DNA of 64,000 nt from NCBI RefSeq assembly GCF_023169965.1, contig NZ_AP025592.1, positions 2,418,001 to 2,482,000 of the forward strand, written 5' to 3'. Below, piece after piece: positions 1 to 64,000 of this stretch (position 1 is the first letter of the stretch; each line of letters starts with the position of its first letter). Source of the DNA: Anaeromyxobacter paludicola (GTDB lineage Bacteria; Myxococcota; Myxococcia; Myxococcales; Anaeromyxobacteraceae). A model generated the notes under the pieces. The model was given only the letters and a program-made list of their open reading frames with translations. It was not told the DNA's origin and ran no database searches. Made by a program: the position numbers and the translations under genes.

Positions 1-390
1 GCGCTCTTCGGCGGGGCCGCCGCGGCCGATCCGGCGAACCCCGACGCCCAGCACCTGCTCGGCGCGGCGCTCTACCAGGCCGGCGACCGCGCCGGAGCGC
101 TCGCCGCCTTCGAGCGGGCCGAGGCGCTGCACGGTCGCCGGGCCGGCCTCTTCTCCAACCTCTGCGCGCTGCGGCGCGAGGCGGGCCAGCTCGAGCGGGC
201 CCGGGAGGACTGCGACCGCGCCGTGGCCGCCGCCCCCGACGACCCGCGCCCGCGGTTCAACCGCGCCCTCCTCCTCGCCGCCAGCGGCGACCCGGCGCGC
301 GCCCGCGCCGAGCTCGAGGAGGTGGCGCGGCAGCACCCCGGCTACGCCCCCGCGCGGCGCGCGCTCGCGGCGATGGAGACGACCCGGTAG
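1..390 (+). CDS. TPR-repeat protein, C-terminal fragment
   Basis: The frame is open from the left edge of the window to a TAG at 388-390, giving the last 129 residues of a protein that begins outside. The visible part consists of roughly three helix-turn-helix units with tetratricopeptide spacing: an alanine/leucine-rich first unit containing N-P-D-A-Q-H-L-L-G, a second containing L-C-A-L-R-R-E-A-G, and a third ending in H-P-G-Y-A-P-A-R-R-A-L. TPR units are protein-docking scaffolds, so a structural or assembly role is likely, but the partner cannot be read from this fragment. No catalytic domain is visible. The next gene starts 77 bases downstream on the same strand. Confidence 0.75.
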   Translation, partial: ALFGGAAAADPANPDAQHLLGAALYQAGDRAGALAAFERAEALHGRRAGLFSNLCALRREAGQLERAREDCDRAVAAAPDDPRPRFNRALLLAASGDPARARAELEEVARQHPGYAPARRALAAMETTR

Positions 391-467
391 CTGCTCCGGG
401 CCAGGCTCGCACCGGGGCGCGGCTCTCGGCTGTTCCCGAAGCGCGATCGGTCGTCTAGTCTCGGCAC

Positions 468-2792
468 ATGGATCGACCCGGGAACGCGGAGCGGCAGGGA
501 GCGGCGGGACTGGGGCCGGCCTCGCGGTGGGCCGGGCCGGCTGCAGCGGTCCTGCTCGCGCTCGCCGTCCTCTCCCCCTACCCGCGCCTGCTCACCGGCG
601 CGGAGCTGCCCGTGCCCGACGACATCTTCGTCTCCGACCTCGCCGACGGCGAGCTCGCGGTGCGGGTCGAGGCGGGGAGGCTCCTCCGGGCCGGCGAGCC
701 GCCCATCTGGACGCCCCGCGTCTACACCGGCGCGCCGCTCTGGACCTTCGACCCGGCCGCGCTGCTGCTCTTCACGGCGCTTCCGGCGGCGATGGCGCTC
801 GGCTGGCTCGTCGCCTGCTACCTCGTGACCGCGGCGCTGGGCACGTACGCGCTGGCGCGGCACCTCGGCGCCGGGCGCGCCGGCGCCTTCCTCGCGGGGT
901 TCGCCTTCGCCTGGTCGGGCTTCTTCGTGAGCCAGCTTCGCCACCTGAACGAGCTCGGCACGGTGGCGCTCTTCCCGCTCGCGGTCTACTGCCTGGAGCG
1001 CGCGGCGGCCGCGCTGCGAGGCGCGGAGCCCGGCGCGGCCGCGGCTCCGCGGCGCGCCGCCGGCTGGCTGCTCGGGTTCGCGGCGACCTTCGGCCTGCAG
1101 CTCCTGCAGTCCTTTCCCCAGACCGCGTACTTCTGCGCGCTGTTCTACGGCGCGCTGGTCGCGGCCCGCGCGGTCTGGCTGGCGCGCGGCGCCCCCCCCG
1201 GCGCGGCCTCGCGGCGGCTCGCGCCGGCGCTCTCGCTCGCCGGCGGCGCGGCCGGCGCGGTGCTTCTCGGCGCGCTGGTGGGCATGGTCTCCCTCCTGCC
1301 GCTCGGAGCGCTCGGCGGGGTCTCGGATCGCGCCGGGGCGGCCGGGTACGAGTGGGCCACCGCCTTCGCCTACTGGCCGAGCAACGTCCTCACCTTCTTC
1401 TTCCCCTACGTGAACGGCGACATCTCGAACGTCACCTACCGGGGCAAGGGGATCTTCTGGGAGGACTACGGCTACGTCGGCCTCGCCACCGTGCTCCTCG
1501 CGCTCGGCGCGGCCTGGTCGGGGCGGCGGCGCTTCGCGCCCGCCTTCTGGGCGGTCGCGACGATGATCGCCTACCTGCTGGTGCTCGGGCGCGCCACGCC
1601 GCTCTACCGGCTCGCCTTCGCGATCGTGCCCGGGCTCGACCGGTTCCGCTTCCCCACCCGGTTCCTCTTCGTGGTGGAGCTCGGCCTCTGCCTGCTGGGC
1701 GGCCTCGGGCTGACCTGGCTCTCGGAGCGGGTCGCCCGCGGGGCGCCGGCCCCCCGGCGCCGCCGGCTCGAGGCGGCCCTCGCCGGCGGGCTCGCGCTCC
1801 TCACCGCGGCCGAGCTCGTCCACCAGAACCGGCGCCAGAACCCGTTCGCCGACGCCGCCCGGTGGCTCGCCCCGCCGCGCACCGCCCAGGCGATCCGCGA
1901 GAGCGGCCAGGAGGGCCGGGTCTACACCCCCGCCACCATCGCGCTCCACCGGGCCGCCTTCGCGGCCGCGCGGGGCTGGAGCGGCGACCTCGAGCCGTAC
2001 TACGCCCACCGCGAGCTCCTGCAGCCCGACTCCAACCTGCTCCACGGGATCCCGGCCCTGGGCGGCTACTTCGGCCTCTCCCCGCGCTGGACGGTGGACC
2101 TCATCGGCGACCACAACCGGCTCGGGCTGGTGGACGAGCTCACCGAGTTCACCGGGGCGCACTTCCGGGTGCTGCCCGGCTTCTTCGACTGGCTGGAGGC
2201 GCTCTCGGTCCGCTGGCTCATCCTGCCGCGGCGGGGCGCCCACCCCCGGCTCGAGCACGTGGCGAGCGCGCCGCCCGCCGAGCTCTACCGGCTGCCGGGC
2301 GCCCTGCCCCGGGCCCGCGTGGTGCACCGCGGGCGGGTGGTCGGGTCGATGGAGGAGCTGCGCCGGCTGACGGCCGCGGGGCAGCTCGATCCCAGGATCG
2401 AGGCGGTCCTCACCGGCCCGGACGCGCCGCGCGCGTTGGCCGCGCTGCCCCGGGATCCACCCGCGGGCGCGGCGGCCCCCGGCGCCGCCCGGATCGTCGT
2501 GGACCGCGCCACGGAGGTGGCCGTCGAGACCTCGGACGCGACGGGCGGCCTGCTGCTGCTCGCGGACACCTTCTACCCGGGCTGGGAGGCGACGGTGGAC
2601 GGCGCGGCGGCGCCGATCTATCGGGTCAACCTGGCGCACCGGGCGGTGCCGGTGGGCCCCGGCGCGCACCGGGTCGCCTTCTCGTACCGGCCGCGCAGCG
2701 TGCGGCTCGGGCTGGCGCTCACGGTCGTGGGCGTCGCGGCGCTGCTCCTGGGCGCCGTGGCGCTCGGGTTCCCGCGGCGCCGGCCGGGGTAG
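468..2792 (+). CDS. YfhO-family polytopic membrane protein
   Basis: A 774-residue protein with about a dozen hydrophobic segments, starting near residue 25 and ending with one at about 745-765. The C-terminal soluble stretch (about 690-740) contains a D-T-F-Y-P-G-W-E motif followed by a beta-rich segment that continues into the last membrane helix; this arrangement is typical of the YfhO family. These proteins belong to the GT-C-like group and are implicated in lipid-linked sugar modification of lipoteichoic acid or surface glycans in other bacteria. The substrate here is unknown. The ATG at 468 has no obvious Shine-Dalgarno, so the start is moderately certain. It is convergent with the minor-pilin genes. 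Confidence 0.75.
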   Translation: MDRPGNAERQGAAGLGPASRWAGPAAAVLLALAVLSPYPRLLTGAELPVPDDIFVSDLADGELAVRVEAGRLLRAGEPPIWTPRVYTGAPLWTFDPAALLLFTALPAAMALGWLVACYLVTAALGTYALARHLGAGRAGAFLAGFAFAWSGFFVSQLRHLNELGTVALFPLAVYCLERAAAALRGAEPGAAAAPRRAAGWLLGFAATFGLQLLQSFPQTAYFCALFYGALVAARAVWLARGAPPGAASRRLAPALSLAGGAAGAVLLGALVGMVSLLPLGALGGVSDRAGAAGYEWATAFAYWPSNVLTFFFPYVNGDISNVTYRGKGIFWEDYGYVGLATVLLALGAAWSGRRRFAPAFWAVATMIAYLLVLGRATPLYRLAFAIVPGLDRFRFPTRFLFVVELGLCLLGGLGLTWLSERVARGAPAPRRRRLEAALAGGLALLTAAELVHQNRRQNPFADAARWLAPPRTAQAIRESGQEGRVYTPATIALHRAAFAAARGWSGDLEPYYAHRELLQPDSNLLHGIPALGGYFGLSPRWTVDLIGDHNRLGLVDELTEFTGAHFRVLPGFFDWLEALSVRWLILPRRGAHPRLEHVASAPPAELYRLPGALPRARVVHRGRVVGSMEELRRLTAAGQLDPRIEAVLTGPDAPRALAALPRDPPAGAAAPGAARIVVDRATEVAVETSDATGGLLLLADTFYPGWEATVDGAAAPIYRVNLAHRAVPVGPGAHRVAFSYRPRSVRLGLALTVVGVAALLLGAVALGFPRRRPG

Positions 2793-2810
2793 CTCGGGAC
2801 CTCCTGGCGG

Positions 2811-2848
2811 CCTCTCCCCGGCCCTCCCCGCGCGAGCGGGGAGGGAGC
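2811..2848. repeat. Intergenic hairpin repeat, copy 1
   Basis: The segment holds a perfect 10-bp stem (2822-2831 pairing with 2836-2845) closed by a GCGA loop, preceded by a C-rich stretch. Nearly the same element, with a CCGA loop, occurs at 39931-39964. It lies between the convergent stops of the YfhO-like gene and the PilX-like gene. No T-run follows on either strand, so it is better seen as a dispersed REP-like hairpin than as a classical terminator. Confidence 0.6.
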
Positions 2849-2877
2849 ACTTCTCCTTCCCTGCTGCGACGCCCTCT

Positions 2878-3549
2878 CTACTGCGCCGCCCCGCCCACGA
2901 GGTCGGAGGCGTTGCTGGCGCGCGTGGCGGCGCCGTACCCGGAGCTGCCCTGCACGTGGGTGAGCACGCTCTCGATCACCACGTTCTGCCCGTTCACCTG
3001 GAAGCGCGGGTTGATGCACTCCGAGCGGAGAATGATGGTCTCGTTGTTGTCGCGGGCCGGGTTGTCGGAGATGCCGAGCGGCCGCTCGTCGTCGTCGTCG
3101 TGGACGCTGACCCAGAAGTCGGGCACGCCGTCACCGTCGAGGTCCGAGCCGGGATCGAGGTGCGTGCCGTCGCTGTACCCGAGCGTCTGCTTGGGCACGA
3201 GGCAGGAGACGGTCATCGGGTTGCAGGTGTCCTTCATGTTCGGCTTTGGATCGTCGTAGCGATAGCCGGGCTGGCTCGTGGTGGGCGCCACGAGGTAGTC
3301 GTTCCAGCTGTGGGACACCTCGTAGGTGGAGCCGTAGAAGCGCCGGCCGTACTGGATGCCGGCCTCGGCGCAGGCGAGGCCGCGGTCCTTGAAGCCCATC
3401 TGCGCGGCGGCGATCCGGTCGCTCCCGGCGATCTTCACGAGGGCGATGCCGAGGAAGGTGATCGCGAGCACGAGCGCCATCACGAAGAGGATGGCGGCGC
3501 CGGTGGCGCGGCGGGCGGCCGGGCGGCGGAGGCGGGGCGAGCGCGTCAT
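2878..3549 (-). CDS. PilX-like minor pilin / pilus assembly protein
   Basis: A 223-residue protein with a short basic leader, then a G-A-A-I-L-F-V-M segment and a 20-residue hydrophobic helix (about residues 16-38). This is the layout of the PilX N-terminal domain found in minor pilins that prime pilus assembly and sit with PilY1. Unlike the two genes upstream, the mature N terminus has no glutamate at position 5, which is also seen in PilX/GspK-type tip pilins. The middle contains an acidic D-L-D-G-D-G-V-P-D stretch that could bind calcium. Its ATG overlaps the stop of the PilW-like gene in an ATGA tetranucleotide, so the two are translationally coupled. It is the last gene of the pilY1 operon. 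The name PilX is by position and architecture. Confidence 0.72.
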   Translation of the reverse strand: MTRSPRLRRPAARRATGAAILFVMALVLAITFLGIALVKIAGSDRIAAAQMGFKDRGLACAEAGIQYGRRFYGSTYEVSHSWNDYLVAPTTSQPGYRYDDPKPNMKDTCNPMTVSCLVPKQTLGYSDGTHLDPGSDLDGDGVPDFWVSVHDDDDERPLGISDNPARDNNETIILRSECINPRFQVNGQNVVIESVLTHVQGSSGYGAATRASNASDLVGGAAQ

Positions 3550-4676
3550 CAGAAGGCTCCGAGGGCGGTGTTGCGGGGCGAGGCGACGAGCTGGTACGCG
3601 CGCCGGACGTAGGCGGCCGAGTCGCTGGCGCCGCCCACCGGCAGGACCACCTGGCCGCTCCCGAGGGCGATCTTGGGATCCCCCTGGCCCGGATCGACGG
3701 GGTGCGTGCTCCGGGCGGCGACGTTCACGATCACGTTCCGGAGCAGGCCGACGCGGGACGTCGAGGTCACGGCGGTGGTGATCCGCGGCCCCTGCCCGGA
3801 GCCGAAGCTCCCGAAGGCGGCGGTGGACTCGGTCAGCAGCGGATCGAACGGGCTCGGGTCGGCGGTCAGCGGCGCGGGGCAGCCCTGGAAGGCCCCCATG
3901 CCGTTGTCGAGCTGGCAGTCGAGCTGCATGTTCTCGACGCCGCGCGCCAGCACCACGCGGGCGGTGGCCTCGCTGTAGTCGGCCGGCGCCCGCGGCACGG
4001 ACAGCGTGAGCTGGACCAGCTCGTCGTTCGCGTCCACGTAGTAGAGGTGGGCCCGGGCCGCGCGCACCGAGGCCCCCTGCCCCATCTGCCGCATCTGCTG
4101 CGAGGGAAACACGTTGACCGAGCTGTTCGCGAGCGTGAGCTGCTGCAGGGTGCTCCCTCCCGGCGAGGCGGTCGCGACCACGCCCCAGCTCGCGTCGCCG
4201 TAGTCGCCCAGGAGGACCGGCGTCCCGGCCGAGAACGCCGAGGAGTCGGTCACCGTGATCGCCTGCGTGGAGTCGGTGAGCGTGTTCACGGTGGCGGTGC
4301 GGGCGGCCGTGGGGCCGGGCTGGGCGGCCACCACCAGCAGCGCATCGGTGCCGGGCTTCACGTCGAGCTTCCCGCCGCCCGGGACGGCGGTGAAGATCTG
4401 CACCGCCGGCCGGCCGGCCGGGTTCGACCCCGAGGCCGTCCAGACGACGCCGGTGCCGGCGCCGAGCGAGGCGGCCCGGAGGTCCTGCGCGACCACCTCG
4501 AGCGCGACGCGGGTGCTCCCCTGCACGTCGGTCACCGTCTTGCGCAGGAACTGGTCATGGTCGGTCTTGACGATCGCCCGGGTGGAGAGCGCCACGATGA
4601 TGGCGGCGATGGCCCCGGCCACGAGGACCTCGGTGACCGTGAAGCCGCGGGCGGAGCGGGCTGCGGGGCGGTTCAT
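3549..4676 (-). CDS. PilW-like minor prepilin
   Basis: A 375-residue protein starting with a type III (prepilin) signal: a basic leader, A-R-G, then F-T-V-T-E and a hydrophobic helix to about residue 32. PilD-type peptidase would cut after the glycine, and the glutamate at mature position 5 is conserved. The long C-terminal domain of about 340 residues is typical of PilW-type minor pilins and is much larger than a major pilin. It lies 7 bases after the PilV-like gene and overlaps the PilX-like gene by ATGA. Expected role: part of the tip/priming complex of the type IV pilus together with PilY1. Confidence 0.8.
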   Translation of the reverse strand: MNRPAARSARGFTVTEVLVAGAIAAIIVALSTRAIVKTDHDQFLRKTVTDVQGSTRVALEVVAQDLRAASLGAGTGVVWTASGSNPAGRPAVQIFTAVPGGGKLDVKPGTDALLVVAAQPGPTAARTATVNTLTDSTQAITVTDSSAFSAGTPVLLGDYGDASWGVVATASPGGSTLQQLTLANSSVNVFPSQQMRQMGQGASVRAARAHLYYVDANDELVQLTLSVPRAPADYSEATARVVLARGVENMQLDCQLDNGMGAFQGCPAPLTADPSPFDPLLTESTAAFGSFGSGQGPRITTAVTSTSRVGLLRNVIVNVAARSTHPVDPGQGDPKIALGSGQVVLPVGGASDSAAYVRRAYQLVASPRNTALGAF

Positions 4677-4683
4677 GGCGTCC

Positions 4684-5232
4684 TCAGTCGGTGAAGAGCA
4701 GGTCGGCCGCCACGCAGCCGGTCGAGCTGTACCGCTTGGCGCGGGTGGCGTCGCTGGTGTCGGTGCAGCTCATGTCGGTCCGCTCGACGTAGAGCTTCAC
4801 CTGCACGCAGCTCCCGGCGGTCGCGCAGTTGCTGCCGGCGTTCACGCTCGACGCGCTCACCGGGGTCACGTAGAGCCAGCTCTGGTAGAGGGCCGTGCCG
4901 GGGCAGGTGTACGAGCTCGAGTAGCCGCTGCTGCTCGGCAGGTTGCTGCCCACGAGCTGGCCGTTCTGGTCCCAGCAGCTGTCCACCACCCAGGTGCTCG
5001 CGGGCACGCCGCCGCCGGTGAGCGACAGGCGCGGGGTCACCGCGAGCCGGTCCATCAGCGCGGCGCGGAAGTAGGTGAGGCTGGTGCGCCGGTTGGCCAC
5101 CGCGTTGGCCGTCGCCGCGTAGCGGACCACCCCCACGAAGCCCAGGACGGCGATGAGGAGCACCGCGCCCGCGACCATCACCTCGAGCAGGGTGAACCCG
5201 CGGGCGGCGCGGGCGCGACGGGGGCGGCTCAC
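4684..5232 (-). CDS. PilV-like minor prepilin
   Basis: The coding part begins at the GTG at 5232, which overlaps the pilY1 stop codon as GTGA; this gives 182 residues. The open frame runs much further upstream, but that part is antiparallel to no signal and overlaps pilY1, so it is not used. The N terminus carries a textbook prepilin motif, A-R-G then F-T-L-L-E-V, followed by a hydrophobic helix. The rest holds several cysteines that may form disulfides in the periplasm. It is a likely PilV-type minor pilin in the tip complex with PilY1, PilW-like and PilX-like proteins. Confidence 0.8.
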   Translation of the reverse strand: MSRPRRARAARGFTLLEVMVAGAVLLIAVLGFVGVVRYAATANAVANRRTSLTYFRAALMDRLAVTPRLSLTGGGVPASTWVVDSCWDQNGQLVGSNLPSSSGYSSSYTCPGTALYQSWLYVTPVSASSVNAGSNCATAGSCVQVKLYVERTDMSCTDTSDATRAKRYSSTGCVAADLLFTD

Positions 5233-8200
5233 GGCGTGCTCCGGGCGACGGTGGGCACCTGCTGGCTCGGTTCCCAGGTCTTCACGATGGCCGGGGTGAG
5301 CCGGTTGAAGGTGGCCTGGGCGGCGCCGCCGCCGGTGAGGGTGCCCGTGGCCTCGGCCACCTTCTTGATGCTGGTGTCGGTGGTCACCACCAGCGTGTCG
5401 CCGACCATGAGCGCGCCGCCGAAGGACTTGGAGCCGTTGCTCGCCACCGTCTGGTCGTTGCCCTTCACGATCCAGAGGTTGCCGGGGTCGGTCAGCGAGG
5501 AGCTGATGTCGCCGGTGAAGGAGCCGAAGGCGGTGTTGAAGACCACGTTGTTGTTGGCGACGCGCGGCATGCCGTAGACCCGCTCGCCGATGCCGAGCTG
5601 GATGTCCCAGACGGCCTGCGGGAGGAGCACTCCGTAGAGGAGCGGGTTGCGCGCGGCGGCGAGATCGATGGGCGCGGTGAGCCGGGTCCCCATGTCCGGG
5701 TAGGACGGCAGGACGTAGAGGTGGCCGCGCTCGGAGGGGGCGATCGACCAGTCCACGCCCATGGTGCCCACCACCAGCGCGAGCCGGTTCGTGAGCATGC
5801 TCTGGTTGAAGGTGGAGGTCCCGGTCGGCACCAGCGTGAAGCGCCCCTCGCCGATCGGCGTGGTGAGCGGCTGCTGCGCCAGCCCGCCGCCCGACACGGT
5901 GTAGAGGGCCTTCGTCGCCGCGTCGGCGGCCGGCGGGCCGAGGCCGGTCATGACCGGCGTCCCGAAGAGCGGGAACGAGTGATACACGCCGGCGGTGTCG
6001 GGCAGGTAGTTCAGGTTTCGCCCGTCCCGGGCCGACAGCTCCCAGAGGTGCCCCTCCATGTCGCCGACGTAGATGCGGTCGGTGGAGCCGTTGGCGTCGA
6101 TGTCCCCGAGCGCCACGCCGGGCGGGATGCTGTTGTCGATGCCGCTCGCGTCGGTGCTCGCGTAGAGGTGCTCCCACTGCCAGAGCTTCTGGCCGGTGAT
6201 CACGTCCACCGCGAAGACCTCGACGCCGCGGTACCCGAGCGGCGTCCCGCTGGTCCAGTCGGCGGCGGCGGTGGCGGTGAACGCCAGGTACTGGTAGGCG
6301 TCGCCCACCCAGACCTTGGCCACCGAGGTGCTGTAGGTGTAGCCGAGGTTCCGGTAGTCGTAGCGGCCGGTCTTGAGGTGGCTGATGACGGTCGCGTCGG
6401 TGGTGTTGTAGTCGCTCGGGATCCAGGTGGTGCCCGAGTCGCCGTCGTTCCAGTCGAACCACCGGAGGGCCCAGCTCGACTGCACGGTCTGGTCGAACAC
6501 CTCGTTGGTCCCGAAGGCGCCGTCGCCGTTCAGGTCGAACTTGCCGGTGTCGTCGGTGGCGCCGCGGAGGTCCCAGAGCAGGACCGGCTTGAGCGGGTTC
6601 GTGACGTCGAGCGCGAAGAGCTCGGCGCCGCCCGGGCCCGCCGAGGCGATGAGCACCGTGCGCCAGCGCCGGACGTGGTTGGGGCGCTCGCAGCTCGTGG
6701 CGTTGAGGTCGGTGCAGGCGCTCCAGTCGATGACGCCGTCGTCGTTCCGGTCGTAGGGGAAGTCGCCGAAGGCGTCGATCACGTTGATCGAGCCGTCCAC
6801 CAGGGCGAAGTTGGTGGCGATGTTGCCGACCTGGCCCGGGGGCAGGAAGGCCCAGAGCTCCTGGCCGGCCTGCACGCCGGAGGGGAGCGACTGCCCCTCG
6901 GCGCTCCAGCTCGTCGCCCCGCCCGTGCCCACGTAGAAGGCGTGGAGCATGCCGTCGTGCCCCGCCGCATAGGCCACCACCGGCCGCGTGCTCCAGGGCG
7001 AGTCGGTGACGTACTTGCTCGGCCCGACCACGGCCGGGCTGCCGTGGTCGATGCCGCCCAGCACCGCCCGGTTGGTCTGGGGGGTGCCGCAGGTGGCGTT
7101 CGCCTGGGCGCAGTCGCAGTCGGAGTCGCCCGGCGTGTACTTGGGCGCCCCGTAGGCGTCGTGCGCGGCGCAGAAGCCGCGCGCCTGCTGCACCAGCATG
7201 CCGAAGGTCCGCGAGATGGGGCCGCTGGCGCTCGCGCCCTCCGCCGTCAGGTTCGCCGAGGTGTAGCCGGCCGAGTTGGTGGCGGCGAGCAGCTCGGAGA
7301 GGTAGCAGAGGTTGGTGGCCGGATCCTTGAGGCAGGTCGAGCCGGCGGTCTGGGTGTAGTCGAAGGAGATCTTCTTCCAGCCCAGGTTGGCCGAGCCGCC
7401 CACCACGGTGAAGACGCTCCGGCTGCCGGGCAGCGGCATCCTCGTCGCGGCGTCCCAGTCCTTGTTGGCCGAGAAGGACTGCGAGGCCGTGGAGAGGCCC
7501 GAGACGTCGTACTGGTACAGGTGGCCCGGCGTGAACGGGTACTGCCAGATCTGCGGCTGGGCCGGGTTGTAGGTCATCACGTCATTCGAGTCGGGCAGGT
7601 ACTCCTGCACGTAGGTGCCCTGGTACGCCTTGGCGGTGGCGTTCGCGACCGGGCTCTTGTAGCCGACCGGCTCGGAGCGCGCGAGCTCGGGGGGCGTCAG
7701 CGGGTAGAGCTTCCCGAAGATGCTGTTCATGATGAGGCGCTCGCCCCAGAAGCCCTGGCCGTTGCTGTTGGTGTTGTCGAACTTGTGGCCGGCGACGTAG
7801 AGCATGAGCCCCTTCGTCGTGTTGTTGTCCTTCTTGCGCGCCGAGGCCACCGTCGGGCCGCCGCTCACCTGGAGCACCTGGGTCACGCCGGAGCGGAAGG
7901 TGCTGCCCGAGTTCAGGCTGAAGGCCTTGTAGTTGCCCTGCCCGCCGTCGAAGAGGAAGTTGCCGGTCTGGGCGTAGGGCTGGTTCGCGCCGGCGTAGAT
8001 CAGGCAGCCGTCGCTCGTGCCGTCGCCCTTGAAGAAGCTGCCGGTGGCGAGCGCGTCGTCGTTGCAGTCCTCCGACACGGACACGTTGGAGGTGTAGCGG
8101 CTCACCCCGGCCGTCGTCTGGTACAGCCCCGCCTCCACGTTGCCGATCGAGTCGTACTCCACGAAGCCGTTGTTGCCGGCGTCGAGGAAGGTGCCGACCT

Positions 8201-9251
8201 GCGTCAGCTCGGGCGAGGTGGGGCTGGCGCCGTCGCCGGCCCAGAAGAGGCCGTACCCGTAGGTCTGCCCGGGGACGGCCGCGTTGAGCCGCCCGTTCGG
8301 GAAGGTGCTCGAGGCGTCGAGCAGGTCGCCGGTGGTCGGGTAGTAGTCGTAGACCACGCCGGGCCCCTGCGTGAAGGCGCCGTTCTGGAAGACGCCCTTG
8401 CAGTTGCTGAGGCCGCTGCCGGAGCAGAGCCCGGCGTTGACGAGCACGTCGCCCAGGAACGCGGTCTGGCTCGAGCCGATGAGCGCGATGGTGGGCGGCT
8501 TCTGGGTGAGCACGCTCACCACCGGCGCCTGGAAGGTGGACTGGGCGCTGTGGATGTTCACGTAGTTGCTCGAGCTGTTGCCGCTCGCGTGGTACTGCGC
8601 GAGCTCGGGGACGGTCGCGAGCATGCCGAGGAAGGCCGCGCGGTCGGTGGAGTCCACCACCCAGGCGCCGCCGAGGTACTTCACCACCGTGGTGGAGCTC
8701 CCGATCGTGTGCAGGCCGCCGGCGCTGCAGGTCTTGGAGTTGCCGGCGCCCACCGACGAGTTGCCGCAGCGGTACGGGCCCGTCGAGGAGGTGTAGCCCA
8801 CGTTGCTCACGTTGAACGGCGCGGTCTCGGTGCCGTCCGGGGCGATGAGCTTCACCGGCTGCCCGCCGGCGCTGGCCGCGCGCTGGACGGCGAAGTCGCA
8901 GCCGTCGTTGTCGTTGTACGTGGGGGTGTACTGCGGCAGGTCGTTGGTCATCGTGTTGCAGCGGTACTGCGACAGCTTGTTCGGCTCGACCACCCAGTAG
9001 ATGGTGATGGGCTTCTGGCCGGCCGCCACCCGGGCCGCGTTCTTGTAGAGCACCAGGTAGACCAGGCCGTAGCTGCCGACGATGCCGTCGTTGCTCTGGT
9101 ACTCGATCGAGTCCGGGATGATGAGCGAGCCCGAGTTGAACTGCTTCAGCGTCGCCGAGGCCGCCGTGGGCAGGGCGAGCGCGGCCGCCACGGCGAGCGC
9201 GACGACGGTGCGGGAGCGCGGGCGGGGGTCGAGGCACGGGCGATCGTTCAT
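5229..9251 (-). CDS. pilY1: PilY1-like type IV pilus tip-associated protein
   Basis: A 1340-residue secreted protein. Residues 1-33 form a signal peptide ending A-S-A, followed by a mature sequence beginning T-L-K-Q-F. The N-terminal two thirds are of the variable type seen in PilY1/PilC adhesins. The C-terminal third is a beta-propeller with calcium-loop-like motifs: D-R-N-D-D-G-V-I-D near residue 830, and D-I-D-A-N-G followed by D-R-I-Y-V-G-D near 1045, a hallmark of the family. PilY1 sits at the pilus tip, antagonises retraction and mediates adhesion or surface sensing. It opens a four-gene operon with three minor prepilins (GTGA overlap with the first). A candidate sigma54 promoter lies just upstream at 9275-9290, placing it under likely PilR control. 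Confidence 0.88.
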   Translation of the reverse strand: MNDRPCLDPRPRSRTVVALAVAAALALPTAASATLKQFNSGSLIIPDSIEYQSNDGIVGSYGLVYLVLYKNAARVAAGQKPITIYWVVEPNKLSQYRCNTMTNDLPQYTPTYNDNDGCDFAVQRAASAGGQPVKLIAPDGTETAPFNVSNVGYTSSTGPYRCGNSSVGAGNSKTCSAGGLHTIGSSTTVVKYLGGAWVVDSTDRAAFLGMLATVPELAQYHASGNSSSNYVNIHSAQSTFQAPVVSVLTQKPPTIALIGSSQTAFLGDVLVNAGLCSGSGLSNCKGVFQNGAFTQGPGVVYDYYPTTGDLLDASSTFPNGRLNAAVPGQTYGYGLFWAGDGASPTSPELTQVGTFLDAGNNGFVEYDSIGNVEAGLYQTTAGVSRYTSNVSVSEDCNDDALATGSFFKGDGTSDGCLIYAGANQPYAQTGNFLFDGGQGNYKAFSLNSGSTFRSGVTQVLQVSGGPTVASARKKDNNTTKGLMLYVAGHKFDNTNSNGQGFWGERLIMNSIFGKLYPLTPPELARSEPVGYKSPVANATAKAYQGTYVQEYLPDSNDVMTYNPAQPQIWQYPFTPGHLYQYDVSGLSTASQSFSANKDWDAATRMPLPGSRSVFTVVGGSANLGWKKISFDYTQTAGSTCLKDPATNLCYLSELLAATNSAGYTSANLTAEGASASGPISRTFGMLVQQARGFCAAHDAYGAPKYTPGDSDCDCAQANATCGTPQTNRAVLGGIDHGSPAVVGPSKYVTDSPWSTRPVVAYAAGHDGMLHAFYVGTGGATSWSAEGQSLPSGVQAGQELWAFLPPGQVGNIATNFALVDGSINVIDAFGDFPYDRNDDGVIDWSACTDLNATSCERPNHVRRWRTVLIASAGPGGAELFALDVTNPLKPVLLWDLRGATDDTGKFDLNGDGAFGTNEVFDQTVQSSWALRWFDWNDGDSGTTWIPSDYNTTDATVISHLKTGRYDYRNLGYTYSTSVAKVWVGDAYQYLAFTATAAADWTSGTPLGYRGVEVFAVDVITGQKLWQWEHLYASTDASGIDNSIPPGVALGDIDANGSTDRIYVGDMEGHLWELSARDGRNLNYLPDTAGVYHSFPLFGTPVMTGLGPPAADAATKALYTVSGGGLAQQPLTTPIGEGRFTLVPTGTSTFNQSMLTNRLALVVGTMGVDWSIAPSERGHLYVLPSYPDMGTRLTAPIDLAAARNPLLYGVLLPQAVWDIQLGIGERVYGMPRVANNNVVFNTAFGSFTGDISSSLTDPGNLWIVKGNDQTVASNGSKSFGGALMVGDTLVVTTDTSIKKVAEATGTLTGGGAAQATFNRLTPAIVKTWEPSQQVPTVARSTP

Positions 9252-9274
9252 GGGAGTCCCTCGCCGGCGGGTGG

Positions 9275-9290
9275 AGCAAGCCCCATACCG
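9275..9290 (-). promoter_or_regulatory. Candidate sigma54 promoter of pilY1 operon
   Basis: On the minus strand the sequence CGGTAT-N5-TTGCT keeps the essential GG-N10-GC spacing of -24/-12 promoters. The -12 element is perfect and the -24 element matches at three of six positions. Transcription would start near 9265, giving a leader of about 14 bases that contains GAGGGA before the ATG at 9251. The PilS/PilR two-component pair is encoded next door, and PilR activates sigma54 promoters. The -24 match is weak. Confidence 0.4.
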
Positions 9291-9412
9291 CGGCGAAGCC
9301 GGGGCTCGGGCCCGGAATCACGGACGTTTCTGGCCCGGCGCGCGCGCGGAGGGCGAGCCCGGTGTGCACCGGGTTGCGCCCCCTGCAAACATTTCACAGG
9401 TGGGAGGACGCC

Positions 9413-10786
9413 CTACCCGATCCCGAACTTCGCCAGCCGGTAGCGCAGCGAGCGGAAGGTGAGGCTGAGCAGCCGCGCCGCCTCGGTCTTCACGCCGCCC
9501 GTCCGCTCCAGCGCCTGCTCCAGGATGCGCCGCTCGATCGCGTCGAGGTGGGCCTGGAGGTCGATGCCCACCTCGGGGAGGGCCGCCGCGGCGGTGGCGG
9601 CCTGCGGGAGCGGCTGCGCGCCGCGGACCGCGGGCGGGAGCAGCGCGGCCTCGATCACCTCGCCGTCGGCCAGGGTCACGATCCGCTCCATCACGTTGGC
9701 GAGCTCGCGGACGTTGCCCGGGTAGGCGTAGGCGAGCAGCAGCCGCTCCGCCTCCGGGGCGAGCCGCGCCCGCGGCCGGCCCACCTCGGCGGCGAAGCGG
9801 GCGAGGAAGTGCGCCACGAAGATCGGCACGTCCTCGCGCCGCTCACGCAGGGGCGGCATGCGCAGCTGGATGACGTTGAGCCGGTAGAAGAGGTCCTCGC
9901 GGAACCGGCCGGCCCTCACCTCGGCCTCGAGCTCGCGGTTGGTGGCGGCCACGATCCGGGCCCCGAAGGCGTAGTCGGCGGCGCCGCCGACGCGCCGGGC
10001 CTTCCGCTCCTGCAGCGCCCGCAGGAGCTTCACCTGCACGGCGGGCGGCAGCTCGCCCACCTCGTCGAGGAAGAGCGTGCCCGAGCCGGCGACCTCGAAG
10101 AGCCCCTGCTTCTGCTCGGTCGCGCCGGTGAAGCTGCCCTTCTGGTGGCCGAAGAGCTCGCTCTCGATGAGCCCCTCGGGGATGGCGCCGCAGTTGATGG
10201 CGACGAACGGCTCGCTCGCCCGGAGCCCCTGGGCGTGGATGGCGCGCGCCACCACCTCCTTGCCGGTGCCGCTCTCGCCGGTGACGAGCACGGTGGTGCG
10301 GGTGGGCGCCACCTTCTCCACCAGCTCGCGCACCTCGGTGATGGCGGCCGAGGTGCCGAGGATCTCCGGGTCCCCGCCCCGCTGGCCGACCCGGTGGCGC
10401 AGCACCCGGTTCTCGGCCAGGAGCGCGCGGTGCTCGAGCGCCTTGCCGATCACCAGCTTGAGCTCGTCCACCTTGAACGGCTTCTGCAGGTAGTCGTAGG
10501 CGCCGAGCTTCATCGCCTGGACGGCGGTGTCGGTGGTGGCGAAGGCGGTGACCACCAGCACCTCGGTGGCCGGCGAGGCCGACTTCACCGCCTGGAGCAC
10601 GTCGAGCCCCGACTCCCGCCCCAGCCGCAGGTCGGTGATGACGAGGTCGAGGTCGCCCTGCCCGGCGCGCGCGCGCGCCGTCGGGAGATCGGCGGCGGTG
10701 GCGACCTCGTGCCCCTCCTTCTGCAGGAGGATCTCGAGGAACTCGCGCATCGAGCGCTCGTCGTCCACGACCAGGATGGCGGCCAT
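9413..10786 (-). CDS. pilR: PilR, sigma54-dependent response regulator
   Basis: A 457-residue NtrC-family activator. The receiver domain (1-120) has the acidic pair at 8-9 and the phosphorylatable Asp52 in I-T-D-L-R-L. The AAA+ domain has Walker A G-E-S-G-T-G-K-E at 170-177. The sigma54-contacting loop reads G-S-F-T-G-A (217-222), a variant of the usual GAFTGA. The C terminus is a Fis-type helix-turn-helix (T-E-A-A-R-L-L to the end). PilR activates pilin transcription when phosphorylated by PilS, whose gene lies 9 bases upstream. Here the nearest downstream genes are pilY1 and minor pilins rather than pilA. Confidence 0.9.
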   Translation of the reverse strand: MAAILVVDDERSMREFLEILLQKEGHEVATAADLPTARARAGQGDLDLVITDLRLGRESGLDVLQAVKSASPATEVLVVTAFATTDTAVQAMKLGAYDYLQKPFKVDELKLVIGKALEHRALLAENRVLRHRVGQRGGDPEILGTSAAITEVRELVEKVAPTRTTVLVTGESGTGKEVVARAIHAQGLRASEPFVAINCGAIPEGLIESELFGHQKGSFTGATEQKQGLFEVAGSGTLFLDEVGELPPAVQVKLLRALQERKARRVGGAADYAFGARIVAATNRELEAEVRAGRFREDLFYRLNVIQLRMPPLRERREDVPIFVAHFLARFAAEVGRPRARLAPEAERLLLAYAYPGNVRELANVMERIVTLADGEVIEAALLPPAVRGAQPLPQAATAAAALPEVGIDLQAHLDAIERRILEQALERTGGVKTEAARLLSLTFRSLRYRLAKFGIG

Positions 10787-10795
10787 GACCCTACT

Positions 10796-12406
10796 CTACC
10801 CCGGCAGGAGCGGCTCCGGCCCGCGGCGCGGCAGGCGGACGGTGAAGACGGTGCCGCCCCCGGGCCTGGGCTCGATGCTCACGGCCCCGCCGTGCGCGTC
10901 CACGATCCGGTGCACCGTCGCGAGCCCCAGGCCGGTCCCCGCCGGCTTGGTGGTGAAGAAGGGCGTGAAGAGGCGCGCCAGGTTCTCGGGCGGGATGCCG
11001 GGCCCGTCGTCGGCCACCGTCAGGCGGGCGCCCTCGGCGTCGGCGGCGCAGCGGACCTCCACCCGGCCCGCCGGCCCCTCCGCCGGCGCCCCGTCCTGCC
11101 CGGCCACCGCCTGCGCCGCGTTGAGCAGCAGGTTCCAGACCACCTGCCGGACCTGGTCCGGATCGCAGGAGACCGCGACCGGGGCGAGGTCGCGGCGGAG
11201 CTCCACCCGCGCCGCCGCCGGGTCGTTGGCGAAGACGTCGAGCGCCTCGTCCACGATCCGCGCCACGTCCGACTCCTCGCGGCGGGGCGGGGCCGGGCGG
11301 CTGAAGGCGAGGAACCGCGAGACGAGCTGGTCGAGCCGGGCCGCCTCCCGCAGCACGATCGAGAGCAGCCGGGCGTCCTGGCTGTCCGGGGCGGCGGAGG
11401 CGCCGAGCAGCTCGATGGAGCCCATCATCGAGGCGAGCGGGTTGCGCAGCTCGTGCGCGAGGCCGGCCGCCACCTTTCCCAGGTCGGCGAGCCGCTCGCT
11501 CCGCTGCACCCGCGCCTCCATGGCGCGCAGCCGGGTCAGGTCCTGGAAGATGACGGCGCGCCCGATCACCTCGTCGCCCCGCCCCTTGAGCGGGAAGATG
11601 CTGTAGCCGAGCCGCAGCACCTCGCCGGAGGCGGCCACGAAGTCGGTCTCGTCGCGCCCGTGCGCCTCCTGGAAGGCGCCGAACCAGCGCTCGGCCGGGC
11701 GCCCGCGCACCTCGGCCAGCCCGAGCCCGGTGATCTGCTCGCCGGCGCGGTTCAGGAAGGTGACCCGCCCCTGCCCGTCCACGGTGAGCAGCCCGCTCGC
11801 CACCGACTGCACGATCGACTCGTGCAGCGCGGTGATGGCGGCGAGGTCCTCCTCGCGGGCCTCGAGCCGCGCCCCGGTGTCGCGGAGCTGCTCGGCGAGG
11901 TAGCCGGACAGGGCGGCGGTGGCGAGGAAGGCGGAGACGTGCGCGAAGAGCGTGAGCGGCCCGGGCTGGAGCGACGAGGGCGCGAAGCCGAGCACGAGCG
12001 CGAGGTAGACCGCGGCCGAGAGGACCGCGGAGGCGACGGCGCCCCGCCGGTAGAGCAGGATGCTGCCGTTCACGATCCCGAGCGAGTAGAGGAAGACGAA
12101 GACGCTCTCGGCCCAGCCGGTGATCCCCACCACCGTCGTGGCGAGCGCCACGTCGAGGGCGATGTGGACGTACGCCAGCTGCGTCAGGCGGCGGCGGAGC
12201 CGGAGCGCCGTCGCGAGCCCCAGCGAGACCAGGTAGGTGAAGAGGACCAGCGAGTAGAGCGGCCCGGTGTTGGCCTGGTCCCCGGTGCGCCAGGTGACGA
12301 TCGCCGTGCCCCCGAGGAGCACGGTGATGATCACCAGCCGGAAGAGGGTGAGCCAGGCGAGCTTCCGGAAGAGCCCGTCGTCGAAGGTCCGCCCCGGCTC
12401 GCCCAC
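10796..12406 (-). CDS. pilS: PilS, membrane sensor histidine kinase
   Basis: A 536-residue kinase with about six membrane segments between residues 19 and 170, as in PilS proteins that sense pilin within the membrane. A PAS domain follows (about 190-290), then a HisKA box with the phosphorylated His318 in A-H-E-L-R-N-P-L. The HATPase_c domain follows, with a D-D-G-P-G-I motif and a G-T-G-L-G-L box near the C terminus. PilS controls PilR, encoded next. The start is 3 bases after the pilC stop, so the two genes are probably co-translated. Confidence 0.9.
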   Translation of the reverse strand: MGEPGRTFDDGLFRKLAWLTLFRLVIITVLLGGTAIVTWRTGDQANTGPLYSLVLFTYLVSLGLATALRLRRRLTQLAYVHIALDVALATTVVGITGWAESVFVFLYSLGIVNGSILLYRRGAVASAVLSAAVYLALVLGFAPSSLQPGPLTLFAHVSAFLATAALSGYLAEQLRDTGARLEAREEDLAAITALHESIVQSVASGLLTVDGQGRVTFLNRAGEQITGLGLAEVRGRPAERWFGAFQEAHGRDETDFVAASGEVLRLGYSIFPLKGRGDEVIGRAVIFQDLTRLRAMEARVQRSERLADLGKVAAGLAHELRNPLASMMGSIELLGASAAPDSQDARLLSIVLREAARLDQLVSRFLAFSRPAPPRREESDVARIVDEALDVFANDPAAARVELRRDLAPVAVSCDPDQVRQVVWNLLLNAAQAVAGQDGAPAEGPAGRVEVRCAADAEGARLTVADDGPGIPPENLARLFTPFFTTKPAGTGLGLATVHRIVDAHGGAVSIEPRPGGGTVFTVRLPRRGPEPLLPG

Positions 12407-12409
12407 GGC

Positions 12410-13669
12410 CTACTTGATGTTCCCGGCGATGCTGAAGATCGGGAGGTACATGGCGACCATGAAGCCGCCGACCATGCCGCCGAGGAAGACCATCATCACC
12501 GGCTCGATGGCGCTCGTGAGGGCGCCGACCGCGACGTCCACCTCGTCGTCGTAGAAGTCGGCGATCTTGTTGAGCATGGTGTCCATGGCGCCGGTGGCCT
12601 CGCCGACGCCGATCATCTGCACCACCATGGGCGGGAACACGCCGGTCTCGGCGAGCGGGCCGGCGATGTTCTTGCCCTCCGAGATCTTGGCGCGGACGTA
12701 CATGATGCCGGCCTCGATGCTCCGGTTGCCGGCCGACTTGGCCACGATCTCGAGGCCGTCGAGGATGGGCACGCCGGAGGAGAGCATCGTGCCGAGGGTG
12801 CGGGTGAAGCGCGCCACCGCCACCTTGCGGACCAGCGGGCCGAAGAGCGGGGTCTTGAGGACGAAGGCGTCCCAGACCTTGCGGCCGCCCTCGGTGCGCT
12901 TCCAGAACTTGAAGGCGAACCAGATGGCGGTGGGGATGCCGGCGAAGAGGTACCAGTTGTTCCGGAGCCCGTGCGAGAGGTCGATCATGAACTGGGTCGG
13001 CGCCGGCATGGTGCCGCCGAAGTCCTTGAACATCTTCTCGAACGTCGGGGTCACGAAGGCGAGCAGCACCACCGTGACGCCGACCGCGACGCTGAGGACC
13101 ACCGAGGGGTAGACCATGGCGCCCTTCACGCGCCGCTTCAGCTTCTCGTTCTTCTCGATGTAGGCGCCGAGGCGCTGCAGGATGGTGTCGAGGATGCCGC
13201 CGATCTCGCCGGCGCGCACCAGCTGCACGAAGAGCTCGTCGAAGACCTTGGGGTGCTCGGCGAGGGCGTCGGCGAAGGTGGACCCGGCCTCGACCCGGCC
13301 CTTGATCTCCATGAGCACCTTGCGGAAGGCCGGGTTGTCGGCCTGGGTGCCGATGATGTCGAGGGCCTGCACCAGCGGGAGGCCGGCGTCGATCATCACC
13401 GAGAACTGCCGGGTGAAGATGAGGATGTCCTTGGTCTCGACGCCGCCCATCCCCGGGATGGTGATGTTGATCTCGCGCGGCTTGCGCTTGACCTTGCCGA
13501 CCTCGAGCCCCATCGCCGCGAGCCGCTGGCGTACGCCCTGCTCGTCCGAGGCCTCCATCTCCCCGGAGCGGTCCTCGCCCGCCTTGGTGGTGGCGGTCCA
13601 GGTCCAGACCGGGAGGCGCGGGGCCTGGGTGGTGGCCTGCTTCTGTGTCTGGGCTGCGGCCTGGGCCAT
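12410..13669 (-). CDS. pilC: PilC, type IV pilus inner-membrane platform protein
   Basis: A 419-residue GspF-family protein with the duplicated cytoplasmic helical domain (roughly 75-200 and 280-400) and three membrane helices near 180-205, 225-250 and 385-410. Motifs such as F-T-R-Q-F-S-V-M-I-D-A-G-L-P-L and F-T-R-T-L-G-T-M-L-S-S-G-V-P mark the two repeats. PilC is the platform on which the PilB and PilT motors act. The first 40 residues are rich in alanine and glutamine. It is separated from pilT by 77 bases that hold a hairpin, unlike the tight spacing elsewhere in the operon. An AGAGAGG Shine-Dalgarno precedes the ATG. Confidence 0.92.
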   Translation of the reverse strand: MAQAAAQTQKQATTQAPRLPVWTWTATTKAGEDRSGEMEASDEQGVRQRLAAMGLEVGKVKRKPREINITIPGMGGVETKDILIFTRQFSVMIDAGLPLVQALDIIGTQADNPAFRKVLMEIKGRVEAGSTFADALAEHPKVFDELFVQLVRAGEIGGILDTILQRLGAYIEKNEKLKRRVKGAMVYPSVVLSVAVGVTVVLLAFVTPTFEKMFKDFGGTMPAPTQFMIDLSHGLRNNWYLFAGIPTAIWFAFKFWKRTEGGRKVWDAFVLKTPLFGPLVRKVAVARFTRTLGTMLSSGVPILDGLEIVAKSAGNRSIEAGIMYVRAKISEGKNIAGPLAETGVFPPMVVQMIGVGEATGAMDTMLNKIADFYDDEVDVAVGALTSAIEPVMMVFLGGMVGGFMVAMYLPIFSIAGNIK

Positions 13670-13719
13670 GGGGACCTCTCTCGAAGGGCGAGTCTAGTGG
13701 AACCGGGCCGGGCGGTCGA

Positions 13720-13747
13720 ATCGGCGCCCGCGCACCTCGGCGCCGAT
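13720..13747 (-). other. Intercistronic hairpin between pilT and pilC
   Basis: A perfect 9-bp inverted repeat (13720-13728 with 13739-13747, 10-base loop) begins exactly at the last base of the pilT stop codon. No T-run follows in the direction of transcription, so it is unlikely to be an efficient intrinsic terminator. In the transcript it could stabilise the 3' end of a pilB-pilT message or mark an RNA processing point, letting the abundant motors be expressed at a different level from PilC-S-R. A weak TAGACT box downstream could also be an internal promoter. Confidence 0.5.
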
Positions 13748-14841
13748 CATCGCACCGGCGGGGCCATCCGCGCACCGCTCCCGGTCGCCAGCATGCTCCG
13801 GAGCTCCTCGGGATCGGAGGAGCGCGCCAGGGCCTCCTCGGCGGTCACGAGCCGCTTGAGGTAGAGCGCCGCCAGCGCCTGGTTGAAGGTCTGCATCCCG
13901 AACTTGGACTGGCCCACCTGCATCTGCGAGTAGACCTGGTGCACCTTGTCCTCGCGGATGAGGTTGCGGATGGCCGGGTTCGGCACCAGCACCTCGGCCG
14001 CCAGCACCCGCCCGGCGCCGGTGGCGCGCGGGAGCAGGTTCTGCGTCAGGATCCCTTCGAGCACGAAGGAGAGCTGCGCGCGGACCTGCGGCTGCTGGTA
14101 GGGCGGGAAGACGTCGAGGATGCGGTTGATGGTCTGCACCGCGCTGTTGGTGTGCAGGGTGGCGAAGGCGAGGTGGCCGGTCTCGGAGATGACGAGCGCC
14201 GCCTCGATGGTCTCGAGGTCGCGCATCTCGCCGATGAGCACCACGTCCGGATCCTGGCGCAGGATGTACTTGAGCGCCTTCTTGAAGCTCTGGGTGTCGG
14301 CCCCGACCTCGCGCTGGTTCACCACGCAGTTCTTGTGCGGGTGGAGGTACTCGATCGGATCCTCGATGGTGATGATGTGCTCGTGCCGGTCGGTGTTGAT
14401 CTTGTCGATGATCGACGCGAGCGTGGTCGACTTGCCGGAGCCGGTGGGGCCGGTCACGAGCACGAGCCCGCGCGGCTTCCGGGCCAGCTCGGCCGCGATG
14501 GGCGGCAGCCCCAGCTCCTGGAAGGTGAGGATCTTGAAGGGGATGGTGCGGAAGGCGCCGGACACCGCGCCGCGCTGCATGAAGACGTTGGCGCGGAAGC
14601 GCGAGAGCCCCTTCACGCCGAAGGAGAGGTCGAGCTCGTTCTCCTCCTCGAACTTGTGCTTCTGCGAGTCGGTGAGGATCGAGTAGCAGAGCTGCTTCGT
14701 CTCCACCGGGGTGAGCGGCGGGGTCTTGAGCGGGACGAGCTTGCCGTCGATGCGGAGCTGCGGCGGCGAGCCGGTGGTGATGTGGAGGTCGGAGGCCCCC
14801 TTCTCCACCATGGCCTTGAGGAGCTGGTGCAGGTTCGCCAT
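13747..14841 (-). CDS. pilT: PilT, pilus retraction ATPase
   Basis: A 364-residue hexameric ATPase of the GspE/PilT family. It has Walker A G-P-T-G-S-G-K-S-T near residue 130, an aspartate box, a Walker B region around D-P-D-V-V-L-I-G-E-M-R, and the retraction-specific A-I-R-N-L-I-R-E motif near residue 288. The length and the AIRNLIRE signature separate it from PilB. It powers pilus depolymerisation for twitching/social motility. It follows pilB by 10 bases. Confidence 0.95.
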   Translation of the reverse strand: MANLHQLLKAMVEKGASDLHITTGSPPQLRIDGKLVPLKTPPLTPVETKQLCYSILTDSQKHKFEEENELDLSFGVKGLSRFRANVFMQRGAVSGAFRTIPFKILTFQELGLPPIAAELARKPRGLVLVTGPTGSGKSTTLASIIDKINTDRHEHIITIEDPIEYLHPHKNCVVNQREVGADTQSFKKALKYILRQDPDVVLIGEMRDLETIEAALVISETGHLAFATLHTNSAVQTINRILDVFPPYQQPQVRAQLSFVLEGILTQNLLPRATGAGRVLAAEVLVPNPAIRNLIREDKVHQVYSQMQVGQSKFGMQTFNQALAALYLKRLVTAEEALARSSDPEELRSMLATGSGARMAPPVR

Positions 14842-14851
14842 CGGGGGTCCT

Positions 14852-16561
<1,710 letters not shown>

Positions 16562-16599
16562 ACGCCCTTCCGACCGGGTCGAAGTACCTCGGAGCAGGG

Positions 16600-16628
16600 A
16601 CTCTACAGGGGCTTCGAGGGGGGGTCAA
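16600..16628 (-). promoter_or_regulatory. sigma70-like promoter of pilB operon
   Basis: On the minus strand TTGACC (16623-16628) and TAGAGT (16600-16605) are separated by exactly 17 bases. Transcription would begin near 16593, leaving a leader of about 32 bases before pilB. The region between ribF and pilB (126 bases) has no terminator that I can see, so some read-through from ribF is possible. Confidence 0.5.
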
Positions 16629-16687
16629 GGAAGCGGGCGAACGCATCCTACCGTAAATACTGCGTAAAGCGGGACAATGTGGGTGAC

Positions 16688-17617
16688 TCAGCGCGCCGCG
16701 AGCAGCGCGCGCGCGGTGCGCACGTCCTCGGCGATCCTCGCCCGGAGCGCCTCCACCGAGGGGAAGCGGCGCTCCTCGCGCAGCCGGGCGACGAAGGCCA
16801 GCCGGAGCGGAACCCCGTAGAGATCCTGGCCCGGGAAGTCGAAGAGGTGGGTCTCGGCGGCGAGCGGGCCCTGGTCCTGCACGGTGGGCTTCACGCCCAC
16901 GTTGCACACCCCGTCCCACCAGCGCGCCTCCGCGCCCAGCCGCACCCGGACGGCGTACACGCCGTGGGCGGGCAGCATGCCCTGCGGCCGGAGGTTCGCC
17001 GTCGCGAAGCCGAACCCGCGCCCCCGCCCCGCGCCCCGCTCGACCACCCCGTCCACGTCGTGGTCGCGCCCGAGCAGGAGGCCGGCCGCCTCCACGTTCC
17101 CCTCCAGCAGGAACTCGCGGATCTTGGTGGAGCTCACCGTGAGCCCGTCGCTCTGCACCGGGGCGACCACCTCGAGCGACACGCCGAGCGAGGCGAGGAG
17201 CGGCCCGAGCGCCTCCACCCGGGCCCGGTCGTGGCCGGCGGTGAAGTCGTAGCCGACCACCACGTCGCGGGCGCCCAGCCGGCCGGCGAGGTCGCGGGCC
17301 GCGAAGTCGCGGGAGGAGGTGCGGGCGTAGCCGAGGTCGAAGGGCTGGACCACCGCCGCGTCGAGCCCGGCCTGGGCGAGGAGCTCGAGCTTGCGGGGCA
17401 GCGGGGTGAGCAGGGGCGGCGCGAGCTGGGGGCGCAGCACGCGCGCCGGGTGCGGCTCGAAGGTGAGCGCGACCGCGCGCGCGCCGCGGGCCCGCGCCCT
17501 CGCCCGGGCGAGCTCGAACAGCCGGACGTGGCCGACGTGCACGCCGTCGAAGTTGCCGATGGCGGCGGCGCACCCGGCGAGCGCGCCCGCCTCCTCGAGG
17601 GACCGGAAGACCTCCAC
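16688..17617 (-). CDS. ribF: RibF, bifunctional riboflavin kinase / FAD synthetase
   Basis: A 309-residue protein with the two expected domains. The FMN adenylyltransferase domain (1-170) carries the nucleotide motif A-I-G-N-F-D-G-V-H-V-G-H and S-S-T-K-I-R. The riboflavin kinase domain (about 180-305) carries G-R-G-F-G-F-A-T-A-N-L and the N-V-G-V-K-P-T motif (often N-I-G-x-R-P-T). It converts riboflavin to FMN and FAD in the cytoplasm. It lies 9 bases after cdd on the same strand, so it probably belongs to the nucleoside-salvage transcript. Confidence 0.92.
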   Translation of the reverse strand: MEVFRSLEEAGALAGCAAAIGNFDGVHVGHVRLFELARARARARGARAVALTFEPHPARVLRPQLAPPLLTPLPRKLELLAQAGLDAAVVQPFDLGYARTSSRDFAARDLAGRLGARDVVVGYDFTAGHDRARVEALGPLLASLGVSLEVVAPVQSDGLTVSSTKIREFLLEGNVEAAGLLLGRDHDVDGVVERGAGRGRGFGFATANLRPQGMLPAHGVYAVRVRLGAEARWWDGVCNVGVKPTVQDQGPLAAETHLFDFPGQDLYGVPLRLAFVARLREERRFPSVEALRARIAEDVRTARALLAAR

Positions 17618-17626
17618 GCCGGGATC

Positions 17627-18070
17627 CTAGAGGAAGCGCCTGCCGAAGGCCATGGGCAGGAGGGCGCCGAGCGTGGTCTCGACCCGGGTCCCCCGCGCGC
17701 CCAGGAGCACCACCGGCAGCGCCGGCCCCCCGAACTCGGCCAGCGTCTGCAGGCACATGCCGCAGGGAGGGGTGGGCGGCGCGGTGCCGCTCGCCACCAC
17801 CACCGCCTCGAGCCGCCGCGCGCCCGCGGCCACCATCGCCGCCACCGCCGAGCGCTCGGCGCAGACGGTGAGGCCGTAGCTCGCGTTCTCGACGTTGGCG
17901 CCGGCGAAGACCTCTCCCCCGGCGAGGAGCGCGGCCCCGACGCGGAAGCGCGAGTAGGGGGCATAGGCGCGCCGGCGCACGTCGCGGGCCGCCCGCTCGA
18001 GCGCGGCCCGCTCCGGGGCCTCGCGGCCGGCGGGGGGCGCCGCGGCGCGGGGAGCGCGCGCCGGCCTCAC
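17627..18070 (-). CDS. cdd: Cytidine deaminase
   Basis: A 147-residue homotetrameric-type cytidine deaminase. The zinc and proton-transfer residues are present in C-A-E-R-S-A-V and P-P-C-G-M-C-L-Q. It deaminates cytidine and deoxycytidine to uridine forms, feeding the pyrimidine phosphorylase encoded two genes upstream. The first 20 residues form an alanine/proline-rich extension absent from short family members. The GTG start at 18070 overlaps the punA stop as GTGA, which fixes the start. Confidence 0.9.
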
Positions 18071-18909
18071 GCCGCCGCCTCGGGGAGGAAGGCGGCGAGG
18101 AGCTCGACGAAGCGGGCCGACTCGCGGCTCGCGATCGCCTGCACCTCGCCGTGGGAGAGCGGGCGCGCGCCGAGGCCGGCGGCGAGGTTCGAGACGAGCG
18201 ACACGGCGCAGACCGGCACGCCCATGTGCCGCGCGGCGATCACCTCGGGGACGGTGGACATCCCCACCACGTCGGCGCCGAGCGTCCGCAGCATCCGGAT
18301 CTCGGCGGGGGTCTCGTAGCTCGGGCCGAGGAGGCAGGCGTAGACGCCCTGCTTCAGCCCCGCGCCGAGGCGGGCGGCGCAGGCGTCGAGCTTCGCCGCG
18401 AGCGCGGGATCGTAGGCCTGCGAGAGGTCGGGGAAGCGGGGGCCGATCCGCTCGTCGTTGGGCCCCACGAGCGGGTTGTGGCCGGAGAGGTTCAGGTGGT
18501 CGGTGATCCGCACGAGATCGCCGGGCGCGAGCGCCGGGTCGACCGCCCCGGCGGCGTTGGTGAGCACCAGGGCGCGGGCGCCGAGCCCGCAGAGCACGCG
18601 GACGCCGAAGACCACCTCGCCCGGCGACCAGCCCTCGTAGGCGTGGACCCGGCCCTGCATGGCCGCGACCGGCACCGGGCCCGCGGGGCCGGGCAGCTCG
18701 CCGACGACGAGGCGCCCGGCGTGGCCGGCCACCCGCGACACCGGCATGCCGGGGATCTCCTCGTAGGGGATCGCCACCTGCCGCTCGAGCCGGTCGGCGA
18801 GCGCGCCGAGCCCCGAGCCGAGCACCACCCCCACGGCGGGCGTCACGTCGAGCTTCCCGCGCGTCCAGGCGAGGGCGTAGGCGAGCTTCGTCGAGAGGTC
18901 GGCCTTCAC
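18067..18909 (-). CDS. punA: Purine nucleoside phosphorylase
   Basis: A 280-residue trimeric-type PNP. Signature segments are G-V-V-L-G-S-G-L-G (phosphate site), [14 protein letters not shown], and [10 protein letters not shown] with G-M-S-T-V-P-E downstream. It cleaves purine nucleosides to base and ribose-1-phosphate. The start is the GTG at 18909, which overlaps the deoA stop (GTGA). The frame is open further upstream, but that part lies inside deoA and has no family similarity. It is co-translated with deoA upstream and cdd downstream. Confidence 0.92.
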
Positions 18910-20216
18910 GCGATCCGCTCCAGCACCAGGCGGCGCGGCTCGGCGGGCACGGTGCCGATCCGGAAGGCGTCGCGGACCCGGCCCGCCACCTCGTCGGGAG
19001 AGGCGGCGCCGGCGCTGCCGCAGTGGAGCACGCAGAGCGGCTCGCCCTCCTCGACGTAGTCGCCGGTCTTCTTCTGGAGCACGATCCCGACCGACGGGTC
19101 CACCGGGTCCTCGACCCGGCTGCGCCCCGCGCCGAGCGTCATCGCGGCGATCCCGAGCGCGCGCGCGTCCACCGCCTGCACGAGCCCCGGGCGCGGGGCG
19201 GCCACGACGCGGGTGGAGGCGGCGCGCGGCAGCCGCTCCGGGTCGCGGATGGCGGCCGGATCGCCGCCCTGGGCGGCCACGATCTCCTCGAGCTTGGCGA
19301 GCGCGCTCCCGTCGGCGATGGCGCCGAGGACCATGCGCCGCGCCTCGGGGTGGCCGCCGGCGAGCCCGGCCGCGAGCACCATCTCGGCCGTCAGCGCCAC
19401 GGTGAGCTCGCGCAGGTCGTCCGGCCCCCCGCCGCGCAGCACCTCCACCGCCTCGGCCACCTCGAGGGCGTTGCCGATGGTCCGGCCGAGCGGCTCGTCC
19501 ATGGCGGTGAGGAGCGCCACCACCTTCTTGCCGGTGGCGCGGCCGATGCCGGCGAGCGTGTGCGCGAGCTTCCGGGCGTCCTCGGTCTTCCGCATGAAGG
19601 CGCCCTTGCCCACCTTCACGTCGAGCACCAGCGCGTCGATCCCCTCCGCCAGCTTCTTCGACATGATCGAGCCGGCGATGAGCGGGATCGACTCCACGGT
19701 CGCGGTGACGTCGCGCAGGGCGTAGAGCTTGCGGTCCGCCGGGTCGATCCGCTCGGTCTGGCCGATGAGGCAGGCGCCCACCGAGGCCAGGATCTCCCGG
19801 AAGCGCTCCACCGGCAGCCGCACCTGGAAGCCGGGGATGGCCTCGAGCTTGTCGAGCGTGCCGCCGGTGTGGCCGAGCCCGCGGCCCGAGATCATCGGGA
19901 CCTTCACGCCGCAGGCGGCGGCGATGGGCGCGAGCGCCAGGGAGACCTTGTCGCCCACCCCGCCGGTGGAGTGCTTGTCCACCTTCACGCCGGGGATGTC
20001 CGAGAGGTCGAGGACCTCGCCCGAGTAGAGCATGGCCCGGGTGAGCGCCGCCGTCTCGGCGTCGCTCATGCCGCGGAAGAAGACCGCCATGCAGAAGGCG
20101 GCCATCTGGTAGTCGGGCACCTCGCCGCACGTGTAGCCGTCCACCAGGGCGGCGAGCTGCTCCGGCTCGAGCTCCTCGCCGTCACGCTTCTGCTGGATGA
20201 GGTCCTGCGCGCGCAT
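18906..20216 (-). CDS. deoA: Pyrimidine-nucleoside (thymidine) phosphorylase
   Basis: A 436-residue enzyme of the nucleoside phosphorylase II family. The phosphate-binding signature [10 protein letters not shown] and the conserved [16 protein letters not shown] stretch are intact, and the C-terminal domain (about 345-430) contains the usual [11 protein letters not shown] segment. It cleaves thymidine, uridine or deoxyuridine to base plus pentose-1-phosphate. Whether it is strictly thymidine phosphorylase (DeoA) or the broader Pdp type cannot be decided from sequence alone. It lies 21 bases after yebC. Confidence 0.9.
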
Positions 20217-20237
20217 CGGTGTCCCCCCTCGCGCCGC

Positions 20238-20984
20238 TCAGGCGAGCTGCTCGAGCAGCTTGTCGTCGATCTCGAAGTTGGCGTGGACGTTCTGCACGTC
20301 GTCGAGCTCCTCGAGCATGTCCATGAGCTTGAGGATGCCCCTCGCCTTGTCGGGGTCCTGCACCGCGACCGGATCCTTCGGGATCCAGGCCACGCGGCGG
20401 GCGCCGAGCTTGAAGCCCTTCTCGAGCGCGGCGGCGACCGGGTGCAGGTCGTTGGGCTGGGTGCGGACCTCGAACCCCTCCGCCCCCTGGTTCACCACGT
20501 CCTCGGCGCCGGCCTCGATGGCCGCCTCCATCACCTGGTCCTCGCTGGGGCCGGGCTTCACCTCGATGACGCCGCGCTTCTCGAACATCCAGGCGACGGC
20601 GCCCTCGGCGGCGAGGTTGCCGCCGCCCTTGGCGAAGCTGGAGCGCACGTCGCCGGCGGTGCGGTTCCGGTTGTCGGTGAGGCACTCGACCATCAGCGCC
20701 ACGCCGCCCGGGCCGTAGCCCTCGTACATGGCCTCCTCGTAGCTCACGCCCTCGAGCTCGCCGGTGCCCTTCTTGACGGCGCGGGTGATGTTGTCGGCCG
20801 GCATGTTGGCCTCCTTGGCCGCGTCCATCGCGGCCCGGAGGCGGGCGTTGCCGGCGGGGTCGCCGCCGCCCATGCGCGCGGCGACGGTGATCTCCTTGAT
20901 CACCTTGGAGAAGAGCTTGCCCTTCGCCGAGCCGGCCGCTTCCTTCTTCCGCTTGATCTTGCTCCACCGATTGTGGCCGGACAT
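20238..20984 (-). CDS. yebC: YebC/PmpR family (TACO1-like) protein
   Basis: A 248-residue protein with the full YebC signature: S-G-H-N-R-W-S-K-I-K at the N terminus, the N-M-P-x-D-N-I-x-R-A motif near residue 80, and Y-E-G-Y-G-P-G-G-V-A near 105. The family was long called a transcriptional regulator; recent work on relatives shows a role in relieving ribosome stalling at proline-rich stretches, and the mitochondrial TACO1 is a translational activator. It is the first gene of the string yebC-deoA-punA-cdd-ribF. The genome context gives no functional link to nucleoside salvage. Confidence 0.93.
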   Translation of the reverse strand: MSGHNRWSKIKRKKEAAGSAKGKLFSKVIKEITVAARMGGGDPAGNARLRAAMDAAKEANMPADNITRAVKKGTGELEGVSYEEAMYEGYGPGGVALMVECLTDNRNRTAGDVRSSFAKGGGNLAAEGAVAWMFEKRGVIEVKPGPSEDQVMEAAIEAGAEDVVNQGAEGFEVRTQPNDLHPVAAALEKGFKLGARRVAWIPKDPVAVQDPDKARGILKLMDMLEELDDVQNVHANFEIDDKLLEQLA

Positions 20985-21055
20985 GAGGCGCTCCCGTCAC
21001 CCAAAGATACAAGGATGACGGGGACGTAGCACGGCCGAACGCGCACCGTAAAGGT

Positions 21056-21652
21056 TCAAGATCCCTCGCCCCGCCCGGAGAAGAGGCCGCCGGTGAGGGC
21101 GTCGAGCTCGGCGGTCACCTCGTCGATCTCCACCGCCAGCTCGGCCCTCGCCCGGGGCTCGTCGGGCGGGGAGAGGGCGAGCGACAGGCGCAGCCTCCGC
21201 CGGTGGAAGTAGAGCCGGGTGACCCGCTCGACCCGCTCCTGGCGGCGGCGGGAGAGCTCCGCCGCGGCGGTGACGGCGCGCGGCTCCTCCGGGGTGAAGA
21301 CGAGGTGGGCGAGGGTCCAGGTCGCGCGCACCGAGAAGGTGTCGGCCGGGGCGCTGCGGAGGAGGTCGTCCGAGCCGACGCCGTACCAGCGCCCGCGCTC
21401 GTCGTGCCGGTACTCGGCGGAGAGCTGCGGCACGAGCGCGGCGGCGCGGGCGCGGACGCGCCAGGACTCGGCGAGCTCCGGGTCGCCCGGGAGGCCGCGC
21501 GCCGCGGCCCGCTGGCAGACGTCGATGGGCGGCTCGCCGGCGAACAGCCAGGCGGAGACCTGGGCCGCCTGGGCGTCGGGGTCGGGGGGCGGCGGCGGGA
21601 GCGGCTGGCGCGCCGGCATCGCGGCGGCGAGGAGGAGCGGGAGGAGGGTCAT
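21056..21652 (-). CDS. Hypothetical exported protein
   Basis: About 198 residues if started at the second Met (21652), which immediately precedes a hydrophobic L-L-P-L-L-L-A-A-A signal; an upstream Met at 21670 is also possible. The mature part is proline-rich at first, has a single cysteine in I-D-V-C-Q-R, and ends in an arginine-rich helical region (about 130-195) with alternating charged residues that could form a coiled coil. I do not recognise a family. The arrangement, a signal peptide followed by a helical periplasmic domain, suggests an envelope protein. It lies between yebC and the isc operon on the same strand with over 100 bases on the isc side. Confidence 0.55.
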   Translation of the reverse strand: MTLLPLLLAAAMPARQPLPPPPPDPDAQAAQVSAWLFAGEPPIDVCQRAAARGLPGDPELAESWRVRARAAALVPQLSAEYRHDERGRWYGVGSDDLLRSAPADTFSVRATWTLAHLVFTPEEPRAVTAAAELSRRRQERVERVTRLYFHRRRLRLSLALSPPDEPRARAELAVEIDEVTAELDALTGGLFSGRGEGS

Positions 21653-21764
21653 CCCGCCGGCGGGTAGCACCGGCCGGGCCAGCGCGGGGCGCGCGGCCGG
21701 CGGCGATCGCGCGAGCGCGGCCCGGGCGCGGGGCGGACGGCGGGGCCGCGGACCGGACGCTCGG

Positions 21765-21962
21765 CTAGTCCTCCACCTCGTCGAGCCACGTCATCTGGAT
21801 CGCCTCGAGCACCTTCTCGCTCGAGCCCTCCGGATCGTCGTCGAAGCCGGGCAGCTCCGTCACCCACCGGTGCAGGTCGGTGAAGCGGACCTTCAACGGA
21901 TCCTGCCCGGGCAGCTTCTCCGCGAGCGCGATGGCGATGTCGCGGGTGTCCCTCCACTTCAT
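21765..21962 (-). CDS. iscX: IscX, Fe-S assembly adaptor
   Basis: A 65-residue acidic protein that matches IscX in length and pattern: M-K-W-R-D-T-R-D-I-A at the start, D-P-L-K-V-R-F-T-D-L-H-R-W-V in the middle and an acidic E-x-I-Q-M-T-W-L-D-E end. IscX binds IscS and iron, and modulates cysteine desulfurase activity in competition with frataxin. It closes the isc operon 14 bases after fdx. The open frame continues upstream through hscA, but only this part is real. Start ATG at 21962. Confidence 0.9.
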   Translation of the reverse strand: MKWRDTRDIAIALAEKLPGQDPLKVRFTDLHRWVTELPGFDDDPEGSSEKVLEAIQMTWLDEVED

Positions 21963-21976
21963 GGGCGGCCTCTCCT

Positions 21977-22282
21977 CTAGGAAGCGATCCGGTTCCCCGG
22001 GATGCGCACCACCACGTCCTCGTCGCCGACGCAGGCCTGGCAGCCGAGGCGCGAGTTGGGCTGGAGCCCCATCGCCTCGTCGAGCCGGTCGTCCTCGTTC
22101 TCCTCGATCTCGGAGAGCGAGGCGAGCCCCTGCTCCACCCAGACGTGGCAGGTGGTGCAGGCGCAGACGCCGCCGCAGTTGTGCGGGAGGTCCACGTGCG
22201 CCTCGTCGGCCGCCTCCAGGAGGGAGGAGCCGCGCATCACCTGCACGGTCACGCCGGCGGGGAGGAAGGTCACCTTGGGCAT
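21977..22282 (-). CDS. fdx: ISC-type [2Fe-2S] ferredoxin
   Basis: A 101-residue adrenodoxin-type ferredoxin. The cluster ligands follow the ISC pattern C36-x5-C42-x2-C45 with the fourth at Cys81 (R-L-G-C-Q-A-C). Extra cysteines at 40 and 84 are not expected ligands. It supplies electrons for sulfur reduction during cluster assembly on IscU. Its start directly abuts the hscA stop, indicating translational coupling. Confidence 0.92.
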   Translation of the reverse strand: MPKVTFLPAGVTVQVMRGSSLLEAADEAHVDLPHNCGGVCACTTCHVWVEQGLASLSEIEENEDDRLDEAMGLQPNSRLGCQACVGDEDVVVRIPGNRIAS

Positions 22283-24145
<1,863 letters not shown>

Positions 24146-24159
24146 GGAGGTTCCGTCTC

Positions 24160-24747
24160 TCAGGGGTGGGGTGCGGCGTCGGCGAGGATGCTGTCGTAGT
24201 AGCGGGCGCGGGCGAGGCGGCGCGAGACCTCCTCGTGCGGGCCGCCGGCGGCGAAGAGCGCCGCGAGCTCGCCCTCGAGCCCGGCCAGCCGCTCGCGGGC
24301 GCCGGCGCCGATCGCGGCCACCTCCGCGGCGTCGCCCCCGGCCCGCGCCAGCGCCAGCCGCTCGCGCAGCTCGAGCTGCTCCTCGAGGAACTCGGGGTCG
24401 TGCAGGGTGCGGGCCTCGGCGAGCGGGTCGTGCCCGGCGAGCCGGAGCAGCGCCTCGGCCCGCTTCCTCGGCTCGCGCAGCGCGCGGTAGGCGTCGTTGA
24501 GCCGCGTCGAGCGCTCGAGGGCGATGCGCCGCTCGCGCGGGTCGGCCCGGGCGAAGCGGTCCGGGTGGAAGCGGCGGCTCCGCTCGCGGAAGCGCGCCTC
24601 CAGGTCGGCCGGCGCGAGGTCGAAGCGGCGCTCGAGCCCCAGCGCGGCGAACGGGTCGAGCGGGCCCGTCGCCGGCTGCAGCTTGCCGCAGGCGGGACAG
24701 CTCGGCTCGTCGGGGGGGACGTCGGACTTGCAGGCCCAGCAGGTCAC
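24160..24747 (-). CDS. hscB: HscB co-chaperone with N-terminal tetracysteine module
   Basis: A 195-residue J-protein. The J domain carries HPD at residues 61-63 and is followed by a C-terminal helical bundle (about 110-190) that docks IscU. Unusually, the N terminus has four cysteines in two C-x2-C pairs, C3/C6 and C17/C20 (C-W-A-C and C-P-A-C-G-K-L-Q-P). This arrangement is known from eukaryotic HSC20, where it forms a zinc finger, and is absent from Escherichia coli HscB. I chose the GTG at 24747 because a GAAGGG Shine-Dalgarno lies at the right distance and the zinc module starts at once; an ATG at 24783 would add 12 basic residues. It sits between iscA and hscA. Confidence 0.88.
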
Positions 24748-24787
24748 ACTCGCCCTTCGACGTCGCTCGCGTGCGCCCCCCACCGGC

Positions 24788-25120
24788 TCATACGCTGAAC
24801 GACTCGCCGCAGCCGCAGGCGCTCTTGACGTTCGGGTTCCGGAACACGAAGCCGCTCTGCATGAGGGTCTGCTGCCAGTCGAGCACCGTGCCCTGGAGGA
24901 AGATGGCGCTCTTGGGATCGACGAAGACCCGCGCGCCGCCCTTCTCGTAGACCTGGTCGAGCCGGGCCGGCCCGTCCGCCCAGTCGATGAAGTAGGAGAG
25001 GCCGGAGCAGCCGCCCCCCTTCACGCCGAGCCGGAGCCCGCCCTCGGGCTTCGCCTTCTCGGCGGAGAGCTTCGCGATGCGCGCCGCCGCCTTGTCGCTG
25101 ATCTCGATGGTGCTCGCCAT
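24788..25120 (-). CDS. iscA: IscA, A-type Fe-S carrier
   Basis: A 110-residue A-type carrier with the three conserved cysteines at 38 (G-G-G-C-S-G), 102 and 104 (S-A-C-G-C-G-E-S-F at the C terminus). It accepts clusters from IscU and passes them to target apoproteins. It lies 9 bases after iscU in the operon. Assignment as IscA rather than ErpA is by operon context. Confidence 0.93.
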   Translation of the reverse strand: MASTIEISDKAAARIAKLSAEKAKPEGGLRLGVKGGGCSGLSYFIDWADGPARLDQVYEKGGARVFVDPKSAIFLQGTVLDWQQTLMQSGFVFRNPNVKSACGCGESFSV

Positions 25121-25129
25121 GTCGTCCCC

Positions 25130-25591
25130 CTAGATGCCGGCCTTGATGGCGCCGCGCGCGATGAGCTGGTCGCGGTCGCCCTTCACCGTGTCCGCCTTCA
25201 CCGTCGGGGTGAGGCCCCGCTTCTTCTGGTAGTCGGCGATGGCCGCCTTGATGGCGTCCTCCGCCAGCACCGAGCAGTGGATCTTCACCGGCGGCAGGTT
25301 GAGCTCCTGCGCCACGTCGGTGTTCTTGATGGCGAGCGCCTCGTCCACCGTCTTCCCCTTCACCCACTCGGTGACGAGCGAGGAGGAGGCGATGGCCGAG
25401 CCGCAGCCGAAGGTCTTGAACTTGGCGTCCTCGATGACGCCCTCGGCGCTCACCTTGATCTGCAGCTTCATCACGTCGCCGCAGGCGGGCGCGCCGACGA
25501 GGCCGGTGCCGACCGAGTCGTCCTTCACGTCGAGCGAGCCGACGTTGCGCGGGTTCTCGTAGTGGTCGATGACCTTCTCGGAGTACGCCAT
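25130..25591 (-). CDS. iscU: IscU, Fe-S cluster scaffold
   Basis: A 153-residue scaffold with the three ligand cysteines at 37, 63 and 106, the conserved Asp39, and the HscA-binding L-P-P-V-K motif at 99-103. The core is very close to typical IscU. It has a C-terminal extension of about 25 residues after Lys-Lys-Arg (124), ending in A-R-G-A-I-K-A-G-I; most IscU proteins stop near residue 128. The extension is basic and has no cysteine. It lies 19 bases after iscS. Confidence 0.95.
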   Translation of the reverse strand: MAYSEKVIDHYENPRNVGSLDVKDDSVGTGLVGAPACGDVMKLQIKVSAEGVIEDAKFKTFGCGSAIASSSLVTEWVKGKTVDEALAIKNTDVAQELNLPPVKIHCSVLAEDAIKAAIADYQKKRGLTPTVKADTVKGDRDQLIARGAIKAGI

Positions 25592-25610
25592 GACGGTCTC
25601 CCTGGACTCG

Positions 25611-26825
25611 CTAGTGGGGGTTCGCCCACTCGATCTGGTGGATGTCCACGCCCGCCTTGACCATCTCGTAGAGCGGCGACATCTCGCGGAGCTTCTGGAC
25701 CTTGCGGGTGACGAGATCGACGACGTAGTCGACCTCCTCCTCGGTGGTGAACCGGCCCAGCCCGAAGCGGATGGAGCTGTGGGCGAGGTCGTCGGTGACG
25801 CCCATCGCCTTGAGCACGTAGGAGGGCTCGAGCGACGCCGAGGTGCAGGCCGAGCCCGAGGAGACGGCCACGTCCTTGATGGCCATCATCAGCGCCTCGC
25901 CCTCGACGTAGGCGAAGCTCACGTTGAGGTTGCCGGGCAGCCGGTGCTCGAGCGAGCCGTTGACGGTCAGGAGGTCGAGGTGCCGCTCGAGGCCGGCCCG
26001 CAGCTTCTCGCGCAGCCGCGTGACCCGCTCCGCCTCCTCGGCCATCTCCAGGCGGGCGAGCTCGCAGGCCTTCCCCATGCCGACGATGCCCGGGACGTTG
26101 AGGGTGCCGGAGCGGTGGCCGCGCTCGTGGCCGCCGCCGTCGATGATGGCGATGAGCCGCACGCGCGGCTTGCGGCGGACGTAGAGCGCGCCCACGCCCT
26201 TCGGGCCGTACATCTTGTGCGCCGAGACGGAGACGAGGTCGGCGTTCACCTTCTCCACGTCGAAGGGGACCTTGCCGATGGCCTGCACCGCGTCGCAGTG
26301 GAACAGCACGCCGGCGGCGCGGGTGATGGCGCCGATCTCCTCGACCGGGTTCAGCACGCCCACCTCGTTGTTGGCGTGCATGAGCGAGACGAGGATGGTG
26401 TCGGGGCGGAGCGCCGCCTTCACCTTGGCCGGATCGACCCGCCCGTCCCGCTCGACGTCGAGGAAGGTGACCTCGAACCCCTCGCGCTCGAGCGCGTGCA
26501 TGGAGTCGAGGACCGCCTTGTGCTCGTTCTTCGCGGTGACGAGGTGCTTGCCCTTGTCCTTGTAGAAGTGGGCCGCGCCCTTGATCGCCAGGTTGTCGGA
26601 CTCGGTGGCGCCGCTCGTCCAGACGATCTCCTTGGGAGACGCCCCGATGAGCTTCGCCACCTGCTCGCGGGCCGCCTCGACCGCCTCCTCGGCGTGCCAC
26701 CCGAAGGCGTGGCTCTTGGAGGCGGCGTTGCCGAATTCCCCCTTGAAGTACGGGAGCATCGCATCGAGGACGCGCGGGTCCACGGGCGTGGTCGCGTGAT
26801 AGTCCATGTAGATGGGAATCTTCAT
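25611..26825 (-). CDS. iscS: IscS, cysteine desulfurase
   Basis: A 404-residue class V aminotransferase-fold enzyme. The PLP lysine is in [10 protein letters not shown] (about residue 206) and the active-site cysteine in [11 protein letters not shown] (about 327), a long flexible loop typical of IscS/NifS group I. It removes sulfur from cysteine for Fe-S clusters and tRNA thiolation. First gene of the isc operon; no iscR regulator precedes it. A promoter with an inverted repeat lies at 26888-26917. Confidence 0.95.
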
Positions 26826-26887
26826 CGCCTCTCGCGCCTCTCACCTTCCTGGAGAGCAGGAGTCCATGATACGTGGACAGCCGAGGT

Positions 26888-26917
26888 CGAGTATATCCCA
26901 GACAGGTACTCGGTCAA
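26888..26917 (-). promoter_or_regulatory. isc operon promoter with 25-bp inverted repeat
   Basis: On the minus strand TTGACC (26912-26917) and TATACT (26890-26895) are 16 bases apart, a good sigma70-type promoter that would start transcription near 26883. A perfect inverted repeat CGAGTA-N13-TACTCG spans 26888-26912, covering the -10 box and touching the -35 box. The 25-bp size equals that of IscR type 1 sites, but the half-site sequence is not the E. coli consensus, so the binding protein is unknown. Repression by promoter occlusion is the natural reading. Confidence 0.6.
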
Positions 26918-27013
26918 GCGGCGCCCTCCCGAGACAAGCAAGCGAAGGCACACGGCTTTTGTCAGGTTCTTGCCCTATACTCCTGTCCGGCTTCTGACAC
27001 TCTGCGCTCAGGT

Positions 27014-28399
27014 ATGCGAACTTTCACCCGAATCCTGGTTGCGGCCCTGGTCTTCGCGGCGGTCGCGTGGTTGCCCGATCTGCTGGGGAGCTCGGGCGCC
27101 ACCGGCGCCTCCTCGGACCTCGGGCTGGCGCGGCTCCTGGCGCAGGGGTCGGTGCTCGCCTTCGCCATCGCCTTCGCGGGCGGCGTCCTCACCAGCCTGA
27201 CCCCCTGCGTCTACCCGCTCATCCCGATCACGGTCTCGGTGTTCGGGGCGCGCAAGGCGGCGGGGCGCCGGCAGGCGGTGGCGCTCTCGGCGCTCTACGT
27301 GCTCGGCATCGCCGCCATGTACTCGGCCCTCGGCGTCGGCGCGGCGCTCACCGGCAAGGCGTTCGGCTCGGCCACCCAGAGCCCGTGGGTGCTCGGGGCG
27401 GTGGCGCTCGTCTTCGCGGCCATGGCCGCCTCGATGTTCGGCGCCTTCGAGCTCCAGCTCCCGGGCGCCTGGCAGGCCCGGCTCTCCCAGGTGGGCGGCG
27501 CCGGCTACGCGGGCGCCTTCGCCATGGGGCTCGTGGCCGGCGTGATCGCCGCCCCCTGCACCGGCCCGGTGCTCGCCGCGGCCCTCACCTACGTCGCCAC
27601 CCGCGGCTCCGCGCTCTACGGGTTCGGCATCATGTTCACCTACGCCCTCGGCGTGGGCCTGCTCTTCTTCGTCCTCGGCGTCTCCAGCATCTCGCTCCCG
27701 AAGAGCGGCGCCTGGATGGACGCGGTGAAGAGCGCGTTCGGCGTGGCCCTCCTCGCCGCCGCCGGGATCTTCCTCAAGGACGCCTTCCCGGCGCTGAAGC
27801 CGCTCTTCCTCGCCACCCGCGGCGCGGCGCTCGCGGCCGCGGCGGCGGCCGGGCTGGGCGTCCTGCTCGGCGCGCTGTCGGGCAGCTTCCACGCGCCCCC
27901 CGCCGAGCGGCTCACGAAGGCGCTCGGCGTCGCGCTCGTGGTCCTCGGCGTGGTCTACGCCGCCGGGGCGGGCAACGCGCGCCGGGCGGCGGCGGAGGCC
28001 CGGGCCCCGTTCCCGTGGGAGCACGACGAGCCGGCCGCGCTCGCCCGCGCCCGCGCCGAGGGGCGGCCGGTGATCATCGACTTCTGGGCCGACTGGTGCG
28101 CCGCCTGCCAGGAGCTCGACCACCTCGCCTGGGCCGATCCGCGGGTGCGCGAGGAGGCGAAGCGGTTCGTCACGCTGAAGGTGGACGGCTCCACCGACGA
28201 TCCGGCGTTCGAGGCGGCGTACAAGAAGTACGCGGTGGTGGGGATGCCGACCGTGGTCCTCATCGACGGGAAGGGGCGCGAGCTCCCCGACCGGGTCACC
28301 GCCGCGATCGGCGCCGAGCAGATGCTCTCGAAGCTGCGCGGCGTGGACCAGGCGTGCGGGCGGGCGGCTGGCCCCCTGGCCTGCGTCGCGCGCTGGTGA
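27014..28399 (+). CDS. DsbD/CcdA-type thiol:disulfide interchange protein
   Basis: A 461-residue membrane protein with a signal-anchor helix (about 5-25), an eight-helix CcdA-like core starting with L-T-P-C-V-Y-P-L-I-P (about 60) and containing a second cysteine in A-P-C-T-G-P-V-L, and a periplasmic thioredoxin domain at the C terminus (about 345-460) with the active site C-A-A-C at 362-365 and a cis-proline in V-G-M-P-T. It moves electrons from cytoplasmic thioredoxin across the membrane to periplasmic thiols, for example for cytochrome c assembly. It lacks the N-terminal alpha domain of full DsbD. I chose the ATG at 27014; a TATACT box lies at 26976-26981 with a poor -35. Confidence 0.85.
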   Translation: MRTFTRILVAALVFAAVAWLPDLLGSSGATGASSDLGLARLLAQGSVLAFAIAFAGGVLTSLTPCVYPLIPITVSVFGARKAAGRRQAVALSALYVLGIAAMYSALGVGAALTGKAFGSATQSPWVLGAVALVFAAMAASMFGAFELQLPGAWQARLSQVGGAGYAGAFAMGLVAGVIAAPCTGPVLAAALTYVATRGSALYGFGIMFTYALGVGLLFFVLGVSSISLPKSGAWMDAVKSAFGVALLAAAGIFLKDAFPALKPLFLATRGAALAAAAAAGLGVLLGALSGSFHAPPAERLTKALGVALVVLGVVYAAGAGNARRAAAEARAPFPWEHDEPAALARARAEGRPVIIDFWADWCAACQELDHLAWADPRVREEAKRFVTLKVDGSTDDPAFEAAYKKYAVVGMPTVVLIDGKGRELPDRVTAAIGAEQMLSKLRGVDQACGRAAGPLACVARW

Positions 28400-28517
28400 G
28401 CGCGGCGGACTCGGGGTCGCTCCCCACCCCGGCGCCCGGCGGCGAGATGCCGGCGCATTTCCGACCGTTCGGGGATTGAGCGGGCAGGCACCGCTGTTGC
28501 TCTCGAGAGACCGCGCC

Positions 28518-28619
28518 ATGCGCCCCCTGAGAATCCCCGACCGCCTCGGCCGCCGGCCGACCCACTTCCTGACCGCCCTGGTGGGCACCGCCGCCGTCGT
28601 CCTGGCGCTGCTCGCCTGA
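28518..28619 (+). CDS. Possible 33-residue single-helix membrane peptide
   Basis: ATG at 28518 to TGA at 28617-28619. The peptide has a basic N-terminal half (arginines in L-R-I-P-D-R-L-G-R-R) and a hydrophobic second half (F-L-T-A-L-V-G-T-A-A-V-V-L-A-L-L-A), a plausible positive-inside membrane anchor. A GAGAGA stretch precedes the start. It is too short for codon statistics to be decisive and I know no family. It sits 118 bases after the DsbD-type gene on the same strand and 13 bases before another small frame. Confidence 0.3.
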   Translation: MRPLRIPDRLGRRPTHFLTALVGTAAVVLALLA

Positions 28620-28632
28620 CAAGGACCCCGAG

Positions 28633-28776
28633 ATGACGCCCTCCGCGCTCCTCCGCCGCCTCGCCGACGCGCTCCGCGCCGCGGCGGCCGCCCTCGCCGC
28701 GGCGGCGTCGCCCGGCCGGCTCGCGCCGGTGCCGGTCCCCGCCCGCGCCGCCCGGCCGCGCCGCCGCGCCCGCTAG
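28633..28776 (+). CDS. Possible 47-residue Ala/Arg/Pro-rich peptide
   Basis: ATG at 28633 with a well-placed AAGGA Shine-Dalgarno 8 bases upstream, ending in TAG at 28774-28776. The product has an amphipathic alanine-rich stretch followed by a proline and arginine-rich basic tail. Its stop codon overlaps the stop of the convergent HDOD gene. No family is recognised. The ribosome-binding site is the main argument for it. Confidence 0.3.
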   Translation: MTPSALLRRLADALRAAAAALAAAASPGRLAPVPVPARAARPRRRAR

Positions 28777-29999
28777 GCGGCCTGTCCGGGCCCGCCGAGG
28801 GCCCGCCACCGCGCCTCGGCCTCGGCGGTCATCGCGAGCGGCTGCACGAGCGCGGTCCACCCGCCGCCCGGCGCCTGCCAGCAGCAGTTCACCGTCACCC
28901 AGACCTCGAAGGTCCGCGGCGGGGCGTCCACCTCGAGCTCCACGAGCGCGCCCTCCGGCAGCCCGCGCGGCCCGCGCACCGTGAGCACGTCGCCGTCGAG
29001 CTCGCCGCACGCGAGCGTCACCACGTCCGGCCCGAGCAGCGCGCGCACCGGCCAGGAGGGCGTCTCTGCCGGCGCGGCGCCGGGCGGCTCGGGCGCGGCG
29101 ACGAGCGAGTCGAGCACCGGGAGCGGCGTCCCGCCCTTGCCCTCGAACGAGGCGACGAACTCCGGGACCGCCTCCACCACCCGCGAGAGCGCCCCCGCCT
29201 CCGCCTCGGTCACGCCGGGGATCCGGGCGATGGCCCGGGCCGCGACCCGGCCGCTCCCGGACATGAGCGCGAGCACCTGGTCGGCCACGGCGACCACCCG
29301 CAACAGCTCCGGGTCGAGCGAGGTCGAGAGGTCCTCGTCGTGGTGGCGCGCGATCGCCTGGGCGATCAGCTCGGGGAGCTTCCAGCGCGCCGCGAGGACC
29401 AGCCCGAGCTCGAGGTGGTAGCGCTCGGCGAGGGTCCACCAGAAGGTCGCCGGCATGGCCTCGGCCTTCTCGCGCGAGACCACGTGCTCCACGGCGGAGA
29501 TGGCGATCACCTTGCCGAAGTCGTGCAGGAGCCCGCAGATGAAGGCCTCGTCGCGCCGCAGCCCGCGGCGCGCGGCCAGCTCGTGGGCGAGGAGCGCGGC
29601 CCCGAGGGCGTCCACCCAGGCGCGGCGCCGCAGGGCGAGGAGCGGCCCCTGGGCGCGCGTGCCCTCGGCGAGGCCGGAGGCGATGGCGAGCCGCGCCAGC
29701 TCCACCGCCCCGATCCGGAGGACCGCCTGCTGGAGCGAGGTGATCCCGTTGCCGCGCGAGTAGTAGGCGGTGTTGGCGTAGCGGAGCGTGTCGGCGGCCA
29801 GCGCGGCGTCGGCGGAGACGAGGCGCGAGAGGTCGTCGAGGCCGAACTCCCCCGACCGGACCAGCTGCTCCACCTGGAAGGCGACCGCCGGGTAGGCCGG
29901 GACCGGCACCCCGTCGCGGGAGATGAGGTCCACGATGCGCGCGTCGAGGTCCAGTTGCTCCAGCCCGACCCTCGCGATCCTGCTCGACGCCTCCGGCAC
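28773..29999 (-). CDS. HDOD-domain signalling protein
   Basis: About 408 residues from the GTG at 29999, chosen because a GGAAGG Shine-Dalgarno lies 7 bases upstream; the frame is open to 30128, but the extension would run to the edge of the tRNA-Leu gene. The HDOD domain (about 10-230) contains V-P-A-Y-P-A-V-A-F-Q at its start and keeps L-L-H-D-F-G-K-V and a distal A-R-H-H-D-E, so HD-like residues are partly intact. The C-terminal 100 residues are beta-rich and resemble a PilZ-like module, which I infer only weakly. HDOD proteins are regulatory scaffolds linked to motility and cyclic-di-GMP signalling in several proteobacteria. Confidence 0.75.
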   Translation of the reverse strand: MPEASSRIARVGLEQLDLDARIVDLISRDGVPVPAYPAVAFQVEQLVRSGEFGLDDLSRLVSADAALAADTLRYANTAYYSRGNGITSLQQAVLRIGAVELARLAIASGLAEGTRAQGPLLALRRRAWVDALGAALLAHELAARRGLRRDEAFICGLLHDFGKVIAISAVEHVVSREKAEAMPATFWWTLAERYHLELGLVLAARWKLPELIAQAIARHHDEDLSTSLDPELLRVVAVADQVLALMSGSGRVAARAIARIPGVTEAEAGALSRVVEAVPEFVASFEGKGGTPLPVLDSLVAAPEPPGAAPAETPSWPVRALLGPDVVTLACGELDGDVLTVRGPRGLPEGALVELEVDAPPRTFEVWVTVNCCWQAPGGGWTALVQPLAMTAEAEARWRALGGPGQAA

Positions 30000-30086
30000 G
30001 CGACGACCTTCCCTCCCCCCCGCGGGTCCGAGTGTACCGGAAGCCGGCGCCGCACCGGTAGCCGCCTCCGGCGCGACAGCGCGTCC

Positions 30087-30115
30087 TTGACACTCCCGGA
30101 GGCCCCGACTAGTTA
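30087..30115 (+). promoter_or_regulatory. tRNA-Leu promoter
   Basis: A consensus TTGACA at 30087-30092 is followed after 17 bases by TAGTTA (30110-30115). The predicted start near 30122 is 7 bases before the mature tRNA 5' end. The -10 match is modest, but the position is right. Confidence 0.55.
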
Positions 30116-30128
30116 GGAGGCCCCGCAC

Positions 30129-30212
30129 GCCCAGGTGGCGGAATTGGTAGACGCACCAGATTCAGGGTCTGGCGGTCGCAAGGCCGTGGAGGTTCGAGTC
30201 CTCTCCTGGGCA
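30129..30212 (+). tRNA. tRNA-Leu (anticodon CAG)
   Basis: The 84-base sequence folds as a class II tRNA. The acceptor stem GCCCAGG pairs with CCTGGGC, followed by discriminator A at 30212. The D-arm contains GGTAGACGC, the anticodon loop is ATTCAGGG with anticodon CAG, there is a long variable arm, and the T-arm has GGTTCGAGTCC. CCA is not encoded. It reads CUG, a frequent leucine codon in this GC-rich genome. Confidence 0.97.
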
Positions 30213-30217
30213 CTCTA

Positions 30218-30257
30218 AAGAAGGCCGGCTCCAACGCGGAGCCGGCCTTCTTCGTTT
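30218..30257 (+). terminator. Intrinsic terminator of tRNA-Leu
   Basis: A perfect 14-bp stem (30218-30231 with 30239-30252) with a 7-base loop is followed by a short T-rich tail (CGTTT). It begins 5 bases after the tRNA end and isolates the tRNA from the arginine operon. Confidence 0.9.
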
Positions 30258-30303
30258 CCGGGGGCGGGAGGGGGGCCCCGGGCGGCCCCCGCCGCCCGGC
30301 CCG

Positions 30304-30346
30304 TTGACGCGGGGGCCCGATGCATGTTTATGCATGTCGGATGCAT
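30304..30346 (+). promoter_or_regulatory. argC promoter with phased ATGCAT (ARG-box-like) operator
   Basis: TTGACG (30304-30309) is followed after 17 bases by TTTATG (30327-30332), predicting a start near 30339. Three ATGCAT hexamers begin at 30320, 30330 and 30341, so they recur every 10-11 bases. The first two form TGCAT-N4-ATGCA, which has the same half-site and spacer architecture as known ARG boxes (TGAAT-N4-ATTCA). The boxes cover the -10 region and the argC start codon. ArgR is encoded at the end of the same operon, so autorepression by arginine-ArgR is the likely function. Confidence 0.6.
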
Positions 30347-31375
30347 ACCTGCACCGCCGCGGTGGTCGGCGCCTCCGGCTACGCCGGGCTGGAGCTGACC
30401 CGGATCCTCTCGCGCCACCCGCGGGTGCGCCTCGCCGCCCTCTTCTCCGATCGCTGGAGCGACGACGAGGCCGGCGCGCGGCTGCCGCTGCAGGGCCCGG
30501 CGGCGGCGCTGCGCTACCGCCCGCTGGCCGGCTCGGCCGACGTCGAGGCCGAGGTGGCCTTCCTGGCCACGCCGGCCGAGGTGTCGCTCGAGCTCGCGCC
30601 CCGGCTCCTCGCCCGCGGGGTGCGGGTGGTGGACCTCTCCGGCGCCTTCCGGCTCGGCGACCCCGCCCTCTACCCGCAGTGGTACGGGTTCGCGCACGAC
30701 CAGCCCGAGCTCCTCGCCGCCGCGCCCTACGGCCTGCCCGAGCTCTGCCGGGCCGAGCTCGCCGGCGCGAGGCTGGTCTCGAACCCGGGCTGCTACGCCA
30801 CCGCCATCGCCCTCGCGGTGGCGCCGCTCGTCAAGTCGGGGCTCTGCCTGCCCGACGGCATCGCGGTCACCGCCATGAGCGGCGTCTCCGGCGCGGGCCG
30901 CAAGGCCTCCGAGGACTACAGCTTCTGCGAGGTGGGCGAGGACCTGCGCGCCTACCGGATCGGCCGGCACCAGCACGTGCCCGAGATCGAGCGCACGGTG
31001 GCCCGCCACGCCGGCCGCTGCGGCCCCCTCTCCTTCACCCCGGTGCTCGCCCCCATCCGCCGCGGCATCCTCGCCACCTGCACGCTCCGCCTCGCCCCCG
31101 GCGCCTCGCCCGGCGAGCTCGCCCGGGCCCTCGAGGGCGCCTACGCCGGCGAGCCGTTCGTCCGGGTGGTCCCCGCCGACAGGGTGAAGGTGGCCGACGT
31201 GGCCCGCACCAACCGCTGCCACCTCGGCGCCACCGCCGACGTGCGCGCCGGGCTCGCGGTGGCGGTCTCGGCCATCGACAACCTCGTGAAGGGCGCGGCG
31301 GGCCAGGCGGTCCAGGCGTTCAACGCGGCCATGGGCTTCGACGAGGCGCTCGGGCTCGACCTCCTGGGAGGGTGA
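30341..31375 (+). CDS. argC: ArgC, N-acetyl-gamma-glutamyl-phosphate reductase
   Basis: A 344-residue enzyme of arginine biosynthesis that reduces N-acetylglutamyl phosphate with NADPH. The N-terminal Rossmann motif is V-V-G-A-S-G-Y-A-G (8-16). The catalytic Cys151 lies in S-N-P-G-C-Y-A-T, and a conserved G-H-type histidine region (G-R-H-Q-H-V-P-E) follows. I use the ATG at 30341, where family similarity begins; an in-frame ATG at 30320 lies upstream of the predicted -10 box. No Shine-Dalgarno precedes 30341, and the predicted transcription start is about 2 bases away, so the mRNA may be leaderless. Confidence 0.93.
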   Translation: MHTCTAAVVGASGYAGLELTRILSRHPRVRLAALFSDRWSDDEAGARLPLQGPAAALRYRPLAGSADVEAEVAFLATPAEVSLELAPRLLARGVRVVDLSGAFRLGDPALYPQWYGFAHDQPELLAAAPYGLPELCRAELAGARLVSNPGCYATAIALAVAPLVKSGLCLPDGIAVTAMSGVSGAGRKASEDYSFCEVGEDLRAYRIGRHQHVPEIERTVARHAGRCGPLSFTPVLAPIRRGILATCTLRLAPGASPGELARALEGAYAGEPFVRVVPADRVKVADVARTNRCHLGATADVRAGLAVAVSAIDNLVKGAAGQAVQAFNAAMGFDEALGLDLLGG

Positions 31376-31376
31376 G

Positions 31377-33476
31377 GTGAAGATCCCCAAGGGCTTCCGC
31401 TTCTCCGGCGTCCCCTGCGGCCTCAAGCCGCAGCGGCGCGATCTGGCGCTCGTGGTGTCGGACGTCCCGGCGTCGGCCGCGGGGCTCTTCACCGTGAACC
31501 GGGCGGCGGCGGCGCCGGTGCAGGACGGCCGCGGCCGCGTCCCGGCCGCCGGCCTCCGGGCCATCCTCGCCAACTCCGGCAACGCCAACGCCCTCACCGG
31601 CCCGGCCGGCCTGGAGGACGTGGCCGCCCTCCGGACCGCGGCCGCCCGCGCCCTCGGGGTGGAGGAGCGGGCGGTGCTCACCGCCTCGACGGGCGTCATC
31701 GGCCAGCGGCTCCCGGTGCCGAAGGTGGAGGCGGCGATGCCGGCGCTGGTGGCCGGGCTCGGCGACCACGCCGCGCACGCCGCCGAGGCGATCATGACCA
31801 CCGACACGCGGCCGAAGCTCTCGAGCCGCGAGGTGGTGCTCGGGGGCCGCCCCGCCACCCTCACCGGCCTCTGCAAGGGGTCGGGGATGGTGGCGCCGCA
31901 GCTCGCGACGGTCCTCTGCTTCGTCGCCACCGACGCCGCGGTGGCGCCGGAGGTGCTGCAGCGGGCGCTGGCGCGCGCCGTGGACCGGAGCTTCCACATG
32001 CTGACGGTGGACGGCGACATGTCCACCAACGACTGCGTCTACGCGCTCGCCAACGGGCTCGCCGAGAACCCGCGGATCGAGGGGCCCGGCCCCGACCTCG
32101 ACGTGCTCCAGGCGGCGCTCGACGACCTCTGCGGCGAGCTCGCCCGGGCGGTCGCCGCCGACGGCGAGGGGGCCACCCGCTTCCTCGAGGTGGTGGTGGA
32201 CGGCGCCCCCTCGGACGAGGTGGCGCGCGACGCCGCCCGCGCCGTCGCCGCCTCGCCGCTGGTGAAGGCGGCCCTCTTCGGCGCCGATCCGAACTGGGGG
32301 CGCGTGCTCGCCACCGTCGGCGCCCGCGCCGGCTCGCAGGGCTGGGCCGTCGATCCGTACCGCGCCCGGGTGGCCATCCAGGGCGTCGAGGTGTACGGCC
32401 CGGCCGGCCCGGCCGAGGTGGACGCCGAGGCGCTCCGCGTGCGCATGCGCGAGCCGCGGGTGGACGTGCTGGTGCGGCTCTCCGAGGGCGCGGCCCGCGC
32501 CACCGCCTGGGGCTGCGACCTCTCCTACGACTACGTGAAGATCAACGCCGACTACGCCGCCACCATCGTGCAGCGGCCCGACGGCGGCCTCGCCCGCGAC
32601 GACCACGTCGCGAACTACACGCCGGCGCTGAAGCGCACCCTGCTCGTGGAGGCGCTCAAGTACATCGCCGCCTTCGCGGGGCAGATCGCCGTCATCAAGT
32701 ACGGCGGGGCGGCGATGGTGAAGGAGAGCCTCAAGGTCGCCTTCGCCGAGGACGTCGCCCTGCTGAAGCGGGTGGGGCTCAAGGTGGTGGTGGTCCACGG
32801 CGGCGCGCTCGAGATCAACCGCACCCTCGAGCAGATGGGGGAGCGGAGCGAGTTCGTGGACGGCTTCCGCGTCACCGACGCCGCCAGCCTGCCGGTGGTG
32901 GAGATGGTCCTCACCGGCAAGGTGAACCAGGAGCTGGTGGCGCTGCTCAACGCCCGCGACGCCGGGGCGGTGGGGGTCTCGGGCAAGGACGGCCAGCTCA
33001 TCCGCGGGCGCAAGACGGTCCACGCGAGCGGGCGCGACCTCGGCCAGGTGGGCGAGGTCACCGAGGTCAACAAGGACTTCCTGCAGCTCCTGCTCGCCTC
33101 GAGCTACGTGCCGGTCATCAGCCCCATCGGCCTCGGCGAGGACGGCGCCAGCCTCTCGATCAACGCCGACGAGGTGGCCTCGCGGGTGGCGTCGGCGCTC
33201 GGCGCGAAGAAGCTCATCTACCTCACCGACAAGCCGGGCGTGCTCGACTCGCCCGACGACGGCGCGCTGGTGCGCCAGACCACGGTGGCCGACCTGCTCC
33301 GCCGCATCGAGGCCGGCTCGGTCACCGGCGGGATGAAGATCAAGGTCCAGGCCATCCTCGCCGCCCTCCGCGGCGGGGTCGAGCGGGTGCACGTGCTCGA
33401 CGGCCGGCAGCCCCACACCGTCATCGCCGAGCTCTTCACGGACCGCGGCGTCGGCACCCTCGTCACCGCCGGATGA
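31377..33476 (+). CDS. argJB: ArgJ-ArgB fusion: ornithine acetyltransferase / acetylglutamate kinase
   Basis: One uninterrupted 699-residue frame from GTG 31377 (GGGAGG Shine-Dalgarno) encodes two arginine enzymes. Residues 1 to about 395 are ArgJ, including the self-cleavage motif K-G-S-G-M-V-A-P-Q-L-A-T-V-L with nucleophile Thr178 and the usual C-terminal D-Y-V-K-I-N-A-D-Y. A linker of about 15 residues follows. Residues about 413-699 are ArgB, with V-I-K-Y-G-G (439-444), G-V-S-G-K-D-G (533-539) and S-I-N-A-D-E-V-A (594-601). In ArgB the usual H-G-G-G-P loop reads H-G-G-A-L (474-478). ArgJ self-processing should split ArgJ between Ala177 and Thr178, leaving a beta-chain joined to the kinase. 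ArgB feeds ArgC (encoded just upstream), and ArgJ recycles acetyl groups. Confidence 0.93.
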   Translation: MKIPKGFRFSGVPCGLKPQRRDLALVVSDVPASAAGLFTVNRAAAAPVQDGRGRVPAAGLRAILANSGNANALTGPAGLEDVAALRTAAARALGVEERAVLTASTGVIGQRLPVPKVEAAMPALVAGLGDHAAHAAEAIMTTDTRPKLSSREVVLGGRPATLTGLCKGSGMVAPQLATVLCFVATDAAVAPEVLQRALARAVDRSFHMLTVDGDMSTNDCVYALANGLAENPRIEGPGPDLDVLQAALDDLCGELARAVAADGEGATRFLEVVVDGAPSDEVARDAARAVAASPLVKAALFGADPNWGRVLATVGARAGSQGWAVDPYRARVAIQGVEVYGPAGPAEVDAEALRVRMREPRVDVLVRLSEGAARATAWGCDLSYDYVKINADYAATIVQRPDGGLARDDHVANYTPALKRTLLVEALKYIAAFAGQIAVIKYGGAAMVKESLKVAFAEDVALLKRVGLKVVVVHGGALEINRTLEQMGERSEFVDGFRVTDAASLPVVEMVLTGKVNQELVALLNARDAGAVGVSGKDGQLIRGRKTVHASGRDLGQVGEVTEVNKDFLQLLLASSYVPVISPIGLGEDGASLSINADEVASRVASALGAKKLIYLTDKPGVLDSPDDGALVRQTTVADLLRRIEAGSVTGGMKIKVQAILAALRGGVERVHVLDGRQPHTVIAELFTDRGVGTLVTAG

Positions 33477-33946
33477 TCCCCATGCCCTCCCCCGCCCGCC
33501 GACGCGACGCCGTGGCCCGCCTGATCCGGGCCGGGCGCATCTCCACGCAGGAGGAGCTGCTCCTGGCGCTGGCGCGGAGCGGCATCCAGGCCACCCAGGC
33601 CACCCTCTCCCGCGACCTCGCGCGCCTCGGCGCCCGCCGGGTCTCGACGCCCGACGGCGGCGCCCACTACGAGGTGCCCGACGAGCCGCCCTCCGAGGTG
33701 GTGGCGCTCCGCGGGCTGGTGGCCCGCGTCAGCTCGAACGGCGCCCTGGTGGTGGTGCGCACCCACCCCGGCAGCGCGCCCGCCATCGCGCGGGCCATCG
33801 ACCTCGCCCGGCTGCCCGAGGTCCTCGGGACCATCGCCGGCGACGACACCATCTTCGTCGCCCCGGCCCGCGAGAAGCAGTGCCGGGCGCTGGCGAAGCA
33901 GATCGCCGGGATGTTCGCGGTCGAGCCGTCCGCGTTGACCGGGTAA
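33473..33946 (+). CDS. argR: ArgR, arginine repressor
   Basis: A 157-residue arginine repressor. The winged helix (about 8-75) contains I-S-T-Q-E-E-L and [13 protein letters not shown]. The C-terminal arginine-binding and hexamerisation domain (about 85-150) ends with the canonical [12 protein letters not shown]. It starts at ATG 33473, overlapping the argJB stop as ATGA; a second Met at 33482 is possible. Being last in the operon that carries ARG-box-like repeats at its head, it is probably autoregulated. Confidence 0.92.
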
Positions 33947-34070
33947 TCGACGCGCCGGCCGCCGGGGCCTTCGCGACCCCCGGGTGCGACGCGACCGCGC
34001 CCCGCCGGGCCGCAGGCCGGCGATTTCACGGTGGGTCGGTGCCGGCGCGATCGTTGCTGGGACGGGCCGC

Positions 34071-36965
34071 GTGACCCTCCTCGCCAACGCCCGCATCGGC
34101 ACCAAGCTCGCCCTGTCGTCCGGGATCGCGCTCGTCCTCACCCTGGCGGTCGGCCTCTCCGGCTGGCTCGGGCTGCGCGACCTCGCCGCCACCACCGACG
34201 TCGTCATGACGGCGCGGCTGCCGAGCAGCATCGCCCTGCTCCGCTACCAGGCCGGCACGGTCGCCATCCAGGGCGCGCTCAACGGGCTCGTCAACCCGAA
34301 CGCCGGCGAGTCGGAGCGGGCCGCCTACTACGCCGACCTCGACGACGGGGCGCGGCTCATCGCCGAGGCCCGCGAGGCCTGGGAGGCGCTCCCGCACACG
34401 AAGAAGGGGCTCGAGGAGTGGAAGGCGATGGACCCGCTCTGGAAGGGCTGGAAGCGGGACATCATGGTGATCGTCGGCATGCAGCGGGAGCGCGACTCGC
34501 TCGTCGCCGACGGCCTCGGGCAGTCCCCCCGCGTCTCCGAGATCGACCGGGAGACGCGGACGGCGGTGACGGCGGCGCGCGAGTCGCAGCGCAAGCTCTC
34601 GCTGGCGCTCCAGGAGAAGGTGGACGCGAACGGCGGGCGCATGGAGCAGGACCGGGCGTCGGCCGAGCGCACCGCGCGGCTCGCGAGCTGGATCTCGGGG
34701 CTGTCGCTGGTGCTGGCCGCCCTGGTGCTCGCCCTGACCGGCTGGTTCACGGCGCGCGACGTCTCGCGCCAGATCGCGGGCATGGTGGGCGAGTCGCGCC
34801 GGCTCTGCGAGGCGGTGCTCGCGGGGCGGCTCTCGCAGCGCGCCGACCCGACCGCCGTCGGCGCCGAGTTCCGCCCGGTGCTCGAGGGGCTCAACGCCAC
34901 CGTGGAGGCGTTCGTGGCGCCCATCCAGGCCACCTCCGACTGCGTGGACGAGATCGCGCAGGGGCGCGTGCCGCCGCCCATCACCGCCGAGTACCGCGGC
35001 GACTTCGACCGGACCAAGCAGAACCTGAACGCGCTCATCGCCGTGGTGGAGCAGCGCGACCGCGACCTGCGCGCCCTCATCGCCGCGGCGCTCGAAGGGC
35101 GGCTCGACGCCCGCGCCGACCTGTCGCGGTACCAGGGGGAGAACGGCGCGCTCATGGAGGGCGTGAACCGCATGCTCGACGCCCTGGTGGCGCCGCTGCG
35201 GCTCTCGGCCGACTACGTGGACCGGATCGCCCGCGGCGACCTGCCCGAGCCCATCGCCGAGGAGTGGCGCGGCGACTTCGACGTCCTGAAGCGGAACCTC
35301 AACACCTGCCTCGGGAGCCTGCGCGGCGTGGCCCAGGGCATGACCGCCATGAGCCGGGCCCAGCTCGAGGGCGACCTCGACGCGGCCATCGAGGCCGGCA
35401 GGTTCCAGGGCGTCTACCGCGAGCTCGCCGAGGGCGTGAACGCCAACGTCGGCATGCTGGTGCGCACCCTGCTCGAGATCCTCGAGGTGCTCTCGGCCTA
35501 CGCCCAGGGCGACTTCCGGCCCACGCTCCGGCCGCTGCCCGGCAAGCAGGCGGTCGTGAACGAGCGGCTCGGGCTGCTGCGCGACAACCTCACCCGCTTC
35601 TCCGGCGAGCTCCAGGCGCTCTCGAAGGCGGCGCTCGCCGGCGAGCTCTCGCACCGCGCCGACGCGAGCCGCTACCGCGGCGACTGGGCGGCGCTGGTGC
35701 AGGGGCTCAACGAGACCCTCGACGGGCTCGTCACCCCGTTCCGCGCCATGGCCGACTACTGCGAGCGGATCTCGCACGGCGAGATCCCGCCGCTCCGCAC
35801 CGGCCAGGTGAACGGCGAGATCGTGGCCATGCAGCAGAGCCTGAACCGCTGCATCACCGCGGTGAGCGGGCTCGTGAACGACAGCAAGGCGCTCTCGCGC
35901 GCCGCCGTGGAGGGCCGGCTCGCCGAGCGCGCCGACCTCTCCCGGCACGAGGGCGCCTTCCGCGAGGCGCTCGAGGGCGTGAACGCCACCCTCGACGCGG
36001 TGCTCGCCCCCATCGGCGAGGCCACCGCGGTGCTGGAGCGGCTCGCCCGCCGCGACCTCACCGCCCGCATGAGCGGCCAGTACGGCGGCGACCACGCCCG
36101 CGTGCAGACCGCGCTCAACGCCACCGCGCAGGCCCTCGAGTCGGCCCTCTCCCAGGTGGCCTCGGCCGTCTCGCAGGTCTCCTCCGCCGCCAGCCAGATC
36201 GCGAGCTCCAGCCAGTCGGTGGCGAGCGGCGCCTCCGAGCAGGCGAGCGCCATCGAGGAGACCGCCGCCTCCCTGGAGACGGTGGCCTCCATGGCCCGCC
36301 ACGCCGCCGACAGCGGGCGCGAGGCGAGCGGGCTCGCCAAGGGGGCCCGCGGCGCCGCCGAGGAGGGCGCCGCCGCGGTGGAGCAGATGCAGGACGCCAT
36401 GCGGAAGATCCGGGCCGCCGCCGAGGGCACGAGCCAGATCATCCGCGACATCAACGAGATCGCCTTCCAGACCAACCTGCTCGCCCTCAACGCGGCGGTG
36501 GAGGCAGCCCGCGCCGGGGAGGCCGGGCGCGGCTTCGCGGTGGTCGCCGAGGAGGTCCGCTCGCTCGCGCTGCGCAGCAAGGAGGCGGCGCAGAAGACCG
36601 AGGCGCTGATCCACGACTCGGTGGAGCAGGCGGCCGGGGGCGAGGCCACCGCCCAGCGGGTCTCGCAGCGGCTCGGCGGGATCGTCGGCGCGGTGGTGCG
36701 GGTCTCCGAGATCGTGGAGGAGATCACGGCCGGCTCCCGCGAGCAGGCCGCCGGCGTCGAGCAGGTGAACAAGGCGGTCGGCGAGATGGACCGCGTCACC
36801 CAGCAGAACGCCGCCAGCGCCGAGGAGTCCTCCTCCGCCGCGGCCGAGCTCTCGAGCCAGTCCGAGGAGCTCACGGCCATGGTGGCCACCTTCCGGCTCG
36901 GCACGGGCGAGGGCGCGCGCCCCGCCGCGCGCCGCGCCGCGCTCCTGCAGGAGAACCGCTCGTGA
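34071..36965 (+). CDS. Poly-HAMP methyl-accepting chemotaxis protein
   Basis: About 964 residues from GTG 34071; the open frame reaches back to 33984 without similarity. TM1 (about 10-32) and TM2 (about 203-226) flank a helical periplasmic domain of about 165 residues, of 4-helix-bundle type. Between residues 230 and 660 lies an extended chain of HAMP-like repeats, recognised by recurring L-x-G-x-L-x-x-R-A-D-x-S-R-Y and G-D-F motifs. The signalling hairpin (about 690-950) has the tip [22 protein letters not shown]. No CheR-binding pentapeptide ends the protein. It relays a periplasmic signal to a CheA/CheW array not encoded here. Its stop overlaps the start of a binding-protein gene (GTGA). 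Confidence 0.9.
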
Positions 36966-38092
36966 CCGCCCTCCCCCTCGTCCTCGCCGCGGCGCTCGCG
37001 GCCGCCCCGCCGCCCATCAAGATCGGCCTGCTCGGCCCCCGCTCCGGCAACAACGCCAGCCTCGGCGCCTCGGAGCGCGACGGCGCGCGGCTCGCGGCCG
37101 ACGAGATCAACGCCCAGGGCGGGGTGCTCGGCCGCAAGCTCGAGCTCGTCGATCGCGACGACCAGTCGAGCCCCGAGGTGGGGGCGCGGGCGGCGAAGGA
37201 GCTGCTCGACGAGGAGAAGGTGGTGGCGCTGATCGGCCCGGCCAACACGCCGGTGGCCAACGCCGCGCTCCAGCTCGCCAACGAGCGCCAGGTGCCGCAG
37301 ATCGTGGACGTCGCCACCGGCAACAAGGTGAACGAGCTGTTCGTGACCTACCCGGAGAACTACCTCTTCCGCCTCTCGGCCAGCGACCAGATGCAGGCGC
37401 CGCTGCTGGCGCAGCAGGCGCTGGCGCGCGGCTACAAGCGCGTGGCGGTGCTGGCCGACGACACCGGCTACGGACAGGGCGGCCGGGCCCGCGTCGAGGC
37501 GACGCTGGAGCGGCGCGGCGTCAAGCCGGTCTACGTGGGGGCCTTCAAGCCGAAGGAGACCGACATGACGCGCCAGTGCCAGGAGGCGCGCGCCGCCGGG
37601 GCCGACGTGCTCCTCCTCTACGCCCTCGCGCCGGAGCTGACCGCGGTGGCCCGCTCGCTCGAGAAGGTGGGCTGGCGCGTGCCCATCATCGGCTCGTGGC
37701 AGCTCGGGGCCCGCCTCTTCCTCGACGGGGCCGGCCCCTACGGCGAGGGGGCGCTCATGATCCAGACCTTCACCGAGGGAAGCGCCACCACCCCGGCCCA
37801 GCGCAAGTTCCTCGACGGCTACCGCAAGACCTTCAACGTGCCGCACCTGCCGATCGCGCCGGCCGTCGCGCAGGCCTACGACGCGGTCCACCTCGTCGCG
37901 CTCGCCATCCAGCAGGCGGGCACCACCGAGGGGCCGCGCTTCAAGACCGCGCTCGAGAACCTGAAGACGCCGTACGACGGGGCGACCGGCCACTACGAGA
38001 AGCCCTGGAGCCCGACCGACCACGAGGGCATCAAGAAGGCCAGCGTGCGCTGGGGCGTGGTGCGGGGCGGCGACGTGGTGCCGGCCCAGTAG
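36962..38092 (+). CDS. Periplasmic binding protein, branched-chain amino acid (LivK/Peripla_BP_6) type
   Basis: A 376-residue protein beginning at GTG 36962 inside the last codons of the chemoreceptor. A short hydrophobic leader ([12 protein letters not shown]) has no positive charge before it, which is odd for a signal peptide; a somewhat different start cannot be excluded. The mature protein begins [12 protein letters not shown] and follows the type I periplasmic fold with two lobes, including [10 protein letters not shown] and [10 protein letters not shown]. No ABC permease or ATPase is adjacent, so it may present a ligand to the coupled chemoreceptor rather than feed transport. Confidence 0.88.
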
Positions 38093-38159
38093 CCACGGGC
38101 CCCTCCGGGGGCGCGCGCCGGAGGTGGCCGGCGGGCGGCGCCTGCGAGAGACTCCTCGC

Positions 38160-38762
38160 ATGCGCACCGTCGGCGTCCTCCTCTTCCCCGGCTTCGAGCC
38201 CCTCGACGCCTTCGGCCCGGTCGAGGCCTTCGCCATCGCCGAGATCCCCGACGCCGGCGAGGGGGCCCCGCCGCCGTTCCGCGTCCTCACCGTCGCCGAG
38301 GCGATCGCGCCCGTCGCCATGCGCGGGGGCCCGCGGGTGGTCCCCGATCACGACCTCGCCTCCGCGCCCGCGCTCGACGTCCTCCTCGTCCCGGGCGGCC
38401 CCGGCACGCGGCGCGAGGTGAAGAACGCCGCGCTCGTCGAGTTCATCCGGCGGCAGGCGCGCCAGGCGCAGGTGGTCGCCTCGATCTGCACCGGCGCGGC
38501 CCTGCTCGGCGTGGCCGGCCTGCTCTCCGAGCGCGAGGCGACCACCAACCGCCGCGCCTTCGACTGGGTGGTCTCCACCTGCCCCGGCGACATCCGCTGG
38601 AACCGGACCGCCCGCTGGGTCGATCAGGGCCCGGTGGTCACGAGCGCCGGCGTGTCCGCCGGGACCGACATGGCGCTGCACCTCGTCGCCCGCCTCATCG
38701 GCTCCACCGCCGCCGAGGCCGCCGCCAAGCGCATGGAGTACCGGTGGGAGCGGGAGGGGTAG
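38160..38762 (+). CDS. DJ-1/PfpI family protein (class I glutamine amidotransferase-like)
   Basis: A 200-residue protein of the DJ-1/PfpI/ThiJ superfamily. It begins V-G-V-L-L-F-P-G-F-E-P-L-D-A-F-G-P, has the family glycine motif L-L-V-P-G-G-P-G-T and a nucleophile elbow S-I-C-T-G-A-A-L-L-G with a cysteine at the expected place, and ends in a helical stretch. This subgroup includes isonitrile hydratase-like and transcription-factor-linked domains; the substrate is not predictable. The ATG at 38160 is chosen because the preceding residues lack similarity. It is 67 bases after the binding-protein gene. Confidence 0.85.
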   Translation: MRTVGVLLFPGFEPLDAFGPVEAFAIAEIPDAGEGAPPPFRVLTVAEAIAPVAMRGGPRVVPDHDLASAPALDVLLVPGGPGTRREVKNAALVEFIRRQARQAQVVASICTGAALLGVAGLLSEREATTNRRAFDWVVSTCPGDIRWNRTARWVDQGPVVTSAGVSAGTDMALHLVARLIGSTAAEAAAKRMEYRWEREG

Positions 38763-38804
38763 CGGGAGCTCGCGGAGCGGTCGTGGGCAGCGATCGGCCC
38801 CGGC

Positions 38805-39512
38805 TCAGAGCCGCTCGAGGTCGTAGGCGATGGAGGCGAAGTAGATCGAGGTGATCGACTCGAAGGTCGAGTCCTCGCCGGCGAAGAGCCAGAGCGCGCC
38901 GGTCCCGTCGGCGGTGACCGCGACCGAGGGCCCCTCCAGCGACTGCCACTCCCACCCGAACACGTCGGGGTGGGGCTTGGTGCTCGGGCCGAGCACGGCC
39001 GCGTTCGCCCCGCCCTGCACGGCGCCCCCCTTGTCCACGTTCATCACGTAGTAGGGCTCCGAACCCAGGCCCGGCGACACGACGACGAGCCGGTCGGGCT
39101 CCCACGTCGATCCGCCCGCCGTGACGAATCCCCCCGCGCCGATGCCGGTGTCAGCGGTCGCGAAGCTGAGCTGGAACCAGAGCCGGTAGCTCGCGCCCGG
39201 CGCGAGCCCGGTGACGCGCTTCTTCAGGAACATGAAGAGGTCGTCGCTGAGGTTCTCCCCCGACAACCTGAAGGCCGTGCCCGCGAGCGGCGCGGGGACC
39301 GTCGCCGGGCCCGACACGAACCGGATCTCCGCCTCCCGGGCGACCGGGTACTCCGCCGAGCCGGCGACCCAATCGTGCGCCCCGTCGGCGAAGTCGTCCG
39401 CGGTCCACCGCGGGTGGAGAGGCGGCCTCGACGGAGCGCCAGGAGCGGACTCGCCGCACGCCAGGAAGAAGACCGCGAGCGCTCCGATGAAACACCGTCG
39501 CCGAGAATGCAT
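38805..39512 (-). CDS. Putative lipoprotein, unknown function
   Basis: A 235-residue protein with a basic N terminus (M-H-S-R-R-R), a hydrophobic segment and a lipobox F-L-A-C-G, so Cys19 would be lipidated and the protein anchored in the envelope. The mature domain is rich in beta strands, with W-T-A-D-D-F-A-D-G-A-H-D-W near its start and repeated Phe/Trp/Tyr residues, reminiscent of carbohydrate- or galactose-binding-like beta-sandwich folds. I do not recognise a specific family. It is convergent with the DJ-1 gene and is followed upstream by a 500-base non-coding region. Confidence 0.7.
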   Translation of the reverse strand: MHSRRRCFIGALAVFFLACGESAPGAPSRPPLHPRWTADDFADGAHDWVAGSAEYPVAREAEIRFVSGPATVPAPLAGTAFRLSGENLSDDLFMFLKKRVTGLAPGASYRLWFQLSFATADTGIGAGGFVTAGGSTWEPDRLVVVSPGLGSEPYYVMNVDKGGAVQGGANAAVLGPSTKPHPDVFGWEWQSLEGPSVAVTADGTGALWLFAGEDSTFESITSIYFASIAYDLERL

Positions 39513-39930
39513 CTCGCTGCCCCCCTGGCTCGAGCGCTGGGATCATCTCACGAAGAGGGGAACGTTGCTGGCGCGCCGGGCAATCCCCGGGGGACCTCCG
39601 CCGCGGCACCCCGCCGCTCCCCTCCAGCCGCCGGGAGCCCTCCCGAGGCGCGCAGCGCAGGCGGGCCGCCCGCCGGCGTCGGACCGCGTGACACGATGGA
39701 AGCGCCGCTCCCCCGTGCAGCTCCGCAGCCGGAGCCGCACGCCTCAGCCAGATCGGCACCGCAGCGGGGTCGAGCGCTCTGCGCCCACGGCGCCGCTCGA
39801 TAACCAGCCACCGGGCGGAGCCGCCGGAGCGAGCACCGCAGCGGTGGGCTCCCGGCGGCCCCGCGGCGCCGGTCGCGTCGGAAAGCGGAAAGCGGAAGGC
39901 GTATGACGGCAGCGGGCACTCCTGGCCGCC

Positions 39931-39964
39931 CCTCCCCGGCCCTCCCCGCCCGAGCGGGGAGGGA
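39931..39964. repeat. Intergenic hairpin repeat, copy 2, in a non-coding stretch
   Basis: The 528 bases between the lipoprotein start (39512) and the next gene (40041) contain no convincing gene. Within them the hairpin already seen near 2.8 kb recurs: 10-bp stem (40-49 paired with 54-63 of the 39900 block) with a CCGA loop, followed by AAAAGGG. The rest of the gap is unremarkable apart from short G/A-rich direct repeats around 39960-40020 containing GGGAG. Confidence 0.55.
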
Positions 39965-40040
39965 AAAGGGCCGCCTGGCGCGGAGGGAGAATGGCAGCCT
40001 GGCCGGGAGGGAGCAGGGCCGCGCTGCCTGGCCCCCGGGG

Positions 40041-41243
40041 CTACGCCTTCCCCACCCTCCCGAACTCCTCCTTCGACCGCTGCACGCAGTCCTCGATCGC
40101 GAGCCCGCCGAAGTAGTTGCCGGTGATGGCGAGCGTCCCGCCCGCGAGCAGCCGGTCGATGTCCGCGACCACCTGCTCGTGACCGAGCACCGGGGACGGC
40201 ATGAGCCCCCGCTTCTCCACCACCTCGGAGAGGTCCGCCCGGGCGACCCCGAGGACGCGCGCGATCCGCTCCAGCTTCTGCTCGAGGGGCAGCCCCTGCG
40301 GCCGGAAGTGGAAGGCGAACCCGCGCAGCCGCGGGTCCGGCACCGTGTCGCGCGACACGGCGGAGAAGAAGGCGTCGTCGATGGGCACGATGCCCGCGAC
40401 CGGCGGGACCTTCAGCCTGGCGGCCTCGACCACCACCCCCACCGTCTCGATCCCCGACATCTTGATGGAGGCGAGCTTCCCGGCCAGCTCCGGCTGCGCC
40501 GCCTGGAGCAGCGCCGCGGCGGCCGAGGGCGGCGTCGCGAGCGCCAGGACCGGGGCCTCGAACCGGCGGCCGTCCTCGGTCACCACCGCCCAGCCCGCCG
40601 GGGTCTTCTCCACCGTGCGCGCCGGCGCGCCCGTCGCCACCTCGACGCCGGCCGTCCGCGCCGCCGCGTCCACCACCGTCTGGAGGCCGCCGTCGAGCGT
40701 GAAGCTCCGGAGCACGTCCTTCCGGCGCGAGCGCTTCTTGAAGAGCATGTCGGCCGGGATCGGGTCGGCGCTCTGCGACGGGACCGCCGAGAAGAGCGGG
40801 CCCATGACCCGATCGTAGTTCCGCCGCCCGAAGAGGCGCGAGTAGTAGCCGTACATCGTCTGCCCGTCCTTCTTGGCCGTGAAGGCGGCGGGCAGCGAGC
40901 GGGCGAGCTCCCAGAGATCGAGCAGCTTCAGCACCCCGCCCGGCGTGAGCGGGTGGAGCTGGCCGTCCTTGAGCAGCGCGAACGGGACCTTGGCGCGGGG
41001 GAGCAGGCGGCCCTTCAGCCCGGCCCCCTCGAGGAGCTCGATGAACCCGGCGTAGGAGTTGTAGCAGGTGTGGGCGCCGAGCTCGTACCAGTACCCGGCC
41101 GAGGTTCTCTGGGAGTGGAGGCAGCCGCCGAGCCGCGGCTCCCGCTCGAGGAGGAGCACCTTCTTGCCGGCGCGGGCGCACTGCCACGCGAACGCCGCGC
41201 CGCTCACCCCGCCCCCCACCACCACCGCGTCGTACCGTTCCAT
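40041..41243 (-). CDS. FAD-dependent amine oxidase / protoporphyrinogen oxidase-like protein
   Basis: A 400-residue flavoprotein. The N-terminal FAD dinucleotide motif is V-V-V-G-G-G-V-S-G-A-A-F (7-18), followed by a conserved E-R-E-P-R-L-G-G-C motif; the C terminus has T-G-N-Y-F-G-G-L-A-I-E-D-C, typical of the protoporphyrinogen oxidase (HemY/PPOX) and related amine oxidase families where the flavin closes the fold. The pattern around the C-terminal motif fits PPOX, so heme biosynthesis is plausible but not proven. No other heme gene is nearby. A closely related phytoene desaturase or monoamine oxidase function cannot be excluded. Confidence 0.75.
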   Translation of the reverse strand: MERYDAVVVGGGVSGAAFAWQCARAGKKVLLLEREPRLGGCLHSQRTSAGYWYELGAHTCYNSYAGFIELLEGAGLKGRLLPRAKVPFALLKDGQLHPLTPGGVLKLLDLWELARSLPAAFTAKKDGQTMYGYYSRLFGRRNYDRVMGPLFSAVPSQSADPIPADMLFKKRSRRKDVLRSFTLDGGLQTVVDAAARTAGVEVATGAPARTVEKTPAGWAVVTEDGRRFEAPVLALATPPSAAAALLQAAQPELAGKLASIKMSGIETVGVVVEAARLKVPPVAGIVPIDDAFFSAVSRDTVPDPRLRGFAFHFRPQGLPLEQKLERIARVLGVARADLSEVVEKRGLMPSPVLGHEQVVADIDRLLAGGTLAITGNYFGGLAIEDCVQRSKEEFGRVGKA

Positions 41244-41407
41244 CGCGCCTCCCGTTCACCGGCCGGGCGACCTCGACGCGGCCGGGGACGGACAGCGTGG
41301 CACGCCCGCCGCGCCCGCGCCAGCCGTTTTCGCGCCCCGCCCCCCCGCCCCGCGGCCCTCCCGGGAAGGCGCTTCCCGGTTCCATCCCGAGGCGCTAGAA
41401 CAGCCGC

Positions 41408-42295
41408 ATGACCCCCATGAAGATCGGCTTCGTCGGCCTCGGCACGATGGGTCTCCCGCTCGCGAACAACCTCCGCCGCGCGGGTCACGCCATCACCGTC
41501 TGGAATCGCACGGCCGAGAAGGCCGAACCCCTGGTCCGCAAGGGCGCGCGGCTCGCGCCCACGCCCCGGGCCGCGGCCTCGGGCCAGGAGCTGGTGTTCA
41601 CCTGCGTCGCGGACGAGAAGGCGCTCGAGGCGGTGCTGGAGGGCGCCGACGGGATCCTGGCCGGGCTGAAGGACGGGGACGTCTTCGTCGACACCTCCAC
41701 CGCGGGCACCCGCGCGGCGCGCTCGGTCGAGGAGCGGGTGCGCAGCCGCGGGGCGAGCTTCCTCGCCGCCCCCCTGCTCGGCTCGAAGGGCGCCGCCGAG
41801 CAGGCGCAGCTCGTGGTCGTCTGCGGCGGGCCCGTGGCCGCGCGCGACCGCGCCCGGCCGGCCCTCCACGCCGTCTCCTCCCGGATCATCGAGCTCGACG
41901 AGCCGGCGCAGGCCGCGCTCATGAAGCTGGTCGTCAACTCGCTCGGCGGCGCCATGATGGCCGGCTTCGCCGAGGCGCTCGCGCTCGGCGTCTCCGGCGG
42001 GCTCGAGACGTCGAAGGTGATCGAGACCATCCAGGCCTCGAGCTTCCACTCGCCGCTCTACCTCATGAAGGGCGACCAGATCGCCCAGCGCGACTTCGCG
42101 CCGCGCTTCGCGCTCGCGCTCGCCGAGAAGGACCAGCGGCTGGCGCAGGAGGCGGCGGCCGAGCAGGGGGCGAAGCTCTCCGTGAACCAGACGGTGCGCC
42201 AGCTCATGGCCGACGCCATCGCCGGCGGGCGGGGCGAGCTCGACCTCGCCGCGGTCGCCGACCTGGTCTTCGAGCGCTCCGGCCTCAAGCGCTGA
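41408..42295 (+). CDS. beta-hydroxyacid dehydrogenase (3-hydroxyisobutyrate / glyoxylate reductase family)
   Basis: A 295-residue NAD(P)-dependent dehydrogenase. The N-terminal Rossmann signature is I-G-F-V-G-L-G-T-M-G-L-P-L-A (about 6-19), the substrate motif D-T-S-T-A-G-T-R-A-A lies near 97, and the catalytic lysine is in M-K-L-V-V-N-S near residue 177. The family includes 3-hydroxyisobutyrate dehydrogenase, tartronate semialdehyde reductase and glyoxylate/succinic semialdehyde reductases; sequence alone does not choose between them. It overlaps the convergent response-regulator gene by 11 bases at the stops. Confidence 0.88.
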   Translation: MTPMKIGFVGLGTMGLPLANNLRRAGHAITVWNRTAEKAEPLVRKGARLAPTPRAAASGQELVFTCVADEKALEAVLEGADGILAGLKDGDVFVDTSTAGTRAARSVEERVRSRGASFLAAPLLGSKGAAEQAQLVVVCGGPVAARDRARPALHAVSSRIIELDEPAQAALMKLVVNSLGGAMMAGFAEALALGVSGGLETSKVIETIQASSFHSPLYLMKGDQIAQRDFAPRFALALAEKDQRLAQEAAAEQGAKLSVNQTVRQLMADAIAGGRGELDLAAVADLVFERSGLKR

Positions 42296-42671
42296 CGACC
42301 GCGGGGGAGAGCGCCGCCTCGACGGTCTTCATCAGCTCGTCGAGGTGGAAGGGCTTCTTCACGTAGCCCACCGGGCGGAGCCCCGGCCGCTCGGCGCAGG
42401 CGCGCACCTCCTCGGGCGGGCTCCCCGACACGAACAGCACCCGGGGACAGCGGTCACCGAGGGCGAACTGCAGCTCCTCGAACAGGGTGACGCCGTCCAT
42501 GAGCGGCATCCGGTAGTCGAGGAGCGCCAGGTCGGGCGGGTTGCGCCGCGCCAGCTCCAGCGCGTCGAGCGCAGAGGAGGTGCTGTCGGCCTCGTGCCCC
42601 ATGCGTCGCACGGCGAGCTCGAGGGCCTTTCGCACGATCTCGGTGTCGTCCACGATGAGGATCCGGGCCAT
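42285..42671 (-). CDS. Single-domain response regulator (CheY-like)
   Basis: A 128-residue receiver domain with no output domain. It has the acidic pair D8-D9, phosphorylatable Asp52 in L-L-D-Y-R-M-P, the conserved Ser82 and the signalling lysine in V-K-K-P-F-H (Lys106). It most likely acts by protein contacts, for example within a phosphorelay or on motility machinery. No histidine kinase lies next to it. The open frame extends upstream to 42902, but the first residues with receiver similarity start at the ATG at 42671. Confidence 0.9.
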   Translation of the reverse strand: MARILIVDDTEIVRKALELAVRRMGHEADSTSSALDALELARRNPPDLALLDYRMPLMDGVTLFEELQFALGDRCPRVLFVSGSPPEEVRACAERPGLRPVGYVKKPFHLDELMKTVEAALSPAVVSA

Positions 42672-42781
42672 TCGCCGGAGACGCTCTTGCGCGGACCGTG
42701 CCGGACCGAAGCTGGTGAATTTCCGGCCTTTTTCCTCGGGTCCCGCGTACCCTGGGGCCGCGTCGCCTCGTCCCAGGGACC

Positions 42782-43750
42782 CTATCCGCCCAGGTAGCGC
42801 GCGAGGGCCCGATCGACCGCCTCGTCGAAGTGGCGGCGGGCCTCCGGCGGCGAGAGCACCTCCGCCTCGCCGCCGAACGAGAGGACAAAGCGGGTGGCCC
42901 ACTCGGCGTCGGCCCCCTCGACCTCGACCACCACCTCGCCCTTCGGCCCGCTCTCCACCACCCGCAGCCGCGCGGGCCGGGCGAGCGCCCAGGCGGCCGC
43001 GACCCGCGACAGCCGGAGCCGGATGGGCTCGCCGCGGGCCTCGGAGAAGAGGCGCGCGCGGGCCAGGGCCGCCGGGGGCGGCGGCTCGAAGGTCTCCTCG
43101 AGGACCGCGCAGTCCTTGATCCGGTCGAGGCGGAACGGCAGCTCGCGCCCGCGGTCGCGGTCGTGGCCGAAGAGGTACCAGTGGCCGAAGCGGCGGGCCA
43201 GGGTGTAGGGGCGGACCACCCGCTCCTTCTCCTCCGTCCGCCCGGCGGTCACGTGGACGATCCGCACCGCGCGCCGCTCGGCGATGGCGCGGGTGAGCCG
43301 CCCCATCACCGACTCCCGGGCCGGCGGCGAGCCGGCGTAGATCCGCTTCGCGAGCTCGTCGTAGCCCTTGCGCCGCTCGCGCGGCACCGCCTGGCGGAGC
43401 GCCTCGAGCACCCGCTCCTTGCCCTCGCCGGCGAGCGCCTTCACCGCCGCGGCGAGCGCCGCCGCCTCGCTCTCGGTGAAGCGCGGGGGGCGCGTGAAGC
43501 TCTGGTGCAGCGCCACGTAGACCCGGTCGCGCTCCACGTAGAGGTCGAGGAAGTCGTCGGGCGCGAAGGGCGGGCAGCCCACGGTGAGCAGGAAGTCGAG
43601 GTCCTCCAGGAGCTGCGCCTCGCTGGTCCCGCAGCGCTCCGCCAGCTCGCGCACGGTGATGCCCGGGTGGCGCACCGCGTAGGGCACGAGGAAGAGCACG
43701 CGGCGGAGCCGCTCGCGGGGATCGTCCTTGCGCGCCGCCTCGGCCTTCAC
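42782..43750 (-). CDS. WYL-domain transcriptional regulator 2
   Basis: A 322-residue regulator. An N-terminal winged-helix region (about 15-60, I-T-V-R-E-L-A-E-R-C-G-T-S) is followed by a WYL domain with the exact H-W-Y-L-F-G-H-D motif near residue 210 and L-P-F-R-L-D-R-I, and a C-terminal WCX extension. It starts at GTG 43750, overlapping the stop of the upstream WYL gene (GTGA). Tandem WYL pairs are known from PafB/PafC, which respond to DNA damage; whether that applies here is unknown. It is the second gene of the pair. Confidence 0.88.
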   Translation of the reverse strand: MKAEAARKDDPRERLRRVLFLVPYAVRHPGITVRELAERCGTSEAQLLEDLDFLLTVGCPPFAPDDFLDLYVERDRVYVALHQSFTRPPRFTESEAAALAAAVKALAGEGKERVLEALRQAVPRERRKGYDELAKRIYAGSPPARESVMGRLTRAIAERRAVRIVHVTAGRTEEKERVVRPYTLARRFGHWYLFGHDRDRGRELPFRLDRIKDCAVLEETFEPPPPAALARARLFSEARGEPIRLRLSRVAAAWALARPARLRVVESGPKGEVVVEVEGADAEWATRFVLSFGGEAEVLSPPEARRHFDEAVDRALARYLGG

Positions 43751-44754
43751 GCCCGCCTCCGCGCGAGCCCCTGGAGCACCGCCCGGGCGCGCCGCCGCAG
43801 CCGCGCCGGCGCGAGCACCTCGGCCCGCTCGCCGAGCGCGAGCGTGTGGCGCAGGAGCGCCTCCGCGTTCGTGACCTCGAGCTCCACCACCACCCCGCCC
43901 GCCTCGTCGAGGAAGCGGGCCCGCGGGCCGAACGAGGCGCGGTCCTCGGCAGAGACCGGCCCGTCGAGCCGCACCCGCGCCTTCTCCGCCGCGTGCACCG
44001 CGTACTCCCACGCCTCGCGGGTGGCGAGCTCGGCGAGCGAGAAGTCCCGCGGCACCTGGAAGTCCCGGCTGCGCGGCTGCGCCCGGTTCACCTCGAGGGC
44101 CTGGATGCGGGCGAGGTGGAAGGTGCGCAGCGCGCCCCGCAGGTGGCAGTGGCCGGCCAGGAACCAGGAGCCGCCGCTCTGGTAGAGGCCGTACGGGTCC
44201 ACGTCGCGGGCGGTGGTCTCGGTCCGCTCGGCGCCGGCGTAGGTGAGGTGCACCCGCTTCTGCGCGGCGATGGCGCGGGAGAGCTCCTCGAGCAGCGCCG
44301 GCACCTGCCCCCGCCCCTGCCCCTCGCCCGACGAGAGGCTGCGGGCCGCCATCGCGGCGGCCTCGGAGGCGCCCGGGCTGCGGGCGGCGAAGGAGAGCTT
44401 CTCGAGGGCGTGCGCGAGGTCGCGGGCGTAGGGGAACTCGCCGCCGGCAAGCGCCGCCGAGCCCGAGAGGTAGAGCAGGGCCAGATCCTCCGGGGGCAGC
44501 TTCAGATCGGGGAGGTAGAAGTCGTCCTTGTCGATGAGGTAGCCGGCCGGCAGGTCCTCGTCGGCCGCCAGCCACCGCACCGGGATCCCGAGCTCGAGCA
44601 GGTCGGCCTTGTCCCGCTCGAACTTGCGGATGGCCGCGTCCTCGGACCCGCCGTAATCCTCCTGGAATTGTTCCTGGATGTCGCGCCAGGACACCGGCTC
44701 GGCGGCGCGCAGGAGCAGGGCGGCGAGGTCGAGGAGTCGCTGCGCCTTCTGCAT
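43747..44754 (-). CDS. WYL-domain transcriptional regulator 1
   Basis: A 335-residue regulator from the ATG at 44754; the open frame reaches 44817 but the extra residues are inside the operator region. A helix-turn-helix (about 15-60, including D-Y-G-G-S-E-D-A-A-I-R-K-F-E-R-D) leads to a WYL domain whose motif reads W-F-L (S-W-F-L-A-G-H-C) near residue 200 and a WCX domain at the end. It is co-translated with WYL regulator 2. A perfect inverted repeat lies 17 bases upstream of its start and is shared with the divergent gene at 44835. Confidence 0.88.
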   Translation of the reverse strand: MQKAQRLLDLAALLLRAAEPVSWRDIQEQFQEDYGGSEDAAIRKFERDKADLLELGIPVRWLAADEDLPAGYLIDKDDFYLPDLKLPPEDLALLYLSGSAALAGGEFPYARDLAHALEKLSFAARSPGASEAAAMAARSLSSGEGQGRGQVPALLEELSRAIAAQKRVHLTYAGAERTETTARDVDPYGLYQSGGSWFLAGHCHLRGALRTFHLARIQALEVNRAQPRSRDFQVPRDFSLAELATREAWEYAVHAAEKARVRLDGPVSAEDRASFGPRARFLDEAGGVVVELEVTNAEALLRHTLALGERAEVLAPARLRRRARAVLQGLARRRA

Positions 44755-44770
44755 GGGCCGGCGACCTTGG

Positions 44771-44800
44771 CACGCCGATTGGGGCGAGTCAATCGGCGTG
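44771..44800. promoter_or_regulatory. Perfect 11-bp inverted repeat, WYL operator candidate
   Basis: CACGCCGATTG (44771-44781) and its exact reverse complement CAATCGGCGTG (44790-44800) are separated by 8 bases. The element lies between the WYL pair and the divergent gene at 44835, and it covers the spacer of a rightward promoter made of TTGGGG (44779-44784) and TATCAT (44802-44807), 17 bases apart. A protein binding here would block rightward transcription and could autoregulate the WYL genes. Confidence 0.75.
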
Positions 44801-44807
44801 GTATCAT
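44779..44807 (+). promoter_or_regulatory. Rightward promoter of DUF1054-like gene
   Basis: -35 TTGGGG at 44779-44784 and -10 TATCAT at 44802-44807 with a 17-base spacer. Transcription would begin near 44814, leaving a leader of about 21 bases before the ATG at 44835. The -10 box matches the consensus at five of six positions; the -35 is weaker. The inverted repeat at 44771-44800 overlaps both elements. Confidence 0.5.
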
Positions 44808-44834
44808 CCGGCGACACGCTGGCGGAGGGCCTTC

Positions 44835-45467
44835 ATGGCAGGGCTCGGCATCGGTCCAGACGACTTCGCGCTCTTCGAGATCGACGATCCCGAGGAGCGG
44901 GCGGAAGCCGTCGAGCGCGTGCTCCACCCCAAGCTCCAGCTGATCGGCGCCCACCTCGCGTCCGGCCTGTCGCGCGTCGCCGGGGCCGACCTCTTCGCCC
45001 ACCTCGGCAAGACCGTCCGCCGGCGCGGCGCCCCGCCCGAGGAGGCGTTCGTCGCCTTCTGCCGGAGCGACAAGGGCTACCGGACCGACCCCTACCTCGC
45101 GCTGCTGGTGACCCGCGGGCTCCTGCACGCCCGCGTGGTGGTGAAGACCGGCGCCGATCGGAGCGGCGCCATGCGCGAGGCGCTCACCCGCGAGGCCGGC
45201 AACCTCGCCCGGAAGGGAAAGCCCTTCCGGCAGCTCCGCCCGTTCATGGGGTGGGACTACGAGGAGCTCCCGGAGCTCGCGCCGGCCCACTCCGCCGCCT
45301 TCTGGCAGGAGCTCGCCGACGAGCTCGCGCCGGCCGCGCAGAACGGCGGGATCGACGTGGGCGTGGTCTGGCCGGTCGAGGAGGCGCGCAGCCTCTCCGT
45401 GGGCGACGTGCTCGGCGCCTTCCGCGACCTCGCGCCCCTGTACAAGCTCCTCGCCCACGCGGCCTGA
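44835..45467 (+). CDS. DUF1054 (UPF0637)-like protein
   Basis: A 210-residue protein. The pattern D-D-F-A-L-F-E-I near the start, a helix with H-P-K-L-Q-L-I-G-A-H-L-A, then F-A-H-L-G-K-T-V-R-R, W/F-V-A-F-C-R-S-D-K-G-Y-R and a strand with A-R-V-V-V-K-T resembles the DUF1054 family (Bacillus YktB type), whose structure is known but function is not. This match is from memory of family pattern and should be checked by profile search. It is transcribed away from the WYL pair across a shared operator, so it is the best candidate target of those regulators. Confidence 0.6.
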   Translation: MAGLGIGPDDFALFEIDDPEERAEAVERVLHPKLQLIGAHLASGLSRVAGADLFAHLGKTVRRRGAPPEEAFVAFCRSDKGYRTDPYLALLVTRGLLHARVVVKTGADRSGAMREALTREAGNLARKGKPFRQLRPFMGWDYEELPELAPAHSAAFWQELADELAPAAQNGGIDVGVVWPVEEARSLSVGDVLGAFRDLAPLYKLLAHAA

Positions 45468-45488
45468 CGCCGCCCGGCTCCCGCGCGG

Positions 45489-46472
45489 CTAGGAGGCCGT
45501 CGGCTCGGCCGGCTTGGCGTCGCCCGCGGGGGCCTCGCCGCCCTCGGGCCGCGCCTCGCCAGCGGCCGGGGCCGGAGCGGCCGCCGGAGCCTCGCCCGCC
45601 GCCGGAGCCGCGCTCGCGGGCTCGGACGCCGCGCCGCCGCGCTCCTGCTTCTGGCGCCGCCGCTCCTTGGCCTCGCGGTCGGCCTTGGCCGCCTGCCGGA
45701 CCGCGTCGATGAGCTCGTCGTGCTCCTTGCGGAGGGCGTCGTAGCGGCGGCGCAGCTCGGCGTAGCGATCGCCGGCGAGGTCGAGCTCGCCCTTCTGCAC
45801 CATGTAGACCCGCTTCTCGGTCTCGAGCCGGCCGCGCGCCGCCTTGGCCTCCTTCTCGGCCTCGGCGAGCTTCTTCCTGGCCTCGGCGAGCCGCTGCTCG
45901 GCCTTGTCGGCGCGCAGCTTCTCGGCCTCGAGCTGGGCCGGCGGGACGCCCTCGGCGGCGGGCGCGGGCACGGCGGCGACCGGCGCGGGGACCGGGGCCG
46001 GCGCGGCCGGGCGCGCGGCCCGCTCCGCGGCGGCGGCGGCCGCGTCGGCGAGCCGCTTGCGCTCCTTCTCGGCGGCGGCGGCGTCGCGCTGGAGCTGCGC
46101 CTCGAGCGCCTTCGCGCGCTCCGACTGGTGGCTCGCCTCGGCGCGGGCCTCGGCGAGGCGCGCCTGGAGCTTCTCGACCTCGTCCTTGAGCCCGCCCTGG
46201 GTCCGCTCCTTCTTCGCGGCCTCGGCCTGCTCGTGCGCCTTCCGCTTCGCCTGCGCGAGCTGCTCGCGCAGCCCGGCCGCCTCCTCGCGCCGCTCCTTCG
46301 CCTCGGCCTGCCGCTTCTCGAGCTCGGCCCGGGCCCGCTCGGCCTCGGAGCGGGCGTCCGCGACCTGCTGCGCGCTCTGCAGGGCCGCCTGCTTGTTCTG
46401 GCGGGCGGACAGGAAGAACCCGACGGCCGCGAGCAGCGCGACCAAGGCGACGAAGAGGGCGAGGCCGATCAT
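45489..46472 (-). CDS. Membrane-anchored coiled-coil protein
   Basis: A 327-residue protein from the ATG at 46472. A single N-terminal hydrophobic helix (residues 3-20, I-G-L-A-L-F-V-A-L-V-A-L-L-A-A-V) anchors it, followed by about 190 residues of strongly charged heptad-like sequence rich in Ala, Glu, Lys and Arg (a coiled coil), an alanine/proline hinge and a second coiled coil (about 190-270). The last 60 residues are Ala/Glu/Pro-rich low-complexity sequence. No enzyme motif is seen. A cell-envelope spacer or scaffold is plausible. It is convergent with the DUF1054-like gene, 21 bases apart at the stops. Confidence 0.65.
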   Translation of the reverse strand: MIGLALFVALVALLAAVGFFLSARQNKQAALQSAQQVADARSEAERARAELEKRQAEAKERREEAAGLREQLAQAKRKAHEQAEAAKKERTQGGLKDEVEKLQARLAEARAEASHQSERAKALEAQLQRDAAAAEKERKRLADAAAAAAERAARPAAPAPVPAPVAAVPAPAAEGVPPAQLEAEKLRADKAEQRLAEARKKLAEAEKEAKAARGRLETEKRVYMVQKGELDLAGDRYAELRRRYDALRKEHDELIDAVRQAAKADREAKERRRQKQERGGAASEPASAAPAAGEAPAAAPAPAAGEARPEGGEAPAGDAKPAEPTAS

Positions 46473-46620
46473 GGCGGACTCCGGTGGGTGGGGAGCGGGG
46501 TGGAGGTGGGAGAGCGATCCTGCATAGCCCACGGGGGCGGGTCCCGACAAGCGCCGCAGGCGCCCGGGCGAAGGGGCGGGCCGCGGCCGGGAATTGCGTT
46601 AAGATCCACGGCCTCCCCCG

Positions 46621-48177
46621 ATGCGCAGCCTCGCCACCCGGATCTTCGCCACCTTCGCGGTGGCCCTCCTCGCCTTCGGGCTCGTCGCCGCGGTGGCGGT
46701 GCGGGGCCTGCACCTGCTCGGGCGCGACCTGCGGCTGCTGAACGAGGGGTACCTGCCGCTCACCCGCATCGTCGCCCAGCTCGACGTGAAGGACTGGGCC
46801 ACCGCCCGGGCCATCGAGGCGAAGGGCGCCGACGAGGCGGCCCGGCGGGCCTGGCTGCCGGTGGCGCGCGCCCGCTTCCCGGCGGTGGTCCGGGAGAAGC
46901 TCGCCGAGGGGCGCGAGGTGGTGGCGCGGGCGCGGGCCCTCGCCGGCCCGGACGACGCGGTCTTCCTCGCCGACGTGGACGCGCGGCTGGCCGCCCTCTC
47001 GGGGCGCTGGGCCGCCTACGACGCGGCCGCGCGGCGGCTCTTCGACGCGCTGGAGGCGCCGGCCGGGCGCGGGCCCGGGCCGGAGGAGCTGGACCGGCGC
47101 GCCGCCGAGCTGCGGACCCTCGAGCGCGGGCTCTCGCAGGACGTGAAGCTCCTCTCGGTGCGGCTCGAGACCCGCGTCTCCGATCGGGTCCACGGCACCG
47201 AGCGCGAGGAGTCGAAGTCGGTGGCGCTGGTGGTGATCTACGCCCTGCTCGCCGCCGCGGTGGCGGGCGCGGCGACCGTGCTGGCGCACCGCCTGCTCGC
47301 GCCCATCCGCACCCTCACCGCCGGGGTGAAGGCGGTCGCGGCGGGCGACCTCTCGCGCGAGGTGGAGGTGCGCGGCGGCGACGAGCTCGCGGTCCTGGCG
47401 CACGAGTTCAACGCCATGGCCGCCTCGCTCTCGCGCCAGCGCGCCGAGCTGCGGGCGGCCGAGCGGCTCGCCGCGGTCGGGCGCATCTCGGCCCAGATCA
47501 CCCACGAGATCCGCAACCCGCTCAACTCGATCGGCCTCAACACCGAGCTGCTCGCGGAGGAGCTCGCCGCCCTGCCGGAGGGGGCCGAGGCGCGCCAGCT
47601 CGTGGGCGCCATCGCGCGCGAGGTGGACCGGCTGGAGGGCGTGGCCGAGGAGTACCTCCGCTTCGCCCGGCTGCCCCGCCCCTCGCTGGCCCGCGAGGAC
47701 GTGAACGAGATCCTGGGCGGGCTCCTCGACTTCCTCGGCCCGGAGATGGCGGCGGCCGGGGTCGAGGTGCGGCGCGAGCTCGCGCCCGGGCTGCCGCCGG
47801 TGCGCGCCGACGAGGGGCAGCTCCGCGCCGCGTTCCTGAACCTGCTGCGCAACAGCCGCGAGGCGATGCCCGCCGGCGGCGCGGTCTCGGTCCGCACCCG
47901 CGCGCTGCCCGGCGGCGGGGTGGAGGCCGAGGTGGCCGACTCGGGCCCCGGCCTCGCCCCCGAGGCGCTGCCGCACCTCTTCGAGCCGTTCTGGAGCACC
48001 AAGGAGAAGGGCACCGGGCTCGGGCTCGCCTTCACGCACCAGGTGGTGCGGGAGCACGGGGGCGCCATCGCGTGCGAGAGCGCGCCCGGGCGCGGCGCCA
48101 CCTTCCGGGTGACGCTGCCCGCGGCCGCGGCGGAAGACGGCCAGGAACGACGGCGGGCGGAGGCGGCCAGCGCATGA
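46621..48177 (+). CDS. Membrane sensor histidine kinase
   Basis: A 518-residue kinase. TM1 (8-28) and TM2 (about 200-222) bracket a helical periplasmic sensor of about 170 residues; a HAMP domain (222-275) leads to the HisKA box with phosphorylated His295 in I-T-H-E-I-R-N-P-L and a HATPase_c domain with a D-S-G-P-G-L motif and G-T-G-L-G-L. No response regulator follows. Instead its last codon overlaps the start of an M16 protease gene (ATGA), an unusual coupling. The sensory ligand is unknown. Confidence 0.9.
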   Translation: MRSLATRIFATFAVALLAFGLVAAVAVRGLHLLGRDLRLLNEGYLPLTRIVAQLDVKDWATARAIEAKGADEAARRAWLPVARARFPAVVREKLAEGREVVARARALAGPDDAVFLADVDARLAALSGRWAAYDAAARRLFDALEAPAGRGPGPEELDRRAAELRTLERGLSQDVKLLSVRLETRVSDRVHGTEREESKSVALVVIYALLAAAVAGAATVLAHRLLAPIRTLTAGVKAVAAGDLSREVEVRGGDELAVLAHEFNAMAASLSRQRAELRAAERLAAVGRISAQITHEIRNPLNSIGLNTELLAEELAALPEGAEARQLVGAIAREVDRLEGVAEEYLRFARLPRPSLAREDVNEILGGLLDFLGPEMAAAGVEVRRELAPGLPPVRADEGQLRAAFLNLLRNSREAMPAGGAVSVRTRALPGGGVEAEVADSGPGLAPEALPHLFEPFWSTKEKGTGLGLAFTHQVVREHGGAIACESAPGRGATFRVTLPAAAAEDGQERRRAEAASA

Positions 48178-49538
48178 AGCGGGGACGGACGGGAGCGGCG
48201 GTGCGAGGCGCGGGGGTGCGGGCGGGCGCGGCGGCGCGTCGCTTCGACGACTGGGGCTCGGCCTCGAAGGCGGTGCTGGAGAACGGGCTGCGGGTGCTCA
48301 CCATCCCGGCGCCCGGCCTCCACTCGGCCATGATCGCGCTCTACGTGCGCGCCGGCTCGCGCCACGAGGCCGCGCCGGCCAACGGCGTCTCGCACTTCCT
48401 CGAGCACCTCTTCTTCCGCGGCTCGGCCGGCTGGCCCGACACGGTGGCCATGAACGCCGCCGTGGAGAGCGCCGGCGGCAACCTGAACGGCATCACCGCC
48501 CGCGACCACGGCTGCTACTACACGCCCATCCACCCCGAGGAGCTCGCCACCGGGCTCGCGGTGCTGGGCGACATGATCCGCCGCCCGCTCTTCCGCGAGA
48601 TGGACGTGGAGCGGGAGGTGATCCTGGAGGAGATCCTCGACGAGGTGGACGCCGCCGGGAAGGACATCGACTCGGACAACCTGCTGAAGCGGCTCGCCTT
48701 CGGCGACCACCCGCTCGGCTTCAAGATCGCGGGGACGCGCGAGACGGTGCGCGCCATCGACCTCGCGGCGGTGCGCCGCCACCACGCCCGCTTCTACACC
48801 GGCGAGAACCTGGTGCTCTGCGTGGCCGGCCCGGTGCGCGAGCCCGAGGTGCTGCGGCTCGCCGAGTCGCACTTCGGCGCGCTGCCCCGCGGCCGCCGCT
48901 CGCGCGACCTCCCGCCGCCGGCCTGGCCGCGCGGGCCGGTGGTGGAGCACGTCTCGCACGACGACGCGCAGGCCGAGTTCAGCCTCGCCTTCCCCTGCCC
49001 GCCCGAGCAGGACCCCGACTACCCCATCCACCTCTGCCTGCGGCGCATCCTCGACGACGGGCTCTCGTCCCGCCTGCCGTTCGAGGTGGTCGAGCGGCGC
49101 GGCCTCGCCTATGCGCTCCACGCCGGCATCGACACCTTCGTCGACGCGGGCATGCTGGTGGTGGACGGCGCCTGCGCGCCGGCCAAGGTGGGCCGGGTGA
49201 TCGAGGAGGTGGCGCGGGTGCTCACCCGCCTCGCCGAGGAGCCGGTGCCGGAGGAGGAGCTCGCGCGCGTGCAGCGCCGCCACCGGATGACGCTCGCGTT
49301 CTCGCTCGACTCGGCCGCGGAGCTCGCCGGCTGGTACGGCTCGGGCGAGGTGCTCTCGGCGCCGGAGGGGTTCGAGGAGCGCTGCCGGCGCGTGGAGCGC
49401 GTCACGCCGGCGGACGTGCAGCGGGCCGCGCGCGAGACCTTCCGCAAGGACCGGGTGCTCGCGGTGGTGGTCGGGCCGGGCGGCGTGCGGCGAAGGCGCG
49501 AGCTCGAGCGCTGCGTGGCGCGCTCGGCGCTGCTCTGA
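48174..49538 (+). CDS. M16 family zinc metalloprotease (pitrilysin-like)
   Basis: A 454-residue M16 peptidase with the inverted zinc motif H-F-L-E-H at 74-78 and the distal glutamate ligand in V-I-L-E-E-I (about 152-153), about 75 residues later, as in the family. The C-terminal lobe (about 215-440) carries the R-R-G-L-A-Y segment of the second M16 domain. Length fits the single-chain M16B/C type. There is no signal peptide, so it may act in the cytoplasm or need a partner. The ATG at 48174 overlaps the stop of the histidine kinase. Confidence 0.9.
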   Translation: MKRGRTGAAVRGAGVRAGAAARRFDDWGSASKAVLENGLRVLTIPAPGLHSAMIALYVRAGSRHEAAPANGVSHFLEHLFFRGSAGWPDTVAMNAAVESAGGNLNGITARDHGCYYTPIHPEELATGLAVLGDMIRRPLFREMDVEREVILEEILDEVDAAGKDIDSDNLLKRLAFGDHPLGFKIAGTRETVRAIDLAAVRRHHARFYTGENLVLCVAGPVREPEVLRLAESHFGALPRGRRSRDLPPPAWPRGPVVEHVSHDDAQAEFSLAFPCPPEQDPDYPIHLCLRRILDDGLSSRLPFEVVERRGLAYALHAGIDTFVDAGMLVVDGACAPAKVGRVIEEVARVLTRLAEEPVPEEELARVQRRHRMTLAFSLDSAAELAGWYGSGEVLSAPEGFEERCRRVERVTPADVQRAARETFRKDRVLAVVVGPGGVRRRRELERCVARSALL

Positions 49539-49667
49539 TCCCGGGCGCTTCACCGGTTCGACCCCAGGTTTCCGGGTGGCGGGGCATCCCCCTCCCGAGG
49601 GACTGGAAATGGGGGCTTGGTTCTGCTCTCCTCCCCCCCTCGACAAGACCTGAACGAGAGGAACGCC

Positions 49668-50069
49668 ATGCCCCAGTGGACCCCCGCCCTCGCCGTGGGC
49701 GTGAAGATCATCGACGAGCAGCACCAGGAGCTCTTCCGGCGCCTCGACGCCCTCCTCGCCGCGATGGCCAAGGGCGACCGGGCCGAGGTGGGCCGGCTGC
49801 TCGGGTTCCTCGCGAGCTACGCCATCGAGCACTTCGGCGAGGAGGAGCGGCTCATGAAGGCCCACGGCTACCCCGAGTACGCCGTGCACAAGGTGGCGCA
49901 CGACCGCTTCGTGGCCGAGTACACCGCCATGAAGGCCGAGTTCGACACCAAGGGCGCGACCTCGCTCGTGACGCTCAAGGTGAACAAGTGGCTGGGCGAC
50001 TGGCTCAAGACCCACATCGCCGGGACCGACACGCTCCTCGGGCGGTTCCTCATCCAGAAGGCCGGTTGA
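49668..50069 (+). CDS. Bacteriohemerythrin
   Basis: A 133-residue four-helix hemerythrin with all diiron ligands in place: His19, His55, Glu59, His74, His78, His116 and Asp121. It binds oxygen (and possibly nitric oxide) in the cytoplasm and may protect or supply oxygen-sensitive metalloproteins. The ATG at 49668 has an AGAGGA Shine-Dalgarno; an upstream in-frame ATG at 49617 would add residues before the usual N terminus. It is 129 bases downstream of the M16 gene and may have its own promoter. Confidence 0.93.
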   Translation: MPQWTPALAVGVKIIDEQHQELFRRLDALLAAMAKGDRAEVGRLLGFLASYAIEHFGEEERLMKAHGYPEYAVHKVAHDRFVAEYTAMKAEFDTKGATSLVTLKVNKWLGDWLKTHIAGTDTLLGRFLIQKAG

Positions 50070-50111
50070 GGCTGCGCCCGCCGCCCGGCGGCGCTAGAAC
50101 TCCGGGCTCGC

Positions 50112-50429
50112 ATGGCGGCTGACTTCGTCGAGCGCGTGGTGCAGCGGCTGCGGCAGGACGCCGCGTTCAGCCGCAACCGCCACTTCCTCGCCCTCTCCTC
50201 CCCGGAGGGCCGGCGCGCCCTGCGCATCCACCGCCACCTGCGCTCGATCGAGCGCGACCTCGCGCGCGGGTTCCGGGTGCGGGTGGACGAGGTGGATCGG
50301 CGGGTGCGGCTCACGCTCGAGGCCAAGGGGGCGCGCCGCGTCGCCTGGCTCTCCGGGAGCGAGTTCCGGCTGCTCTGCGAGAGCCCGGCGGTGCGGGCCG
50401 CGCTCGGCGCGGGCCCCGGCCCGGTCTAG
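50112..50429 (+). CDS. Hypothetical small basic protein
   Basis: A 105-residue protein, arginine-rich and likely helical at the N terminus (V-E-R-V-V-Q-R-L-R-Q), followed by a beta-like segment around V-R-V-D-E-V-D-R-R-V-R-L-T-L-E. No signal peptide or membrane segment. I recognise no family. It starts 42 bases after hemerythrin on the same strand and ends in a 4-base convergent overlap with phzF. Confidence 0.6.
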   Translation: MAADFVERVVQRLRQDAAFSRNRHFLALSSPEGRRALRIHRHLRSIERDLARGFRVRVDEVDRRVRLTLEAKGARRVAWLSGSEFRLLCESPAVRAALGAGPGPV

Positions 50430-51214
50430 CCCTCGGGGAGCTGGAGCACGCCCTCGAGGTAGTCGGCCGCGTGGCCGGCCACCACCACCAGGTCCTCGCC
50501 GCTCTGGCAGAAGAGCTCGCCGCCGCGCGCGCTCACCTGGAAGGCGTGGAGGCGCGACTTGCCGAGCCGCTCCGCCCAGTAGGGCACGAGCGTGCAGTGG
50601 GCGGAGCCGGTGACGGGGTCCTCGGGGATGCCGACCCGCGGCCCGAAGTAGCGCGACACGAAGTCCACCGCCCGCCCCTGGGCGGTGACGATGAGCCCGG
50701 GGGCGTCGAGCGCGGCCACGGCGGCGAGGTCGGGGGCGAGCTCGCGCACCAGCTCCTCGTTCGCCAGCACCGCCATGAGGTCGCGGGAGCGCCAGACCTC
50801 GAGCGGCTCCACGCCGAGGGCGCGGGCGAGCCCCGGCGGCGGCTCGATCCGCTCCGGCGCGCGGCGGGGCAACGTCATCGAGAGCCGGCCGCCGGCGCGC
50901 TTCACCGTGAGCACGCCGGAGGCGGTGCGGAAGCGGACCGCCTCCGCCTCCGGCCGCAGCCGGGTGAGCACCACGTGCGCCGACGCCAGGGTGGCGTGGC
51001 CGCACAGGTCCACCTCGACCGTGGGCGTGAACCAGCGCAGGTGGTACCCGTCGCCCTCCGGCACGAGGAAGGCCGTCTCCGAGAGGTTGTTCTCCGCGGC
51101 GACGTCGCGCAGGAGCGCGTCGGCGGGCCAGCGCTCCAGGAGACAGACCGCGGCGGGGTTCCCGCCGAACGGGCGGCTCGTGAACGCGTCGACCTGGTAG
51201 ATGGGGATCCTCAC
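50426..51214 (-). CDS. PhzF-family isomerase/epimerase-like protein
   Basis: A 262-residue PhzF family protein. It begins Y-Q-V-D-A-F-T-S-R-P-F-G-G-N-P-A-A-V, has the active-site glutamate in N-N-L-S-E-T-A-F, the motif L-R-W-F-T-P-T-V-E-V-D-L-C-G-H-A-T, and in the second domain D-P-V-T-G-S-A-H-C. The family uses the diaminopimelate-epimerase fold; the natural substrate is mostly unknown outside phenazine synthesis. It is notable that dapF, of the same fold, opens the same gene string three genes upstream. Start GTG 51214 overlaps the preceding stop (GTGA). Confidence 0.9.
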   Translation of the reverse strand: MRIPIYQVDAFTSRPFGGNPAAVCLLERWPADALLRDVAAENNLSETAFLVPEGDGYHLRWFTPTVEVDLCGHATLASAHVVLTRLRPEAEAVRFRTASGVLTVKRAGGRLSMTLPRRAPERIEPPPGLARALGVEPLEVWRSRDLMAVLANEELVRELAPDLAAVAALDAPGLIVTAQGRAVDFVSRYFGPRVGIPEDPVTGSAHCTLVPYWAERLGKSRLHAFQVSARGGELFCQSGEDLVVVAGHAADYLEGVLQLPEG

Positions 51215-52545
51215 GGCGACTCCTCCCTGGCGGCCGCGGCGAGCACCCGGAGGAGCGCCTCCGCCGCGCCGCGCGGTCCCTCTTCCTGCCCTGTCGCGAG
51301 GCTCTCCGCAACCGGCAGGTTCGGGGCGTCGAGCTCCGCGGCGAAGGGGGCCGCGAGCCCGGGCTCGAGCGCGAGCGCGCCCACGGCGCCGGCGCCGAGG
51401 AGCCGCCAGAGCGGCCGATCCTCGTCGCCGCAGGGCACGAGGCAGAGGTCGAGCCGCGGACCTCCCGGGACCGCGAGCCGGCCGAGCAGGCCGAGGCGCC
51501 CGGGCGCGCCCGGCTCGGCGGCGAAGCCGGGCAGCGCGCGCAGCTCGGCGAGCGCCGCGCGCGCCCGGCCGGGATCGCGCGCCAGGACCGCCACCGTGCC
51601 CACCGCGCGCGGGCCGCTCGCGCTCTCGCGCCGGACGCGCCGCGCGAGCGCCTGGGCCGCGGCCGGGGCGAGCGCCGCGGGGGCGGCGGCGGGGGACGGG
51701 CTCGGGGCGGGGGCGACCGCGCCGGAGCGGAGCAGGGCCACGAGCGACTCGAGGAGCTCGAGGTCGGGCGCGTCGGCGGCGTCGAGGAGCGCCGGGACCG
51801 GGCGCGGGCGCGCCAGGGCCGCCCAGAGCTGCGCCGCGGGGCCGGCCTCGGGGCGGAGCTCCGGCGCGCCGCGAGCGAGGCAGGCGCCGGGGCCGCCGAG
51901 CGCGGCGAGCAGGCGCGCGCCCTCGTCGGCGCGCCGGGCCGCCTCGAGGAGGAGGAGCTCGAGGGGGCCGAGGGGCTCGGCGGACGCCACCGGCTCCGGC
52001 CGGAAGGCGAACCGGCCGCCGCGGCCGGCGAGGAGCCGGTGCAGCGCCTTCTCTCCCCGGGCGGCGCCGCACTGGGCCGAGACGAGCTGACCCTGGGCGA
52101 GCAGGAGGTCGCCGGCAGGGGCGCGAGCCGAGAGGGTGAGCCGGCCGGTGCGCCGGTTCTGGGCGAGCCCCTGCAAGAGGTCGTGGAGCGGCAGCTCGTC
52201 GAGGCTGCCGGCGAGGTCGCCGCCGCTCGCCGGGGCCGCGGAGGGGAGGAGCCGCGCGGCCGCGGCGGCGAGCTCCTCGGCCGGCAGGCCCGGGATGGCC
52301 AGGAACGGCACGGCGCGGGTGCGCGGGTTGGCGGAGAGGATGCGGGCGAGGTCGCCGGAGGCGACGAGCGGCAGCTCGCGCGAGGCCACCACGAGGTCGG
52401 GCGGGCGCAGCACGGCGAGCTCCAGCGCGCGCTGCCCGTCGCCGGCGTGCTCCACCTCGCAGCCGAGCCGGCGCAGCGCCGCGGCGTGGGCGCGGGCCCG
52501 CTCGGGATCGGGCCAGGCGAGGAGGACGCGGGAGGCGGCGGGCAT
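51211..52545 (-). CDS. Response regulator-like protein with DUF4388 (PATAN) domain
   Basis: About 444 residues from the ATG at 52545. The N-terminal receiver (about 5-110) keeps V-L-L-A-W-P-D and L-A-V-L-R-P-P-D-L-V-V-A but lacks a clear second acidic residue, so phosphorylation is uncertain. A PATAN/DUF4388 domain (about 110-180) is recognised by S-L-D-E-L-P-L-H-D-L-L-Q-G-L-A and T-G-R-L-T-L, common in myxobacterial and cyanobacterial regulators. The C-terminal half is alanine-rich and ends in a second receiver-like fold. A role in motility or phosphotransfer complexes is plausible. Confidence 0.75.
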   Translation of the reverse strand: MPAASRVLLAWPDPERARAHAAALRRLGCEVEHAGDGQRALELAVLRPPDLVVASRELPLVASGDLARILSANPRTRAVPFLAIPGLPAEELAAAAARLLPSAAPASGGDLAGSLDELPLHDLLQGLAQNRRTGRLTLSARAPAGDLLLAQGQLVSAQCGAARGEKALHRLLAGRGGRFAFRPEPVASAEPLGPLELLLLEAARRADEGARLLAALGGPGACLARGAPELRPEAGPAAQLWAALARPRPVPALLDAADAPDLELLESLVALLRSGAVAPAPSPSPAAAPAALAPAAAQALARRVRRESASGPRAVGTVAVLARDPGRARAALAELRALPGFAAEPGAPGRLGLLGRLAVPGGPRLDLCLVPCGDEDRPLWRLLGAGAVGALALEPGLAAPFAAELDAPNLPVAESLATGQEEGPRGAAEALLRVLAAAAREESP

Positions 52546-52556
52546 GTCGTCTCTCC

Positions 52557-53495
52557 CTAGGCGGGCGCGAGCTCGTAGCTCGCCGCGAGGCGGGTGGCGA
52601 GCGCCTGGACGGCCGGGGCGTCGGCCAGGTGCAGCGCGCGGCCGTCCCGCTCGACGAGCGCGTAGGCGGCCCGGCCAAAGAGGGCGAGGAGGAAGCGCTC
52701 CCGCGAGAGCCGGCGATCGCCCTCGACGTAGCAGCGGCGGGCCAGCGGGTGGCGCGGCGCGCCCTCGCCGTCGGCGCCGCGCGGACCGAGCAGGACGAGC
52801 CGCGGGCCGCGGTCGCCGGCGCGGCCGCCCGCGGCGGGCAGCCCGGCGAGGAGCGGCGCGAACCGGCCCGGCGCCCCGCCCCCGGCGTAGAGGAGCGCCC
52901 GCGCCGCCGGGTCGCGCGCGAGGCCGCGCGCCACCTCCGCCTCGACCTCGTCGGGCTCGACCCGGCACGGCAGGAAGGCGCCGGCCGCGACCAGCGCGTC
53001 GAGCGCCGGCCAGAAGCCCTCGGCCGCGGGAGGGAGCGCCCGGGCCGCGGAGGCGCGCCAGGCGACGAGCCGCGCCTCGCAGCGGGCCAGCAGCGAGGAG
53101 AGCGCGGGCCCATCCGCGGGGAAGGTGACGGCGGCCGCCGCGGGGCCGTCCGGGGAGGCGCGCAGCGCCGGCTCGGCCAGCGCCTCCCGCTCGGCGCGGC
53201 GCAGGAACGCCAGCGCGCCGAAGGCGTCGGTCTCGGCGAGGAGCACGCGAAAGCGGCCCGGGCCGGCGCGCGACACCACGTCGTCCTCGCGCGCGGCGCG
53301 CGCGAGCGCGGCGGCGAGGGGACGGGCGAGGCCGGGGGCGGCGTCGAAGGCGGCGACCGAGAGCGGCCGCCCGTGGCGGTGCGCGCGCACCAGCTCGCGC
53401 GCGGCGGCGTCGTCGAAGACCTCCGCGCGGTAGGCGCCGGTCTCCGGGTCGCGCAGGGCGCCGGCCGGCGAGGGTGTGCCGCGAGGCGCGGTCAG
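52557..53495 (-). CDS. Degenerate GGDEF-domain protein with apparent CTG start
   Basis: About 312 residues. The N-terminal 100 residues follow the GGDEF pattern (R-D-P-E-T-G-A-Y near residue 15, R-P-L-S-V-A-A-F-D, R-E-D-D-V-V-S-R), but the signature reads G-P-G-R-F at 78-82, so diguanylate cyclase activity is unlikely and a sensory or binding role is more probable. No ATG, GTG or TTG fits: the nearest upstream one lies about 50 codons inside dapF, and the nearest downstream one would remove conserved residues. A CTG at 53493-53495 overlaps the dapF stop as CTGA, matching the 4-base overlaps common here. The rest has no recognised domain. Confidence 0.6.
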   Translation of the reverse strand: MTAPRGTPSPAGALRDPETGAYRAEVFDDAAARELVRAHRHGRPLSVAAFDAAPGLARPLAAALARAAREDDVVSRAGPGRFRVLLAETDAFGALAFLRRAEREALAEPALRASPDGPAAAAVTFPADGPALSSLLARCEARLVAWRASAARALPPAAEGFWPALDALVAAGAFLPCRVEPDEVEAEVARGLARDPAARALLYAGGGAPGRFAPLLAGLPAAGGRAGDRGPRLVLLGPRGADGEGAPRHPLARRCYVEGDRRLSRERFLLALFGRAAYALVERDGRALHLADAPAVQALATRLAASYELAPA

Positions 53496-54283
53496 AGCTC
53501 GGTCTCGCCGGTGAACACCCGCTCGGCCGGACCGCGCATGAGCACCGAGGAGAGGTCGCGCGCCACGGTGATGCGGAGCGGCCCGCCGGGGAGCCGGACC
53601 TCCACCTCGCGGACCGGGTCCACCAGGCCGAGCTTCACCGCGGCCGCGGCGGCGGCGCAGGCGCCGGTGCCGCACGCCTCGGTGAGCCCCGCGCCGCGCT
53701 CCCAGACGACGAGGTCGAGCCCGTCGAGCCCGGTGGCGGCGAAGCCCACGTTGACCCCGCCCGGCACCCCGGCCTCGATGGTGGGGCCGATGGCGGTGGC
53801 CCGCTCGACGCTCGCGTCGCCGAAGATGACCGCGTGCGGGTTGCCCATCGAGATGCGGCGGGCGCGCAGGAGCTCGCTGCCGACCGCGAACGCCTGCTCG
53901 CCCTCGTCGCGCGCCGGCCCCATGGCGACCGAGATCGACTCGACGGCCCCGCGCCGCCCCCGGTGGATGGTGCAGCGGCGCAGGCCGGCCGCGGTCTCGA
54001 CGTCGATCTCGCCGTCGAGCCCCCGCGCGTCGGCGAGGTGGCGGGCCACGCAGCGCACGCCGTTGCCGCACATCGCGGCGACCGAGCCGTCCGAGTTGTA
54101 GACGTGCATGAAGGCGACCGCGCCCGGGGCCTTGGGCGGCAGGAGCGTGAGCACGCCGTCGGCGCCGATGCCGCGGCGGCGATCGCAGAGCCGCCGCGCC
54201 CGGTCGGGGTCCATGAGGCTCTTCGCCTCGATCACCACGAAGTCGTTGCCGAGCCCCTGGTACTTCTGGAAGGAGAGCGCCAT
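53492..54283 (-). CDS. dapF: DapF, diaminopimelate epimerase
   Basis: A 263-residue epimerase that converts L,L- to meso-diaminopimelate for peptidoglycan and lysine. The two catalytic cysteines are in M-C-G-N-G-V-R-C and E-A-C-G-T-G-A-C, and the protein starts F-Q-K-Y-Q-G-L-G-N-D-F as usual. The gene is the first of an operon that continues with a degenerate GGDEF protein, a PATAN regulator and phzF. No other lysine gene is close. Confidence 0.95.
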   Translation of the reverse strand: MALSFQKYQGLGNDFVVIEAKSLMDPDRARRLCDRRRGIGADGVLTLLPPKAPGAVAFMHVYNSDGSVAAMCGNGVRCVARHLADARGLDGEIDVETAAGLRRCTIHRGRRGAVESISVAMGPARDEGEQAFAVGSELLRARRISMGNPHAVIFGDASVERATAIGPTIEAGVPGGVNVGFAATGLDGLDLVVWERGAGLTEACGTGACAAAAAAVKLGLVDPVREVEVRLPGGPLRITVARDLSSVLMRGPAERVFTGETEL

Positions 54284-54383
54284 CGGCCCGGCAATATAGC
54301 ACCGGGGCCCGGGGCGCTCACGCTCGCGCCGGCGGGCGGCGGCGGCTCACGGTGGCGAGGGACCCTCGGGACCGACCCGGCGC

Positions 54384-55097
54384 TCAGCGCGACGCCAGGG
54401 CGCGGCTCGGCACGCGGGCGCCCTTCACCGGCCCGAGGTCGATCACGTCCGCCGTGAGGGGCAGCGCCGCCGAGCGGAGGACGTTGCCGCGCCCCGGGAC
54501 CGCCTCCACGAAGATCAGCCGGTCGGCGTGCGGATCGAGGCGGAAGTCGCTCACCCCGCGGGCCACCGTGCGCGGCTGCAGGGAGTCGAGCGGCAGCGCG
54601 CGGAGCTCGCCCGCGCCGTCCGAGAGGCGGGCGAGGTAGAAGCCGGTCCGGCCGTCCTCGTCGAGCTCGAGGCCGAACCGGGGGACGCCGGCGTCCACGG
54701 GGCGGGCCGGCCCCTGCGGCAGCTGCGCCACGGACAGCACGCCCGCGCCGTCGGCGGACACCGCCGCCACGAAGAACAGGCGCGCGTCGTTCGCGAGCGT
54801 GAGGTGGAAGGAGACCCGCTCGGCGACGAGCCAGGCCTTGCCGCTCGCCTCGTCGAAGGCCCAGAGCTGTCCCAGCCCGCGCCCGGGGTCGTAGTCGGCG
54901 AAGAAGAAGCTCGTGTGCCGCTTCTGCGAGCGGACCTTCGACCAGCGCACGTGGGCGACGTCGGCGCCCTGCCGCCCGGCCGCCTTCATCGCCGCCAGCG
55001 CCTCCTCGGGCCGGCGGTCCGGGCGCGCGAAGGCGGAAGCGCAGGCCAAGACCCCAATGAAGACGAGCGGCCAGGCGGCCGAGAACCGGTTCAACAC
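54384..55097 (-). CDS. Exported protein with beta-repeat fold, unknown function
   Basis: A 237-residue protein with a clear N-terminal signal (L-N-R-F-S-A-A-W-P-L-V-F-I-G-V-L-A-C-A-S-A-F-A). The mature part consists of repeated strands with alternating Asp/Gly loops, such as S-A-D-G-A-G-V-L-S-V-A and D-E-D-G-R-T-G-F-Y-L-A, resembling TolB-like or WD-like propeller blades. An L-A-C-A motif lies within the signal, so lipidation is also possible. No specific family is recognised. It is separated from dapF by 100 bases and from argE by 75. Confidence 0.6.
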   Translation of the reverse strand: MLNRFSAAWPLVFIGVLACASAFARPDRRPEEALAAMKAAGRQGADVAHVRWSKVRSQKRHTSFFFADYDPGRGLGQLWAFDEASGKAWLVAERVSFHLTLANDARLFFVAAVSADGAGVLSVAQLPQGPARPVDAGVPRFGLELDEDGRTGFYLARLSDGAGELRALPLDSLQPRTVARGVSDFRLDPHADRLIFVEAVPGRGNVLRSAALPLTADVIDLGPVKGARVPSRALASR

Positions 55098-55172
55098 GCG
55101 AGAAATCCCCCTCGCGCCAACATCTCCCTACATGAGCCCACAGTCAAGCGTCGAGCGCCGGCGCGGGATCCC

Positions 55173-56285
55173 TCAGCCGCAGAACCGCTCGATGGCCCGC
55201 TCGAGGATGGCCGCGGCCCGCTCCAGCTCCGCGCGCGCCACGCACTCGCCGGTCCGGTGCGCGACCCGGATGTCGCCGGGGCCGAAGACGCAGCCCTCCG
55301 CGCCCAGGGCCGCGAGCTCCGGCAGCTCGGTGCCGAAGGGGATGGTCTCCGACGTCCGCCCGCTCTCGGCCTCGAGGAAGCGGACGATCCCGGCGTCGGG
55401 CGCGGTGACCGCGGCGGCGTCGGTCCGGAGCGGCTCGATGGCGATGGCGATCCCGGCCCGCTCCGCCTCGACCCGGCGCGCCGCCGCCTCGAGCAGCGCG
55501 AGCGCGCGGCGCGGGTCCTGGCCCGGCAAGGGCCGCCACTCGTAGGTGAAGGCGCAGTCGCCGGCGATGATGTTGCGCGCCTTGCCGCCCCGGATCACGC
55601 CCACGTTCCAGGTGGTGAAGGGGGGCGCGAAGGCCGGGTCGCGCTCGCGCGCGAGCTCGTCGCCGATCGCCTCCACCTCGGCGAGGAGCCGTCCCGCGGC
55701 GTGGATGGCCGAGGCGCCGACGTCGGGGTAGGCGCTGTGCCCCTCCTGCCCGCTCACCCGCACCTCGACCGCGCAGTAGCCCTTGTGCGCGCGCATCGGC
55801 ACGAGCCGGGTCGGCTCGCCCACGATGGCCTGGGCCGGGCGGACCCGCCCCTCGGCGAGGAGCTGCTTCGCGCCGAGGCAGCCCACCTCCTCGTCGGCGG
55901 TGAAGAGGAGCGTGAGCGGCCGGGCCCGCGCCGACGCGCGCGCGCTCGCCGCCACGGCGGCGGCGACGAAGCCCTTGGTGTCGGCGGTGCCGCGCCCGTA
56001 GAGCACGCCGTCCCGCTCGGCGCAGGCGAGCGCGTCGGCCCACTCGGGGTCGAAGGGGACGCAGTCGGTGTGGCCCACCAGGGCGAGCCCGCCCTCCCCG
56101 TCCGGACCGCGCCGGCAGACGAGGTTCCCCTTCTCCACGCCGGCCGCGTCCCTCCAGGTGGCGCGCCGGGTCTCGAAGCCGAGCCGGCGCACCTCTCCCT
56201 CGAGCAGGTCGAGCACCGGCAGGTTGCTCCGCGCGGAGGTGGAGTCGATGCCCACGAGGGCGCGCAGCAGGGGGACGAGATCCAT
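55173..56285 (-). CDS. argE: ArgE-like N-acetylornithine deacetylase (M20 peptidase family)
   Basis: A 370-residue metallohydrolase from the ATG at 56285, which has a good AAAGGTGG Shine-Dalgarno; an ATG at 56300 is less likely. The M20 motifs are present: G-H-T-D-C-V-P-F-D (first metal site), Y-G-R-G-T-A-D-T-K-G (bridging Asp), A-D-E-E-V-G (catalytic Glu pair) and an intact H-S-A-Y-P segment in the dimerisation domain. It removes acetate from N-acetylornithine. The same genome encodes ArgJ, which would make ArgE redundant, so another acyl substrate is possible. Confidence 0.88.
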   Translation of the reverse strand: MDLVPLLRALVGIDSTSARSNLPVLDLLEGEVRRLGFETRRATWRDAAGVEKGNLVCRRGPDGEGGLALVGHTDCVPFDPEWADALACAERDGVLYGRGTADTKGFVAAAVAASARASARARPLTLLFTADEEVGCLGAKQLLAEGRVRPAQAIVGEPTRLVPMRAHKGYCAVEVRVSGQEGHSAYPDVGASAIHAAGRLLAEVEAIGDELARERDPAFAPPFTTWNVGVIRGGKARNIIAGDCAFTYEWRPLPGQDPRRALALLEAAARRVEAERAGIAIAIEPLRTDAAAVTAPDAGIVRFLEAESGRTSETIPFGTELPELAALGAEGCVFGPGDIRVAHRTGECVARAELERAAAILERAIERFCG

Positions 56286-56345
56286 GCCCACCTTTATCAC
56301 CCGACGGCCGGCGCTCCCGCCAGACCCGAGTTAGGAAGCGTGCGC

Positions 56346-58628
56346 ATGATCCCCGCCATCCTCCTCGCCGCCCTGTCGGCGGCCCCGGCCGGCGAGCTGC
56401 CCCCGGCGGCGCGGGTGGTCCGCGCGCCCGGCGGCCAGGTGATCCACGCGAGCGGCTTCGTCGCCGCGCCGGTGGCGGGCGGCCCCGAGGCGGCGGCGCG
56501 CGCCTTCCTCTCCCGGCACGGCGAGGCGCTCGGGATCGGCGGCGAGCAGGCGCTCCGGCTCGACCGCGCCGGGGCGGCGGGGAGCGTGGCGGCGGTGCGC
56601 TTCACGCGCAGCGTCGAGGGGCTCCCGGTCTTCGGCGGGGGCGTCTCGGTCGGGGTCTCGCCGGAGGGCGGCGTCTTCCTCGTCAACGCGGCGCCGCTGC
56701 CCCCGGCGCAGGCCGGCGCCTTCGCGCTCGGCGAGGCGGCGGCCGTCGAGGCGGCGCTCGCGGCGCTCGGGCCGGCGGCCCGGCTGCGCGCCCCGGCCGT
56801 CGCGGAGCGGGGCTGGCTCCCCTTCTTCGGCGCGCTGCGCGCCGCCTGGCGGGTGGACCTGCCCGTCGCGCCGGCCGCGAGCTTCCGCGTCTACGTGGAC
56901 GCCGCCAGCGGGCGCGCGCTCCACGGGCTCGACCGTCGGCGGCGGGTGAAGGGCGCCGTCTTCGCCGACTCCCCGGTGGCGAGCGGCGCGAAGGACTGCC
57001 CCCTCGCGAGCGGCGTGTACGCCGAGTGCCAGCAGCCCACGCAGGTGGACCTGCCGAACCTCGCGGGCGAGACGCTGCTCTCGGGGAGCCACACCGCGGT
57101 CTGGAACTGCCTGGGCGGCGACGCGCCGGCGCAGAGGGGCGGCACCGCCGCCTGCCAGCAGCTCCCGGCCGACCCGAAGACCGGCTTCGTCTTCGCTCCC
57201 GACGACGCGCCCACCGGCACGGAGCCGGTGCACGGCTCGTACACCGACCGCTTCGCCGAGGTGATGGCCTACTGGCACGTGGACCGGCACGTCGCGTTCC
57301 TGAAGGCGCTCGACCCGGCGGCGCCGAACGCGCTCTCCTTCCTGCCGTCGTTCGTGAACGTGACGCTCGGGGGGCAGCCGTACGACAACGCCTACTTCGA
57401 CCCGACCCTCGGCGGCATGGTGTTCGGCCAGGGGATCCGCGACACCACCTACGACGCCGAGGTCGTCTACCACGAGCTCACCCACGGCGCGGTGGACGCC
57501 TTCGGCGGGCTCGACGAGTTCTACGACGCGCTCGGGGTGCTCGCCGATCCGGGCTCGGTCAACGAGGCCACCGCCGACGCCATGGCGGCCGCCGAGACCG
57601 GCAGCCCCGAGATCTCGCGCTACCTCGCCGGCGCCTTCGGCGCGCCCTACCTGCGCAAGCTGGGCGGGCTGCGCACCTGCCAGGGCGACGGCGGCCCCTC
57701 GGACCTCGGGCTGGGCGTGGACGGGCTCTCGGGCGAGGTCCACGCCGACGGGCAGATCTGGAGCGACTACTTCTGGGAGCTCTACCAGGGGCTCGGCGGC
57801 GTCCCGGCCTGCGGCGGGAAGTGCAACGCCGCGGCCCAGCTCCAGTACAAGGCGCTCGAGCTCTCCGCCGGCGCGCGGAACGGGGTCACCTTCGGCTCGT
57901 ACGCCGCGAGCCTGGTGGCGGCCGCGCAGCAGCTCTTCCCGTCGCGCAAGGACGTCGGCGCCTACGTCGAGTGCGTGGCCGAGCGGCACCAGCTGCTCGA
58001 CCCGGCCGGCGCGCCCGGCGCCGCGCGCACCAGCCCCTGCGACGCTCGGACCGTGCCGCTCTACCAGGGCGAGGAGAAGGTGGCGTACCTCGAGCCCTCG
58101 GTGCAGGGCGAGCCCGCGCTGGCGGCGTTCCAGGCCACCTTCGCCGCGCAGGGCGAGGCGCTCGTGCACGCCTGCGGCAGCCAGGGCGCGGCCGGGACCG
58201 TCTACCTGCGAAAGGGCGCGCCGGTGCAGGTGGACGCCGGGAACCCGGGCGACCCGAGCGCCACCGCGAAGGTGGCCACCTTCGACCTGTCGGCGCCGAT
58301 CGCCTCCGACTGCGCCCGGGGCGCCGACGCGGTGACCCTCCCCGCGGCGGGCACCTGGTACGCGCTCGTGGCCGGCACGGGCGGCACCGCGACCGGCTCG
58401 GCGGCCGACCAGGGGCAGGTCTTCGTGCTCACCGCCGCGTCCGGCCTCGCCGCCCGGCCGAAGGCGACGGTCCCCCGGACCTGCCCGCCCCCCGCGGCGT
58501 CGTCGGGCGGCGGCTGCCAGAGCGGGCCGGCCGGGGCGCTGTCGCTCCTCCCGGTGGCGCTCTGGGCGCTCCGGAAGCGGCTCGCCGTCAGGGGACCACG
58601 ATCGCCGCGGCGTCGAGCTCGAGCGTGA
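56346..58628 (+). CDS. Secreted thermolysin/fungalysin-like metalloprotease with MYXO-CTERM-like tail
   Basis: About 760 residues from ATG 56346 (TTAGGAAG Shine-Dalgarno). A signal-like start is followed by an FTP-type propeptide region (about 20-190). The catalytic zinc motif is H-E-L-T-H at 376-380, with the downstream ligand in N-E-A-T-A-D (Glu407). The C terminus carries G-G-G-C-Q-S-G-P-A-G then a hydrophobic segment (L-S-L-L-P-V-A-L-W-A-L) and a basic tail, matching the MYXO-CTERM sorting signal that predicts processing by a rhombosortase/myxosortase-type protease and surface anchoring. The last 41 bases overlap the convergent rapA-like gene. Confidence 0.85.
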   Translation: MIPAILLAALSAAPAGELPPAARVVRAPGGQVIHASGFVAAPVAGGPEAAARAFLSRHGEALGIGGEQALRLDRAGAAGSVAAVRFTRSVEGLPVFGGGVSVGVSPEGGVFLVNAAPLPPAQAGAFALGEAAAVEAALAALGPAARLRAPAVAERGWLPFFGALRAAWRVDLPVAPAASFRVYVDAASGRALHGLDRRRRVKGAVFADSPVASGAKDCPLASGVYAECQQPTQVDLPNLAGETLLSGSHTAVWNCLGGDAPAQRGGTAACQQLPADPKTGFVFAPDDAPTGTEPVHGSYTDRFAEVMAYWHVDRHVAFLKALDPAAPNALSFLPSFVNVTLGGQPYDNAYFDPTLGGMVFGQGIRDTTYDAEVVYHELTHGAVDAFGGLDEFYDALGVLADPGSVNEATADAMAAAETGSPEISRYLAGAFGAPYLRKLGGLRTCQGDGGPSDLGLGVDGLSGEVHADGQIWSDYFWELYQGLGGVPACGGKCNAAAQLQYKALELSAGARNGVTFGSYAASLVAAAQQLFPSRKDVGAYVECVAERHQLLDPAGAPGAARTSPCDARTVPLYQGEEKVAYLEPSVQGEPALAAFQATFAAQGEALVHACGSQGAAGTVYLRKGAPVQVDAGNPGDPSATAKVATFDLSAPIASDCARGADAVTLPAAGTWYALVAGTGGTATGSAADQGQVFVLTAASGLAARPKATVPRTCPPPAASSGGGCQSGPAGALSLLPVALWALRKRLAVRGPRSPRRRARA

Positions 58629-61245
58629 CCTGCTCGAGCGCGCCCTGGACCGCGGCCCGGTGCGCCCGCAGGCGCGCCAGCGCGTCCTCGACCGCCTCGC
58701 GCGGCGCGCCGCCCTCGAAGGCCGACTCGACCAGCCGGAGCTCCTCCACGTCCACGTGATCGGCGAGCGCCTCGAGGGCCGCCTCCAGCCGGCGCTCGAG
58801 CTGCAGCTTGGCGTCGCGCTCGGCCGCGAGCCGCGCCGCCTCCAGCACCGCCGGCGGCGGGGCGCCGACGCGCGCGTCCTCGATCTCGTCCTCCTGCTCG
58901 AGCCGGAGCGCGCCGCCGGGGACGAGCTTGTTCCCCTCGGCGAGCTCGACCATGACCGAGATGGGCGCGCCCTCGACGTAGCGCGAGGCCTGCCGCGCCG
59001 GGACGCGCGCGCCCGGCTCGAGGTCGGCCGGCGCCGGCCAGGCGAGGGTGAAGCGCGCGTAGAGCGCCCCCCGCCGCGGCGCCCACTCCGCCTTCATGGC
59101 CGCCGCGCGCCCCACCTCGCCGTCGCGGACCAGGCCCACCAGCGCCTCGACCAGCCGGTGGCCGGTGGCGAACCACTCGAGCTCGTCGCGCGCCACCGCC
59201 GTCTCGCGCCAGAAGCTGCCGAGGTGCGTGACCGGCTCGTCGGGAATCTCCATGCCCGGGAGCGCCTCGATCCGGAGCTGCGAGCCGAGCGTGAAGGCGA
59301 CCTCGAACGGGTGGACGTTCTGGTCGGTGTCCACCTCGAGCCCCACCCGGCGGCCCACGCCGACGGAGAGGTCCTCGAGCTCCTCCTCGAGCCAGCGTGA
59401 CAGCGTGAGGAGCGACTGCTCCACGTCGCCCTTCGGCGGCTCCTCGCCGAGGCGGTCGAAGCCGTTCTTCACGAGCCGCCGCAGCTCCGGGAGCGAGGCG
59501 GAGCGCAGGTCGAGGAGCGGGTCGCCCTCGTGCTGGGCCCGGCGCGCGTCGGCCACCCGCGCCGCGAGCTTCTCGCGGAACGCGGCGCGCGCGCGGAGCG
59601 GCTTCTCGCGCAGCGTCGCGAGCTCCTGCGGGAGCGAGGCGAGCACCGCGTCGAGGCCGCCGACCGGCTCCTCGAAGATGCCGATCTCGCGCTGGTAGAG
59701 GTCGGCGAGGAAGGCCTCCTCCCCCGGCTCGGCGATGACGTGGATCTCGACCGGGCGGGTCTGCCCGAGCCGGTCGAGCCGGCCGATGCGCTGCTCGAGC
59801 GCGAGGGGGGAGTCGGGCAGGTCCACGCAGACGAGGTGGTGCGCGAACTGGAAGTTGCGCCCCTCGCCGCCCGCCTCGCCGGAGAGGAGGACCATCGGCC
59901 CCTCCGGATCGCGGAAGCGGGCCACCAGCCGGTCGCGGGCCTCGATGGTGTCGGCGTCGTCGTAGAGGAGCGCCTCGAGCCCGGCGTGGGCGAGGCCGGC
60001 CTGCAGCTCGCGCAGGGGCTCGACCGACGCGCCGAAGGCGAGCACCTTCTCGCCGGCGCGGGCGAGGCCGGCGCAGAGCTCGACCAGCGCCGCCGGCTTC
60101 CTGCCCTCCTCGACGTCGTGGCGGCGCAGCAGGCGCTGGGTGAACGCGCCCACCTTGACGCGGCGGTTGCGGACCAGCCGCGCCGAGAGGCTGTAGCGAT
60201 CGGCGAGGTGGGCGAGGAGCGCGTCGCGGTCCGACTCCTCGTCCTGGAACACCGGGTCCTCCGGCGAGAGGGCGACCAGCCGGGCGCGGGCCTCCGTCGC
60301 CGAGCCGCTGGCGACGAGGTGGCGGGCCACCTCGGCGTACGCCTCGTGCTTCGCGAGCCGGTCGAGGAAGGACTCGAGGGTGGTGGTCGGGACAGGCTCC
60401 ACGAGGGAGAGGAGGCGGAAGTACTCGCGCGGGTCGAGCCGCACCGGCGTGGCGGTGAGGAGGAGGAGCCCGAAGGAGGCCCGGGCGATGGGCGCGACCG
60501 GGGCGTAGAGCGCGTCCTCGGCGAGGTGGTGGGCCTCGTCCACGATGACGAGGTCGAGCGGCAGGTCGGCGGCCGCGTCGGCGAGGTCGGGGTCGGCGGC
60601 CAGCGCCTCGAGCGAGACGATGGCGTGCGGCGAGCGGACGAGCGCCGACTCCGCGCCGCCCATGGCCTGGATGCGGTCCGGGGTGAGGAGCGAGAAGAGC
60701 GCGTTGAACTTGTGGAAGAGCTCGGCGAGCCACTGGAAGGCGAGGTGCTCGGGGACGATGACGAGCACGCGCTCGGCGATGCCGAGCTGGCGCATGCCGG
60801 CGAAGACCAGGCCCGCCTCGATGGTCTTGCCGAGGCCGACCTCGTCGGCGAGGACGAAGCGGGGGGCGCGGTCGGCGAGGATCCGGCCGGCGGCGCCCAC
60901 CTGGTGCGGGAGCACGTGGACGCGGCTCGAGAGGAGCGCGCCCAGGCTGTCGGCGCGGCGCATCGCCTCGAAGCGGAGGACGCGGCCGCGCAGCTTGAAG
61001 GCGGCGGAGGAGCCCGGCTGGCCGGAGGCGAGCGCCTCGAGGGCGCCGCCGCGCGGCTGCTCGATGGGCGTCTCCTGCGGGACCTCGGCGAGCATCGGGT
61101 CGCGCCCCGAGACCACCGTGACACCGTCGCGGCCGGCGAAGCGGACCGCCAGCCGGCGGCCCTCGTCGGCCACCTGGATGACGACGCCCACGCCCCAGCC
61201 GCGCTGCGCGCGGTGCACGACCTTCATGCCCGGTTCCCAGTTCAT
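58588..61245 (-). CDS. RapA/HepA-like SNF2-family ATPase
   Basis: An 885-residue helicase-like protein from the ATG at 61245 (AGAGGG Shine-Dalgarno). SNF2 motifs are D-E-V-G-L-G-K-T-I-E-A-G (Walker A), V-D-E-A-H-H-L-A-E-D (DEAH type) and Q-R-I-G-R-L-D-R-L-G-Q-T (motif VI). RapA-type proteins bind RNA polymerase and help recycle it. The N-terminal RapA domains that bind polymerase are short here, and a Tudor/KOW-like V-V-H-R-A-Q-R-G-W-G-V-G-V-V segment is present. Being clearly SNF2, the exact RapA assignment is likely but unverified. Confidence 0.85.
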   Translation of the reverse strand: MNWEPGMKVVHRAQRGWGVGVVIQVADEGRRLAVRFAGRDGVTVVSGRDPMLAEVPQETPIEQPRGGALEALASGQPGSSAAFKLRGRVLRFEAMRRADSLGALLSSRVHVLPHQVGAAGRILADRAPRFVLADEVGLGKTIEAGLVFAGMRQLGIAERVLVIVPEHLAFQWLAELFHKFNALFSLLTPDRIQAMGGAESALVRSPHAIVSLEALAADPDLADAAADLPLDLVIVDEAHHLAEDALYAPVAPIARASFGLLLLTATPVRLDPREYFRLLSLVEPVPTTTLESFLDRLAKHEAYAEVARHLVASGSATEARARLVALSPEDPVFQDEESDRDALLAHLADRYSLSARLVRNRRVKVGAFTQRLLRRHDVEEGRKPAALVELCAGLARAGEKVLAFGASVEPLRELQAGLAHAGLEALLYDDADTIEARDRLVARFRDPEGPMVLLSGEAGGEGRNFQFAHHLVCVDLPDSPLALEQRIGRLDRLGQTRPVEIHVIAEPGEEAFLADLYQREIGIFEEPVGGLDAVLASLPQELATLREKPLRARAAFREKLAARVADARRAQHEGDPLLDLRSASLPELRRLVKNGFDRLGEEPPKGDVEQSLLTLSRWLEEELEDLSVGVGRRVGLEVDTDQNVHPFEVAFTLGSQLRIEALPGMEIPDEPVTHLGSFWRETAVARDELEWFATGHRLVEALVGLVRDGEVGRAAAMKAEWAPRRGALYARFTLAWPAPADLEPGARVPARQASRYVEGAPISVMVELAEGNKLVPGGALRLEQEDEIEDARVGAPPPAVLEAARLAAERDAKLQLERRLEAALEALADHVDVEELRLVESAFEGGAPREAVEDALARLRAHRAAVQGALEQVTLELDAAAIVVP

Positions 61246-61427
61246 GCGGCCCTCTAGCATCCGGTTCGGCGGGTGATCCAGCAATACCCGCTGGGGCTGC
61301 CGGGGACCGGGCCCGCTCTCCGGCCTTCTCGGCGGCGGCGCCGGGGGCGGCGAGGGTCCTCCGGACGGGCCGGAGGAGCCTCCTCGCCGGGTCGCGGGAC
61401 CCTCGATCCGATTCGTGCGCGCGGACG

Positions 61428-61456
61428 TTGACAGCCCCCGGCCGCCACGCTAGAAC
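61428..61456 (+). promoter_or_regulatory. Promoter of tRNA-Val / tRNA-Asp
   Basis: Consensus TTGACA (61428-61433) and TAGAAC (61451-61456), 17 bases apart, give a start near 61463. This is 16 bases before tRNA-Val and would drive both tRNAs as one unit. Confidence 0.7.
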
Positions 61457-61478
61457 GCCCGCCTGCCGTCGCCCTCGG

Positions 61479-61550
61479 GGGCGGATAGCTCAGCGGTAGA
61501 GCGTCGCCCTTACAAGGCGAGGGTCGCAGGTTCGAGACCTGCTCCGCCCA
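61479..61550 (+). tRNA. tRNA-Val (anticodon TAC)
   Basis: A 72-base cloverleaf: acceptor GGGCGGA pairs with TCCGCCC, discriminator A at 61550; D-arm TAGCTCAGCGGTAGAGC; anticodon loop CTTACAA with anticodon TAC; T-arm CAGGTTCGAGACCTG. CCA is not encoded. Confidence 0.96.
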
Positions 61551-61564
61551 AGACCTTTGTACTT

Positions 61565-61641
61565 GGGGAGTTAGTTAAGTCGGTCATAACGCCGGCCTGT
61601 CACGCCGGAGGCCACGGGTTCGAGTCCCGTACTCCCCGCCA
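61565..61641 (+). tRNA. tRNA-Asp (anticodon GTC)
   Basis: A 77-base gene with acceptor GGGGAGT pairing with ACTCCCC, discriminator G and encoded CCA (61639-61641). The anticodon loop is CTGTCAC with anticodon GTC; T-arm contains GGTTCGAGTCC. It follows tRNA-Val by 14 bases. Confidence 0.96.
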
Positions 61642-61645
61642 TACA

Positions 61646-61696
61646 AGAGGCCGGAATCGTTCCCGAATCGGGAAGGGTTCCGGCCTCTCTCTTTTT
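61646..61696 (+). terminator. Intrinsic terminator after tRNA-Asp
   Basis: An 11-bp outer stem (61646-61656 with 61678-61688) surrounds a smaller inner hairpin, followed by CTCTTTTT. It ends the tRNA-Val-tRNA-Asp unit just before the convergent cysteine-rich gene. Confidence 0.88.
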
Positions 61697-61706
61697 CGAG
61701 TCCGGC

Positions 61707-63608
61707 TCACCCCCGCCGCCGCCCGACGCGCGCTGCCAGGAGCAGCGCCACCACCCCCAGCGCCTCCGCGCCCGCCGGGCCACTGCTGCAGCCGCCACCA
61801 TGCTGGGCCGGCGGCGAAGCCACGCAGGTCCCAGACGCGCAGGCCCCTCCGACGCAGGGCGTGCCGTCGGCCGCCAGGGGCCGGCTGCAGGTGCCCTTGG
61901 CGGGGTCGCAGGTCCCGGCCACATGGCAGGCGTCGGCCGCGGCGCAGGCAACACGGCCGGTGGGGCTGCCGCACACGCCAGCCTGGCAGGTCTCGCCGCT
62001 CGTGCAGGCGTCGCCGTCGTCGCAGGCGGTGCCGTCATTCACCGGCAGAGAGGCCGTGCAGGTGCCGGTGACGAGGTCGCAGGTACGGGTGCGGTGGCAC
62101 GGGTCGAGCGCCGGGCAATCGGCGTCGGAACCGCAGGCGCAGGTGCTGGTCGCAGGGACGCACGCCCCCGACCGGCAGGCGTCGCCGCTCGTGCAGCTCC
62201 GCCCGTCGTCGCAGGGCGTGCCCTCCGAGGCGAGCGGGCTCGAGCAGGCGCCGGTGGCAGGGTCGCAGGTGCCGGCGGTGTGACACTGATCGAGGGCAGC
62301 GCAGGTCACCGGGTTCGACCCCACGCAAGCGCCGGCCTGGCAGGTGTCGGTCCGGGTGCACCGGTCGCCATCGTCGCAAGCGGAGCCGTCGGAGAGCACC
62401 GGGTAGACGCAGCCGGCCACCGGATCGCACGCGTTGGCGGGGCCGTGGCACGGGGGCGGGGCGCCGCAGGCCACGGTGCCGCCGCCGATGCAGGCGCCGC
62501 CCAGGCAGGCATCGGCCTGGGTGCAGGCGTTGCCGTCGTTGCAGGCCGTGCCGTCGGGCTTGGTCGGATTGGAGCAGGTGCCGGTCCTGGGGTCGCAGGT
62601 GCCGGCCTGGTGGCACTGGTCGGGCACGGCGCAGGTGACGGGGCTGGTGCCCGTGCAGGCGCCGGCCTGGCAAGTGTCGGTCTGCGTGCAGGCGTTGCCG
62701 TCGTTGCAGGCGGTACCGTTGGCCTTGGCAGGGTTGGAGCAGGCGCCGGTGGCGGGGTTGCAGGTGCCGGCGGTGTGACACTGATCGAGGGCAGCGCAGG
62801 TCACGGGGTTGGTGCCCGTGCAGGCGCCGCCCAGGCAAGCGTCGTTCTGGGTGCAGGCGTTGCCGTCGTTGCAGGCGGTGCCGTCGGCCTTGGCCGGGTT
62901 GGAGCAGGTGCCGGTGACGGGGTTGCACACGCCAGCCTGGTGGCACTGGTCGGACGCGGCGCAGGTGACGGGGTTGCCGCCGGTACAGGCGCCGTTCTGG
63001 CAGGTGTCGGTCTGGGTGCAGGCATCGCCGTCGTCGCAGGCGGCGCCGTTGGGCTTGGCCGGGTTGGAGCAGGCCCCAGTGGCGGGGTTGCACACACCGG
63101 CCTGGTGGCACTGGTCGGGCACGGCACAGGTGACGGGGTTGGTGCCCGTGCAGACGCCGCTCTGGCAGACGTCGGTCTGGGTGCAGGCGTTGCCGTCGTC
63201 GCAGGTGGTGCCGTCGGACCTGGCAGGGTTGGAGCAGGCGCCGGTGGAGGGGTCGCAGGTGCCGGCCTGGTGGCACTGGTCGAGAGCGGCGCAGGTGACG
63301 GGGTTGGTGCCCGTACAGACGGCGTTCTGGCAGACGTCGACCTGGGTGCAAGCGTTGCCGTCGTCACAGGTGGTGCCGTTGGGGACGACCAGGTGAGTGC
63401 AGTTCCCCGAACCGTCGCAGACGTCGGCGGTGCAAGGGTTGGCGTCGTCCGCGCAAGCGGTGCCGGCAGGCTGGCCCGTGCACGAGGCCACCAGGGACGC
63501 GCCGGCCACCCCGGTGGCATGCGGGGTCGACGTCGAGGAGGCCGGCGACTGCCCGCAGGCGGCGAGGAGGAGTGCGGTGGCACACGCGGCGCGAGCGACT
63601 TCGTTCAT
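61707..63608 (-). CDS. Cysteine-rich repeat lipoprotein with MYXO-CTERM-like tail
   Basis: A 633-residue protein. The N terminus has a lipobox L-A-A-C-G (Cys18) after a hydrophobic segment. From residue 81 to about 584 come nine repeats of about 55 residues, each carrying C-D-D-G-N-A-C-T-Q-like and T-C-A-x-x-D-Q-C-H-x-A-G motifs with conserved cysteines that should form disulfides in the exported state. The C terminus has G-G-G-C-S-S-G-P-A-G, a hydrophobic helix and a basic R-R-R tail. Repeat proteins of this kind occur in myxobacterial surface and adhesion proteins. It is the only gene with both a lipobox and such a tail in this window. Confidence 0.8.
   Translation of the reverse strand: MNEVARAACATALLLAACGQSPASSTSTPHATGVAGASLVASCTGQPAGTACADDANPCTADVCDGSGNCTHLVVPNGTTCDDGNACTQVDVCQNAVCTGTNPVTCAALDQCHQAGTCDPSTGACSNPARSDGTTCDDGNACTQTDVCQSGVCTGTNPVTCAVPDQCHQAGVCNPATGACSNPAKPNGAACDDGDACTQTDTCQNGACTGGNPVTCAASDQCHQAGVCNPVTGTCSNPAKADGTACNDGNACTQNDACLGGACTGTNPVTCAALDQCHTAGTCNPATGACSNPAKANGTACNDGNACTQTDTCQAGACTGTSPVTCAVPDQCHQAGTCDPRTGTCSNPTKPDGTACNDGNACTQADACLGGACIGGGTVACGAPPPCHGPANACDPVAGCVYPVLSDGSACDDGDRCTRTDTCQAGACVGSNPVTCAALDQCHTAGTCDPATGACSSPLASEGTPCDDGRSCTSGDACRSGACVPATSTCACGSDADCPALDPCHRTRTCDLVTGTCTASLPVNDGTACDDGDACTSGETCQAGVCGSPTGRVACAAADACHVAGTCDPAKGTCSRPLAADGTPCVGGACASGTCVASPPAQHGGGCSSGPAGAEALGVVALLLAARVGRRRG
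61857..63368 (-). repeat. Nine tandem coding repeats of about 165 bp
   Basis: The coding region of the cysteine-rich lipoprotein is built of about nine direct repeats, period close to 165 bases (55 residues). The central copies (repeats 2 to 5 from the N terminus) are nearly identical in DNA, whereas the sixth and eighth are diverged, suggesting recent amplification by unequal recombination. Copy number may vary between strains. Confidence 0.8.
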
Positions 63609-64000
63609 GAGGCCCCCCGGGGCACGGACTGCGATTCACCGAGGCTACCAGAGGCCACTGCTGCCGTCGGCACCCGATTTCACGGATCGGATAGCCGCAT
63701 CGGCGAGGGCCTTCACCGGCGAGCTGCGGGATCGGCAGATGCCCTCGCAGGCCGATCCCAGCCACGCCACGACGCCCTGGTACGCCCGCCGCGGGCACCG
63801 GGGTGACGCCAGGCCGTCGCCGCGGCCGGCGTGAGCCCCTGGGCACCGCTCTCGAAGGAGGCTCTTCGCGGCCCCGCCGGCCTCCCCGGTTCACGGCACG
63901 CGGCCGGCGGCGCGCGCCGCTCCGGGAGGTCGGCTCGGGACGCCACTTCATCCGGCGTGCCACGCACGCCCGCGCGCCTCCTCCGGATTCACCATTCGTG
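63609..64000. other. No gene recognised in the terminal 392 bases
   Basis: After the start of the cysteine-rich lipoprotein no convincing coding region, tRNA or terminator was found to the end of the window. Open frames here on both strands lack family similarity and are compositionally typical of GC-rich shadow frames. The segment likely holds the promoter of the lipoprotein gene, but no clear -35/-10 pair was recognised. Confidence 0.5.

Follow-up and report, generated by a model that had tools for sequence, protein, structure and literature searches.

Described WYL-domain regulators that resemble the pair examined here include PafB and PafC of mycobacteria and other actinobacteria (PafBC), which activate transcription through an asymmetric −26 motif combined with sigma adaptation; in mycobacteria, the PafBC promoter motif of target genes is TGTCRGTG-N8-TANNNT. 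WYL regulators of the BrxR and CapW type instead repress their own locus, and BrxR does so by binding 11-bp inverted repeats (PMC9122601). Within the Myxococcota, the Myxococcus xanthus pair MXAN_1359/1360, homologues of PafB and PafC, is under LexA control and is induced by mitomycin C (PMC12288472, PMC9705874).

The locus considered here lies in a 64,000-nt stretch of the Anaeromyxobacter paludicola genome (hereafter the window) and contains two adjacent genes of the PafBC type. WYL1 (43747-44754, minus strand) encodes a PafB-like wHTH-WYL-WCX regulator that matches PafB over its full length (E = 9e-22, residues 3-326), and WYL2 (42782-43750, minus strand), which begins with GTG and overlaps WYL1 by 4 nt, encodes a PafC-like protein with HTH_PafC, WYL and WCX domains. 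This arrangement of adjacent PafB-like and PafC-like genes, each with HTH, WYL and WCX domains, is kept throughout the family. WYL1 also retains four of the five arginines of the PafB groove: R183, R206, R210 and R216 align with PafB R181, R204, R208 and R214, which form part of the groove that binds single-stranded DNA (ssDNA; PMC11804915). These four residues are invariant in 21 orthologues and a histidine replaces PafB R211, so that by alignment the WYL domain of WYL1 is predicted to carry the positively charged ssDNA groove. Residues A40 to L53 of WYL1, inferred to form its recognition helix, also show almost no variation across all 21 orthologues. The structure model of WYL1 was poor (pLDDT 68) and was excluded from the analysis. 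A second cluster in the same genome, near 1897326-1899586, contains three WYL domains, and one of its proteins is about 41% identical to WYL1.

WYL1 and WYL2 are probably orthologues of MXAN_1359/1360. In a Myxococcus-like genome (G050), the corresponding pair matches better (47% identity) than the second WYL pair does, and the sequence upstream of it comes close to the published SOS box; it is on these two points that we judge orthology likely. In contrast to the M. xanthus pair, the neighbor here is a DUF1054 gene, and no SOS box of the M. xanthus type was seen in the spacer between WYL1 and DUF1054.

The divergent gene (44835-45467, plus strand) encodes a DUF1054 (YktB-like) protein of family PF06335 (Pfam E = 3e-17), with a profile score of 63.7 bits against a curated cut-off of 27. 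Its predicted structure (pLDDT 91) has the YktB fold over the entire protein, with TM-scores of 0.82 to 2A8E and 0.78 to 3MQZ, although the proteins in these structures share only about 20% identity with it. Titles and abstracts of the few papers found to name the family mention no function for it.

The spacer between the two genes contains a perfect inverted repeat at 44771-44800, CACGCCGATTG-GGGCGAGT-CAATCGGCGTG, with 11-bp arms and an 8-bp spacer. Both the exact palindrome and its distance of 17 bp from the WYL1 start are as the initial annotation had described them. An 11-bp dyad in this spacer is rare for a chance occurrence: we counted 22 perfect repeats with arms of at least 11 bp and loops of 3-14 bp in 464 kb of the 4.59-Mb genome, which gives about 0.004 such repeats expected per 81-bp spacer, and when the spacer itself was Markov-shuffled 4000 times, only 3 shuffles produced a repeat as good. 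Across the whole window, a scan could conceivably find one such repeat by luck. The initial annotation had also proposed looking for further copies in the genome, and none was found apart from the locus itself with up to 3 mismatches in all 4.59 Mb. For the inner 24-bp form of the repeat, a search of the genome allowing 2 mismatches likewise found nothing beyond the locus, and with 3 mismatches the number of matches is near the control count. A composite of half-site and −10 element, CAATCGGCGTGN[TC]ANNNT, occurs with at most 1 mismatch only at the WYL1 and DUF1054 promoters in both genomes of the genus, and because it is confined to these two promoters the repeat is unlikely to be the site of a global regulator.

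Several other identities of the repeat were considered and rejected. As a terminator or RNA element it has a stem without a T run, no Rfam match and a fold z-score of only −1.9, and no terminator-like site (a GC-rich hairpin followed by a T run) is present in 44600-44950. It does not resemble the M. xanthus SOS box and lacks the recurrence in the genome, for its inner 24 bp at up to 2 mismatches, expected of a global regulator's site or a LexA box. A candidate sigma-54 promoter, TGGCACG-N4-TTGG at 44768-44782, comes close, but it has TTGG rather than TTGC and does not persist outside the genus. Elsewhere in the window, at 30218-30252, there is another hairpin with a 15-bp perfect stem, AAGAAGGCCGGCTCC...GGAGCCGGCCTTCTT, which is terminator-like.

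A scan of the spacer region with the sigma-70 consensus found no site, and both promoters described here are predictions from sequence conservation. The DUF1054 promoter has an extended −10 element, TG-G-TATCAT (44799-44807, plus strand; hexamer at 44802-44807), which recurs as TGNTANNNT in all 16 genomes (1.4% expected). The initial annotation had paired TATCAT with TTGGGG (44779-44784, plus strand) at 17-bp spacing; the −10 element is well supported, but the −35-like element is weak and is found in this genus only. On the opposite strand, WYL1 has the −35 element TTGACT (44787-44792), its TTGAC core being present in 14 of 16 genomes against 5.7% expected, and, 17 bp away, an extended −10-like element, TG-C-CAAGGT (44764-44772; hexamer at 44764-44769), with TGN preceding the called −10 in 12 of 15 genomes. 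In 15 genomes no more than 7-11 nt separate the called WYL1 −10 from the ATG (44754-44769 in the window), so that the WYL1 mRNA is probably near-leaderless or leaderless. Transcription is predicted to begin near 44757 for WYL1 and near 44814 for DUF1054.

The two −10 boxes are thus separated by 32 bp (44770-44801), and in both genomes that carry the palindrome the repeat fills this gap and has the same axis. The outer end of each arm supplies the TG of one extended −10 element, and the inner end supplies a TTG at the −35 position of a promoter. Within the family, the −10 hexamers are 28-39 bp apart.

We compared the locus among 24 Anaeromyxobacteraceae genomes. WYL1 has a match in all 24 and a close orthologue in 22, the exceptions being G012, with only a fragment at a contig edge, and G017, with only weaker matches. 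DUF1054 is present in 16 genomes, including this one, and in all of them it is divergent from WYL1 with 76-92 bp between the starts. In one genus (g6) and in genome G009, which lack DUF1054, WYL1 lies a few dozen bases behind a coiled-coil gene, the same gene that lies beyond DUF1054 where DUF1054 is present. Because the pair persists in several genomes without DUF1054, it is not a regulator dedicated to DUF1054. A search of contigs gave no matches with a single-protein query and 11 loci with an alignment query, all apparently from the Anaeromyxobacter family. A link between DUF1054 and WYL genes outside this family was looked for and rejected: in two other Myxococcota with DUF1054, no WYL gene was seen by eye in the stretches of flanking sequence inspected.

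The palindrome is present in only 2 of the 16 genomes with the divergent arrangement, this one and its congener G001, in which the arms are 12 bp long. The initial annotation had named absence of the repeat from relatives that keep the genes as a refutation of its proposal, and at the family level this is the pattern found, with 14 of 16 genomes lacking the repeat; Anaeromyxobacter sp. PSR-1 is an example of a relative without it. Its "compact regulator-operator-target unit" is not supported, given this distribution, the persistence of the WYL pair without DUF1054 and the occurrence of the pair across the order. The spacer of another genome (G002) has a different short repeat, CGGATGG-N9-CCATCCG, and lacks TTGAC; this repeat is short enough to be due to chance.

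Sequence conservation of the interval between the −10 boxes was compared with that of fourfold sites. This genome and G001 are identical at 31 of 32 interval positions and at 66% of fourfold sites. Close pairs without the palindrome gave 28/30 (63% at fourfold sites), 28/31 (69% and 67%) and 26/30 (71%), and each of the other close pairs tested, whether it had a palindrome or lacked one, showed 87-100% identity in the interval. Since the interval is equally conserved in pairs without the palindrome, its conservation in this genus alone is no proof that the dyad matters. The family therefore has a functional interval in common whose sequence drifts between genera, and the palindrome is a single lineage's version of it.

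The reading that we favor, with a probability of roughly 0.4, is that the repeat serves as an operator private to this locus, recognized by a WYL protein encoded there, and co-regulates both promoters. The binder would be a dimer of a local regulator, WYL1 being the most likely one, by itself or together with WYL2; sitting on the dyad it would cover both promoter cores and keep its own operon and DUF1054 jointly repressed, until binding was altered by a nucleic-acid ligand of the WYL domain. The palindrome would then be an innovation of this genus alone, and relatives would have a regulatory interval of non-palindromic sequence at the same position. In favor of such an operator are the exactness and rarity of the dyad, its coincidence with the inter-−10 interval and its axis, the confinement of the composite to these two promoters, the near-identity of the interval in G001, and the divergent order with overlapping promoters kept in 16 of 16 genomes that have DUF1054. 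The operator reading of the initial annotation is supported in part, in that the geometry suits control of both divergent promoters and the two WYL proteins are similar to PafBC, a pair that senses nucleic acids. BrxR, a WYL dimer that represses through 11-bp inverted repeats, provides a precedent, and its operators are likewise not universal (PMC9122601). As for BrxR, an inverted repeat (11-8-11) lies upstream of the regulator gene, but the spacing of BrxR sites is 5 bp rather than 8, WYL1 is closer in sequence to PafB than to BrxR, and relatives rarely keep the repeat with the regulator; the genes seen immediately around the locus include none for defence. The strongest point against the operator is that other genomes lack the palindrome even though the inferred recognition helix of WYL1 is almost constant: if the specificity of WYL1 has not changed, it ought to have sites of some other kind as well. 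Analogy with mycobacteria also speaks against it, PafBC there being an asymmetric heterodimeric activator and not a repressor that binds palindromes. It is unlikely that the fuller scheme holds in all its parts, namely that a PafBC-type WYL pair autoregulates through the palindrome, couples a nucleic-acid signal to DUF1054 and had its operator rebuilt in one genus.

The main rival to the operator is that the symmetry belongs to the promoters and has no cognate protein. The overlapping promoters would have come to share the same core from −35 to extended −10, perhaps when an inverted copy of one half formed during replication and was retained as promoter sequence, and competition for RNA polymerase would be the sole regulation. 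This is possible, if somewhat doubtful. Promoter elements (TTG and TG) account for about half of the bases in the arms, the half on the DUF1054 side resembles a family-wide GTCAA..GTG block whereas the other arm looks new, the repeat is restricted to one genus, and the interval is conserved without palindromy in all other clades tested. Nevertheless, the mid-arm TCGGC is not a promoter determinant and yet is equal in both arms and kept in G001, and a chance dyad of such length is rare in the spacer. Alternatively, an ssDNA-bound WYL1-WYL2 heterodimer might activate by sigma adaptation, as PafBC does, from an asymmetric site just upstream of the DUF1054 extended −10, the palindrome being incidental. 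The likeness of WYL1 to PafB and of WYL2 to PafC agrees with this, as do the DUF1054 promoters, all 16 of which show an extended −10 but share no −35 element, most with a conserved GTCAAYGTG block upstream. GTCAA is, however, equally explicable as the reverse of the WYL1 −35 TTGAC, GTCAACGTGTGNTANNNT is found no more than about once per genome and nearly always at this locus, and the mycobacterial motif, with 3 matches in the 24 family genomes and not one in this genome, is all but missing and was rejected as the site type. Given this rarity and absence, there is no sign of a regulon built on a common motif, and we consider activation of this kind quite unlikely. A perfect dyad across two promoters is also the usual form of a dimer operator, which would suit an unrelated regulator encoded elsewhere; but an unlinked regulator usually controls itself or other genes, and with no second site for the inner 24 bp at up to 2 mismatches such a regulator seems improbable.

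There is nothing unusual in a palindrome that spans divergent promoters; what is less ordinary is a PafBC-type pair beside DUF1054 and a palindrome confined to one genus. If the pair does read the site, the locus would be a small, testable system for the choice of DNA sites by nucleic-acid-sensing WYL regulators outside actinobacteria, and would offer an initial clue to DUF1054, an uncharacterised family. Related genomes in which the genes are the same and the intervals differ would serve as natural controls for operator change under a constant regulator. In genome G009, one of those without DUF1054, an exact GTCAACGTGTGGTAGGGT (G009:C100:48925-48942), its −10 preceded at 17 bp by TTGACT, is found upstream of a CarD-like gene.
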